Below are positions 1 to 38,739 of a DNA stretch of 38,739 nucleotides, one piece after another. The notes beneath the pieces are model-generated. The model searched no databases. It was given only the letters and a program-made list of their open reading frames with translations, and was not told the DNA's origin. Each line of letters begins with the position of its first letter. Position 1 is the first letter of the stretch. The stretch is from an uncultured Thiotrichaceae bacterium (lineage in GTDB: Bacteria > Pseudomonadota > Gammaproteobacteria > Thiotrichales > Thiotrichaceae). Both the position numbers and the translations under genes were made by a program. The stretch lies in assembly GCA_902727985.1 (NCBI GenBank), contig CACVAY010000032.1, positions 1 to 38,739 on the forward strand. Reading direction: 5' to 3'.

Positions 1-36
1 GAGCATCACTTTGAGCCTAAAGGTGATGATAATTTT

Positions 37-86
37 AGGACTGAAGACTAGACGGGTCTTGTGACCCGTATCCGGACTTTAGTCCT
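37..86. repeat. REP-like imperfect long palindrome
   Basis: Outer arms AGGACTGAAG (37-46) and CTTTAGTCCT (77-86) pair with one G-U type difference. They enclose a perfect inner hairpin ACGGGTC-TTGT-GACCCGT (52-69). The double-stem form resembles intergenic REP elements of the kind mobilised by RAYT/Y1 transposases, but no such transposase lies in the window. A terminator role for a gene to the left is less likely because no T-run follows. The palindrome is directly visible; the REP assignment is inference. Confidence 0.5.
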
Positions 87-96
87 TAATACTAAC

Positions 97-117
97 CCAC
101 CAGTCTTTAGCTGGTGG
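97..117. repeat. Second palindrome, paired with the REP-like element
   Basis: A perfect 7-bp stem CCACCAG (97-103) / CTGGTGG (111-117) with loop TCTTTAG lies 10 bases after the first palindrome. The two together look like a REP doublet. The remaining bases to 260 are AT-rich and hold no recognisable gene; the promoter of the following sensor gene is probably there, but no convincing -35/-10 pair stands out. Confidence 0.4.
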
Positions 118-260
118 TTGTTGAGTTCACTCATCGCCCTTAACACACTCATTTATTTAACAAAAAACCAACTATTCACAAATACGATTTAACAATTATT
201 AGTATACGAAAAACTGAAAATATGGAATAATTCAACGCCCAACCCAAAAGTACTGGCACT

Positions 261-1442
261 ATGAGTAGACTTAAAAAGAAGTTACTTCTCTCCCTATTGT
301 TAGTAGCAATACTGCCTTCTCTTATTATTGGTGGTTATTCCTTTTATTCTATCAATAAACATTTACGCGACAATAGTATTCTGAGTTTAGACAGCAAAAC
401 AACACTTACCAGCCAACGCTTGACAAGTTTCCTTGAAAACACCTCTACTGACATAAGTTATTTGAGAGATTTAAGCGCTATATTACTCTATTTTTCCCCG
501 TTCGATTCTGAAGAAGTTCAAAGAAAAGAGCTATTAAGAAAAAATGTTGAAATGAATTTGGTCGAATTTATTGGTAAGAAAAAAATATATCAATATGCAA
601 GGCTCATTGGTCTTGATGGTATGGAAGAAGTCCGTATCACTTTCGATGGCATTAACGCCAACACCGAAAGTCTCGATGAGCTCATCAACGCAAAAGAGAC
701 CCGTTATTTTAGTGAAGCGATCAAGCTACAACGAGGTGAAACATTTATCTCCAGATTAGAGTTAAACAAGAAAAACAACGAAATAGAATATCCAATACGC
801 CCGTCTCTGCACTTTGCAAGTCCTGTCTTTGACAATAATGCCGTTCTTCGTGGCGTCGTTGTACTCAGTGTTTCAGTCGAAAAGCTTGTTGCGATTATCA
901 CTAAACAAGAATCGGATAATGATACGATGATGCTCATCGACAAAGAAGGCTATTATTACTATCACCCCGATGAAAGTAAAACATGGGGAAGCCCACATGA
1001 TCTTGGCACAGAACAAAATCTTTTTACCGAAAAGCCTCTCATAAAAGATATTCTTTCTCAGCCTGACAAACAAAACTATGCTAAGGCAGAAGGAGATATA
1101 TTATCTTACCAACCCATTTATATTGGAAAAGATAGACATTTTATAGGCAATCTCATTACACTAGCTTCAAAAAAAGAAATTTTTTCTCCACTCATTTCTT
1201 TTACGTGGATATTTGCAACTGTAGCATTTTTTGCATCACTACTGACTTTCGCACTAGCGTCTATACTTTCTAGCTCTATCTCTTCACCGTTATTAAAATT
1301 AAAAGAGGAGGTAAAAAGATTCTCAAGTGGTGATTTCGACTCTCCTATTGATGTTAAAACTAATGATGAGGTGGGTGATGTTTCCCATGAAGTCGAGAAA
1401 CTACGTCGATCAATGAAGATACTCATGAGCCGCTACCGATAA
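261..1442 (+). CDS. dCache-HAMP membrane sensor without output domain
   Basis: Predicted inner-membrane sensor of 393 aa. A short cytoplasmic N-terminus is followed by a transmembrane helix (about 8-30), a large periplasmic region (about 31-311) with double-Cache features (the segment MLIDKEGYYYYHPDESKTW is typical), a second helix (about 312-338) and a HAMP linker (about 342-393). The protein stops right after HAMP, so no kinase, cyclase, GGDEF or methyl-accepting domain is present. The stop is clean and the next gene begins 13 bases later, so it looks like a natural short form rather than a frameshift. It probably passes its signal to a separate partner and forms a transcription unit with the following heme-binding sensor. 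The periplasmic ligand cannot be told from sequence. Confidence 0.85.
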   Translation: MSRLKKKLLLSLLLVAILPSLIIGGYSFYSINKHLRDNSILSLDSKTTLTSQRLTSFLENTSTDISYLRDLSAILLYFSPFDSEEVQRKELLRKNVEMNLVEFIGKKKIYQYARLIGLDGMEEVRITFDGINANTESLDELINAKETRYFSEAIKLQRGETFISRLELNKKNNEIEYPIRPSLHFASPVFDNNAVLRGVVVLSVSVEKLVAIITKQESDNDTMMLIDKEGYYYYHPDESKTWGSPHDLGTEQNLFTEKPLIKDILSQPDKQNYAKAEGDILSYQPIYIGKDRHFIGNLITLASKKEIFSPLISFTWIFATVAFFASLLTFALASILSSSISSPLLKLKEEVKRFSSGDFDSPIDVKTNDEVGDVSHEVEKLRRSMKILMSRYR

Positions 1443-1455
1443 AGGATGTGAACCT

Positions 1456-2328
1456 ATGGAAACAAAATCAAGTATAAAAAAGCAGTTCAATATTATTCTA
1501 TTGACGCTATACGTTCTCAGCCTACTGATTACCCTGCCTTTTATTTATTATTTAAGCTCGAAAGACGTTTATGAAAGCGCCAACAAAGAATTGATTCTGC
1601 TTGTAGACATGGTCAGTGCTATGAGAAAAACGATATCCAAGGATATTCGCCCGGAATTATTACGACAAGAAGTTGTACACCCTGCAGCAGCATTATCTTC
1701 AACCGTCTTTACCCGTCACACGGCTCAGCACTTCAAAAAACTACAACCTGATTATTATATCAAAATCGCTTCTGACAACCCCTTAAATGCGGACAATTCC
1801 CCACTCCAACTGGAACAGGAAATCCTGAACTACTTTCGCGCCAATAGAGATGAGAAGAAGCTTGTTCGCAAGGGTAGCATCAACGGTAAACAGTTTTTGC
1901 TGTCTTCCAGTCCTTCGATTGCTAAACCAAATTGCAATATCTGCCATTTATCACCCGAGAAAGCGCCTGATTATATTGCTGAAACATACGGGAAAAAAAG
2001 TGGCTATAACTACAAAATGGGGGATGTCGTAGGAGCTAGTTTTGTAGGGGTTCCTTTAGATGACATCAATAACATTGCGATTCAACGCGGATTGTCACTT
2101 GCAGGCGTACTGACCGGGCTTTTCACTTTTGCACTTATCCTTATTAACTATCTTTTGAAGAAGAAAGTATTTAACCCTATTACCGAAATCGCAGAGTCTA
2201 CCTATGCCATTAGTAATGGTGCGTATGACCGCGTTGTCAATACAGAGGGGGATACTGAAATTGCTGAGCTTGCTCAATCAATTGAACGCATCCGAGTCAG
2301 TCATAAAGATATTCTGAATAAACACTGA
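1456..2328 (+). CDS. DUF3365 c-type heme sensor with HAMP, no output domain
   Basis: A 290-aa inner-membrane protein: transmembrane helix about 10-33, periplasmic DUF3365 (Tll0287-like) domain about 35-210, second helix about 214-233, HAMP about 235-285, then the C-terminus. A CxxCH motif (C160-N-I-C163-H164) indicates covalent attachment of one c-type heme, so the domain could sense redox state, oxygen or a gaseous ligand. In other bacteria such domains usually sit on kinases or chemoreceptors; here nothing follows HAMP. The start ATG is 13 bases after the previous stop, with AAAGGATG-like purines in front, which argues for co-transcription. The pair may be two sensory subunits feeding one output protein. 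Domain assignment is good; ligand and partner are unknown. Confidence 0.85.
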   Translation: METKSSIKKQFNIILLTLYVLSLLITLPFIYYLSSKDVYESANKELILLVDMVSAMRKTISKDIRPELLRQEVVHPAAALSSTVFTRHTAQHFKKLQPDYYIKIASDNPLNADNSPLQLEQEILNYFRANRDEKKLVRKGSINGKQFLLSSSPSIAKPNCNICHLSPEKAPDYIAETYGKKSGYNYKMGDVVGASFVGVPLDDINNIAIQRGLSLAGVLTGLFTFALILINYLLKKKVFNPITEIAESTYAISNGAYDRVVNTEGDTEIAELAQSIERIRVSHKDILNKH

Positions 2329-2402
2329 TCAACCAACAAATGTCTTTATACTATTTCAACATGCTATCTTCTCAGAGAGCATCTTCGATTCGAACAAATT
2401 GG

Positions 2403-2470
2403 CCACCAGTAAACCCATGGAAACAAAGCTTTGTTCTCAATTTATTGAGATATAAACGGAGAACTGGTGG
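2403..2470. other. Intergenic palindromes upstream of phoH
   Basis: The 171-base gap before phoH holds an 8-bp inverted repeat CCACCAGT (2403-2410) / ACTGGTGG (2463-2470) and, inside it, a small perfect hairpin TCTCAA-TTTA-TTGAGA (2435-2450). Neither is followed by a T-run. They could form a leader structure or a regulator site for the phoH operon; no family is recognised. Confidence 0.25.
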
Positions 2471-2499
2471 TATACTTATACTTTATTAGCCACCTAAAT

Positions 2500-3492
2500 A
2501 TGACATTGACCGCTTCTGCGCATCCCGTTACGACGGACACTACTCTAAAATTCGAACTCAGCCCCGCTAACAGCGAGCAACTCGTCAATCTCTGCGGTCA
2601 ATTTGATGCGCATTTAAGACAAATAGAAGAAACCTTTGAGGTTGATATTCACAATCGTGGGTACGAATTTAATATCAAAGGCACTCAAATACGCGCCCAG
2701 ACAACCATTAATGTCTTGCAGGAGCTCTATAAGCTTGCGGCTGATGAGGTGATTAGCAAAGACAGTATTCATCTAGTGACTCACCAACACATCAACTCAC
2801 TCACGACACCCAAGAAGAAAACAGAACGTGAAGCACGTATTCGCACTAAACGTAAAGTGGTGCGTGGTCGAGGGGTTCAACAAAACACCTATATCGATAA
2901 CATTCAACGCCATAGCCTAGCCTTTGGTGTTGGTCCTGCTGGTACAGGTAAAACCTACTTGGCAGTCGCTTGTGCTGTTGAATCTCTGGAACGGGATGAG
3001 GTGCGCCGCATTGTTCTGGTACGACCTGCTGTTGAAGCAGGTGAACGTTTAGGCTTTTTGCCGGGTGATTTATCACAAAAGATCGACCCTTATTTGCGCC
3101 CCATGTATGACGCCTTATATGAATTCATGGGGATCGAAAAAGTGAATAAACTGATCGAAAAAAATGTCATCGAGGTTGCCCCACTCGCCTATATGCGCGG
3201 CAGAACCTTGAATGATGCGTTTATCATTATGGATGAAGCACAAAACACAACCGTTGAGCAAATGAAGATGTTTCTGACTCGTTTAGGCTTTGGTTCTTCT
3301 GCTGTGGTAACGGGCGATATTACCCAAGTCGATTTACCAACTCATCAACGCTCTGGTTTAAAGCATGTGATTGAAATTCTGGACGACATCAAAGGTATCA
3401 GCTTCACACATTTCAGTGCACAGGACGTTGTTCGTCATACCTTGGTACAGCGCATTGTTGAAGCTTATGACGAGCACGATACAACCTTATAA
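2500..3492 (+). CDS. ybeZ: PhoH-like ATPase (YbeZ)
   Basis: PhoH-family P-loop ATPase of 330 aa, about the length of E. coli YbeZ. Walker A is GPAGTGKT within residues 143-152 and Walker B is IIMDE with D245-E246. A small KH-like N-terminal domain (about 15-90) fits a role with RNA. The reading frame is open back to a GTG at 2467, but the ATG at 2500 is preferred because homology begins shortly after it. The stop is followed one base later by ybeY, as in many Proteobacteria; YbeZ is thought to act with the endoribonuclease YbeY in rRNA maturation and ribosome quality control. Confidence 0.93.
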   Translation: MTLTASAHPVTTDTTLKFELSPANSEQLVNLCGQFDAHLRQIEETFEVDIHNRGYEFNIKGTQIRAQTTINVLQELYKLAADEVISKDSIHLVTHQHINSLTTPKKKTEREARIRTKRKVVRGRGVQQNTYIDNIQRHSLAFGVGPAGTGKTYLAVACAVESLERDEVRRIVLVRPAVEAGERLGFLPGDLSQKIDPYLRPMYDALYEFMGIEKVNKLIEKNVIEVAPLAYMRGRTLNDAFIIMDEAQNTTVEQMKMFLTRLGFGSSAVVTGDITQVDLPTHQRSGLKHVIEILDDIKGISFTHFSAQDVVRHTLVQRIVEAYDEHDTTL

Positions 3493-3493
3493 T

Positions 3494-3967
3494 ATGGCTA
3501 CTCCCACTGCTAACTCAACGTTAGTTGAGATTGACTTCCAAAACCCACAGGAGTACCAGAATATTCCTGAATTACCACAACTTGAGCAATGGGCAAATAT
3601 TGCTTACGAGGGTAATTTACCTTGTACGGTAACATTTCGGGTTGTCAATAATACCGAGAGCCAAACACTTAATCATCAATATCGTGGCAAAGACCACCCA
3701 ACCAATATCTTATCTTTTCCTTTTGAAGCCCCCCCTATTCCCATGGATGAAGTCCATTTAGGTGATTTAGTTGCCTGTTATCCTGTGATAAACTCAGAAG
3801 CGCAACAACAGAATAAAAACAACCATGATCATTGGGCGCATTTAATGCTTCATGGCATGTTGCATTTACAAGGTTATGACCATATATCAGAAGAGGAAGC
3901 TGATATCATGGAGTCATTAGAAATCAAACTGTTAGATTCCCTCCATATAACCAATCCTTATATTTAA
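3494..3967 (+). CDS. ybeY: Endoribonuclease YbeY (rRNA maturation factor)
   Basis: A 157-aa single-domain metalloprotein of the UPF0054/YbeY family. The zinc-binding signature HxxxHxxxxxH is intact at H120, H124 and H130 (HGMLHLQGYDH), preceded by the family motif NILSFPFE. Family members are needed for 16S rRNA 3' end processing and 70S ribosome quality control. The chosen ATG is one base after the phoH stop; a longer open frame runs back into phoH but carries no family sequence. Sits between phoH and corC in the usual order. Confidence 0.95.
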   Translation: MATPTANSTLVEIDFQNPQEYQNIPELPQLEQWANIAYEGNLPCTVTFRVVNNTESQTLNHQYRGKDHPTNILSFPFEAPPIPMDEVHLGDLVACYPVINSEAQQQNKNNHDHWAHLMLHGMLHLQGYDHISEEEADIMESLEIKLLDSLHITNPYI

Positions 3968-3974
3968 AAAAACT

Positions 3975-4838
3975 ATGCAGAATAAGCAAGATAATAGCGA
4001 AAAACCTCCGAGCTGGTTCCAACAACTATTTAACCGCAAGCCTACGCCAGTCGGAAAATCCCGTGATTCCCTCATTGAGGATATTCGGGAGGCACATAAA
4101 GAAGGGTTGCTCGACGATGACACTCTTAAGATGATAGAAGGGGTCATGAAAGTCGATCATGAACAAGCACGCGACATTATGCTTCCCAAATCACAAATTC
4201 ACTTTATTCACCGTAATAGCAACTATCGAGATATCCTGAAGCAAGTCATGCAATCAGGCCATTCACGCTACCCGGTCATTGATGAAAGTCGAGATGATAT
4301 TGAAGGCATTTTACATACCAAGGATTTGCTTAAATACATTGGTAGAGAAAATGAATTTGATATTGATGACATTATGCGTGATGCCGTTTATGCAACAGAA
4401 AGCCAACGTTTAGATACATTACTCACTGAATTTAGAGATAGACGGAGTCACATGGCTGTCGTCATTGATGAATATGGTGGTTTATCTGGTTTAGTAACTA
4501 TCGAAGATATTCTTGAAGAGATTGTCGGTGATATCGTTGATGAGCATGATTTAACAGAGACACCTGAAATTCAAGATCGTCAAGATGGATCATTCAGCGT
4601 ACTTGCAACCACTAATATCGAAGATGTTAACGAATATTTTGACCTGCATTTAGAAACCAACCAGTTTGATACCATTGGGGGACTGATAACCCATTCAATT
4701 GGAAATATTCCTAAGAAAGGGGAAGAAACAGTACTCGAAAATTGCCAGTTTACGGTACTTGATAGCGATGGAAGACGCATTCACCAGCTGCGTGCCATCC
4801 CTATGCAACAAAAACAAGAGAAGATGCAAGTTGCCTAA
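3975..4838 (+). CDS. corC: CorC/HlyC-type CBS-domain protein
   Basis: A 287-aa cytoplasmic protein of the CorC (YbeX) group. Two CBS motifs occupy about residues 65-190 (MLPKSQIHFI and the ILEEIVGDIVDEHD segment), followed by a CorC_HlyC transporter-associated domain (about 205-280). The DUF21 membrane domain found in longer relatives is absent, as is usual for CorC. It is linked to magnesium/cobalt handling and, through its gene cluster, to ribosome-related stress. The gene starts 7 bases after ybeY and its end overlaps the likely start of lnt. Confidence 0.93.
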   Translation: MQNKQDNSEKPPSWFQQLFNRKPTPVGKSRDSLIEDIREAHKEGLLDDDTLKMIEGVMKVDHEQARDIMLPKSQIHFIHRNSNYRDILKQVMQSGHSRYPVIDESRDDIEGILHTKDLLKYIGRENEFDIDDIMRDAVYATESQRLDTLLTEFRDRRSHMAVVIDEYGGLSGLVTIEDILEEIVGDIVDEHDLTETPEIQDRQDGSFSVLATTNIEDVNEYFDLHLETNQFDTIGGLITHSIGNIPKKGEETVLENCQFTVLDSDGRRIHQLRAIPMQQKQEKMQVA

Positions 4839-6336
4839 ACAGCACTATTTATTCAGCTTCTTGGCAGGAGCTGTATTAACACTAGCTTTTGCGCCCTTTG
4901 AATACAGAATTATTGCCCTCATCTCTCCTGCGATATTCTTTCACCTGCTCTATTCTGCGAACTCACTTAAACAACACATGGGTATCTCTTACCTGTTTGG
5001 TGTCGGCTTATTTGCAACAGGAGCATCGTGGATTTTCTACAGCATGTACTTCTTCTCACAAGCGCATATCGTCTTAGCCATTGGCTTGACGAGCTTGTTT
5101 GTCCTGCTGATGGCCTTGTTTTTTTTACCTCTGGCACTGCTGGCTTATTACCTTCGCCAATCACATCGCCTATTAACACTCGTCCTTATCTTTCCTGCAG
5201 TTTGGGTACTTGCTGAATGGTTACGCGGATGGTTATTTACCGGGTTCCCATGGTTATACCTTGCCCATACACACATTGATGATTTCCTCATAAACGTCGC
5301 GCCAATTGGCGGCGGTTTATTAGTAAGCTGGCTGAGCGCCACGCTTTCTGGATTATTAATTGCATTTCTACTTGGCGACAAACGTGAACGAGTGATCACT
5401 GCTAGTGCAACAGGTGTTTTACTGATCAGTGTCTACGCCACACAATTCATTCAATGGACATCCCCTTTAGATCAAGCATTTAAAGTTACGTTGCTACAAG
5501 GTAATATTCCTCAGCAGGAGAAATGGCTGCCCGAAAACCTGCACCCAACTATCGAAAGATATCAGGAGATGACAAATCAGCATCTCGATAGCGATATCAT
5601 TATCTGGCCTGAAACAGCACTCCCCAGCTATTTCCATTTGCACCTGGAAAACCTGATTGAGCCGTTAAATAAACTAAGCACAGATACGAATACTGATATT
5701 ATTCTTGGCGGTTTTTTTCATAACAGTGAAGGCAAGGCAGGTGCTGAGAATAGTATTCTTGCTATCTCTGGAAACAGCCGTGAGATTTATTCCAAACAGC
5801 ATCTCGTACCCTTCAGCGAGTATATTCCGTTTTTAGAACATCTACGCTGGCTAGAAAAGTGGATTAAACTCCCCTATGACAGTGTAAAACGTGGCCAAGG
5901 TAGCACCCTATTAACCGTAGCAGGCTATCGTGCACAGATGTCAGTTTGTTACGAAGATGCGTATGGCAATGAAATCATTGAGGGTTTACCTGAAGCGCAT
6001 TTTCTCATCAACGTGAGTAATGACGGCTGGTTTACAGGATCAATTGAACCCTTCCAACATATGGAAATTGCCCGACTCAGAGCTGTTGAAACAGGTCGAT
6101 ATTTACTACGCTCTACCAACATTGGAGTCAGCGGTATCGTTGACCATAAGGGGAGAATCGTTGCCAGCGCTCCTGCCTATACCACCACCAGCATTACAGG
6201 ACTGGCACAAGCCCGCGAAGGCTCGACCTTCTATGTAAGGTTCGGTAACTATCTCGCTATTACCCTAATTATACTCACACTATTGATGACAATGGCTTGC
6301 TCAAAAAAACCACTAACTAGTAGAATTTCTAAGTAA
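4831..6336 (+). CDS. lnt: Apolipoprotein N-acyltransferase
   Basis: Inner-membrane enzyme that adds the third acyl chain to the N-terminal cysteine of lipoproteins, taking it from phospholipid. The N-terminal half holds several membrane helices; the C-terminal half is a carbon-nitrogen hydrolase domain. The expected triad is present: E261 (WPETALPS), K322 (SKQHLVPFSEYIP) and C373 (SVCYEDAYG). The start is taken as TTG at 4831, overlapping corC by 8 bases with purine-rich AAGAGAAG upstream, giving 501 aa against about 512 in E. coli; an in-frame ATG at 4771 is possible but would add residues that look like a corC shadow. A last membrane helix lies near the C-terminus. Confidence 0.93.
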   Translation: MPKQHYLFSFLAGAVLTLAFAPFEYRIIALISPAIFFHLLYSANSLKQHMGISYLFGVGLFATGASWIFYSMYFFSQAHIVLAIGLTSLFVLLMALFFLPLALLAYYLRQSHRLLTLVLIFPAVWVLAEWLRGWLFTGFPWLYLAHTHIDDFLINVAPIGGGLLVSWLSATLSGLLIAFLLGDKRERVITASATGVLLISVYATQFIQWTSPLDQAFKVTLLQGNIPQQEKWLPENLHPTIERYQEMTNQHLDSDIIIWPETALPSYFHLHLENLIEPLNKLSTDTNTDIILGGFFHNSEGKAGAENSILAISGNSREIYSKQHLVPFSEYIPFLEHLRWLEKWIKLPYDSVKRGQGSTLLTVAGYRAQMSVCYEDAYGNEIIEGLPEAHFLINVSNDGWFTGSIEPFQHMEIARLRAVETGRYLLRSTNIGVSGIVDHKGRIVASAPAYTTTSITGLAQAREGSTFYVRFGNYLAITLIILTLLMTMACSKKPLTSRISK

Positions 6337-6449
6337 TATATTCGCCAGTCACTAAATATTCTTATACTATAGGCACAATAATAATAAACATCATTAGATA
6401 TAATAAATACGCGCTTACATAAATAAGAACATTTAAAAAAGGTTCCATA

Positions 6450-8081
6450 ATGACCAAATTCTCTTTATCACTTCTGTGTGCAATACTTCTGTACACTGGC
6501 CCTCTTAGCAATATATTCGCCAATGCAATTGATATTAAAGGATCTATTGTTAAGATTTATACTGTTGCCAATCAACCAAACTATCAAGAACCATGGAATA
6601 CCTCATCCTCACAATTCAGTGGGTCTGGCAGCATCATCGAAGGCAATAAAGTACTAACTAATGCCCATGTCATTGCGAATAGCACTTTCCTTGAGGTAAA
6701 ACGCTACGGACAAACGAAACGTTATGGCGCAGAAGTTGAAGCGGTTTCACATGATGCTGATTTAGCCATTTTAACGTTAGAAGATGAGGCATTCTTTGAT
6801 GGAGCCACGCCTCTTACCTTAGGTGATTTGCCCACCACGCAAGAAGAAGTGATTGTATATGGCTTTCCAACAGGTGGTGACACCTTAAGTGTCACTAAAG
6901 GTGTTGTTTCACGCATCGAACACCAAAGTTATGCTCACAGCAGCGAATATATGCTGTCAGTACAAATAGATGCTGCTATTAATCCAGGTAACAGCGGCGG
7001 CCCTGTCATTCACAATGGCAAAATATCGGGCGTGGTAATGCAGGGCTTAAGAGGTGCTGACAATATTGGATATATGGTACCTACCACGACCGTAAAACAC
7101 TTCTTCAAAGATATGGAAGACGGCAAATACGATGGTTTTCCCGATATCGGTATTATTGTTCAAGATATGGAAAATCCCTCTTCTCGCAAGAAATTCAAAC
7201 TTACTGAAGATCAGACCGGTGTGCTTGCTTACAAAATCCTCTTTAATTCACCGGCCATTGATGCCATTAAACCTGGTGATATCATTACCGCTATCGACGG
7301 ACACAAGATTGCCAACGATGGAACGGTTGAGTTTCGCCCAAAAGAGTACACATCATTTGGCTATTACATTGACAATCATCAAATCGGCGACACCCTTAAT
7401 ATTGACTTGATTCGTAACTCAAAGCCTTTAAACGTTGATTTTAAACTCACCACAACCAGCAAAGATTTTTGGTTAGTACAGCGCGAGCAATATGATAAAT
7501 TCCCTCGTTATTTCATTTATGGCGGTTTTGTCTTCACACCAGTTACTAAGAACTATGTTAATTCAGGCATGTCTTTTTTCAGTTCGTCCAGCGACTTAAG
7601 CAAACTTCTCGATGAATATCCGAGCAAAGAAAAGAAGGAAGCTGTCGTACTTGCACAAGTTTTAGCCTCTAAGAACAATAAGGGTTATCACAACCTGTAC
7701 GATTGGCTCGTTGAAAAAGTAAATGGTAAAACCTTCAACAATTTTGATGAGTTTCATGCCATCTTCAAGAACGCAGATAAAGAATTTATTACCCTTGAAA
7801 ATAATGATGGCTATAAAGTGATTATTGATCGTCAGGTTGCCATTGATGAGAACGCTTCGATCTTAGAGCGTTATCACATTGAATCTGCACAATCTCATGA
7901 TTTGCAACCGAAAGCTGAAGAAAAAGAATCTAACATTGCAGTGAAGACTAAGCCTGTTATCGATGAAAGCCTACAAAACCGACCTTCTGCTTTACCCACA
8001 AAAAAGGTACAAGATAAAATAGAAGCAGGTATAAATTTGCATCCTACTCAAGAGAAACTTGGGATGTTAAATCACCTGTAA
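6450..8081 (+). CDS. Secreted Deg-type serine protease, plant Deg2/9-like architecture
   Basis: A 543-aa protein with a signal peptide (about 1-26, cleavage near FANA). A trypsin-like domain follows with the full triad H73 (TNAHV), D104 (DADLAIL) and S182 (GNSGGPV). A PDZ domain lies at about 217-335, then a divergent second PDZ-like domain at about 345-475 containing YGGFVFTPVTKNY and VNGKTFNNFDEF. This second part resembles plant organellar Deg2/Deg9/Deg10 proteases more than DegP/DegQ/DegS of E. coli. The last 65 residues are Lys/Glu-rich and probably disordered. The gene follows lnt after 113 bases and may have its own promoter. Likely role: periplasmic or secreted protein quality control or regulated cleavage. 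Confidence 0.88.
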   Translation: MTKFSLSLLCAILLYTGPLSNIFANAIDIKGSIVKIYTVANQPNYQEPWNTSSSQFSGSGSIIEGNKVLTNAHVIANSTFLEVKRYGQTKRYGAEVEAVSHDADLAILTLEDEAFFDGATPLTLGDLPTTQEEVIVYGFPTGGDTLSVTKGVVSRIEHQSYAHSSEYMLSVQIDAAINPGNSGGPVIHNGKISGVVMQGLRGADNIGYMVPTTTVKHFFKDMEDGKYDGFPDIGIIVQDMENPSSRKKFKLTEDQTGVLAYKILFNSPAIDAIKPGDIITAIDGHKIANDGTVEFRPKEYTSFGYYIDNHQIGDTLNIDLIRNSKPLNVDFKLTTTSKDFWLVQREQYDKFPRYFIYGGFVFTPVTKNYVNSGMSFFSSSSDLSKLLDEYPSKEKKEAVVLAQVLASKNNKGYHNLYDWLVEKVNGKTFNNFDEFHAIFKNADKEFITLENNDGYKVIIDRQVAIDENASILERYHIESAQSHDLQPKAEEKESNIAVKTKPVIDESLQNRPSALPTKKVQDKIEAGINLHPTQEKLGMLNHL

Positions 8082-8093
8082 AAAGAAGATGCA

Positions 8094-8120
8094 GCCCCAT
8101 ATGAGAAATCAGTGGGGCTA
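8094..8120. terminator. Possible bidirectional terminator hairpin between deg and folA
   Basis: A 7-bp stem AGCCCCA (8094-8100) / TGGGGCT (8114-8120) with a 13-base loop lies between two converging genes. On the plus strand only ATTT follows; on the minus strand a T-rich CTTCTTTTT tract lies a few bases further on. Position is right but the loop is long and the T-runs weak. Confidence 0.45.
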
Positions 8121-8160
8121 TTTGATGGAATACAAGGAAAAACGCGTGCAGACGAGCTGC

Positions 8161-8652
8161 TTAACAAGCTACTCGCTCATAAACAACAAAGCAGTAGTTG
8201 CATTCGTTCTTTTCATCTTTTGAGAAATATTCACGACTGGTTTCACGCCATTCTACTGGATCGAACATTGAAAAGTACGCATCACCTTCAGCAACCTCTG
8301 TATCCACTTCCGTCACATACAACTTCGATGCAAACGGCATAAAGAGCTTGTAGATCTGCTCACCACCGATAATCATCACCTCATCACTATCTACCAATTC
8401 CTGATTAACAGCCTCAGGGGAATCAAAGGTTTCACACCCCTCTATTGCCAAATCAGTTTGACGGGAGAGAATTATATTGCGCCGCCCCGGTAATGGTCTA
8501 CCAATAGAATCATAGGTCTTTCTACCCATAATAATTGGTTTGCCCATGGTAATAGATTTGAAGTACTGGAGGTCGGCAGATAAACGCCAGGGAATGGTGT
8601 TTTTAACGCCAATAACGCGATGTTTATCCATCGCGACTATCATAGAGAGCAT
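8161..8652 (-). CDS. folA: Dihydrofolate reductase
   Basis: A 163-aa enzyme reducing dihydrofolate to tetrahydrofolate with NADPH. Family motifs are intact: an N-terminal AMDKHRVIGVKNTIPW with the active-site acid in the following SADLQYFK, the NADPH-binding MGRKTYDSIGRPLPGR, and the later IIGGEQIYK. Length matches chromosomal FolA rather than plasmid types. The start lies one base after the sspB stop, so the gene appears to be the last member of an sspA-sspB-folA transcription unit, which is not the common place for folA. Confidence 0.95.
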   Translation of the reverse strand: MLSMIVAMDKHRVIGVKNTIPWRLSADLQYFKSITMGKPIIMGRKTYDSIGRPLPGRRNIILSRQTDLAIEGCETFDSPEAVNQELVDSDEVMIIGGEQIYKLFMPFASKLYVTEVDTEVAEGDAYFSMFDPVEWRETSREYFSKDEKNECNYCFVVYERVAC

Positions 8653-8653
8653 A

Positions 8654-9049
8654 TTACTTTACAACGCGCAATTGAGGGCGCGGACGTTTCGGCTTTTCAG
8701 GTTCTGGAGGATCAGTATCAGGCGGTTCGTCACCATCCATATCATCCTCTTTAAACATGGTACCCTGTCCATTCTCTTTCGCATAAATGCCTAGAATAGC
8801 ACCCATTGGAAGATAAAGATTAAAGGGCTTGCCACTGAAGCGCGCACTGAAGGTAACGTCAGAATTTTCCAATGACAAAGACTGCACAGCTGACGGAGCA
8901 ATATTCAAGATAATTCTGCCATCTTGAACAAACTGCGTAGGCACAAGAACCTCTTCCACATTTGCATCAACCAGCAAGTGCGGCGTCATATCATTATCTA
9001 AAAGCCACTCGTAAATGGCTCTCAGAATATAGGGTTTACTTGAGGTCAT
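8654..9049 (-). CDS. sspB: ClpXP adaptor SspB
   Basis: A 131-aa adaptor that hands ssrA-tagged proteins to ClpXP. The folded substrate-binding domain spans about 1-105 (start SSKPYILRAIYEWLLDN); a Pro/Asp/Glu-rich flexible linker follows, ending in the ClpX-docking tail RPQLRVVK, which closely matches the E. coli XB motif. The start ATG overlaps the sspA stop as ATGA, indicating translational coupling. Confidence 0.95.
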   Translation of the reverse strand: MTSSKPYILRAIYEWLLDNDMTPHLLVDANVEEVLVPTQFVQDGRIILNIAPSAVQSLSLENSDVTFSARFSGKPFNLYLPMGAILGIYAKENGQGTMFKEDDMDGDEPPDTDPPEPEKPKRPRPQLRVVK

Positions 9050-9675
9050 GGTCGAATAGATTTTTCTGCAGACGTCAAACTAAGCTGAAATGTTTCACGT
9101 GAGAAGACACGATCCATATATTCCAAAACAGGCTTTGCTTCTTTACCAGGCAGATCAATACCATACTTTGGTAAACGCCAAAGAATAGGGGCAATTGTAC
9201 AATCTACCAGGGTAAAGTCCTCACTCAAGAAATAAGGCTTAACAGAAAAGACATCAGCAGCAGAAATTACACCCTGACGAAGTACATTGCGTGCCTGATC
9301 CGCTTTCTCAGCATCACCACTTTCAAGATCATCAATTAGCGAGAACCAATCTTTCTCAATTCGATATAGCGCCAAACGCGAATGTGCACGTGACACAGGA
9401 TCGATAGGAAGCAATGGTGGGTGAGGAAAACGCTCATCGAGGTATTCCATGATAATGCGTGAATCATAAAGGACTAACTTACGATCCAATAAACAGGGTA
9501 AAGAGTTATACGGGTTTAATTCTTCGAGATCTTCAGGAAGATTATCTGGGTCCGTTTCAATAATATCGACCACAATATCTTTTTCAGCCAGAACGATTCT
9601 AACTCGATGATTATCAGGATTATCAGGAACCGAAAACACGGTCATGACAGAACGGCGATTAGAAACAGATGCCAT
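9046..9675 (-). CDS. sspA: Stringent starvation protein A (RNA polymerase-associated)
   Basis: A 209-aa protein with glutathione S-transferase fold: thioredoxin-like domain about 10-88 (including PYNSLPCLLDRKLVLYDSR) and helical domain about 95-200 with the family-typical ADVFSVKPYFLSEDFTLVDC. SspA binds RNA polymerase and alters promoter choice in stationary phase and acid stress, and lacks GST activity. The order petABC-sspAB on one strand is typical for gammaproteobacteria; a strong terminator before sspA suggests its own promoter within the 154 bases between. An internal ATG at residue 11 is an alternative start. Confidence 0.95.
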   Translation of the reverse strand: MASVSNRRSVMTVFSVPDNPDNHRVRIVLAEKDIVVDIIETDPDNLPEDLEELNPYNSLPCLLDRKLVLYDSRIIMEYLDERFPHPPLLPIDPVSRAHSRLALYRIEKDWFSLIDDLESGDAEKADQARNVLRQGVISAADVFSVKPYFLSEDFTLVDCTIAPILWRLPKYGIDLPGKEAKPVLEYMDRVFSRETFQLSLTSAEKSIRP

Positions 9676-9770
9676 CTACGTCTCCATTTTAAATAGATGA
9701 ATATAGAACGAGCGAACTAAACGCTCGCCATAAATCTGACACCACATCAATATGAGGATCAGATAAAACC

Positions 9771-9802
9771 AAAAAAGCTACTCTCGGAACCCGAGAGTAG
9801 CT
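9771..9802 (-). terminator. Intrinsic terminator of petABC
   Basis: A perfect 12-bp stem, AGCTACTCTCGG (9776-9787) and CCGAGAGTAGCT (9791-9802), with a 3-base loop. Read on the minus strand it is followed directly by six T residues (9776-9771). It sits 28 bases beyond the petC stop. Textbook rho-independent terminator form. Confidence 0.92.
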
Positions 9803-9829
9803 ATAGAGCAATACTGTTAATATTCTAAA

Positions 9830-10627
9830 TTAATGAATATCTTTCCAGTATTCCTTCTTTAGCATGTAAGCAAGTACTGTAAAGAAGGCTAAGAAAATCA
9901 TGGTAAAGATACCATAAGTTTTTCTGTGTAACTGAGCTGGCTCACTAACATATGTTAAGAAGTTCGTTAAATCACGTACGACCACATCATATTCAGCAGG
10001 TGACATAGTACCAGGCTGCGAGAGATGTAGCGTTTGTTCAACGTGACCATGGCCATCATCATGCTCTTCTAACGTCTGCCAACCTTGGAGCTCCCAAAGT
10101 ACGTGTGGCATACCAACATTAGGGAATGCAGTATTGTTTACACCTACTGGACGCTTAGGGTCGAGGTAGAAGCTTTTTAGATACGTATATATCCAATCAG
10201 ATCCACGTGAACGACCAACCAGAGATAAATCAGGTGGAGGCGCACCGAACCAGTTAGCCGCATCATCTTTGTTAATTGAGCTATGCATTAGGGAACCCAA
10301 GTTAACAGGCTTGCCTTCTTTGTCTGTCGTGAAAACGATGTTTTCATACATCAGCTTGGCATTTGCATCAGCCAATGTAGCTGCCTCATCACTATCATCA
10401 ATTGGAACAACAGCCATGCCAGCGTCTTTAGCAACACGATTATAACGTGAAGAACTTAAGCTATGGCAACCCGCACAGTAGTTCGTGTAATAACGAAGAC
10501 CATTTTGCAAGCTCGACTTATCATGAACATCAATCGGAGCCTTTTCCAGTTCTATGCCACCACCTGCTGCCAATAAGCTTGAAGAAAGCAATGCAGTTGA
10601 TAGAGCAATTAATAATTGTTTTTTCAT
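9830..10627 (-). CDS. petC: Cytochrome c1 (bc1 complex)
   Basis: Membrane-anchored c-type cytochrome of 265 aa that passes electrons from the Rieske protein to soluble cytochromes. A signal peptide spans about 1-20; the heme motif is C51-A-G-C54-H55 (NYCAGCHSL). The distal methionine is most likely in FPNVGMPHVLWELQG. A C-terminal transmembrane anchor (about 240-258) holds the heme domain on the periplasmic side. The start overlaps the petB stop by ATGA. A His/Glu/Asp-rich insertion (EEHDDGHGHVEQ) occurs between the methionine loop and the anchor, as in several gammaproteobacterial homologues. Confidence 0.95.
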   Translation of the reverse strand: MKKQLLIALSTALLSSSLLAAGGGIELEKAPIDVHDKSSLQNGLRYYTNYCAGCHSLSSSRYNRVAKDAGMAVVPIDDSDEAATLADANAKLMYENIVFTTDKEGKPVNLGSLMHSSINKDDAANWFGAPPPDLSLVGRSRGSDWIYTYLKSFYLDPKRPVGVNNTAFPNVGMPHVLWELQGWQTLEEHDDGHGHVEQTLHLSQPGTMSPAEYDVVVRDLTNFLTYVSEPAQLHRKTYGIFTMIFLAFFTVLAYMLKKEYWKDIH

Positions 10628-12015
10628 CCTGTAACCCTCTCTGGAACGTCTTTCTCAGTGTTAAATGCGCTGATCAATCCGGGCAACAACAAGGTCAATG
10701 CCAAGTAACCAACGGTCAATGACCACTGCCACAAGATTTGCGCGGCATCATCGGTTGCTTCAGGGTTATAACGGTAGAATGTCATCGCAACAATTGCAAC
10801 AGTCAATCCAACAAACCACATGATGTATTTTGCTGTCGCTGGCTTACTATGGATCCACAGCACCAGGAAGAACAAGAAATATACAAGCGTCATCTGCGTC
10901 CCAAGCTCTTTCAGCTCAGGAGTAACAGGCTTTACACCAAGGTATCCAAGAATAACAAACGCCACCACAAACAATAAAATATTGATGGTGTGTGCCTTGT
11001 TACGATATCTCCAAGAACGAATAGGATTTTTATCAATCCAAGGCAGTAAGAACAACATGATAATCGCCAAGAACATCGCAGCCGTACCCGCAAATGGAGA
11101 CAATGTTACCGCACGTAGTACTGTGTAGAATGGTGTGAAATACCAAACTGGCGCAATATGCTCAGGTGTCTTCAATGGGTTTGCAGGTTCAAAGTTAGCA
11201 TGCTCAAGGAAATATCCTCCCATCTCTGGTGCGAAGAATACCACCGCAAAGAAGAAGATTAAGAATACGCTAACACCGACAATATCTTTAACCGTGTAGT
11301 AAGGGTGGAAAGGAATACCATCTAGTGGAACGCCTTTATCATCCTTGTGCTTTTTGATATCAACACCGTCAGGGTTGTTAGAGCCTACTGCGTGAAGAGC
11401 AACGATATGGACAAAAATTAAACCAACTAGGACCAACGGTAAAGCAGCAACATGTAATGCAAATAAACGATTCAATGTAGCATCAGCAATAACGTAGTCA
11501 CCACGAATCCACGTAGACAACTCTGGGCCAATTAAAGGAACAGTGTTGAATAGATTAATGATTACCTGAGCACCCCAGAATGACATTTGCCCCCATGGAA
11601 GCATATACCCCATGAACGCCTCAGCCATCAATGCAAGGTAAATAGCCATGCCAATAAGCCAAACTAGCTCTCTAGGGCCTTTGTAAGACCCATAGATCAA
11701 GGCTCTGAACATATGCAAATAGATAACAATAAAAAACGCCGACGCGCCTGTGGAATGCATATAGCGAATGAACCAACCGCCCGGCACATCACGCATGATG
11801 TATTCAACCGACTGAAAAGCCAGCATCTCGTCTGGCTTGTAATGCATGGTAAGGAAAATACCACTAACGATTTGGATAACAAGAACAACTATCGCTAGTG
11901 ATCCAAAGAAATACCAAAAGTTGAAGTTTTTTGGTGCGTAGTATTGTGCAAAGTGCTCATTCCAGACTTTCGTCGCAGGAAAGCGAGCATCAATCCAATT
12001 TAGTAAACCATTCAT
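10624..12015 (-). CDS. petB: Cytochrome b (bc1 complex), C-terminally extended
   Basis: The 463-aa membrane subunit that carries both b hemes and the quinol-oxidation and quinone-reduction sites. Histidine ligands appear in the paired segments YMHSTGASAFFIVIYLHMFR and HVAALPLVLVGLIFVHIVALH. The Qo-site motif reads PVWY (IAPVWYFTPFY) rather than the mitochondrial PEWY. Length exceeds the usual ~400 residues by about 60; the extra C-terminal part contains one more hydrophobic stretch (about 430-452). Start and the petA stop share one base (TAATG). Confidence 0.96.
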   Translation of the reverse strand: MNGLLNWIDARFPATKVWNEHFAQYYAPKNFNFWYFFGSLAIVVLVIQIVSGIFLTMHYKPDEMLAFQSVEYIMRDVPGGWFIRYMHSTGASAFFIVIYLHMFRALIYGSYKGPRELVWLIGMAIYLALMAEAFMGYMLPWGQMSFWGAQVIINLFNTVPLIGPELSTWIRGDYVIADATLNRLFALHVAALPLVLVGLIFVHIVALHAVGSNNPDGVDIKKHKDDKGVPLDGIPFHPYYTVKDIVGVSVFLIFFFAVVFFAPEMGGYFLEHANFEPANPLKTPEHIAPVWYFTPFYTVLRAVTLSPFAGTAAMFLAIIMLFLLPWIDKNPIRSWRYRNKAHTINILLFVVAFVILGYLGVKPVTPELKELGTQMTLVYFLFFLVLWIHSKPATAKYIMWFVGLTVAIVAMTFYRYNPEATDDAAQILWQWSLTVGYLALTLLLPGLISAFNTEKDVPERVTG

Positions 12016-12614
12016 TATGCAGCCTCCCCGTTCTCATCAATACCGACAAGAAGTGTGTTTTCATCTTTAAACGAATACACAGGAACTTCTAAGTTTGTAG
12101 GTGCGGGTACGTTTTTGTAAACGCGCCCTGCTAAATCAAACTTAGAACCGTGACATGGACAGTACCAACCACCACGCCAGTCAGCGCCCAAATCTGCAGG
12201 CCCCATTTCTGGACGGAATGTAGGTGAACAACCCAAGTGCGTACAAATACCGATAAGTACCAGGTACTTCTCTTGAATAGCACGTGTAGCATTCTGCGCA
12301 TAAGCTGGCTGCTGTTCAACAACAGATTCTGGATCAACTAACAAAGAATTATTCTTTGGTAGATTATCAATCATCTCCTGTGATCTGTTAACAACCCATA
12401 CTGGTTTCTTACGCCAAATTACACGGACTAACTGCCCTTCTTCAACCTTGGAAAGATTTACTTCAACAGGCGCGCCTGCTGATTTCGCTCTTTCACTTGG
12501 GTTCCAAGAAGAGAGATAAGGTATGACTGCGGCTCCAGCTCCAGCGGCACCCACAACAGATGTTGCTGCCACTAAAAAGCGTCGACGACTTTTGTCAACT
12601 CCCGAATTTTCCAT
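12015..12614 (-). CDS. petA: Rieske iron-sulfur subunit (bc1 complex)
   Basis: A 199-aa iron-sulfur protein with a twin-arginine N-terminus (SRRRFLVAA, about 9-17) leading into a membrane anchor (about 13-33). The [2Fe-2S] cluster motifs are complete: C124-T-H126-L-G-C129 and C152-P-C154-H155. First gene of the petABC unit, which transfers electrons from quinol to cytochrome c and pumps protons by the Q cycle. A GGGAG ribosome-binding site lies a few bases before the ATG. Confidence 0.96.
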   Translation of the reverse strand: MENSGVDKSRRRFLVAATSVVGAAGAGAAVIPYLSSWNPSERAKSAGAPVEVNLSKVEEGQLVRVIWRKKPVWVVNRSQEMIDNLPKNNSLLVDPESVVEQQPAYAQNATRAIQEKYLVLIGICTHLGCSPTFRPEMGPADLGADWRGGWYCPCHGSKFDLAGRVYKNVPAPTNLEVPVYSFKDENTLLVGIDENGEAA

Positions 12615-12732
12615 CGATTAACTCCCGAAAAAAAAGTCTATTTTGGCTGCCAGACCCTACGGAAAACGATCTAGCAACGGAATCTCCACCCTATCTTTGT
12701 AAGTTTATCAGTACCTACTTATAAGGGCGCAT

Positions 12733-12761
12733 AGGATGGCTTAACAGTGCCAGAACGTCAA
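12733..12761 (-). promoter_or_regulatory. Candidate sigma70 promoter for petABC
   Basis: On the minus strand a TTGACG -35 box (12761-12756) is followed after 17 bases by CATCCT (12738-12733), a weak -10 that overlaps a TCCTAT alternative. It lies about 120 bases upstream of petA. The rest of the 256-base gap between petA and the Nif3 gene holds no recognised gene. Confidence 0.45.
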
Positions 12762-12870
12762 GTTTTTATTCAGCATTTGCCCATTAGATTCCGCGATGAA
12801 AGATAAGATTTTCCGCTGACAAATCATCAGATTGACGCCCCCATATAACTCTCAAAAATAACTGCACATT

Positions 12871-13620
12871 TCATGCTGGATTATCAATATCCACGAAGGT
12901 GTGCTTTAAGATGAATTTACTGGCAAGATGTTCACCCAAGGCTTTAATTCCGTAACGTTCAGTCGCATGGTGTCCAGCGGCAATGTAATGAACCCCCGTC
13001 TCACGCGCCTCATGCACTGTTTTTTCAGAAATCTCGCCACTTAGATAAGCATCAACTTTTTTATCAATAGCGAAAGAAATATACCCTTGCGCGCCCCCGC
13101 TACAGTACGCAATGCTTTTAATCGGATGCTCACCCGCCGCAATCACCATCGGTTTTCGACCCAATATTCTCTCAACCTCTTGAGAAAAGTCAGCTAATGA
13201 TTTCGGCGAAGCAAACTCCCCAACCTTACCCACTCCCTCCGGATCCAGATTCTCGGTGAATGCTATCTCGAAACGTTTCGCTAACTGCGCATTATTGCCA
13301 AACTCAGGATGTGCATCCAATGGCAAATGATAGCCTAACAAACTGATATCGTTTTTAATTAACCTAGCAATACGCCCATGCTTCATGCCAATAATACGCG
13401 AATCTTCGCCTTTCCAAAAATAACCGTGGTGCACCAAAAGTGCATCTGCTTCTAATTCAATTGCTTTTTCAATCAAGGCTAAGGAGGCTGTTACTCCCGT
13501 GACAATATGCTTAACATCGGATTTTCCCTGTATCTGTAAACCATTCGGTGCATAATCAGAAAACGCATCAATATCTAAAAGGGTATGAATATACTGCTGT
13601 AAGGTATCTAAATTTTCCAT
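12871..13620 (-). CDS. Nif3-like dinuclear metal-centre protein (YbgI family)
   Basis: A 249-aa protein of the NIF3/YbgI family (often labelled GTP cyclohydrolase 1 type 2, though the biochemical role is uncertain). Metal-binding histidines are seen in LLVHHGYFW (about 63-71) and the C-terminal GHHATERYG; the family forms toroidal hexamers with two metal ions per subunit. The start is 5 bases after the recC stop on the same strand, so the two may be co-transcribed. Confidence 0.9.
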   Translation of the reverse strand: MENLDTLQQYIHTLLDIDAFSDYAPNGLQIQGKSDVKHIVTGVTASLALIEKAIELEADALLVHHGYFWKGEDSRIIGMKHGRIARLIKNDISLLGYHLPLDAHPEFGNNAQLAKRFEIAFTENLDPEGVGKVGEFASPKSLADFSQEVERILGRKPMVIAAGEHPIKSIAYCSGGAQGYISFAIDKKVDAYLSGEISEKTVHEARETGVHYIAAGHHATERYGIKALGEHLASKFILKHTFVDIDNPA

Positions 13621-13625
13621 AGAGA

Positions 13626-16600
13626 TTATTGCTTTTCTTGCATGCTAATGATTGGATCAAGAATCCTTTCGCACGCTTCTTCGAATGCTGGCGCAAAGAT
13701 TGTGAAATCTTCCACCTCATCATAAAAAAGCTGCCAATAAGGTTCGTGCCCCCATGACAATGAGAACTTCTTTCCTGCTGCGACTAACTGAGAATCTTTT
13801 GCACGTGGTTTGAACTTCTGTTCATACCAAGCCATTCCTGCACCTACCCAAAAATGACTTAATTGCTTTCTCCCCTGTAAATACTCATCAATAATGATAG
13901 ATAATAACGCCGAAGCTTCATCCACATGTATCGATGTGAATTCAATATCTCTATCTTTGGCAAATAAATAGGTACTATCCTGGCAATCTTGACGCGCTTG
14001 CATAGCAATCAAATGCAAAACCCATGCAGTTAAAAGATCTTTACCTTTCATCTTTGCGAAGCGGTAGAATAATTGCCCCCCCGTATATTGATGATTGAGC
14101 TGTCCGATAACACGCATACCCTTCACATCAATATCGACGGGTACTGCATCCAACTTTGTCCCTAAATGAGGTTCCCGTATCTTTTCAACAAACGCCGCAA
14201 CCTCAGCTTGATAATCATCAATACGTAATTCACCGCTTATACCAAGTGGGAAATCGCCTTTTGCAACAGCCTTTGAAGAATCGTCAAAACAATCATGCTC
14301 CAGTAATTGCTCTATCCATTGTTGCTGCTGAAGGTAGAGATTAAGCCCATCCAAATCGAAATGCTCAGATGAACCTTGTGACTCATCAATACGAGGAATA
14401 CGCAACCCAAGTACCTGTTCTGCAAAGTACCTCTGCGGGTGTCCAATAAAACCAAGTAAGTCATCCAGGGCAATCACCTCAACAAACTCTTCATCTTCAG
14501 CAATGGGTTCATGCCAAGTGGGAGGAACGCCATTTTTATCTTGTAACGCATTAGCCATTTGAAAGTGTCGATCAGAATAGCTGAACAATCCATCTGAGCT
14601 AAAATATTTTGCACTGTGCGCATGTAATGGATGCGAGTAAGAAATATCAGCCTGCCTAATCTTATAGTACTTATCAAGCACCTCTAATAATTCAGAAACC
14701 ACAATAGAAGGCTGAATCGCATCATTGGTTTTATTAGAAAAACCAACATAGCTCAGTAACAATTGCTGACGAACCGACAAAAGCACTTCTAAAAACTGGT
14801 AACGATCATCGTCACGCAGCGATCGATCCCCGATGCGCTTTTCGCTCCTTGCCATTAAATCAAAATCAGAGGGTACATCTTGGCGCGGGAACTCCCCTTC
14901 ATTCATTCCAATAAGCGCAATCACCTTAAATGGAATAGCACGCATCGGCAACATCGAACAGAAGGTCAAGCGTCCACGCATAAATCCAGATGAGCTCTGC
15001 TGTTGCTGCGCATAGTCCCTCAGCCACAACAAAATAACCTCAAGCGATAATGGCTCTTTATTCAGCGCATAACCTTTCTTAAGCTCCTCTATATATTCCT
15101 GCAACTGTTTGAAAGCATCCCGATAACTCTCATCCGTTTTAAAGAGACGTTGCGCACTCTCTATCAATAACTCACTCCAGTCCTCTAAACTGTGGCTTTT
15201 GCTAAAGCGTTGTTTAGCAATATTCAGCATCACGATAAAATCACGCAATCCCCCTAAAGCTTGAGCCGTTGAACCCTCAACATCCACATAGGGTAATACA
15301 CCGTCATGGAATTCTTCCTCATCCAACATGTAGCCCATCAACAACCGCTCTAGACCACTTTGCCAACTGGTCGTGGAGATTGCTGGCAAGTGATGCGCCT
15401 CACGGTGCTCGGCCGAAGCACCCCAGCGAATATTGGTACTTTCTATCCACTGCTTCACCACATCTAATTGCGTAGCGGATAAACCGAAGTTTTCATAAAC
15501 AGCGGGCTGCTCAAGGATGCTGACAACATCAAACCATTCCCAACGACTCTTAGCAACTGTCAAAAACTGTGTAAAAGTATCCAACATTTGATTGCTCTGT
15601 TGCGACATCGCATCCGCAATCGAATAGGAAACATCATAGAAAACCGCTGAAATAAAAGGCGCATATTGATGAATATCAGGTGCCATCACCACCACATCAC
15701 GCAATTCTAACGTTTCATCCGCATCAAACGCCGCTTGAATCTGATCACGCAACACTTCAACTTCACGCATACGACTATGACAAGCATTGAGCTGAATACT
15801 ACGATCTACCTCACCTTCATATTCACTAAAATCCGTTTTTACCAAGTCTTGCTGTAAATGCTCCAAGAGGCTATGCACTGGTATGTCATCATCGTCAAAA
15901 CTGGTAAAATCAAGATCAAAGTTAATCGCATCATCTGCCAATAATTGCTGAAAATCCCTACCTTGTTGCCCAAGCATACTTAATATGGGGTTACCGTCTG
16001 ACACCTCTATAGATGATATTGATTTGGCAAATAAGTCTTGTTGCTGATCAGTTTGCCATTGTTGCTTGGTTTTAATATCACCCCAAAAACCAGCCGCCGG
16101 GCTTAACAAATAGAAATGCACATCAATATGTCGCGCAACGGCTTGAATTAATTCCAGATAGATAGGCGACATAGCACTGATGCCAAACACAGATAAACGC
16201 TCAGGAAGAAATTCTCGGGCTTTTTCACTGGATAACGTTTGCAACTTCTCAATCGCCACGCGCCAACGCACCCCCTTCCCTTCAGCTTCTAGTGCCTGCC
16301 ATAGCTGACATTGCCATTCTTGATCTCCAGGTAAACTATTGCAATCAGCAAACTGCCACTGCGTCATCCAATCCGGACGTAAAAACTGATACTGGTCGTA
16401 GGTATAAGCGAGCTGTTTGGCTAATTGAAAACGCTTAACCTCAAGTTGTGAGCCTTGTAAATACTGATGTAGCAAGCCCTCTTCCTGCATCGATATATTG
16501 CGCAACAATGCTTCAAACTTCCATAGCATTTGTTCTTGGGTATAAGAAGGCTTGATTTTTTCTTCATCATACATCAACTGATCAATCAGAGTATTGTAAA

Positions 16601-16799
16601 ACTTACCAGGAAAATGAAAATCGTAGTTTGACCAAACGGCTCTAGACTCCGCCATCTGTTGACAAATCCAGCGCTCCATTCCCTGGCTTTGGATCAAAAA
16701 ACATTCAACCGAAAACGGGGATGACAAGGGGCTTTCTAACACCATAGCCATGTGCTGAAGCAGATATTCCGCTTTATTTGAAGTATGAAGAACGAACAT
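13626..16799 (-). CDS. recC: Exodeoxyribonuclease V gamma subunit RecC
   Basis: About 1057 aa, slightly shorter than the 1122 aa of E. coli RecC. RecC is the inactivated-helicase subunit of RecBCD that splits the DNA strands and scans for Chi. Recognisable blocks: FLIQSQGMERWICQQMAE near the N-terminus, SRMREVEVLRDQI and VVMAPDIHQYAPFI in the middle, and FKVIALIGMNEGEFPRQD. The ATG at 16799 (MFVLHTSNK) is preferred over one 45 bases upstream because family homology starts there. recB and recD are not next to it: the upstream neighbour is a divergent symporter and the downstream one a Nif3 gene. Confidence 0.93.
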   Translation of the reverse strand: MFVLHTSNKAEYLLQHMAMVLESPLSSPFSVECFLIQSQGMERWICQQMAESRAVWSNYDFHFPGKFYNTLIDQLMYDEEKIKPSYTQEQMLWKFEALLRNISMQEEGLLHQYLQGSQLEVKRFQLAKQLAYTYDQYQFLRPDWMTQWQFADCNSLPGDQEWQCQLWQALEAEGKGVRWRVAIEKLQTLSSEKAREFLPERLSVFGISAMSPIYLELIQAVARHIDVHFYLLSPAAGFWGDIKTKQQWQTDQQQDLFAKSISSIEVSDGNPILSMLGQQGRDFQQLLADDAINFDLDFTSFDDDDIPVHSLLEHLQQDLVKTDFSEYEGEVDRSIQLNACHSRMREVEVLRDQIQAAFDADETLELRDVVVMAPDIHQYAPFISAVFYDVSYSIADAMSQQSNQMLDTFTQFLTVAKSRWEWFDVVSILEQPAVYENFGLSATQLDVVKQWIESTNIRWGASAEHREAHHLPAISTTSWQSGLERLLMGYMLDEEEFHDGVLPYVDVEGSTAQALGGLRDFIVMLNIAKQRFSKSHSLEDWSELLIESAQRLFKTDESYRDAFKQLQEYIEELKKGYALNKEPLSLEVILLWLRDYAQQQQSSSGFMRGRLTFCSMLPMRAIPFKVIALIGMNEGEFPRQDVPSDFDLMARSEKRIGDRSLRDDDRYQFLEVLLSVRQQLLLSYVGFSNKTNDAIQPSIVVSELLEVLDKYYKIRQADISYSHPLHAHSAKYFSSDGLFSYSDRHFQMANALQDKNGVPPTWHEPIAEDEEFVEVIALDDLLGFIGHPQRYFAEQVLGLRIPRIDESQGSSEHFDLDGLNLYLQQQQWIEQLLEHDCFDDSSKAVAKGDFPLGISGELRIDDYQAEVAAFVEKIREPHLGTKLDAVPVDIDVKGMRVIGQLNHQYTGGQLFYRFAKMKGKDLLTAWVLHLIAMQARQDCQDSTYLFAKDRDIEFTSIHVDEASALLSIIIDEYLQGRKQLSHFWVGAGMAWYEQKFKPRAKDSQLVAAGKKFSLSWGHEPYWQLFYDEVEDFTIFAPAFEEACERILDPIISMQEKQ

Positions 16800-16950
16800 A
16801 ACAAACCTTTTTGAAGTCGCTGAATAGTACCTTGTTTGCAGCATTTTATGAACTCTTTCACGCTGTTCATTGACTGGCGAGAAGCCACACTTTCACGTAT
16901 CATTCAGCTTCACAAAAAATCCCCACACAGCGCATTACTAAGGAAACCGC

Positions 16951-18291
16951 ATGTCATCAACAAAAAAAGGGCTAGATCTGCAATGGCAAATTCTTATCGC
17001 CATTATCGCAGGTATCACATTCGGCATCGTCATCAATATGAATCTTGGAGCGAATGTTACTGAAGGTCCAATTTATGCCATCAAAACCTTCTTTGCCTAT
17101 GGCGGAGACATTTTTATTCGTTTGCTCAAAATGCTCATCGTACCGTTGGTTTTTGCCTCTATTTATATGGCAATCGCCAAGATCGGCAGCCCACAAGAAT
17201 TAGGAAAGCTTGGGGGTAAAACGGTTGCTTATTACTTCCTGACAACCGCACTTGCAGTATTGATTGGTCTTATCGTAGTGAATCTGATCAATCCTGGGCA
17301 AGGCATTGATAGAACGGCTTTAGAAGCACTGAATATTACTACTGAAGTTCCAGAAGCCGTTTCCAATCAAGGGGTAGGTGAGCGCAGCGCAGTCTTGATC
17401 ATTATCGATACCTTCGTCAATATGATCCCGAAAAACCCAATTGAATCCTTTGCTAAAGGCGATATCCTACAAATCATCTTCTTTGCTGTATTCCTTGGTG
17501 TTGTCTCAAACCTGGTTGGCAGAAGATCAGAAAGCATGACGGCAGTCATCGAAAGCCTTGATAGCATGATGCAAAAAGGCGTCATGCTGATTATGAAAAT
17601 CGCCCCTTATGCCATTTTCATGCTGGTTGCGGCTATTTTTATGGACTTAGGTTTCGCTGCACTTAGTGCCTTGGGAAAATATGCGGGCACAGTCATTCTC
17701 GGCCTAACGATTCATGCTGTCATCATCTTGCCTATTCTAGTCATGGTACTTGGGCGCTACAGCCCCATTAAACTAGCAAAAGCTGTAGCTCCTGCTCTCC
17801 TTACTGCATGGTCTACCGCATCAAGCGCAGCGACCTTGCCGATCACCATGGCAAACCTGAAAAACCGTGCTGGTGTTGATGGCAAAGTGTCTAACTTCGT
17901 ACTGCCTCTGGGGGCAACTATCAATATGGATGGCACCGCACTTTATGAGTCTGTCGCGGTTATCTTCATCGCGCAATTACTGGGAATCGATTTAACACTC
18001 GGCCAGCAAGCCATCATTTTCATCACCGCTTCACTCGCGGCTGTGGGTGCAGCAGCTATTCCAGGCGCAGGACTTGTCACCATGGGTATAGTACTAACCG
18101 CCGTTGGCTTGCCTTTGGAGGGTATCGGCTTGATCTTGGCGATTGACCGTATTCTTGATCAATTCCGTACATCCATAAATGTTTGGGGTGATACCACTGC
18201 GGCTGTTGTAATAGGACGCTCAGAAAACGCGATTGATGATTCAATCTCACCTGAAAACCCACTACAAACAAACCAGATAACTAACGGTTAA
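16951..18291 (+). CDS. Dicarboxylate/amino acid:cation symporter (DAACS family)
   Basis: A 446-aa membrane transporter of the GltP/DctA/GLT-1 family, importing glutamate, aspartate or C4-dicarboxylates with H+ or Na+. The re-entrant hairpin motifs are intact: serine-rich STASSAATLP in hairpin 1 and the cation/substrate-binding NMDGTALYE in helix 7, followed by the ITASLAAVGAAAIPGAG region. Start ATG has AAGGAAACC upstream. Transcribed divergently from recC, about 150 bases away. Substrate cannot be fixed from sequence alone; dctA is less likely than a gltP-type function given the length and loops, but this is only an impression. Confidence 0.92.
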   Translation: MSSTKKGLDLQWQILIAIIAGITFGIVINMNLGANVTEGPIYAIKTFFAYGGDIFIRLLKMLIVPLVFASIYMAIAKIGSPQELGKLGGKTVAYYFLTTALAVLIGLIVVNLINPGQGIDRTALEALNITTEVPEAVSNQGVGERSAVLIIIDTFVNMIPKNPIESFAKGDILQIIFFAVFLGVVSNLVGRRSESMTAVIESLDSMMQKGVMLIMKIAPYAIFMLVAAIFMDLGFAALSALGKYAGTVILGLTIHAVIILPILVMVLGRYSPIKLAKAVAPALLTAWSTASSAATLPITMANLKNRAGVDGKVSNFVLPLGATINMDGTALYESVAVIFIAQLLGIDLTLGQQAIIFITASLAAVGAAAIPGAGLVTMGIVLTAVGLPLEGIGLILAIDRILDQFRTSINVWGDTTAAVVIGRSENAIDDSISPENPLQTNQITNG

Positions 18292-18361
18292 AAAAGATGA
18301 CGAGACATATGGAGAGTGTTATGCCTCGTTGATGATACAAAAATAACGCCAAAGGCATGAT

Positions 18362-18988
18362 ATGAGTCTTGACATCAGTATACCTGAACAGGGGTTTACC
18401 ACCATTGACCTGATACGCCATGGTCATATTGTGCATCCTGAATACTTCTGCGCACCTGAGGATGAACCCTTGTCCTTTACAGGATGGCGCGAAATGGCCA
18501 TTGCCACACAAGACACTCATTGGGATCAGATCATAAGCTCAACGAGTGCGCGCTGTAGATGCTTTGCTTCCTCCTATGCCCGAAAAAGTACACAGTCATT
18601 AGAAATTAACAAAGAATGGCGCGAAATGGAGTTCGGCAGCTGGGTAGGCATTGATAAACAAACCATCTGGGACAATGAAGCCCCACTTCTCCATCAACTA
18701 TGGTTTAATCCAAAAGCCTTTACTGCACCAGACGGTGAGTCTATGCAAGGCTTCATCGAACGCATTCAAGATGCGTGGGAGCAATTACAGGAATCACATG
18801 CGGGCAAAAAAGTCTTACTCATCACTCATGCTGGAGCTATTCGCGTGATCCTCGCAACGGCCTTGGGCATCAGCTACCAAGAAACACTCCAGTTTGAAAT
18901 TGCCCATGCCCATTTCACACGACTACGTGTTTATGCTGATGGTGGCGTATCATTTTTAGGACATGGGCTACCTAAAATTAGCCAATAA
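18362..18988 (+). CDS. cobC: Histidine phosphatase, probable alpha-ribazole phosphatase
   Basis: A 208-aa phosphoglycerate-mutase-superfamily phosphatase. The phosphohistidine motif is R19-H20-G21 (DLIRHGHIV), with the acid in WREMEFGSWVG and the second catalytic histidine in LITHAGAIRV. Six bases separate it from cobS, which supports the CobC role: removing the 5'-phosphate from alpha-ribazole phosphate or adenosylcobalamin phosphate in the last steps of B12 nucleotide-loop assembly. Other cobalamin genes are not in the window. An extended N-terminus of about 13 residues precedes the family core. Confidence 0.85.
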   Translation: MSLDISIPEQGFTTIDLIRHGHIVHPEYFCAPEDEPLSFTGWREMAIATQDTHWDQIISSTSARCRCFASSYARKSTQSLEINKEWREMEFGSWVGIDKQTIWDNEAPLLHQLWFNPKAFTAPDGESMQGFIERIQDAWEQLQESHAGKKVLLITHAGAIRVILATALGISYQETLQFEIAHAHFTRLRVYADGGVSFLGHGLPKISQ

Positions 18989-18994
18989 CACACC

Positions 18995-19732
18995 ATGCTT
19001 TCCTTTATGACGCCATTTTTGCTTGCATTGTCATTACTGACACGTATACCCGTTCCTGATTTCAAAAACGAGATTCAAGCACAGCAAATAGGGCGCTCAA
19101 CACTCTTCTACCCTTTTGTTGGTCTGGTGATTGGTACCCTGCTCTCTCTTACCGTCTGGATACTCCCTGCAACGCAACATACACTACTCATTGCTAGCAT
19201 TATTACCGTCTTGTGGATAATGATTACTGGAGGTATACATCTTGATGGCTTAGCAGACAGTGCCGATGCATGGCTAGGCGGCTTTGGAGATCATGAAAGA
19301 ACCCAGCGCATCATGAAAGATCCCCTTGTAGGAGCTGCTGGTGTAATCGCGATCGTTGCTTTAGTGCTACTAAAAGTCACAGCACTTGACGCATTGCTAC
19401 AACAACAATTCCTCATCGCCTTACTTGTAAGCCCCATTATCGGTAGAGGTATGATTTTGTTACTGTTCCTCACCACCCCCTATATTCGCAAAGAAGGCAT
19501 GGCAAACGACGCCACTAGCCTCATGCCAAGAAATGGCGCGTTGATAGCGCTAACTCTGGTATTTATACTTGGATTTACTGTTTCAATTATCGCCATGTTA
19601 GCAACATTGATTATGTTCTATCTGCTTCGTCGATTGATGATGAAACGTTTACACGGCTGTACCGGTGATACCGCAGGTGCTACGGTAGAAATTATCGAAA
19701 TGGTATGGCTGGCAACCGTAGTCCTGTTTTAA
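18995..19732 (+). CDS. cobS: Adenosylcobinamide-GDP ribazoletransferase (cobalamin synthase)
   Basis: A 245-aa polytopic membrane enzyme joining adenosylcobinamide-GDP to alpha-ribazole. The family hallmark GGIHLDGLADSADAW is intact (about residues 72-87), followed by MKDPLVGAAGV and the C-terminal GCTGDTAGATVEI. The chosen ATG (MLSFMTPFLLAL) is the first in frame; M5 is an alternative. Follows cobC on the same strand. No B12 riboswitch was recognised upstream of the pair. Confidence 0.93.
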   Translation: MLSFMTPFLLALSLLTRIPVPDFKNEIQAQQIGRSTLFYPFVGLVIGTLLSLTVWILPATQHTLLIASIITVLWIMITGGIHLDGLADSADAWLGGFGDHERTQRIMKDPLVGAAGVIAIVALVLLKVTALDALLQQQFLIALLVSPIIGRGMILLLFLTTPYIRKEGMANDATSLMPRNGALIALTLVFILGFTVSIIAMLATLIMFYLLRRLMMKRLHGCTGDTAGATVEIIEMVWLATVVLF

Positions 19733-19766
19733 AAAGTATAGGGCTTAGGCTTACCCTTCAACTTGC

Positions 19767-20885
19767 TCAGGGTTTGACTGATTCAGACCAAAAAACAGCT
19801 ATTTCTTGCGAATTACCACGAAAAATAATGCGTTCTTTCTTTTTCTCTATTTGATAATCGTACATTGGATCGTAGTATTCAAATAAGATTCGGCTCATCC
19901 ATGCTTCGTGTAACTCAACACCCTGCCCCTTTTCTTCTGCCTCTAATGCCTGCATGAGAAGCTTTCGTAATTCTTGATAACGCACGCCTCCCAAACGTTT
20001 TTGAATACGCTCCAGACTGCCTAGCAAAGCTTCCTTGTATTTCTCGAAACCGACTGTCTCACCATATATTTGTGTATAGTCTTCCCGGGCATCAATCGCA
20101 TATTCTTGGATGCTCACTTCCAATCGCTCATCATCCGACACCTCCAAAAAGATGATGGGTGATTCTGCCATCCTTTCAGTCAGAGAATGTGGTAAATGCA
20201 CGGATCCGACATTTCGGCCCTCATCCTCTAATAAAATTGAACGCCGCTCGACCTGATCGTATTTCAACAATTCAATATATAGTTGATTTTCAAAGTCAAT
20301 TTGTGTTGGTTGCGGAGATGCCTTGCGTCCAAAAGCCGAGCCACGGTGATTAGCCAATCCTTCTAAATCAATCATCTGATCAGTTTTGTGCAGAAAGCGA
20401 GTCTTTCCCGAGCCTGTTCGCCCACTTAATAGGGTAAATTCGAAATCATTGATGAAGACATCCCCCATATCAATGAGATAACGGCGCATCGCTTTGTAAC
20501 CACCTTCAATACGGGGGTAACGAATGCCCGTGGTATCAAATATCCATTGCTGGGTTATCTTGGAGCGCATCCCTCCACGAAAACAATACAAAGCGCCCTG
20601 TGGATTATCCTTAAAAAACTGCACCCACTGACCAATACGCGCTTCTCGGAGTTCAGGTGTTAACAAAGCTTCGCCCAAAACGATAGCCTCATCTTGTCCC
20701 TGCTCCTTATAACGAACACCGACCTCATGCCGTTCCTGATCATTCATCAGTGGCACATTACGTGTATGTGGAAATGCGCCTTGCGTATATTCGACAGGTG
20801 CACGTACATCAAGTAGCGGCGTATCTTGGGTAAAAACATCGGCAAGGTTTTTAAGTAATGGCAGGTCAGTGCTAAATTTTATCAT
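19767..20885 (-). CDS. mnmH: tRNA 2-selenouridine synthase
   Basis: About 372 aa, like E. coli MnmH (YbbB/SelU, 364 aa). An N-terminal rhodanese domain (about 10-130) carries catalytic C101 (ALYCFRGGMRS); a P-loop domain follows with Walker A GRTGSGKT (about 155-162). It converts 2-thiouridine at the tRNA wobble position to 2-selenouridine by way of a geranylated intermediate, using selenophosphate from SelD. ATG at 20885 is preferred; a start 57 bases upstream lacks family sequence. The thiouridine substrate is made by MnmA, encoded nearby on the other strand. selD is not in the window. Confidence 0.93.
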   Translation of the reverse strand: MIKFSTDLPLLKNLADVFTQDTPLLDVRAPVEYTQGAFPHTRNVPLMNDQERHEVGVRYKEQGQDEAIVLGEALLTPELREARIGQWVQFFKDNPQGALYCFRGGMRSKITQQWIFDTTGIRYPRIEGGYKAMRRYLIDMGDVFINDFEFTLLSGRTGSGKTRFLHKTDQMIDLEGLANHRGSAFGRKASPQPTQIDFENQLYIELLKYDQVERRSILLEDEGRNVGSVHLPHSLTERMAESPIIFLEVSDDERLEVSIQEYAIDAREDYTQIYGETVGFEKYKEALLGSLERIQKRLGGVRYQELRKLLMQALEAEEKGQGVELHEAWMSRILFEYYDPMYDYQIEKKKERIIFRGNSQEIAVFWSESVKP

Positions 20886-21063
20886 GCAAGGAATAGTAGC
20901 GTATTTTTTATGATTAAAGCATCGCCTATTAGAATTTTCCAATCATCAGACAAGCTCCGCATGCAATCCCCCACAAATTCTGGCATTATTACGTCATAAA
21001 AATGACCCACGTTCCACATAAACGTAGGGTAGAGAACATTCTAATTCCAAAAAGGATTGGGTA

Positions 21064-21570
21064 ATGACATGGAAACCTAGAGTCGTCGTAGCGGCCGTTA
21101 TTGAAAAAAACGGGAAGTATCTTGTAGTTGAAGAAAATGTTGATAATACGAGGGTTATCAACCAACCGGCGGGCCACTTAGAGCCAAACGAAACCATTAT
21201 TGAAGCAGTTAAGCGAGAAACACTCGAGGAAACGGGCTGGAAGTTTGAACCAACGCATCTTGTTGGTATCATGCACCTCCTGAATGAAAATACGAATCGT
21301 ATTTTCATCCGATTTACTTTCACTGGCAAACTCATTGAACACATACCCGACTATCAAATTGATCCAGACATTAACGCCGTACACTGGATGACCTATGAGC
21401 AAATTAAAGCCCAACAAAACATGTTCTGGCGTAGCCCTTTGGTTATGCGCTCCCTTGATGCTCACCGTGCTGGTATTCGTCACCCAATGGACATTCTTCA
21501 CACGATGGATGCTGCGGGTGCGTCATGTCTAGGCGAGAACGAGTTATTGTCGGTATCTCCGGCGGCGTAG
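21064..21570 (+). CDS. nudJ: Nudix phosphatase NudJ
   Basis: A 168-aa hydrolase with an intact Nudix box ([20 protein letters not shown], beginning at G37) following the family's NQPA. NudJ acts on nucleoside di/triphosphates and on thiamine-related pyrophosphates in E. coli. An AAAGGA ribosome-binding site lies 9 bases before the ATG. The gene overlaps the start of mnmA by 46 bases, giving the nudJ-mnmA pair seen in enterics. Confidence 0.9.
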
Positions 21571-22607
21571 ATTCTTCCGTTGCAGCACTATTATTGATTG
21601 AACAAGGCTATCACGTTGAAGGTCTGTTCATGAAAAACTGGGAAGAAGATGACGATGCTGAGTATTGTGCAGCAGAAGTGGATTTAACAGATGCAAAATC
21701 AGTCTGTAATGATTTAGGCATCAAACTTCACACCGTCAATTTTGCTACCGAATATTGGGATCGAGTCTTCAAATATTTTCTTGAAGAATATCGCTCGGGT
21801 CGCACCCCAAATCCCGACATTATGTGTAACAAAGAAATCAAGTTTAAAGCATTCCTGGATTTCGCTGTTAACCTCGGCGCCGATTACATCGCAACTGGGC
21901 ACTATGCTCGCAAAGACTTCCACAATGATCACTATCGTATGCTGAAAGGCATGGATAATAATAAAGATCAAACCTACTTCCTCTACACACTCGGGCAACA
22001 GCAATTGGCTCGTAGCCTTTTCCCTGTGGGAGAATTAGAGAAAAGCAAAGTGCGAGAACTCGCTGAAACAGCTGGTTTCACAACGGCCAAGAAAAAAGAC
22101 AGCACGGGTATTTGCTTTATCGGCGAGCGTAAGTTCAAAGAGTTTCTTGAGCGTTTCTTACCTGCGCAACCCGGTGACATCATAACGCCTAATGGTGAAA
22201 AAATTGGTAAACATAGCGGCTTGATGTACTACACCTTGGGACAACGTCAAGGCTTGGGCATTGGTGGCCTTGCTAATGCCAGCGATGATCCCTGGTTTGT
22301 GATTGGTAAGAACCTTGATACCAACCAACTCATCGCTGGACAAGGACATAACCACCCTCTTCTCTTTAAGCCCTCGCTTAGCGCGCAGAATTTGCATTGG
22401 GTTGATCGTGAAACACCAGCTGCAACATTCTCGTGCACAGCCAAAATTCGCTATCGCCAGCAGGATCAAGCCTGCACCGTTACCATGAGTGATGATAATC
22501 AGTATTGTGAGGTGGTTTTTGATGAGCCACAGCGTGCGATTACTCCGGGGCAATCTATTGTGTTCTATCAGGATGAGATTTGCTTAGGTGGCGGGATTAT
22601 TGACTAA
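21525..22607 (+). CDS. mnmA: tRNA-specific 2-thiouridylase MnmA
   Basis: A 360-aa enzyme making 2-thiouridine at wobble U34 of tRNA-Lys, -Glu and -Gln. An ATP-pyrophosphatase loop GISGGVDSS is at residues 10-18; the two catalytic cysteines are C101 ([10 protein letters not shown]) and C197 (STGICFIGE), matching C102 and C199 of E. coli. The start lies inside the end of nudJ in a different frame (46-base overlap); it is fixed by the P-loop, which begins 10 residues later. Its product is the substrate of mnmH upstream on the other strand. Confidence 0.97.
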
Positions 22608-22676
22608 TTTGGCCACAGGGAACCACGAATCCAATCGCGCATGAGCAAATAGCTACGCTTGAACATAGGCAGAATG

Positions 22677-24494
22677 CTATTGAACTTTACGAATTCGATA
22701 ATGCTCAGGATTAGCACCCATCTCATTTGCGGTTAACCCTCCCTTCCGTTCAATGAGAGCTGCCACACCACGTAAACCCCGCTTGTTCGCCACATCCAAC
22801 GGCGTCTCACGCGCATTACTCACAACGTTCAGGCTCGCCCCTTTATCAATAAGCAAACGAGCAATTTTCGCTCTACGCCAATTCAGAGCATCTAGCAAAG
22901 GTGTAGAACCAAAACGTCCACGTGTATTGGGATTAGCACCAGCATTGAGCAATTGTCGAGTAATAGGCAAGTTTTGTCCTAAGACAGCAAAATGCAAAGG
23001 CGTTTGTTGAGAGATATCTGCCCAATCAAGTTTTGCACCACGCTGAAGGATTTTACCCACTAACACGTCATTTTTGTGTCCAACCGCAATATGTAGAACA
23101 GTTTGTTTTTGCTGGTTACGGATATTCACATCTGCACCTGCATTGAGCAGCAAGTCCATCAAGTTCAAATCAGCCTTACGTGTTGCAATATGCAATGCCG
23201 TATCCTTATGATCATTCGAGGTATTCACTTTCGCACCAGAACGCAGTAATAAAGACACCAACTCAGGCTTAACCTGCTCCACCGCCTGAATCAAAGGCGT
23301 TCTGCCATAAGTACCAGCACGATTAATATCCGCTCCTGCACCAATCAACAAGGTCGTAAATTGTAGATCTTCTTTAGCCATGGCCAATTGCAGATTCGAA
23401 TCGCCACGCTTTTTTGGTTCATCAGAAGCAGCCCCATGATCTAGGAACAACCTCACAAAATCAGGCTTTTCATAACGAATGGCACGATGTAGTAAGGACT
23501 CAGCGCCATGCGTTTTATTGGGATCAGCCCCCAGTTGTAGCATCACTCTCGCCATTGCCACATTATCGCTATTTAGCACCGTAAACAAAGGCGACATACC
23601 TTTCTCAGGGTTAAGATTAGCCCCAGCACTTACCAGCATTTGCATGGCTTGCGAATCCTCTTTACGAATCACTTTGTCAATTAATGCTGAATAGCTAAAA
23701 TCTTTGCGGTGTGAGGCATGATGTAATAGTTTCTGTAATAGCTGATATTGCGTTGGATCACTGCGCATGACGGTATCAAATAAGCCGGCATAATTATGCA
23801 GTCCATGCACATCGCTCCCCTGATCAATAATCAGATTAGCAATATCCCACTTTCCCAGCTGCAAAGCTTTAGACAAAATCACGTTGCCCCGATAGTGAAT
23901 AGACCTTGGTTCCAAGGCTAATAACTTCTGAACTGCTAGTACATCATTCTCACGAGCAGCCATTTCCATCACAAAGCCAACCGCTGTGATCTTTGCACGT
24001 TGCTCATACGGTAGATTTAAGTAGCTATCAGGGTATAAACCAGCAAAATGCGTATTATTGATGATATTCGCAAAATACCCAGCCGCAGGGTTTGCGGCTT
24101 GTGACAACAGCCATTTCACCGTCTTGGTGTCGTAACGTGCCAAAGCTATATCAAACGCGGTACCACTCGCAAATTGATAACGATTTTTACCGGCTAAAAA
24201 AGGGAATGTTTTATCAGCCCGAACACGGGTCTTTATCACGACATGAGGAGTAGAAGAGCGATAATTGATATCAGCCCCCTGCTTCAGCAGACCTTTCGCA
24301 GTCGCTAAACCTCCACGCGAAACCGCTAGTAATAACTGATCATCGATAGAAAAAGCTGAATCCGGACATTCTCCCTCATCGTCAGCATTTAACGAACCGC
24401 ACAACGCTGCTGCACTCAAATCATCGTTTGGACTCATCGCCATTAGTAACAACAAGACGATAAAAGACAATATTGAAATATATCTTTTAATCAT
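22677..24494 (-). CDS. Exported ankyrin-repeat protein
   Basis: A 605-aa protein with a hydrophobic signal sequence (about 5-28, ending near AAAL) followed by a cysteine pair region (LCGSLNADDEGECP). Ankyrin repeats fill most of the rest: weak copies at about 45-300 and clear ones at about 300-590 (for example TPLIQAVEQVKPELVSLLL, TALHIATRKADLNLMDLLL, TVLHIAVGHKNDVLVGKIL). No catalytic domain is seen. Periplasmic or surface location is inferred from the signal. It stands alone between the mnmA terminus and a divergent helical-protein gene. It could bind partner proteins in the envelope, but no function is assigned. Confidence 0.85.
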   Translation of the reverse strand: MIKRYISILSFIVLLLLMAMSPNDDLSAAALCGSLNADDEGECPDSAFSIDDQLLLAVSRGGLATAKGLLKQGADINYRSSTPHVVIKTRVRADKTFPFLAGKNRYQFASGTAFDIALARYDTKTVKWLLSQAANPAAGYFANIINNTHFAGLYPDSYLNLPYEQRAKITAVGFVMEMAARENDVLAVQKLLALEPRSIHYRGNVILSKALQLGKWDIANLIIDQGSDVHGLHNYAGLFDTVMRSDPTQYQLLQKLLHHASHRKDFSYSALIDKVIRKEDSQAMQMLVSAGANLNPEKGMSPLFTVLNSDNVAMARVMLQLGADPNKTHGAESLLHRAIRYEKPDFVRLFLDHGAASDEPKKRGDSNLQLAMAKEDLQFTTLLIGAGADINRAGTYGRTPLIQAVEQVKPELVSLLLRSGAKVNTSNDHKDTALHIATRKADLNLMDLLLNAGADVNIRNQQKQTVLHIAVGHKNDVLVGKILQRGAKLDWADISQQTPLHFAVLGQNLPITRQLLNAGANPNTRGRFGSTPLLDALNWRRAKIARLLIDKGASLNVVSNARETPLDVANKRGLRGVAALIERKGGLTANEMGANPEHYRIRKVQ

Positions 24495-24689
24495 AGCAAG
24501 GCACTCTTTTTATTTAGAGTTATAGATTTTTGTTATTATCTCTTACCTATAGGCGCTGATTACAAAAACGTCAAATTTTTAATCAAAAAATGTTTTTATC
24601 TTCAATAAAATTGAACAAAATAACCTATTCTTAGTACGAGGCGATTCGATAATTTTCAGACACTAGAACTATCCAACGAGGACAGAAAA

Positions 24690-25481
24690 ATGGGTAAAGA
24701 AGACATAGATGACAAATTAGAAAAAGGCTATCACAGCATGTTACATGCAGTAGAAGACCTAGTCGGAAAAGAGGGTAAAAACATCAAAGACGCTTTACAT
24801 ATTGCAGAAGGTAAAATTTCCGAGTGGAGTGAACTTGGTCGTGAAGAAATTGCTGAAATTAGCAAAGAAATAGAGAAAGATCTTGGCTCTATGGGAGAGA
24901 CCATTGAAGCCGCCAAAAAAGGTTTTCGAGAAAAATGGGAAGTCGATGCAAAATACCTTTCCGATGCAACGTGGGACAAACTCAGTTCTATTGCGGATAA
25001 AACCACGCTTGGCCTAATCAACTTTAGAGAGGAGATGGAAGAACGCATTGCAGAAGCAACCGAAGACCTACATGAACGAGAGCACAAAGATCATCAAAAA
25101 TGGAAAAGTGACTATGCCATGTGGTTGGATGATATTGCTTTATGGAAAAGTGAACATGAAAAAGTCAATGAACAAATTGCCTCTATTCAATTAGGGCTCC
25201 AACTCAACCAAGATAAACTTGATGCACACGTACAAGAAATCAATACGAATGAGTACATCAACGACGTTCATGAAAAAGATATTTCCCATGCTGTAAAAGA
25301 CCCTGACAATGATGTTATTCAAATCATCACCGAACATAATGAAGAAGCTTATGAAAATATGAAACGTCGTCACGCAGAGCAAGAGCTTGCTCATGCTGAA
25401 CTCAAAAAGCATCACTGGAAAACGATGGTACTACTGCAAAAACTCCATACACATTTGAGCGAAGATCCAGATAAGGAATAG
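24690..25481 (+). CDS. Helical, charged protein with DUF1451-like N-terminus
   Basis: Not a characterised family. The 263-aa protein has no signal or membrane helix and is rich in Glu, Lys, Asp and His. The first ~120 residues (WSELGREEIAEISKEIEKDL and its surroundings) resemble the helical part of DUF1451 (YbeL-like) proteins, but the zinc-ribbon cysteines usual at their C-terminus are missing; the protein has no cysteine. Residues about 125-260 form further long helices with many His and Glu (LHEREHKDHQKWKSDYAMW, MKRRHAEQELAHAELKKHH), spaced so that a ferritin-like metal site is conceivable. CGAGGA before the ATG is a good ribosome-binding site. Confidence 0.75.
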   Translation: MGKEDIDDKLEKGYHSMLHAVEDLVGKEGKNIKDALHIAEGKISEWSELGREEIAEISKEIEKDLGSMGETIEAAKKGFREKWEVDAKYLSDATWDKLSSIADKTTLGLINFREEMEERIAEATEDLHEREHKDHQKWKSDYAMWLDDIALWKSEHEKVNEQIASIQLGLQLNQDKLDAHVQEINTNEYINDVHEKDISHAVKDPDNDVIQIITEHNEEAYENMKRRHAEQELAHAELKKHHWKTMVLLQKLHTHLSEDPDKE

Positions 25482-25501
25482 ACAACAACAAGATAGAAAA
25501 C

Positions 25502-25529
25502 GGAAACCGCAACAACTCACGCGGTTTCC
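25502..25529. terminator. Bidirectional terminator hairpin
   Basis: A perfect 9-bp stem GGAAACCGC (25502-25510) / GCGGTTTCC (25521-25529) lies between the ends of two converging genes. The plus strand continues TTAACACTTTT and the minus strand GTTTTCTATC, so T-runs are imperfect on both sides. Confidence 0.65.
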
Positions 25530-25542
25530 TTAACACTTTTCA

Positions 25543-26451
25543 CTACTGACTAACAAAGCCTACTGTGGCATCAACAACTTTTTGATTCATCAAAATCTTG
25601 CGATGCCCATAGCCTGTAGTTGACAATAGTTCTGAATTTAACGCAGCGTCATGCAACTGTGTAGCATGTTCATAAGGCACTTCGTGATCTTCTTTGTCGT
25701 GGATAAGTAATGTTTCCTGGCTAACTTTCTGGATATTTAAAGTGGGTGATAAATCATCCCAATGCCACGCCTTACCATAAGCATTATCCAGTTGTTTATA
25801 TGCTGTTTGCTCCATAGCACTGACCACTTGGTCACTCATTTCGAACACATCTCCAAACGTACGGGTAACCCAATGTATATCTGCAAAGCAGCTAATTAAT
25901 ACGAGTTTCTCAGGTTTAATCTGATAACGATGCACCGTCAATAAAGCCGTCCCCGAACCGAAGGAGTGACCAATAATAGCTTTTAAACCCTCTCCCATTT
26001 TGACTTCTTTTTTTACTACCTCAGACAATATTAAGGACGCCTCCAGCATATTGGTGTTCTTACCTGATGATTCGCCATGTGCTGGCAAGTTGCACCCCAC
26101 CACTCGATAACCCGCATCGACCAAGGGCTGCACAAACGAAAACAACTGCGTGCTTCTCCCCCCCCAACCATGAGAGAGCAAAATCACGGGGCCTTCTCCC
26201 CACGAACGAACGGCAATTTCCTTATCGTGAATGGTGTAAAAACGCACATCCGCAGATTCACTCGTTGCCACTTCACGCGCTGGCATCCGATGCTTTGGGG
26301 GAATCATAAACAAGCGCAGTGCCAAACGTCCTGCTAATGGTCGTGAAACCTTATCAAGTACTTTAAAGACAAACGTCATTACCGCAAAAAAAGCACGCAA
26401 TGATAAGGGCATCGCTTGGCTATTCTTAAACGGATGATCTTTCTTTTCCAT
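25543..26451 (-). CDS. Alpha/beta hydrolase
   Basis: A 302-aa alpha/beta-hydrolase-fold protein. The nucleophile elbow is GHSFG with S163; the other triad members are probably D255 (HDKEDHEVP) and H283 (GYGHRKIL). The oxyanion-hole region is HGWGGR (about 94-99). An N-terminal hydrophobic stretch (about 20-31) may be a membrane-associated helix. It is the last gene of a tetR-ABC1 kinase-hydrolase unit, 11 bases after the kinase gene, so a lipid- or quinone-related ester substrate is a reasonable guess only. Confidence 0.88.
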   Translation of the reverse strand: MEKKDHPFKNSQAMPLSLRAFFAVMTFVFKVLDKVSRPLAGRLALRLFMIPPKHRMPAREVATSESADVRFYTIHDKEIAVRSWGEGPVILLSHGWGGRSTQLFSFVQPLVDAGYRVVGCNLPAHGESSGKNTNMLEASLILSEVVKKEVKMGEGLKAIIGHSFGSGTALLTVHRYQIKPEKLVLISCFADIHWVTRTFGDVFEMSDQVVSAMEQTAYKQLDNAYGKAWHWDDLSPTLNIQKVSQETLLIHDKEDHEVPYEHATQLHDAALNSELLSTTGYGHRKILMNQKVVDATVGFVSQ

Positions 26452-26462
26452 GACTCAAAATC

Positions 26463-27743
26463 TCAATGTAAATACTCAGACATGCGCACAGTAACACCCA
26501 TCTTTTCAAAGATCTGCAACAAACCATAATAGGTACGATTATGAAAAATAAACTCTTCAGCAATATGATCAACCTTGATTGATTCATGCATCTTTTTCAT
26601 CGGTTCTTTGCCACGCTTCGTATAATCAGCATTTACCGAAAAGTCAAAACTTTCCCCCTTATATGGCTCGCTAATCCACTGACCAAAACCCCGTAAAACC
26701 TCTTGATACAATACCTCATGGTCATGCTGATAATTCATGCCAATTTCTTCGTAGGCCGGGAACAATAATGAAGGATCATCATCAATATACGCCTTCACCA
26801 AACGGGAATAGACTTGCACAAACCGGTCGGAGACGTGTCGCACACAACCAAAATCAATTACCGTTATCGAACCATCTTCATGAAACAGATAATTCCCGGG
26901 ATTTGGGTCGGCATGCAAGCATTGCAATTCATGCGTGGCATACCCAAAGAAATCGAATAAACGTTGACCGACTTGGTTACGCATCTTCTGAGATGGCTTG
27001 GTTGCCAACCAGGCGTCGAGATGCAAGCCGCCTTCAATAAATTCTGTAGTCAATACTCGCTCACTGCTAAAATCGTCATAGACAGCTGGAATGCGAATCC
27101 CCTCCATCTTCACACGATCTTTAAACCAGTGCGTATTTTGGGCTTCGTTACGATAGTCTACTTCTTCCAATAAACGCGCCTCTATTTCATCCAAGGATTG
27201 CAAGATAAGATGCGTATTCGACATACCTCGTGCAACGCCACGAATCAACCCAAGATCATTTTTAATCGCGACATGGATACTCGGATATTGCACTTTAACG
27301 GCAACATTTTGCGCACCCACTTTTGCCTTATGCACCTGCCCCAGGCTGGCTGCCGCAAAGGCTTTTGTTTCAAATTCGGCAAACACTTTTTCAGGTGGCT
27401 GATGTAGTGCCTCCGTTATCGCTTTACGCACTAGAACTCGATTTAAAGGCGGCACCTGATGGAATGATTTTTCCAACTCTTTTCGGTATGAGTCAGGTAG
27501 CCAGCCCTGCTCCATGCCAATCATCTGCGCAACTTTTAATGCGGTTCCACGTAATTGCACCAGTGCCTTAAATAACACGTCTGCATTCTTATCATGCACA
27601 CTTAGCTGAGCTTCTTGCTGCTTCGACTCTGATAGAAAGGGCCGTTTCACCTTATGTTGAAGCGTTCGCGCACCCACTTTCATCGCTGCTAATCCGGCAA
27701 CACCTGAACGTGCCAGCTTGCCTTGTGGCACACCGCCACTCAT
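26463..27743 (-). CDS. ABC1/AarF/UbiB-family atypical kinase
   Basis: A 426-aa member of the ABC1 (ADCK/UbiB) family. The family-specific N-terminal motif appears as KVAQ (TALKVAQMIGMEQG) rather than the usual KxGQ, followed by the alanine-rich nucleotide loop AAASLGQVHKA, the lysine strand VAVKVQYP, the catalytic loop LHADPNPGNYLF and the metal-binding VIDFGCVRH. No C-terminal membrane helices like those of UbiB are evident. Known members support ubiquinone synthesis or lipid trafficking. Start overlaps the tetR stop as ATGA, so regulator and kinase are translated together. It is unlikely to be ubiB itself, which normally sits with ubiE and ubiJ. Confidence 0.9.
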   Translation of the reverse strand: MSGGVPQGKLARSGVAGLAAMKVGARTLQHKVKRPFLSESKQQEAQLSVHDKNADVLFKALVQLRGTALKVAQMIGMEQGWLPDSYRKELEKSFHQVPPLNRVLVRKAITEALHQPPEKVFAEFETKAFAAASLGQVHKAKVGAQNVAVKVQYPSIHVAIKNDLGLIRGVARGMSNTHLILQSLDEIEARLLEEVDYRNEAQNTHWFKDRVKMEGIRIPAVYDDFSSERVLTTEFIEGGLHLDAWLATKPSQKMRNQVGQRLFDFFGYATHELQCLHADPNPGNYLFHEDGSITVIDFGCVRHVSDRFVQVYSRLVKAYIDDDPSLLFPAYEEIGMNYQHDHEVLYQEVLRGFGQWISEPYKGESFDFSVNADYTKRGKEPMKKMHESIKVDHIAEEFIFHNRTYYGLLQIFEKMGVTVRMSEYLH

Positions 27744-28498
27744 GCTTTTTTACCCTTTTTAGGACTGACATGATCACACATAAACTCACGCTTTACTGAC
27801 TTAGCGACCTTACTCGTTTCTGACAAACTATCGAAATGCGTCATTACATGCGTACGGAACAAGAACGACAATAAATCTAGCGACTTACCGACTAAGCCTT
27901 GATGCAAAATATTCGCAATAATCTCCATGCTACGATCCACCAACTGCGTTGTGTTCGCAAAGCCCTCTGAATCATCTTTCAACCAATACGCCAGTACACC
28001 CGATTGGTAATCCCAAAACAAACGCGGCAACAACTCCTGATATGGTTGATCTGGAATCTCCCCGGCTTCTATAGCAGCTTCCAGCATATCGGTGACCATT
28101 TGGATAAATAGATGCTGAGTCTCGGCTAAATGCACCATGCTTGAGGCTGGCGAGTAGAAGGTCAGCTTGAACACTTCCTGCAAAAACTCTCGCGCAGGCA
28201 ACCAAACCTGTAGCTCCATATCGAGCAAAGCTTGCAACTGTTCATGCAAGGAATATTCATGGAAATCCTCAATAGCTTTTAACTCATCCATGACCTGATG
28301 CTGCACATGCTCGCAATAACCGTAGAGTAATTTCTCTTTAGAAGGAAAGTAGTTATAAATTGTCGCATCACCCACCCCTGCCCTACGTGCAATTTCCCGC
28401 ATAGAGGCTGACTTATAGCCTTTTTCAATAATGACATCGACTGCTGCTTCAAGAATTTTAATACGGGTTTTGGCTTTACCTTCTTCACTAACTTTCAT
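27740..28498 (-). CDS. TetR-family transcriptional regulator
   Basis: A 252-aa regulator. The N-terminal helix-turn-helix (about 10-58) is canonical: ILEAAVDVIIEKGY then SMREIARRAGVGDATIYNYF and PSKEKLL. The C-terminal ligand/dimer domain is long and unassigned, with a basic tail ending KKGKKA. Being first in the operon with the ABC1 kinase and hydrolase, it most likely controls its own unit; a 12-bp palindrome upstream is a candidate operator. Confidence 0.92.
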   Translation of the reverse strand: MKVSEEGKAKTRIKILEAAVDVIIEKGYKSASMREIARRAGVGDATIYNYFPSKEKLLYGYCEHVQHQVMDELKAIEDFHEYSLHEQLQALLDMELQVWLPAREFLQEVFKLTFYSPASSMVHLAETQHLFIQMVTDMLEAAIEAGEIPDQPYQELLPRLFWDYQSGVLAYWLKDDSEGFANTTQLVDRSMEIIANILHQGLVGKSLDLLSFLFRTHVMTHFDSLSETSKVAKSVKREFMCDHVSPKKGKKA

Positions 28499-28555
28499 AA
28501 CTACATCACTCCAATATATATATTGCTACACATAAAATAGCACATTTATTATATT

Positions 28556-28567
28556 TTACTATAGTAA
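28556..28567. promoter_or_regulatory. Palindrome, candidate TetR operator
   Basis: TTACTATAGTAA is a perfect 12-bp palindrome 58 bases upstream of the tetR start, inside a very AT-rich 173-base gap that should hold the operon promoter. Assignment as operator is inference from position and symmetry. Confidence 0.35.
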
Positions 28568-28671
28568 TTTTACTTTAAGTGGTTTCCAAAAACATGCTTA
28601 ACATAAAATATACAGACGCAAGTCACACCCACTCTATATTGAGGAATGGATAAACTAGAGTAATTAGGAAG

Positions 28672-30690
28672 CTACTTGATGCGTTTCAAAAGCTGTTTGA
28701 GTTTAGCAATGGATGTTTGACGAAAAGAGTCGGTTGCGGGTGTATAACAAAGCTCCGTATATAGCCTCGTAAAATCATTGATTGATTCACTCATATGAGG
28801 ATTATGCGCCGCCGCTAATTGCGCATAGTCAGCAGGGGTTTGCGATAGCTCACGAACAATACCTTTTTTAGCCAGCACACCACAGAACTTGCGATACAAC
28901 CTGTGCTCTATCGCTTCTTGTCGGTGCCTCTTGGCTAAACCGAGGAATAGTGACCAGCATAGCATTAACCCTGCAAATATCCCGCCAACCGTCAGTGCTA
29001 CTTTTGTGATAGAAAACTCACCGAACAAGCGTTGCATCATTTGTGATTGCGCACCCTTATCGTAACCCAGTACAAAACGTCGCCAAGCATACTGACTTGC
29101 ATCTAGTTGTTGGCGCAATCCGTCCAACCACTTGTGTTTCGCAGGAGAAAGTAGCTGATTTTCAAGGAAGCTACCTTCTTCTTGCACAGCAGTTTCAAGG
29201 TTTTTCTCGACCCGTTGTGGAGCAACCATTGTTGTTGGGTCAAACCGTACCCAGCCCTTGTTTGCTAACCAGACTTCTGTCCACGCATGGGCATCGTACT
29301 GATGGACAGCCAGATAATTCCCCTTTTCATTCCACTCCCCGCCTTGATAACCTGCCACGACTCTCGCTGGAATCCCAACAGCTCGCATCATATACACAAA
29401 GCTTCCCGCATAATGTGCACAAAATCCCCGTTTACTTGCAAACAAAAACTCATCAATCGAATGCCTCTCGGGGAGTACCTCTGGTCGCAGCGTGTAGTAG
29501 AAATTTTGTTGTTGATACAGATTTAATACTTTCTGGATATAGTCTTCAGCTGAATAAGCCTCCTTATATAAGCGGTCTGCCATCACCCTGGTTTGCGGAT
29601 TCTGATCGGCAGGTAATTGTAATGCCATACGGCGATCTGTATCGTGCAGATTCACTTGTTTAAGTGCATTGGGGAAGCTCGTGATTTTTACTAGCAAGGG
29701 TTCAATAACATCCTCACGCGCCATAATTCGGTAGTCTGATCCAAAAATAGCTTCCCCCTGCATTTCAACCACAGCTGCTAAGGCAAACAACCAGGATTGC
29801 GCAGAACGTTCGTAAATCACTTCATACTGTCGACCAAACCCTTGCTTAACCAAGCTACGTTTGATGTCTTGTTCAGAGGTTCGTAAATTCAGTTTAATCT
29901 GCTCTGATGACAAATCATCTGCAAATTGTGTCCATGTTTTTCCATCAAAATGTTGCAATACCAAGCCACGCCAATAGAGTTCGTTTTGTGCTGGTCTTTC
30001 ACCGGTAAATGTCACACGAAAGGCCAAGTCATCTGATTGACTGAGATTCGCAATATCTCCTGGGGTCATGCGATCGGTCATTCCGGTTTTGGCATGACCT
30101 GATGCCAAATTTAACGTCCACAGCGGTGAAATGCGTGGTGTTAATACGAACAGCGCCAACATCAAAGGCAAACATAGCAGTAACATCCAACCAGCCAGTT
30201 TCAGGTTCTCAATGATACGGGTGCTATTCGATTGAATCGCAATCATTGCTGCCGTCAACAATGCCATTGACGCAATACCGTAAAAGGCAGAGAATATTTC
30301 TTGTGAATAGAGGAATTGTACTGCCACAAGCAAATAGCCTGTCAGAATAACGACCATTGCATCGCGTCTTGTGAAGACTTCTAAACTCTTGAACACAAAA
30401 CCTAATATAAGTAACGATGCCATCATATCAAGCGAGACATGTTGCAAACCACTGAATGCTAATCCTGCAACACCCATCACGACTACTAATAATTTACTGA
30501 TGATACTTGGCTTTTGCATATACCCTTTCATCACTCGATAACGCCATACTGCAGAAAACACCAACACAGGTAGCAACCAAATCGGCAAATAGAAAGCAAG
30601 GGGTAAAATAACAACTAATTGCGCTGCAAGTAGCCAGAACATGCCTGCATAGGTAACGGGGTTGCTTTGCGGATATCCTCTGGTAAACAT
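28672..30690 (-). CDS. TgpA-like membrane transglutaminase (DUF3488-TGc-DUF4129)
   Basis: A 672-aa membrane protein. The N-terminal DUF3488 region (about 10-215) has about six transmembrane helices; a periplasmic transglutaminase-like domain follows with the triad C424 (RGFCAHYAG), H468 (DAHAWTEV) and D484 (WVRFDPT); another helix lies near 572-592 and a cytoplasmic DUF4129-like tail ends the protein. This is the TgpA arrangement, essential in Pseudomonas aeruginosa, thought to act on envelope proteins or peptides. It follows the DUF58 gene by 2 bases in the common moxR-DUF58-tgpA order. Confidence 0.93.
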   Translation of the reverse strand: MFTRGYPQSNPVTYAGMFWLLAAQLVVILPLAFYLPIWLLPVLVFSAVWRYRVMKGYMQKPSIISKLLVVVMGVAGLAFSGLQHVSLDMMASLLILGFVFKSLEVFTRRDAMVVILTGYLLVAVQFLYSQEIFSAFYGIASMALLTAAMIAIQSNSTRIIENLKLAGWMLLLCLPLMLALFVLTPRISPLWTLNLASGHAKTGMTDRMTPGDIANLSQSDDLAFRVTFTGERPAQNELYWRGLVLQHFDGKTWTQFADDLSSEQIKLNLRTSEQDIKRSLVKQGFGRQYEVIYERSAQSWLFALAAVVEMQGEAIFGSDYRIMAREDVIEPLLVKITSFPNALKQVNLHDTDRRMALQLPADQNPQTRVMADRLYKEAYSAEDYIQKVLNLYQQQNFYYTLRPEVLPERHSIDEFLFASKRGFCAHYAGSFVYMMRAVGIPARVVAGYQGGEWNEKGNYLAVHQYDAHAWTEVWLANKGWVRFDPTTMVAPQRVEKNLETAVQEEGSFLENQLLSPAKHKWLDGLRQQLDASQYAWRRFVLGYDKGAQSQMMQRLFGEFSITKVALTVGGIFAGLMLCWSLFLGLAKRHRQEAIEHRLYRKFCGVLAKKGIVRELSQTPADYAQLAAAHNPHMSESINDFTRLYTELCYTPATDSFRQTSIAKLKQLLKRIK

Positions 30691-30692
30691 AG

Positions 30693-31670
30693 CTAGCTAT
30701 CCTCACCATAAAAAGCCAGGGCTGTGAGACAGGCATTTTTATGTGCTTCACCTTGGGCAGTAGGAATCGTTTTTCCGGGAATTTTTAAACCGTAAGACAC
30801 TTGTTCCAAATGGCATTGCAAAACTCGCGCGCAGAGATGTGAGAGCTTATTTTCAATGCCATGAATATTCAATGCATCCCAATCTAACCATAGATCCTGA
30901 CTCGCGTAATCGACAAAGGATTTGGTATGCAACTCCCCAGTTTTGGCATAAGTTCCCCAATGAATATGTTTGGGCGAATCCCCTGTTTCATAGCTACGGA
31001 TACCTGAAAAGTCAGTACTTCCACGCGCAATTTCTTTGCCATCATCGGCCATATCATCGGCATTTCCACTTTGCCCTATCATTTCTTGCAAAACAGGTTT
31101 TGGGTACACAATGCTTTCCATATTCAGGGAAGCATAAGACCACGCGACAATCAGCCCTGTTGGAAAACGAGTAAATATTTCTAGGCGTTTAGGTATAAAT
31201 CGTCCTCGTTGCTGTGTGCTATGCGAAATTTTGAAACGTACTGTTTCTTGCTTTCGAAGATTCACTTCTGCGGCATCTTCATGTTTCCATCCGAAAACAA
31301 CGCCTGATACTGCATGATTAACAGGACATTCAACTTCAATCTCAAAAGCAGCTTTATCACCTGCAAAGCAGGGGCTGGATCCCACTGTTTTAATCGTCAA
31401 CCCTGATAGGTTACGATAGGTAAATAGTATATTCACCACAAGCAGAGCAAACAGCCAGAAACTCAAACCATAGACTAAAGCGTTTTGGAAATTCACGGCC
31501 ATAAGAAAAATCACTAACGCTGCAACGGCTAAAGCCAAGCTACTCGACGTTGGCAATACGAAGATTTTATTTAATCCAAGGGTGATAGAACTATCATTTG
31601 GGAATCGTTGTTTTAGCCATCGATCCCTTGTGGATTTCCAATTGGCCGAAAGCGCACTAAGCACTGACAC
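30693..31670 (-). CDS. DUF58-domain protein
   Basis: A 325-aa protein with two N-terminal membrane helices (about 38-78), a beta-rich middle part, and the DUF58 core GSTDFSGIRSYETGDSPKHI with the family's HWGTYAKTGEL (about 210-250). DUF58 proteins are vWA-like partners of MoxR ATPases. The start overlaps the end of moxR by 14 bases and the stop is 2 bases from the transglutaminase gene, so the three are translationally coupled. Confidence 0.92.
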   Translation of the reverse strand: MSVLSALSANWKSTRDRWLKQRFPNDSSITLGLNKIFVLPTSSSLALAVAALVIFLMAVNFQNALVYGLSFWLFALLVVNILFTYRNLSGLTIKTVGSSPCFAGDKAAFEIEVECPVNHAVSGVVFGWKHEDAAEVNLRKQETVRFKISHSTQQRGRFIPKRLEIFTRFPTGLIVAWSYASLNMESIVYPKPVLQEMIGQSGNADDMADDGKEIARGSTDFSGIRSYETGDSPKHIHWGTYAKTGELHTKSFVDYASQDLWLDWDALNIHGIENKLSHLCARVLQCHLEQVSYGLKIPGKTIPTAQGEAHKNACLTALAFYGEDS

Positions 31671-32595
31671 CTGCTCCTATCGTATCAACGGCATTTAAGA
31701 TATGACGCGCTAATAAATCACCTCGTGTCTCCTTCTTACCGACCAGTCGATGCCCCACTACAGCAACGAACACCGCTTGTACATCTTCCGGCAATACATG
31801 CCCACGACCTTGTAACATTGCCCAACATTGTGAGCTTTTCATCAAAGCCTGCGCCCCACGCGGAGACAAACCTAAATGGCAGAAATCACTTTGTCGTGTT
31901 TGTGCAATTAAACGCTGTACATAGTCCAATAAGGTTTCAGAAACTTTTACCTGTGGCACAAGGCGTTGTAGCTTTAGCAAATTATCTTGGCTCAAAATCT
32001 GTTTTACTTCTCCTAATGCAGCACGGCCTTGTTGTCCTAGTAAAATCCTGCGTTCAACACTCGGATCAGGATAGCCTAAGGAGATACGTAACATGAAACG
32101 GTCTAACTGAGATTCTGGTAATGGAAATGTCCCATATTGGCTCTGTGGATTCTGCGTTGCGATGACAAAAAATGGTTCGGGTAATGCATAGGTTTGACCA
32201 TCGACACTGACCTGCCCCTCTTCCATCGCCTCAAGCAAAGCACTTTGCGCTTTAGGTGTAGCGCGGTTAAGTTCATCGGCTAAAAAGAGCGAGCTGAACA
32301 CCGGCCCCTTATGGAAAGTAAACTCAGAATTCTGAGCATTAAAAACAGATGCTCCGATAAGATCACCAGGTAATAAATCACTGGTAAATTGCACGCGCTT
32401 ATAATCCAGGCCCAAGACATAAGATAAAGCATGTGCCAAGGTGGTTTTACCCATTCCTGGCAAGTCTTCTACGAGCAAATGGCCATCCGCAATCAAACAC
32501 GTTAATGCGAGTTTTACTTGCTGCTCTTTACCAAGAATAATTTGATTGAGTTCTTTTAAGGTGAGTTGTATATCTTGAAGCAATGGGGTATTCAC
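31657..32595 (-). CDS. MoxR-family AAA+ ATPase
   Basis: A 312-aa AAA+ protein. Walker A is LPGMGKTT (45-52), Walker B is LFLADELNR, sensor 1 lies in FVIATQNP and the arginine-finger region in PLPESQLDRFM. MoxR ATPases act as chaperones that load or activate partner proteins; here the partner is probably the DUF58 protein and, through it, the membrane transglutaminase. First gene of the unit; its leader carries a long inverted repeat. Confidence 0.94.
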   Translation of the reverse strand: MNTPLLQDIQLTLKELNQIILGKEQQVKLALTCLIADGHLLVEDLPGMGKTTLAHALSYVLGLDYKRVQFTSDLLPGDLIGASVFNAQNSEFTFHKGPVFSSLFLADELNRATPKAQSALLEAMEEGQVSVDGQTYALPEPFFVIATQNPQSQYGTFPLPESQLDRFMLRISLGYPDPSVERRILLGQQGRAALGEVKQILSQDNLLKLQRLVPQVKVSETLLDYVQRLIAQTRQSDFCHLGLSPRGAQALMKSSQCWAMLQGRGHVLPEDVQAVFVAVVGHRLVGKKETRGDLLARHILNAVDTIGAGVSA

Positions 32596-32624
32596 AGGGC
32601 TTGCCTTTTTTATTATTGGTTCAC

Positions 32625-32770
32625 TATATCAATACTTCGGACAGTTTTTTTAACTTGTTGCTTTATAATGATATTTGTATTTTTACACAAAAACGTAAAC
32701 TTATTAAATATCAATAGCTTACAATTTTTCAGTATGTTTCATACTGAAAACTGTCCGAAGTGTTGCTATA
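32625..32770. repeat. 24-bp inverted repeat with nested hairpin
   Basis: Arms at 32625-32648 and 32747-32770 match at 22 of 24 positions and share the core ACTTCGGACAGTTTT and its complement. The 98 bases between are very AT-rich. A perfect 10-bp hairpin TTTTCAGTAT-GTTTC-ATACTGAAAA (32726-32750) overlaps the first bases of the right arm, so the two folds exclude each other. No clear target-site duplication flanks it. It may be a small MITE, a paired operator, or a leader structure for moxR (minus strand). Confidence 0.6.
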
Positions 32771-32928
32771 TCAAAGCTTACCTGTCCCAAGGCTATCGGA
32801 ACATTTCATCAGATGAACTGATACCCATGATCCGGTTTTGTTTGCAAAATGAGTACAGAAAGCTCGCTTATCAGACGATACTCTATGAAATCGCAAATAC
32901 TCTTTATACTGCAACTTCCCATGCTTAA
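32734..32928 (+). CDS. Small CPxCC protein, hypothetical
   Basis: Unrecognised. A 64-aa frame opens with MFHTENCPKCCY and continues as an amphipathic helical sequence (ELIPMIRFCLQNEYRKLAY). It ends 13 bases before the next gene on the same strand. The frame is open further upstream but that part is AT-rich, hydrophobic and antisense to moxR, so the internal ATG is preferred. The ATG lies in the loop-side base of the nested hairpin and has no good ribosome-binding site, which weakens the call. The CPxCC motif could bind a metal. Confidence 0.42.
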   Translation: MFHTENCPKCCYIKAYLSQGYRNISSDELIPMIRFCLQNEYRKLAYQTILYEIANTLYTATSHA

Positions 32929-32941
32929 ATGAAGCAAACCC

Positions 32942-33724
32942 ATGTATGATCTTATCGACAACCCGTTAGCGAGTAGAACAACGTCTCAAAGCTCTTCTGA
33001 ACTAGCACCTTCTTCAGACACTTTGGTGCTACCGACGATGCTAACCATTCCATCTGGACGCTTTATCATGGGCGGTCTTGATGAGCGTGATGGTGTAGAA
33101 GGTGGATGCGTATTGGCAGAACGCCCTGCACACCCTGTTTACATTACTTCCTTTGAGATGAGCAAATACCCCATCACCTTTGATGAATATGATGCTTTTT
33201 GTTTGGACACCCGCCGTCCAATGCCTGCAGATATGGGCTGGGGACGCGGTAATCGCCCCGTCATTAATATCAGCTGGCAAGATGCACAAGACTATTGCAA
33301 ATGGTTATGCTCAGTAAATGGCTGGGGCTATCGCCTGCCCTCTGAAGCAGAATGGGAATACACTGCGCGTTCCCAAACAAATACCGCTTATTTTTGGGGG
33401 ACGCTCACTGAACCTACTCATGCCAACCATCAACTTTATGTTGGAAAAACATCCCCCGTTGGTTCCTACCCCGCTAATCCCTTTGGTATTCATGATATGC
33501 AAGGTAATACATGGGAATGGGTACAAGATTGCTGGCATGCGAACTACCAGAACGCACCCTCTGATCATCAAGCTTGGGAGCACAATGGTAATTGTGAAGA
33601 ACGAGTTTTACGCGGGGGATCTTGGAACGACCGCCCGCGTTATTTGCGAGCGGCTTATCGTGTGAAAGATTACGCGACGACTAGACGTAACTTCTACGGC
33701 ATTCGTATAGCGCGCTCGCTATAA
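32942..33724 (+). CDS. FGE-sulfatase-fold (SUMF1-like) protein without catalytic cysteines
   Basis: A 260-aa protein with the formylglycine-generating-enzyme fold: IPSGRFIMGGLDE at about 37, HPVYITSFEMSKYPITFDEY at about 67-86, PVINISWQDAQDYCKWL, YRLPSEAEWEYTAR, NPFGIHDMQGNTWEWVQD and the C-terminal RVLRGGSWNDRPRYLRAAYR (221-240). True FGE has two active cysteines in the last block; here that block has none, so it is unlikely to make formylglycine. No signal peptide is evident. Related folds serve in EgtB, PvdO and other non-FGE roles. Its stop converges with the DUF4389 gene 3 bases away. Confidence 0.88.
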   Translation: MYDLIDNPLASRTTSQSSSELAPSSDTLVLPTMLTIPSGRFIMGGLDERDGVEGGCVLAERPAHPVYITSFEMSKYPITFDEYDAFCLDTRRPMPADMGWGRGNRPVINISWQDAQDYCKWLCSVNGWGYRLPSEAEWEYTARSQTNTAYFWGTLTEPTHANHQLYVGKTSPVGSYPANPFGIHDMQGNTWEWVQDCWHANYQNAPSDHQAWEHNGNCEERVLRGGSWNDRPRYLRAAYRVKDYATTRRNFYGIRIARSL

Positions 33725-33727
33725 GAG

Positions 33728-34009
33728 CTATTTGCTAGAATCTTGCCATGTGGAGAATGGAAAGGGTTTCTCATCAGTACTGAAGGTCAAAAATTGCATA
33801 ATATTGTATATATATTTAACCACCTGCTTACCAAGCGCCAGTAAATTCTGATTCACTTCTCCAGTAGATAATTTAAACAAAACCTGAACCACTGCAATCG
33901 CAATCATTACCACTTCGGCGATGCTATAGACAAAGCCAAATAACACCATATACACAATACGCATCCATGTATTACTGTTTGTAATCGCTACTTTTGTTGC
34001 TTCTGACAT
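33728..34009 (-). CDS. DUF4389 membrane protein
   Basis: A small protein of about 93 aa from the preferred ATG at 34009 (MSEATKVAI); one 15 bases upstream is also possible. A hydrophobic segment runs over about residues 18-45 (YMVLFGFVYSIAEVVMIAIAV), then the family-typical LSTGEVNQNLLALGKQV and the C-terminal FLTFSTDEKPFPFSTW. DUF4389 has no established function. Its promoter must lie in the stretch next to the MITE. Confidence 0.82.
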   Translation of the reverse strand: MSEATKVAITNSNTWMRIVYMVLFGFVYSIAEVVMIAIAVVQVLFKLSTGEVNQNLLALGKQVVKYIYNIMQFLTFSTDEKPFPFSTWQDSSK

Positions 34010-34065
34010 AATCAATTGCCTCATTCGTTTATCTGCCTACATTCTGTAAACAGGAGATAACTTAT

Positions 34066-34193
34066 GGAAGCTCTGATTAAGTCTGTTTTTCTGGATTCGG
34101 GACTTCAGTCATGCCCTTCGTAGTTTATTTTCAATACGTTAGGCGAGGCTAAAGCCTCGGTTCCAATATTGTTTGGACTTGATCAGAGGTTCT
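34066..34193. mobile_element. 128-bp MITE with IS5-like ends
   Basis: Ends are GGAAGCTCTGATTAAGTC (34066-34083) and the inverse of AGAACCTCTGATCAAGTC (34176-34193): 15 of 18 match. Both flanks carry TTAT (34062-34065 and 34194-34197), a 4-bp target duplication. The end sequence resembles IS5-family terminal repeats. There is no open frame inside; the core has a 7-bp hairpin CGAGGCT-AA-AGCCTCG (34144-34159). The element lies 57 bases upstream of the DUF4389 start. From 34198 to the next stop at 34309 nothing else is recognised. Confidence 0.8.
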
Positions 34194-34308
34194 TTATAGA
34201 TGGTAGCTAATCCCACTGATTTCAATGATGCTACTGAAGATTTGTTGTGGAGTACCTGATTATGAAGAAAAGCAACATAGATGATATAAAACACGCGTTA
34301 AGTCTGAG

Positions 34309-35193
34309 CTATTGATTCAATTTTGGGAACCTTTTTTTGTAAGACCCCAATAATGCATCTTTAAACAGCCACCAGAGAACTCGAGGGTTTTTCCGGAGAT
34401 ATTTTAATGCATAGGGGAGACTGCCCATTCCATAGGGAATATACATTCTCACCGGAACTCGGTACTCTTTGGCCACGGCGAGGACAGCCTTGACTGGCAA
34501 ACCATATAGCAGTTCAAGTTCACAAGCAGTATCTGTGCACTTTAAGAGCTTGATAGACTCACGAATCAGAGTGGGGTCATGGGAAGCAAGCCGAACCAGT
34601 TTTGCACGTCCTGCCAAACATTCAACAATAGCCAGAAAACCAGCCCGTGGGTCACGTTCTGGGTCTTCAGGGTCATCCCATTGCCCCTTCACCACCCGAA
34701 CAGTAATTCCGAGCTCAGCGGCAAGATCCGCATCGGCCACGCTGCGTTTCCATCTGCCAGGCAGGGAATAGCCAATGTCGTCATAAGGTGGCTGTGTGTG
34801 CCTGGTTATCAGTTCCAAAGTGCGATCCGCGTCTGCAAGGCTGTGTGAATCAAGATGGATAGGTACTCTCAATTCTCGCGCTTTATTCACTATTTTTGCA
34901 TACAGATTTTCGTCAAAGTGCATAGGGGGCAATTTGACAGACAGATAGCCATTTCCGTTGCTGTTCTTAATCGCTTGCAATGCAGCTATATTGACATCCG
35001 CAATAGCAGCAGATGATTCACCAGTTTGATTCCAGTACCCAAGTGTACATGCGCAACCGCGAGCACTTAGATACTCAAAAGTATCTATTGCCTGATCTAA
35101 TGTCTCCCCTGCAATATAGCTCTGTCCACCGAGGTGTATGCCACGGTCAACAACGGGACGTAAAATTTTCTTTATGGGTTCGCTGATGGACAT
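34309..35193 (-). CDS. Proline dehydrogenase-fold flavoprotein, substrate uncertain
   Basis: A 294-aa TIM-barrel protein of the proline dehydrogenase family. Family blocks are visible: LSVKLPPMHF, VPIHLDSHSLADADRTLEL, VRVVKGQWDD (FAD-binding lysine strand), VRLASHDPTLIRE, LELLYGLPV and the C-terminal MYIPYGMGSLPYALKYL. In PutA the matching C-terminal helix has a YLVRR motif whose two arginines hold the proline carboxylate; here the place reads YALKY, so the arginine pair appears lost. There is no P5C dehydrogenase domain. It follows an acyltransferase by 2 bases in a polysaccharide-type operon, which suggests oxidation of something other than free proline. Confidence 0.82.
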   Translation of the reverse strand: MSISEPIKKILRPVVDRGIHLGGQSYIAGETLDQAIDTFEYLSARGCACTLGYWNQTGESSAAIADVNIAALQAIKNSNGNGYLSVKLPPMHFDENLYAKIVNKARELRVPIHLDSHSLADADRTLELITRHTQPPYDDIGYSLPGRWKRSVADADLAAELGITVRVVKGQWDDPEDPERDPRAGFLAIVECLAGRAKLVRLASHDPTLIRESIKLLKCTDTACELELLYGLPVKAVLAVAKEYRVPVRMYIPYGMGSLPYALKYLRKNPRVLWWLFKDALLGSYKKRFPKLNQ

Positions 35194-35195
35194 AA

Positions 35196-36290
35196 TTATT
35201 TCCTTTTAAATAGCTTCTGTTTGAGTAGATCCTGCTTTCTGGCCCAGATATATTTAAAGGCATTCCTAGTGAATAGAACCATACCGCGCGGGGTGTAAGG
35301 AAACACCAGCACTGTCTCGTTTTTCCGCGTCTTTTTGCTCCATCGATCTGTCCAGCCGGAAGCTACACCAAGAAATTCATAGGACTTGAGACCCTGAGTA
35401 GCAGCGTAGCGCAATGTCCATTCCATCAGCAACATACCTGGCGAACATTTAGAAAAGGCCTCATTATAGCCAACCTTGAGCAACCAGAAACAATCACTTT
35501 CTTGCAGTGCGATCTGCATTGCCACCGCAATACCATTGATCTTCATAAAACAGAGATGTAAAGTGCCATTTTTTGCAGCACGGATGGCATAAGATTCATA
35601 AAATGCCCTCATCCTGTCATCTTTCACTAATGCAGAGCCGCTTTCACCCTTCCAGCTTGCGGCTTCTACCTGTAACGCCTCTTGCCATAGCGGCATAAAT
35701 TCTTCAGACGTCGACGGTGAATGAATCTCGAATGAAACCTCCCCCTTTGTTGCTGCACGTCTCGCCGCTCGTCTAAGATCGCTGCGTAGCCTTGAAGACA
35801 AGTTTGCAACGGTTTGTTCCGCATCCCCCTTAATGTCTATATAGGGACAACCGTCGTTAGGTCGGATAAATACCAGACCTTTGCCATGGTAGGCTTTTTG
35901 GAGTGCTGAAATAACAGGGGAATCGGCTGGAATACGATGTAGTGATAGTGGCATCCGTAATTTTGCAAGCGCTTCTGCAAGAACTTGCAGCGAAGTGCTA
36001 TCACGATAACTAAAATCGCCCGGTTCACCATGACTTTCCCCGAGCTGTAACGCAGGATTGAAGTACCCGTCGGATTTAACAAGAGGAGCAAACGCTATGG
36101 GGTTATTGTTTTCCAAAGCAACGATAAGATACAAGTCTGTGTTGCCTAACAAGTGTTCAGCTGCGGACAACATCCAGTCACAATTCGATGTTGGTGCTTC
36201 CATATAACTATGCAGTTCTTTCCACTGCTTAGCCAAAAGTGTTATGTCGTGTGGTGTTTTGTAGATGTTGTGATTGTGCATGAGACTCAC
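35196..36290 (-). CDS. BioF2/FemAB-like GNAT acyltransferase
   Basis: A 364-aa protein with the Acetyltransf_6 (BioF2-like, CelD/FemAB-related) double-GNAT fold. The central block AASWKGESGSALVKDD and MRAFYESYAIRAAKNGTLHL (about 210-245) and the following LLMEWTLRYAATQGLKSYEF region are typical. Such enzymes acylate or aminoacylate sugars in exopolysaccharide clusters, or transfer amino acids to cell-wall precursors. It lies 53 bases after the flippase gene and 2 bases before the dehydrogenase gene. ATG at M4 is an alternative start. Acceptor and donor are unknown. Confidence 0.86.
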   Translation of the reverse strand: MSLMHNHNIYKTPHDITLLAKQWKELHSYMEAPTSNCDWMLSAAEHLLGNTDLYLIVALENNNPIAFAPLVKSDGYFNPALQLGESHGEPGDFSYRDSTSLQVLAEALAKLRMPLSLHRIPADSPVISALQKAYHGKGLVFIRPNDGCPYIDIKGDAEQTVANLSSRLRSDLRRAARRAATKGEVSFEIHSPSTSEEFMPLWQEALQVEAASWKGESGSALVKDDRMRAFYESYAIRAAKNGTLHLCFMKINGIAVAMQIALQESDCFWLLKVGYNEAFSKCSPGMLLMEWTLRYAATQGLKSYEFLGVASGWTDRWSKKTRKNETVLVFPYTPRGMVLFTRNAFKYIWARKQDLLKQKLFKRK

Positions 36291-36343
36291 TTAAATAAAA
36301 TAGGACTGGGTAATTGTTAATTTCATAACTTGAAAATCCGGGC

Positions 36344-37636
36344 TTATGCATGCGGGTGACTATCGTTCGAAGCAAGGTTCTTGAAGTGACGCCGGGTATC
36401 GTATTCAAAATAAATAAACATGATGATATTGATAATCATGCCAAAGAAGACCACTCCGAGAGTTGAATAGACCGCTCCCAAAAGACCGTACTTCGGGATT
36501 AAAAGCGCATTGAGCCCGATATTCATAATGCCTTTAACAATGGTTATCGCCGACATCTGCCATAGCAGCCCTCGGGCAATCCATTGAACACTCAGAATAT
36601 TGGTGAAAGTGACCGCAACTACCATAATGGAGAGATACTGAAAGAGTTCGATGGCAGGATAAAATTCTTCACCTGCTAACAAAATCAGCCACCATTTCGC
36701 ACTCCAGCCAGCGACTACGATTCCTACCAGAACAAGAGCAGTGGCCATCAATAATATCTTCTTCTGGTAGTTCCAGACGCCGTAAATACCACGACGGGTA
36801 ACCTCACCTTGTAGCACGGTTGCCGCAGCATAAGAGACAATAAGCATCATTTGCACCAACTGTGAAGCTAACTGGTAATAACCCGTCGCTTCGACTCCCA
36901 AATAGGCAGTGACCATGATGACATCCATAGACATCATCATGATTACACCAATGGTATTTAAATGAAGCTTTAGGCCGTCAATAACCAGTTTTCTCATTTC
37001 AGGGAAATCAACCCGAATGGTCGAACCAGCCTGTTTCACAAGAAATTTGAGGCCGCCAAATGCAATAGTCGATTGCCAAATAAATTTAGAAATCAACACC
37101 CCTGCCACACCCAATCCTGAGCCTACAACCAGAATAAGTTGCGCTATGGCGTTACTGGAGCTACCGATAATTTCGTATCGATTGAAGAGATGCAAGTGAT
37201 CCTCAATATTGAGTAAAGAACGATTGTATTCTTCCCAGAACCACACTGGCAGGATAAGAAAACCCAGCACCAACGCAAAGAGAGGAATATTATTGAGCAG
37301 ATTAGGCAAACCCCAATAGTTTCCGGCTATATAAATCAGGGTAATGATGAGCCAACTTACCAGCGTCATGACGATGACCAGAAAAATCATATTTCCCAAG
37401 GTTGTGCCAAGCCAGTTTTTGCCTGTTTTATGCGTGGCTTGGTAAATCACCGCCGTCCCCAGGCTTAATCCCGCAATATCCACAAACAGATTAACCCAGG
37501 TTGTTACTGAAGCAACGATTCCGCGCCCTTCTGCACCTAGCCAGCGCGCAGTAATAGATAAGGTAATAATCCCCAACAACATCGAATAAATATTAGCGCC
37601 ACTGGTTTGTAATATTTTTTTTATTAAATTGTACAT
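36344..37636 (-). CDS. Wzx-like polysaccharide flippase (MOP superfamily)
   Basis: A 430-aa protein with about 12 hydrophobic segments throughout and the family start IYSMLLGIITLSITARWLGA. It should move lipid-linked oligosaccharide units across the inner membrane for O-antigen, capsule or exopolysaccharide. First gene of a three-gene unit with the acyltransferase and the dehydrogenase-fold protein. No glycosyltransferase or polymerase is in the window; to the right lies degraded DNA, so the cluster may be a fragment or depend on genes elsewhere. Confidence 0.9.
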   Translation of the reverse strand: MYNLIKKILQTSGANIYSMLLGIITLSITARWLGAEGRGIVASVTTWVNLFVDIAGLSLGTAVIYQATHKTGKNWLGTTLGNMIFLVIVMTLVSWLIITLIYIAGNYWGLPNLLNNIPLFALVLGFLILPVWFWEEYNRSLLNIEDHLHLFNRYEIIGSSSNAIAQLILVVGSGLGVAGVLISKFIWQSTIAFGGLKFLVKQAGSTIRVDFPEMRKLVIDGLKLHLNTIGVIMMMSMDVIMVTAYLGVEATGYYQLASQLVQMMLIVSYAAATVLQGEVTRRGIYGVWNYQKKILLMATALVLVGIVVAGWSAKWWLILLAGEEFYPAIELFQYLSIMVVAVTFTNILSVQWIARGLLWQMSAITIVKGIMNIGLNALLIPKYGLLGAVYSTLGVVFFGMIINIIMFIYFEYDTRRHFKNLASNDSHPHA

Positions 37637-38212
37637 TGATGATAAGTCGCTTGGATGTGTGTATTTTGTTTTGGCACAAACATTCAGAAAATCGAACGCC
37701 GAGTTTGCATTTTTTTATTTTTGCTTAGCATGCACAGGTAGTCGTTGTTGTTTTTCCGAGTTTTTCAAATAGACAAAAGCAGTTTATGATTGAAATACTT
37801 GCGATGATCAAGAAAGAAGCATAGAACAGGCTTGTTGCAGACTTTGCTCTGTGCTTTACTAACTGACGTCCAGTTGCCATTGCGTCTACTGAACACACTG
37901 ATGAAGTCTTTGGCTTCATCAAGCGTTTTCAGGGAGTCACAGATTTTATTGATATCTAACATTAAGTAAGCAATATAGTAGATTGATTTATATATAGTCT
38001 ACTTTTCTAAAAAGTGCCATTCTTATGTGTGAACGGTTACCATCGATAGATGGGACGGAGTATCAGAAAGCGCAGTGGGAATCGATGAAATCAGGCCAGA
38101 CGCAATCTGATACGACTAAAAGTTAATCGATTTAGTCATCAAAAAAGGGCCGTGCTATTTTTACTGACAATAGCGAATCTTACTTCATCCGTCGACTCAA
38201 CATCCTTTGTAA
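37637..38212. other. Gene-poor, apparently decayed stretch
   Basis: No intact gene is recognised. On the minus strand a 65-codon frame (37962-37765, beginning MLDINKICDSLKTLDEAKDF) has a protein-like first half but no recognised family and could be a remnant of a mobile-element gene. On the plus strand a 33-codon frame from 38025 (MCERLPSIDGTEYQKAQWES) is equally unassigned. Composition is AT-rich. The promoter of the flippase operon is expected near 37637-37720. Confidence 0.5.
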
Positions 38213-38392
38213 AAAGCGCATTATCCCAGCAGTTTCCTTAATCTCGACAATCGTCTACGCCAAGGCAATGATGGCCCACCTCGTCAAATGAACCTATCAA
38301 ATCAAGAACAACAGGATTTAGTCAACTTCATGCTAACCTTAACGGATGATACGCTTTTAACGGGCGCTCTGATCCTGGAACGCCCTATCTGA
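38213..38392 (+). pseudogene. C-terminal remnant of a di-heme cytochrome c peroxidase-like gene
   Basis: A 59-codon open stretch after an in-frame stop reads FLNLDNRLRQGNDGPPRQ then MNLSNQEQQDLVNFMLTLTD. This closely follows the C-terminal end of MauG/cytochrome-c-peroxidase family proteins, where a short-chain partner of MNLS..E..DLV.FL.TLTD precedes the terminus. The usual final DP.(W/F)SNPF is not seen, and no CxxCH heme motif or start codon lies upstream. It is therefore a leftover of a deleted gene, ending 10 bases before the kinase gene. Confidence 0.5.
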
Positions 38393-38402
38393 CTGGATTA
38401 CT

Positions 38403-38739
38403 ATGCATCTTGGCCTTTGGAAAAAACTTGCGATAGCGATGATAAGCGCAACGGTCATAATCTTGGCACTTGCTCTGTATCTCTCGCAACAAAGTGTCAA
38501 AACGGGTTTTCTTGCGTATATCAATAATACCGAAGCAACGCGTATTAAAGCACTCAGCGAACGCCTGCTTGATGAATACCAGCTTCATGAATCTTGGCGT
38601 TTTATTGAAGGAAAACCCAGAAAATGGAGACACTTCATCGCTCGTTCACACCCTGGTCCTCAGCGTCATTCGACAAAACCACAAGATAAACCCTACCCTC
38701 TACACGACCTTGCTAATCGAGATGAAAACCAACAACTTT
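38403..38739 (+). CDS. BaeS-like sensor histidine kinase, N-terminal part
   Basis: Only the first 112 codons are present; the gene runs off the window. A transmembrane helix (about 5-23, LAIAMISATVIILALALYL) is followed by a periplasmic sequence typical of BaeS-type kinases: FLAYINNTEATRIKALSERL and then WRFIEGKPRKWRHFI. The kinase domains would lie beyond the end. A response regulator gene is probably next to it but cannot be seen. Confidence 0.75.
   Translation, partial: MHLGLWKKLAIAMISATVIILALALYLSQQSVKTGFLAYINNTEATRIKALSERLLDEYQLHESWRFIEGKPRKWRHFIARSHPGPQRHSTKPQDKPYPLHDLANRDENQQL

Follow-up and report, generated by a model that had tools for sequence, protein, structure and literature searches.

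A proline dehydrogenase (PRODH)-like protein encoded by an uncultured Thiotrichaceae bacterium (contig CACVAY010000032.1) has kept residues of the amine-oxidation machinery and lost those that bind and gate the substrate carboxylate, and its gene forms, with a transferase gene, a pair that recurs in a second bacterial family. In our judgment, there is about an even chance that the protein performs a flavin-dependent amine oxidation, coupled to the transferase, of a substrate without a free alpha-carboxylate. The predicted fold, the residue pattern, and the recurrence of the pair are the observed parts of this explanation. The window, i.e., the whole stretch of DNA that was analysed (38,739 nucleotides), holds the following features:

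34309..35193, minus strand: PRODH-fold protein, 294 aa; retains the base and residues of the flavin shell, lacks the gate and the clamp for the proline carboxylate
35194..35195, minus strand: spacer of 2 bases between the transferase gene and the PRODH-like gene
35196..36290, minus strand: Acetyltransf_6 (PF13480) transferase, probably a FemX-like tandem GNAT (low-confidence model), 364 aa; conserved partner
36344..37636, minus strand: Wzx-like flippase (MOP/PF01943), 430 aa; probably the operon's first gene, outside the recurring unit

Locus layout and recurrence of the pair

The ORF coordinates agree with the initial annotation, which had the PRODH-like gene 2 bases from the transferase gene and behind a Wzx-like flippase gene; the latter lies upstream of the transferase gene, with a gap of 53 bases. 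Direct reading of the sequence placed the ribosome-binding site of the PRODH-like gene (AAGGAA type) within the final codons of its transferase neighbour, and the two genes are probably translationally coupled. The operon has no glycosyltransferase genes and none for glycan assembly or a tRNA-ligase-like step. It matches no defence system and bears no marks of horizontal transfer: its G+C and GC3 resemble those of the flanks, and no tRNA, Rfam, or plasmid-like DNA match lies beside it. A P5C/GSAL dehydrogenase gene is a common, if not universal, neighbour of PRODH genes; none adjoins the PRODH-like gene in the window or in the Woeseiaceae copy described below.

Elsewhere in the window, positions 32942-33724 (+) encode an FGE-sulfatase-domain protein, for which NCBIfam ranks PvdO (145 bits vs. 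a cut-off of 500) and EgtB highest, both below cut-off, and positions 22677-24494 (−) encode an ankyrin-repeat protein (605 aa) in a stretch otherwise largely housekeeping. At the window end, a run of 100 N (contig C32, 38740-38839) is preceded by a stretch that seems repeated beyond it; the sensor-kinase gene located there may, therefore, be misassembled.

A scan of 84,980 species with exact peptide patterns, which are insensitive to distant relatives, returned a single relative of the PRODH-like protein, 42% identical over its full length, in the Woeseiaceae MAG JAHEFF010000042 (L002). There, the PRODH-like gene overlaps the end of a transferase gene by 8 bases, in the same order and on the same strand, and this partner is 43% identical to the transferase of the window. 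Gene order, strand, and tight coupling agree between two bacterial families, so these two cases read most naturally as a functional pair, and the proposed link between the two genes is upheld. The trio of flippase, transferase, and PRODH, which had been put forward as a unit, did not hold: a neighbourhood survey rejected its recurrence for the genomes searched, the Woeseiaceae pair having no flippase and the congener flippases having no pair. The flippase scores 46.3 bits against its profile PF01943 (Polysacc_synt; cut-off 28.2) and has relatives (49-55% identity) in five of five congeners and on contig C73 of its own genome; these are mostly solitary, none stands beside a PRODH-transferase pair, and in two of the congeners the flippase gene is followed by one for a GINT1-like protein. 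Since these relatives lie elsewhere without the pair, the trio is local and the pair is the unit. Upstream of the Woeseiaceae pair are genes for a cyclopropane-fatty-acid synthase and a geranylgeranyl-reductase-like flavoprotein, and capsule-type genes (sugar-epimerase, glycosyltransferase, Wzi-type) lie about 11 kb off; no glycosyltransferase gene adjoins either pair.

The survey brought up two other loci. In one congener, an RraA-like protein, two ATP-grasp proteins, an Ldh_2 (sulfolactate-dehydrogenase-like) protein, the flippase relative, and a GINT1-like protein are encoded in a row on a single strand (L111:1005-8391), resembling an as yet uncharacterised cluster for a surface molecule. 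On contig C73, L110:3674-6106 encodes, close to the second copy of the flippase, a protein of 810 aa that combines RTX calcium-binding repeats with a haem peroxidase domain of animal type.

The PRODH-like family is rare. No third member at family-level score was found in whole genomes (1,765 counted, in samples that overlap and were partly spent on other queries). In profile searches, the window's own genome was the sole match among 369 genomes of its class and 398 of its phylum, and the L002 genome was the sole match among 296 order-level and 107 family-level genomes around it. None of the five congeners carries a member; only remote PRODHs were matched in plasmids and phages, and IMG/VR yielded no family member. 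A further set of 17/99 matches was made up of L002's own genome and 16 low-scoring ones (≤85 bits); eight of the latter were aligned in full, and these are ordinary PRODHs with the RR motif intact. In a tree with other PRODHs, the two members form a clade with 100/100 support on a stem of 4.06 changes per column; the family is a variant of the PRODH kind with two known members.

The IMG/VR search also showed that 54 viral contigs (L031-L084) encode PRODHs. Those that were checked keep the RR motif and the active-site residues and therefore look like ordinary PRODHs on viral contigs, perhaps auxiliary metabolic genes.

Fold and active site of the PRODH-like protein

By sequence, homology to PRODH is real but remote. 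The window protein barely passes Pfam Pro_dh (PF01619; 27.9 bits vs. a cut-off of 27), and its Woeseiaceae relative has no Pfam match at E 0.01; against the NCBIfam model for Thermus-type PRODH (NF045947; equivalog cut-off 500), they score 67.9 and 35 bits, respectively, and in a phmmer search the window protein matched Thermus thermophilus PRODH with an E-value of 8.8e-12. An AlphaFold2 model, built from an alignment of 28 PRODHs from viral contigs and the single Woeseiaceae relative, reached a pLDDT of 80.6 and a pTM of 0.80. Its leading PDB matches are all PRODH or PutA, with T. thermophilus PRODH (2g37) as the best (Z 26.1, rmsd 2.9 over 267 residues; Foldseek E-value 1.2e-13), so that the modelled protein is a (beta-alpha)8 PRODH barrel.

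In order to compare active sites, we mapped both members onto E. coli PutA through an alignment with canonical PRODHs; such alignments are at about 20% identity, with the C-terminal helix and the K329 strand being unambiguous. The initial annotation had pointed to a change from YLVRR to YALKY, and the helix alignment bears this out: YALKY occupies residues 261-265 of the window protein and aligns with Y552-R556 of PutA. The replacements extend well beyond this motif. In PutA numbering, both members retain K329, D370, R431, K434, G435, H487, L513, Y540, and Y552 (K329, L513, Y540, and Y552 being K87, L229, Y251, and Y261 in the window protein, with the same residues in the Woeseiaceae relative). 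The arginines R555/R556 are replaced by K264/Y265 in the window protein and by S262/N263 in the relative, and the E289-R555 gate by Q56/K264 and G54/S262, respectively. Both members also have G for D285, P for Q404, and W for Y437, while G288 reads N/D, E372 reads H/L, and E559 reads K/T (window/Woeseiaceae). Of the flavin-contact residues, R431, K434, G435, and H487 are kept, Q404 and E559 are lost, and T486 is changed to S.

The published roles of these residues give the pattern its meaning. Of the PutA residues, R555 and R556 hold the carboxylate of the substrate, K329 has been proposed as the base, and the proline ring is enclosed by Y540, Y552, and L513 (PMC10651016). In SmPutA, helix alpha8 supplies two arginines that pair with the carboxylate of the ligand (PMC11596857). 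Arg288-Glu65 of T. thermophilus PRODH, equivalent to R555-E289 of PutA, is the suggested active-site gate, closing over proline (PMC6017737), and R431 and E559 are named in FAD binding (PMC3718742). The losses, therefore, concentrate on carboxylate binding and gating; the retained residues are those for hydride transfer and some of the flavin shell. Flavin binding is itself uncertain, as E559 and Q404, which contact the flavin or are proposed to do so, are among the residues lost.

Chance does not explain these losses. Among 45 other PRODH rows, G288, E289, Q404, R556, and E559 are present in all 45 and R555 in 43, and R556, E559, E289, and Q404 are missing in both of our members. Divergent PRODH rows from Streptomyces, Metabacillus, and Paenibacillus, taken as a control, lack K329 and D370 and keep E289, R556, and E559; this opposite pattern argues against mere drift or decay in the two-member family. 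The claim of a substrate other than proline is probable, given that the carboxylate clamp is lost in both members.

Two other readings of the barrel have to be weighed here. It could be a diverged but genuine dehydrogenase of proline (or hydroxyproline or pipecolate) that holds the carboxylate through K264, K87, or R249. K329 and the ring-wall residues are indeed kept, K264 carries a positive charge and could still weakly hold a carboxylate, and the bacterium's own genome has no other Pro_dh match, so the gene could encode its sole PRODH. However, the charge is not conserved, the Woeseiaceae relative having S262/N263 in place of both arginines; the Glu-Arg gate is lost as well, neither copy adjoins a P5C/GSAL dehydrogenase gene, and the gene is absent from the five congeners. 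We consider this reading improbable. As for the genome, no canonical Pro_dh was found by a search that missed even the window gene; this result therefore speaks against an ordinary PRODH or PutA and leaves room for other divergent ones.

It is just as doubtful, in our estimation, that the PRODH-like protein has ceased to be an enzyme and supports the transferase as a structural or regulatory protein, its barrel no longer binding flavin. The changes at Q404, E559, and T486 in a conserved barrel would agree with this, as would the strict pairing and apparent translational coupling in both copies. Yet R431, K434, G435, H487, K329, D370, Y540, and Y552 are all kept in both members at an overall identity of only 42%; a dead barrel should lose these residues as readily as others.

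The transferase partner and the proposed reaction

The transferase belongs by sequence to Acetyltransf_6 (PF13480; 90.6 bits vs. a cut-off of 22) and stays below the cut-off for FemAB (PF02388; 12.4 bits vs. 24). At a pLDDT of 53.7, its model is poor, with a good alignment for the C-terminal domain only; FemX ranks first among the fold matches, with a small lead for this low-confidence model over acetyl-CoA GNATs (Z 13.5 vs. 11.7), and Sba18/Sbb17, ATE1, and MprF are at or near the top. The transferase is probably a tandem GNAT of FemX-like architecture, and the model suggests an aminoacyl-tRNA-type transfer. Weaker relatives (about 25-36% identity) occur in exopolysaccharide loci of rhizobia and one Gammaproteobacterium, and some adjoin carbamoyltransferase-like genes; the other transferase genes of the bacterium's own genome stand alone.

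These relatives bear on an acyl-CoA version of the module, in which the transferase would use acetyl- or fatty acyl-CoA and the PRODH-like enzyme would make or remove the amine that the transferase acylates, the acceptor being a surface glycan that the flippase would move. Besides the exopolysaccharide loci and the flippase directly upstream, it can draw on an Actinoplanes exopolysaccharide cluster where an FAD monooxygenase adjoins a BioF2-like acetyltransferase (PMC13390465), which may serve as a loose precedent for a transferase-flavoenzyme partnership. The flippase, however, is outside the recurring unit, and both pairs are without an adjoining glycosyltransferase gene; we regard this version as unlikely, if somewhat less so than the two readings above.

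The preferred explanation is a two-gene module of a PRODH-fold, flavin-dependent oxidoreductase and a probable tandem-GNAT transferase. With the retained machinery (the K329-equivalent lysine, the Y540/Y552/L513 walls, and the flavin contacts R431, K434, and H487), the oxidoreductase would take a hydride from the carbon adjoining a ring or secondary amine. The transferase would link an amino acid, or another acyl group, by the carboxyl to a glycan, amino sugar, or lipid, and the PRODH-like enzyme would oxidise the attached or acceptor amine before export. As both the arginine pair and the Glu-Arg gate are lost, the substrate carboxylate is most likely absent or masked. A transferase working with an activated carboxyl masks the carboxylate of its product, so a clampless PRODH-fold enzyme would fit such a product. 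Flavin binding, the type of reaction, the masked carboxylate, the order of steps, and the acceptor are parts that we infer. An amide-modified sugar, as suggested initially, would be compatible, and an amino acid carried on a glycan or lipid would fit as well. A more specific form is something of a long shot: a FemX-like transferase would first link an amino-acid residue by its carboxyl to a glycan or lipid of the cell surface, and the PRODH-fold flavoenzyme would then oxidise that residue (e.g., prolyl to pyrroline). If true, this would be an undescribed way of giving surface molecules cyclic imines or carbonyls. The surface-polymer role stands only indirectly, through the transferase relatives in exopolysaccharide loci or near carbamoyltransferase-like genes and through the capsule-type genes of the Woeseiaceae contig.

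PRODH serves catabolism, and its proline pocket is nearly invariant. A clade keeping the oxidation chemistry without carboxylate recognition, and tied to an aminoacyl- or acyltransferase, would show that the PRODH fold has been recruited for biosynthesis. Its substrate could be sought by simple flavin-reduction assays, and the automatic annotation "proline dehydrogenase" would probably be wrong for such genes.

Comparison with known systems

A literature search on PRODH with flippases, exopolysaccharide, or biosynthetic clusters retrieved nothing relevant. Like Wzx (MOP) flippases, the window flippase passes the PF01943 cut-off; unlike them, it sits in a three-gene operon without glycosyltransferases, and within the genus its nearest relatives mostly stand alone. 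The C-terminal GNAT domain of the transferase model resembles the aminoacyl-tRNA-dependent GNATs FemX, Sba18, and MprF (Z 13.5 to FemX, at low confidence), from which the transferase differs in having no significant sequence match to them and in its sequence family, Acetyltransf_6.

The PRODH-fold group on plasmids of Streptomyces, Metabacillus, and Paenibacillus (L121:8902-9867, on a plasmid of Streptomyces sp. RerS4; L122:5914-6876; L123:2914-3876) is, like ours, a branch of the PRODH family outside canonical proline catabolism. The RerS4 copy is surrounded by genes for a radical-SAM methyltransferase, a PPTase, and ovoA, which together look like a biosynthetic cluster. Unlike the window protein, this group loses K329 and D370 and keeps E289, R556, and E559.

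With monofunctional bacterial PRODH (2g37; PF01619; NF045947), the window protein shares the whole (beta-alpha)8 barrel, the N-terminal helix, and the C-terminal helix alpha8, together with the catalytic lysine and the equivalents of Y540/Y552/L513 and R431/K434/H487. It differs from these enzymes, to which it is about 20-22% identical, in having other residues in place of the carboxylate arginines, the gate Glu, E372, Q404, and E559.
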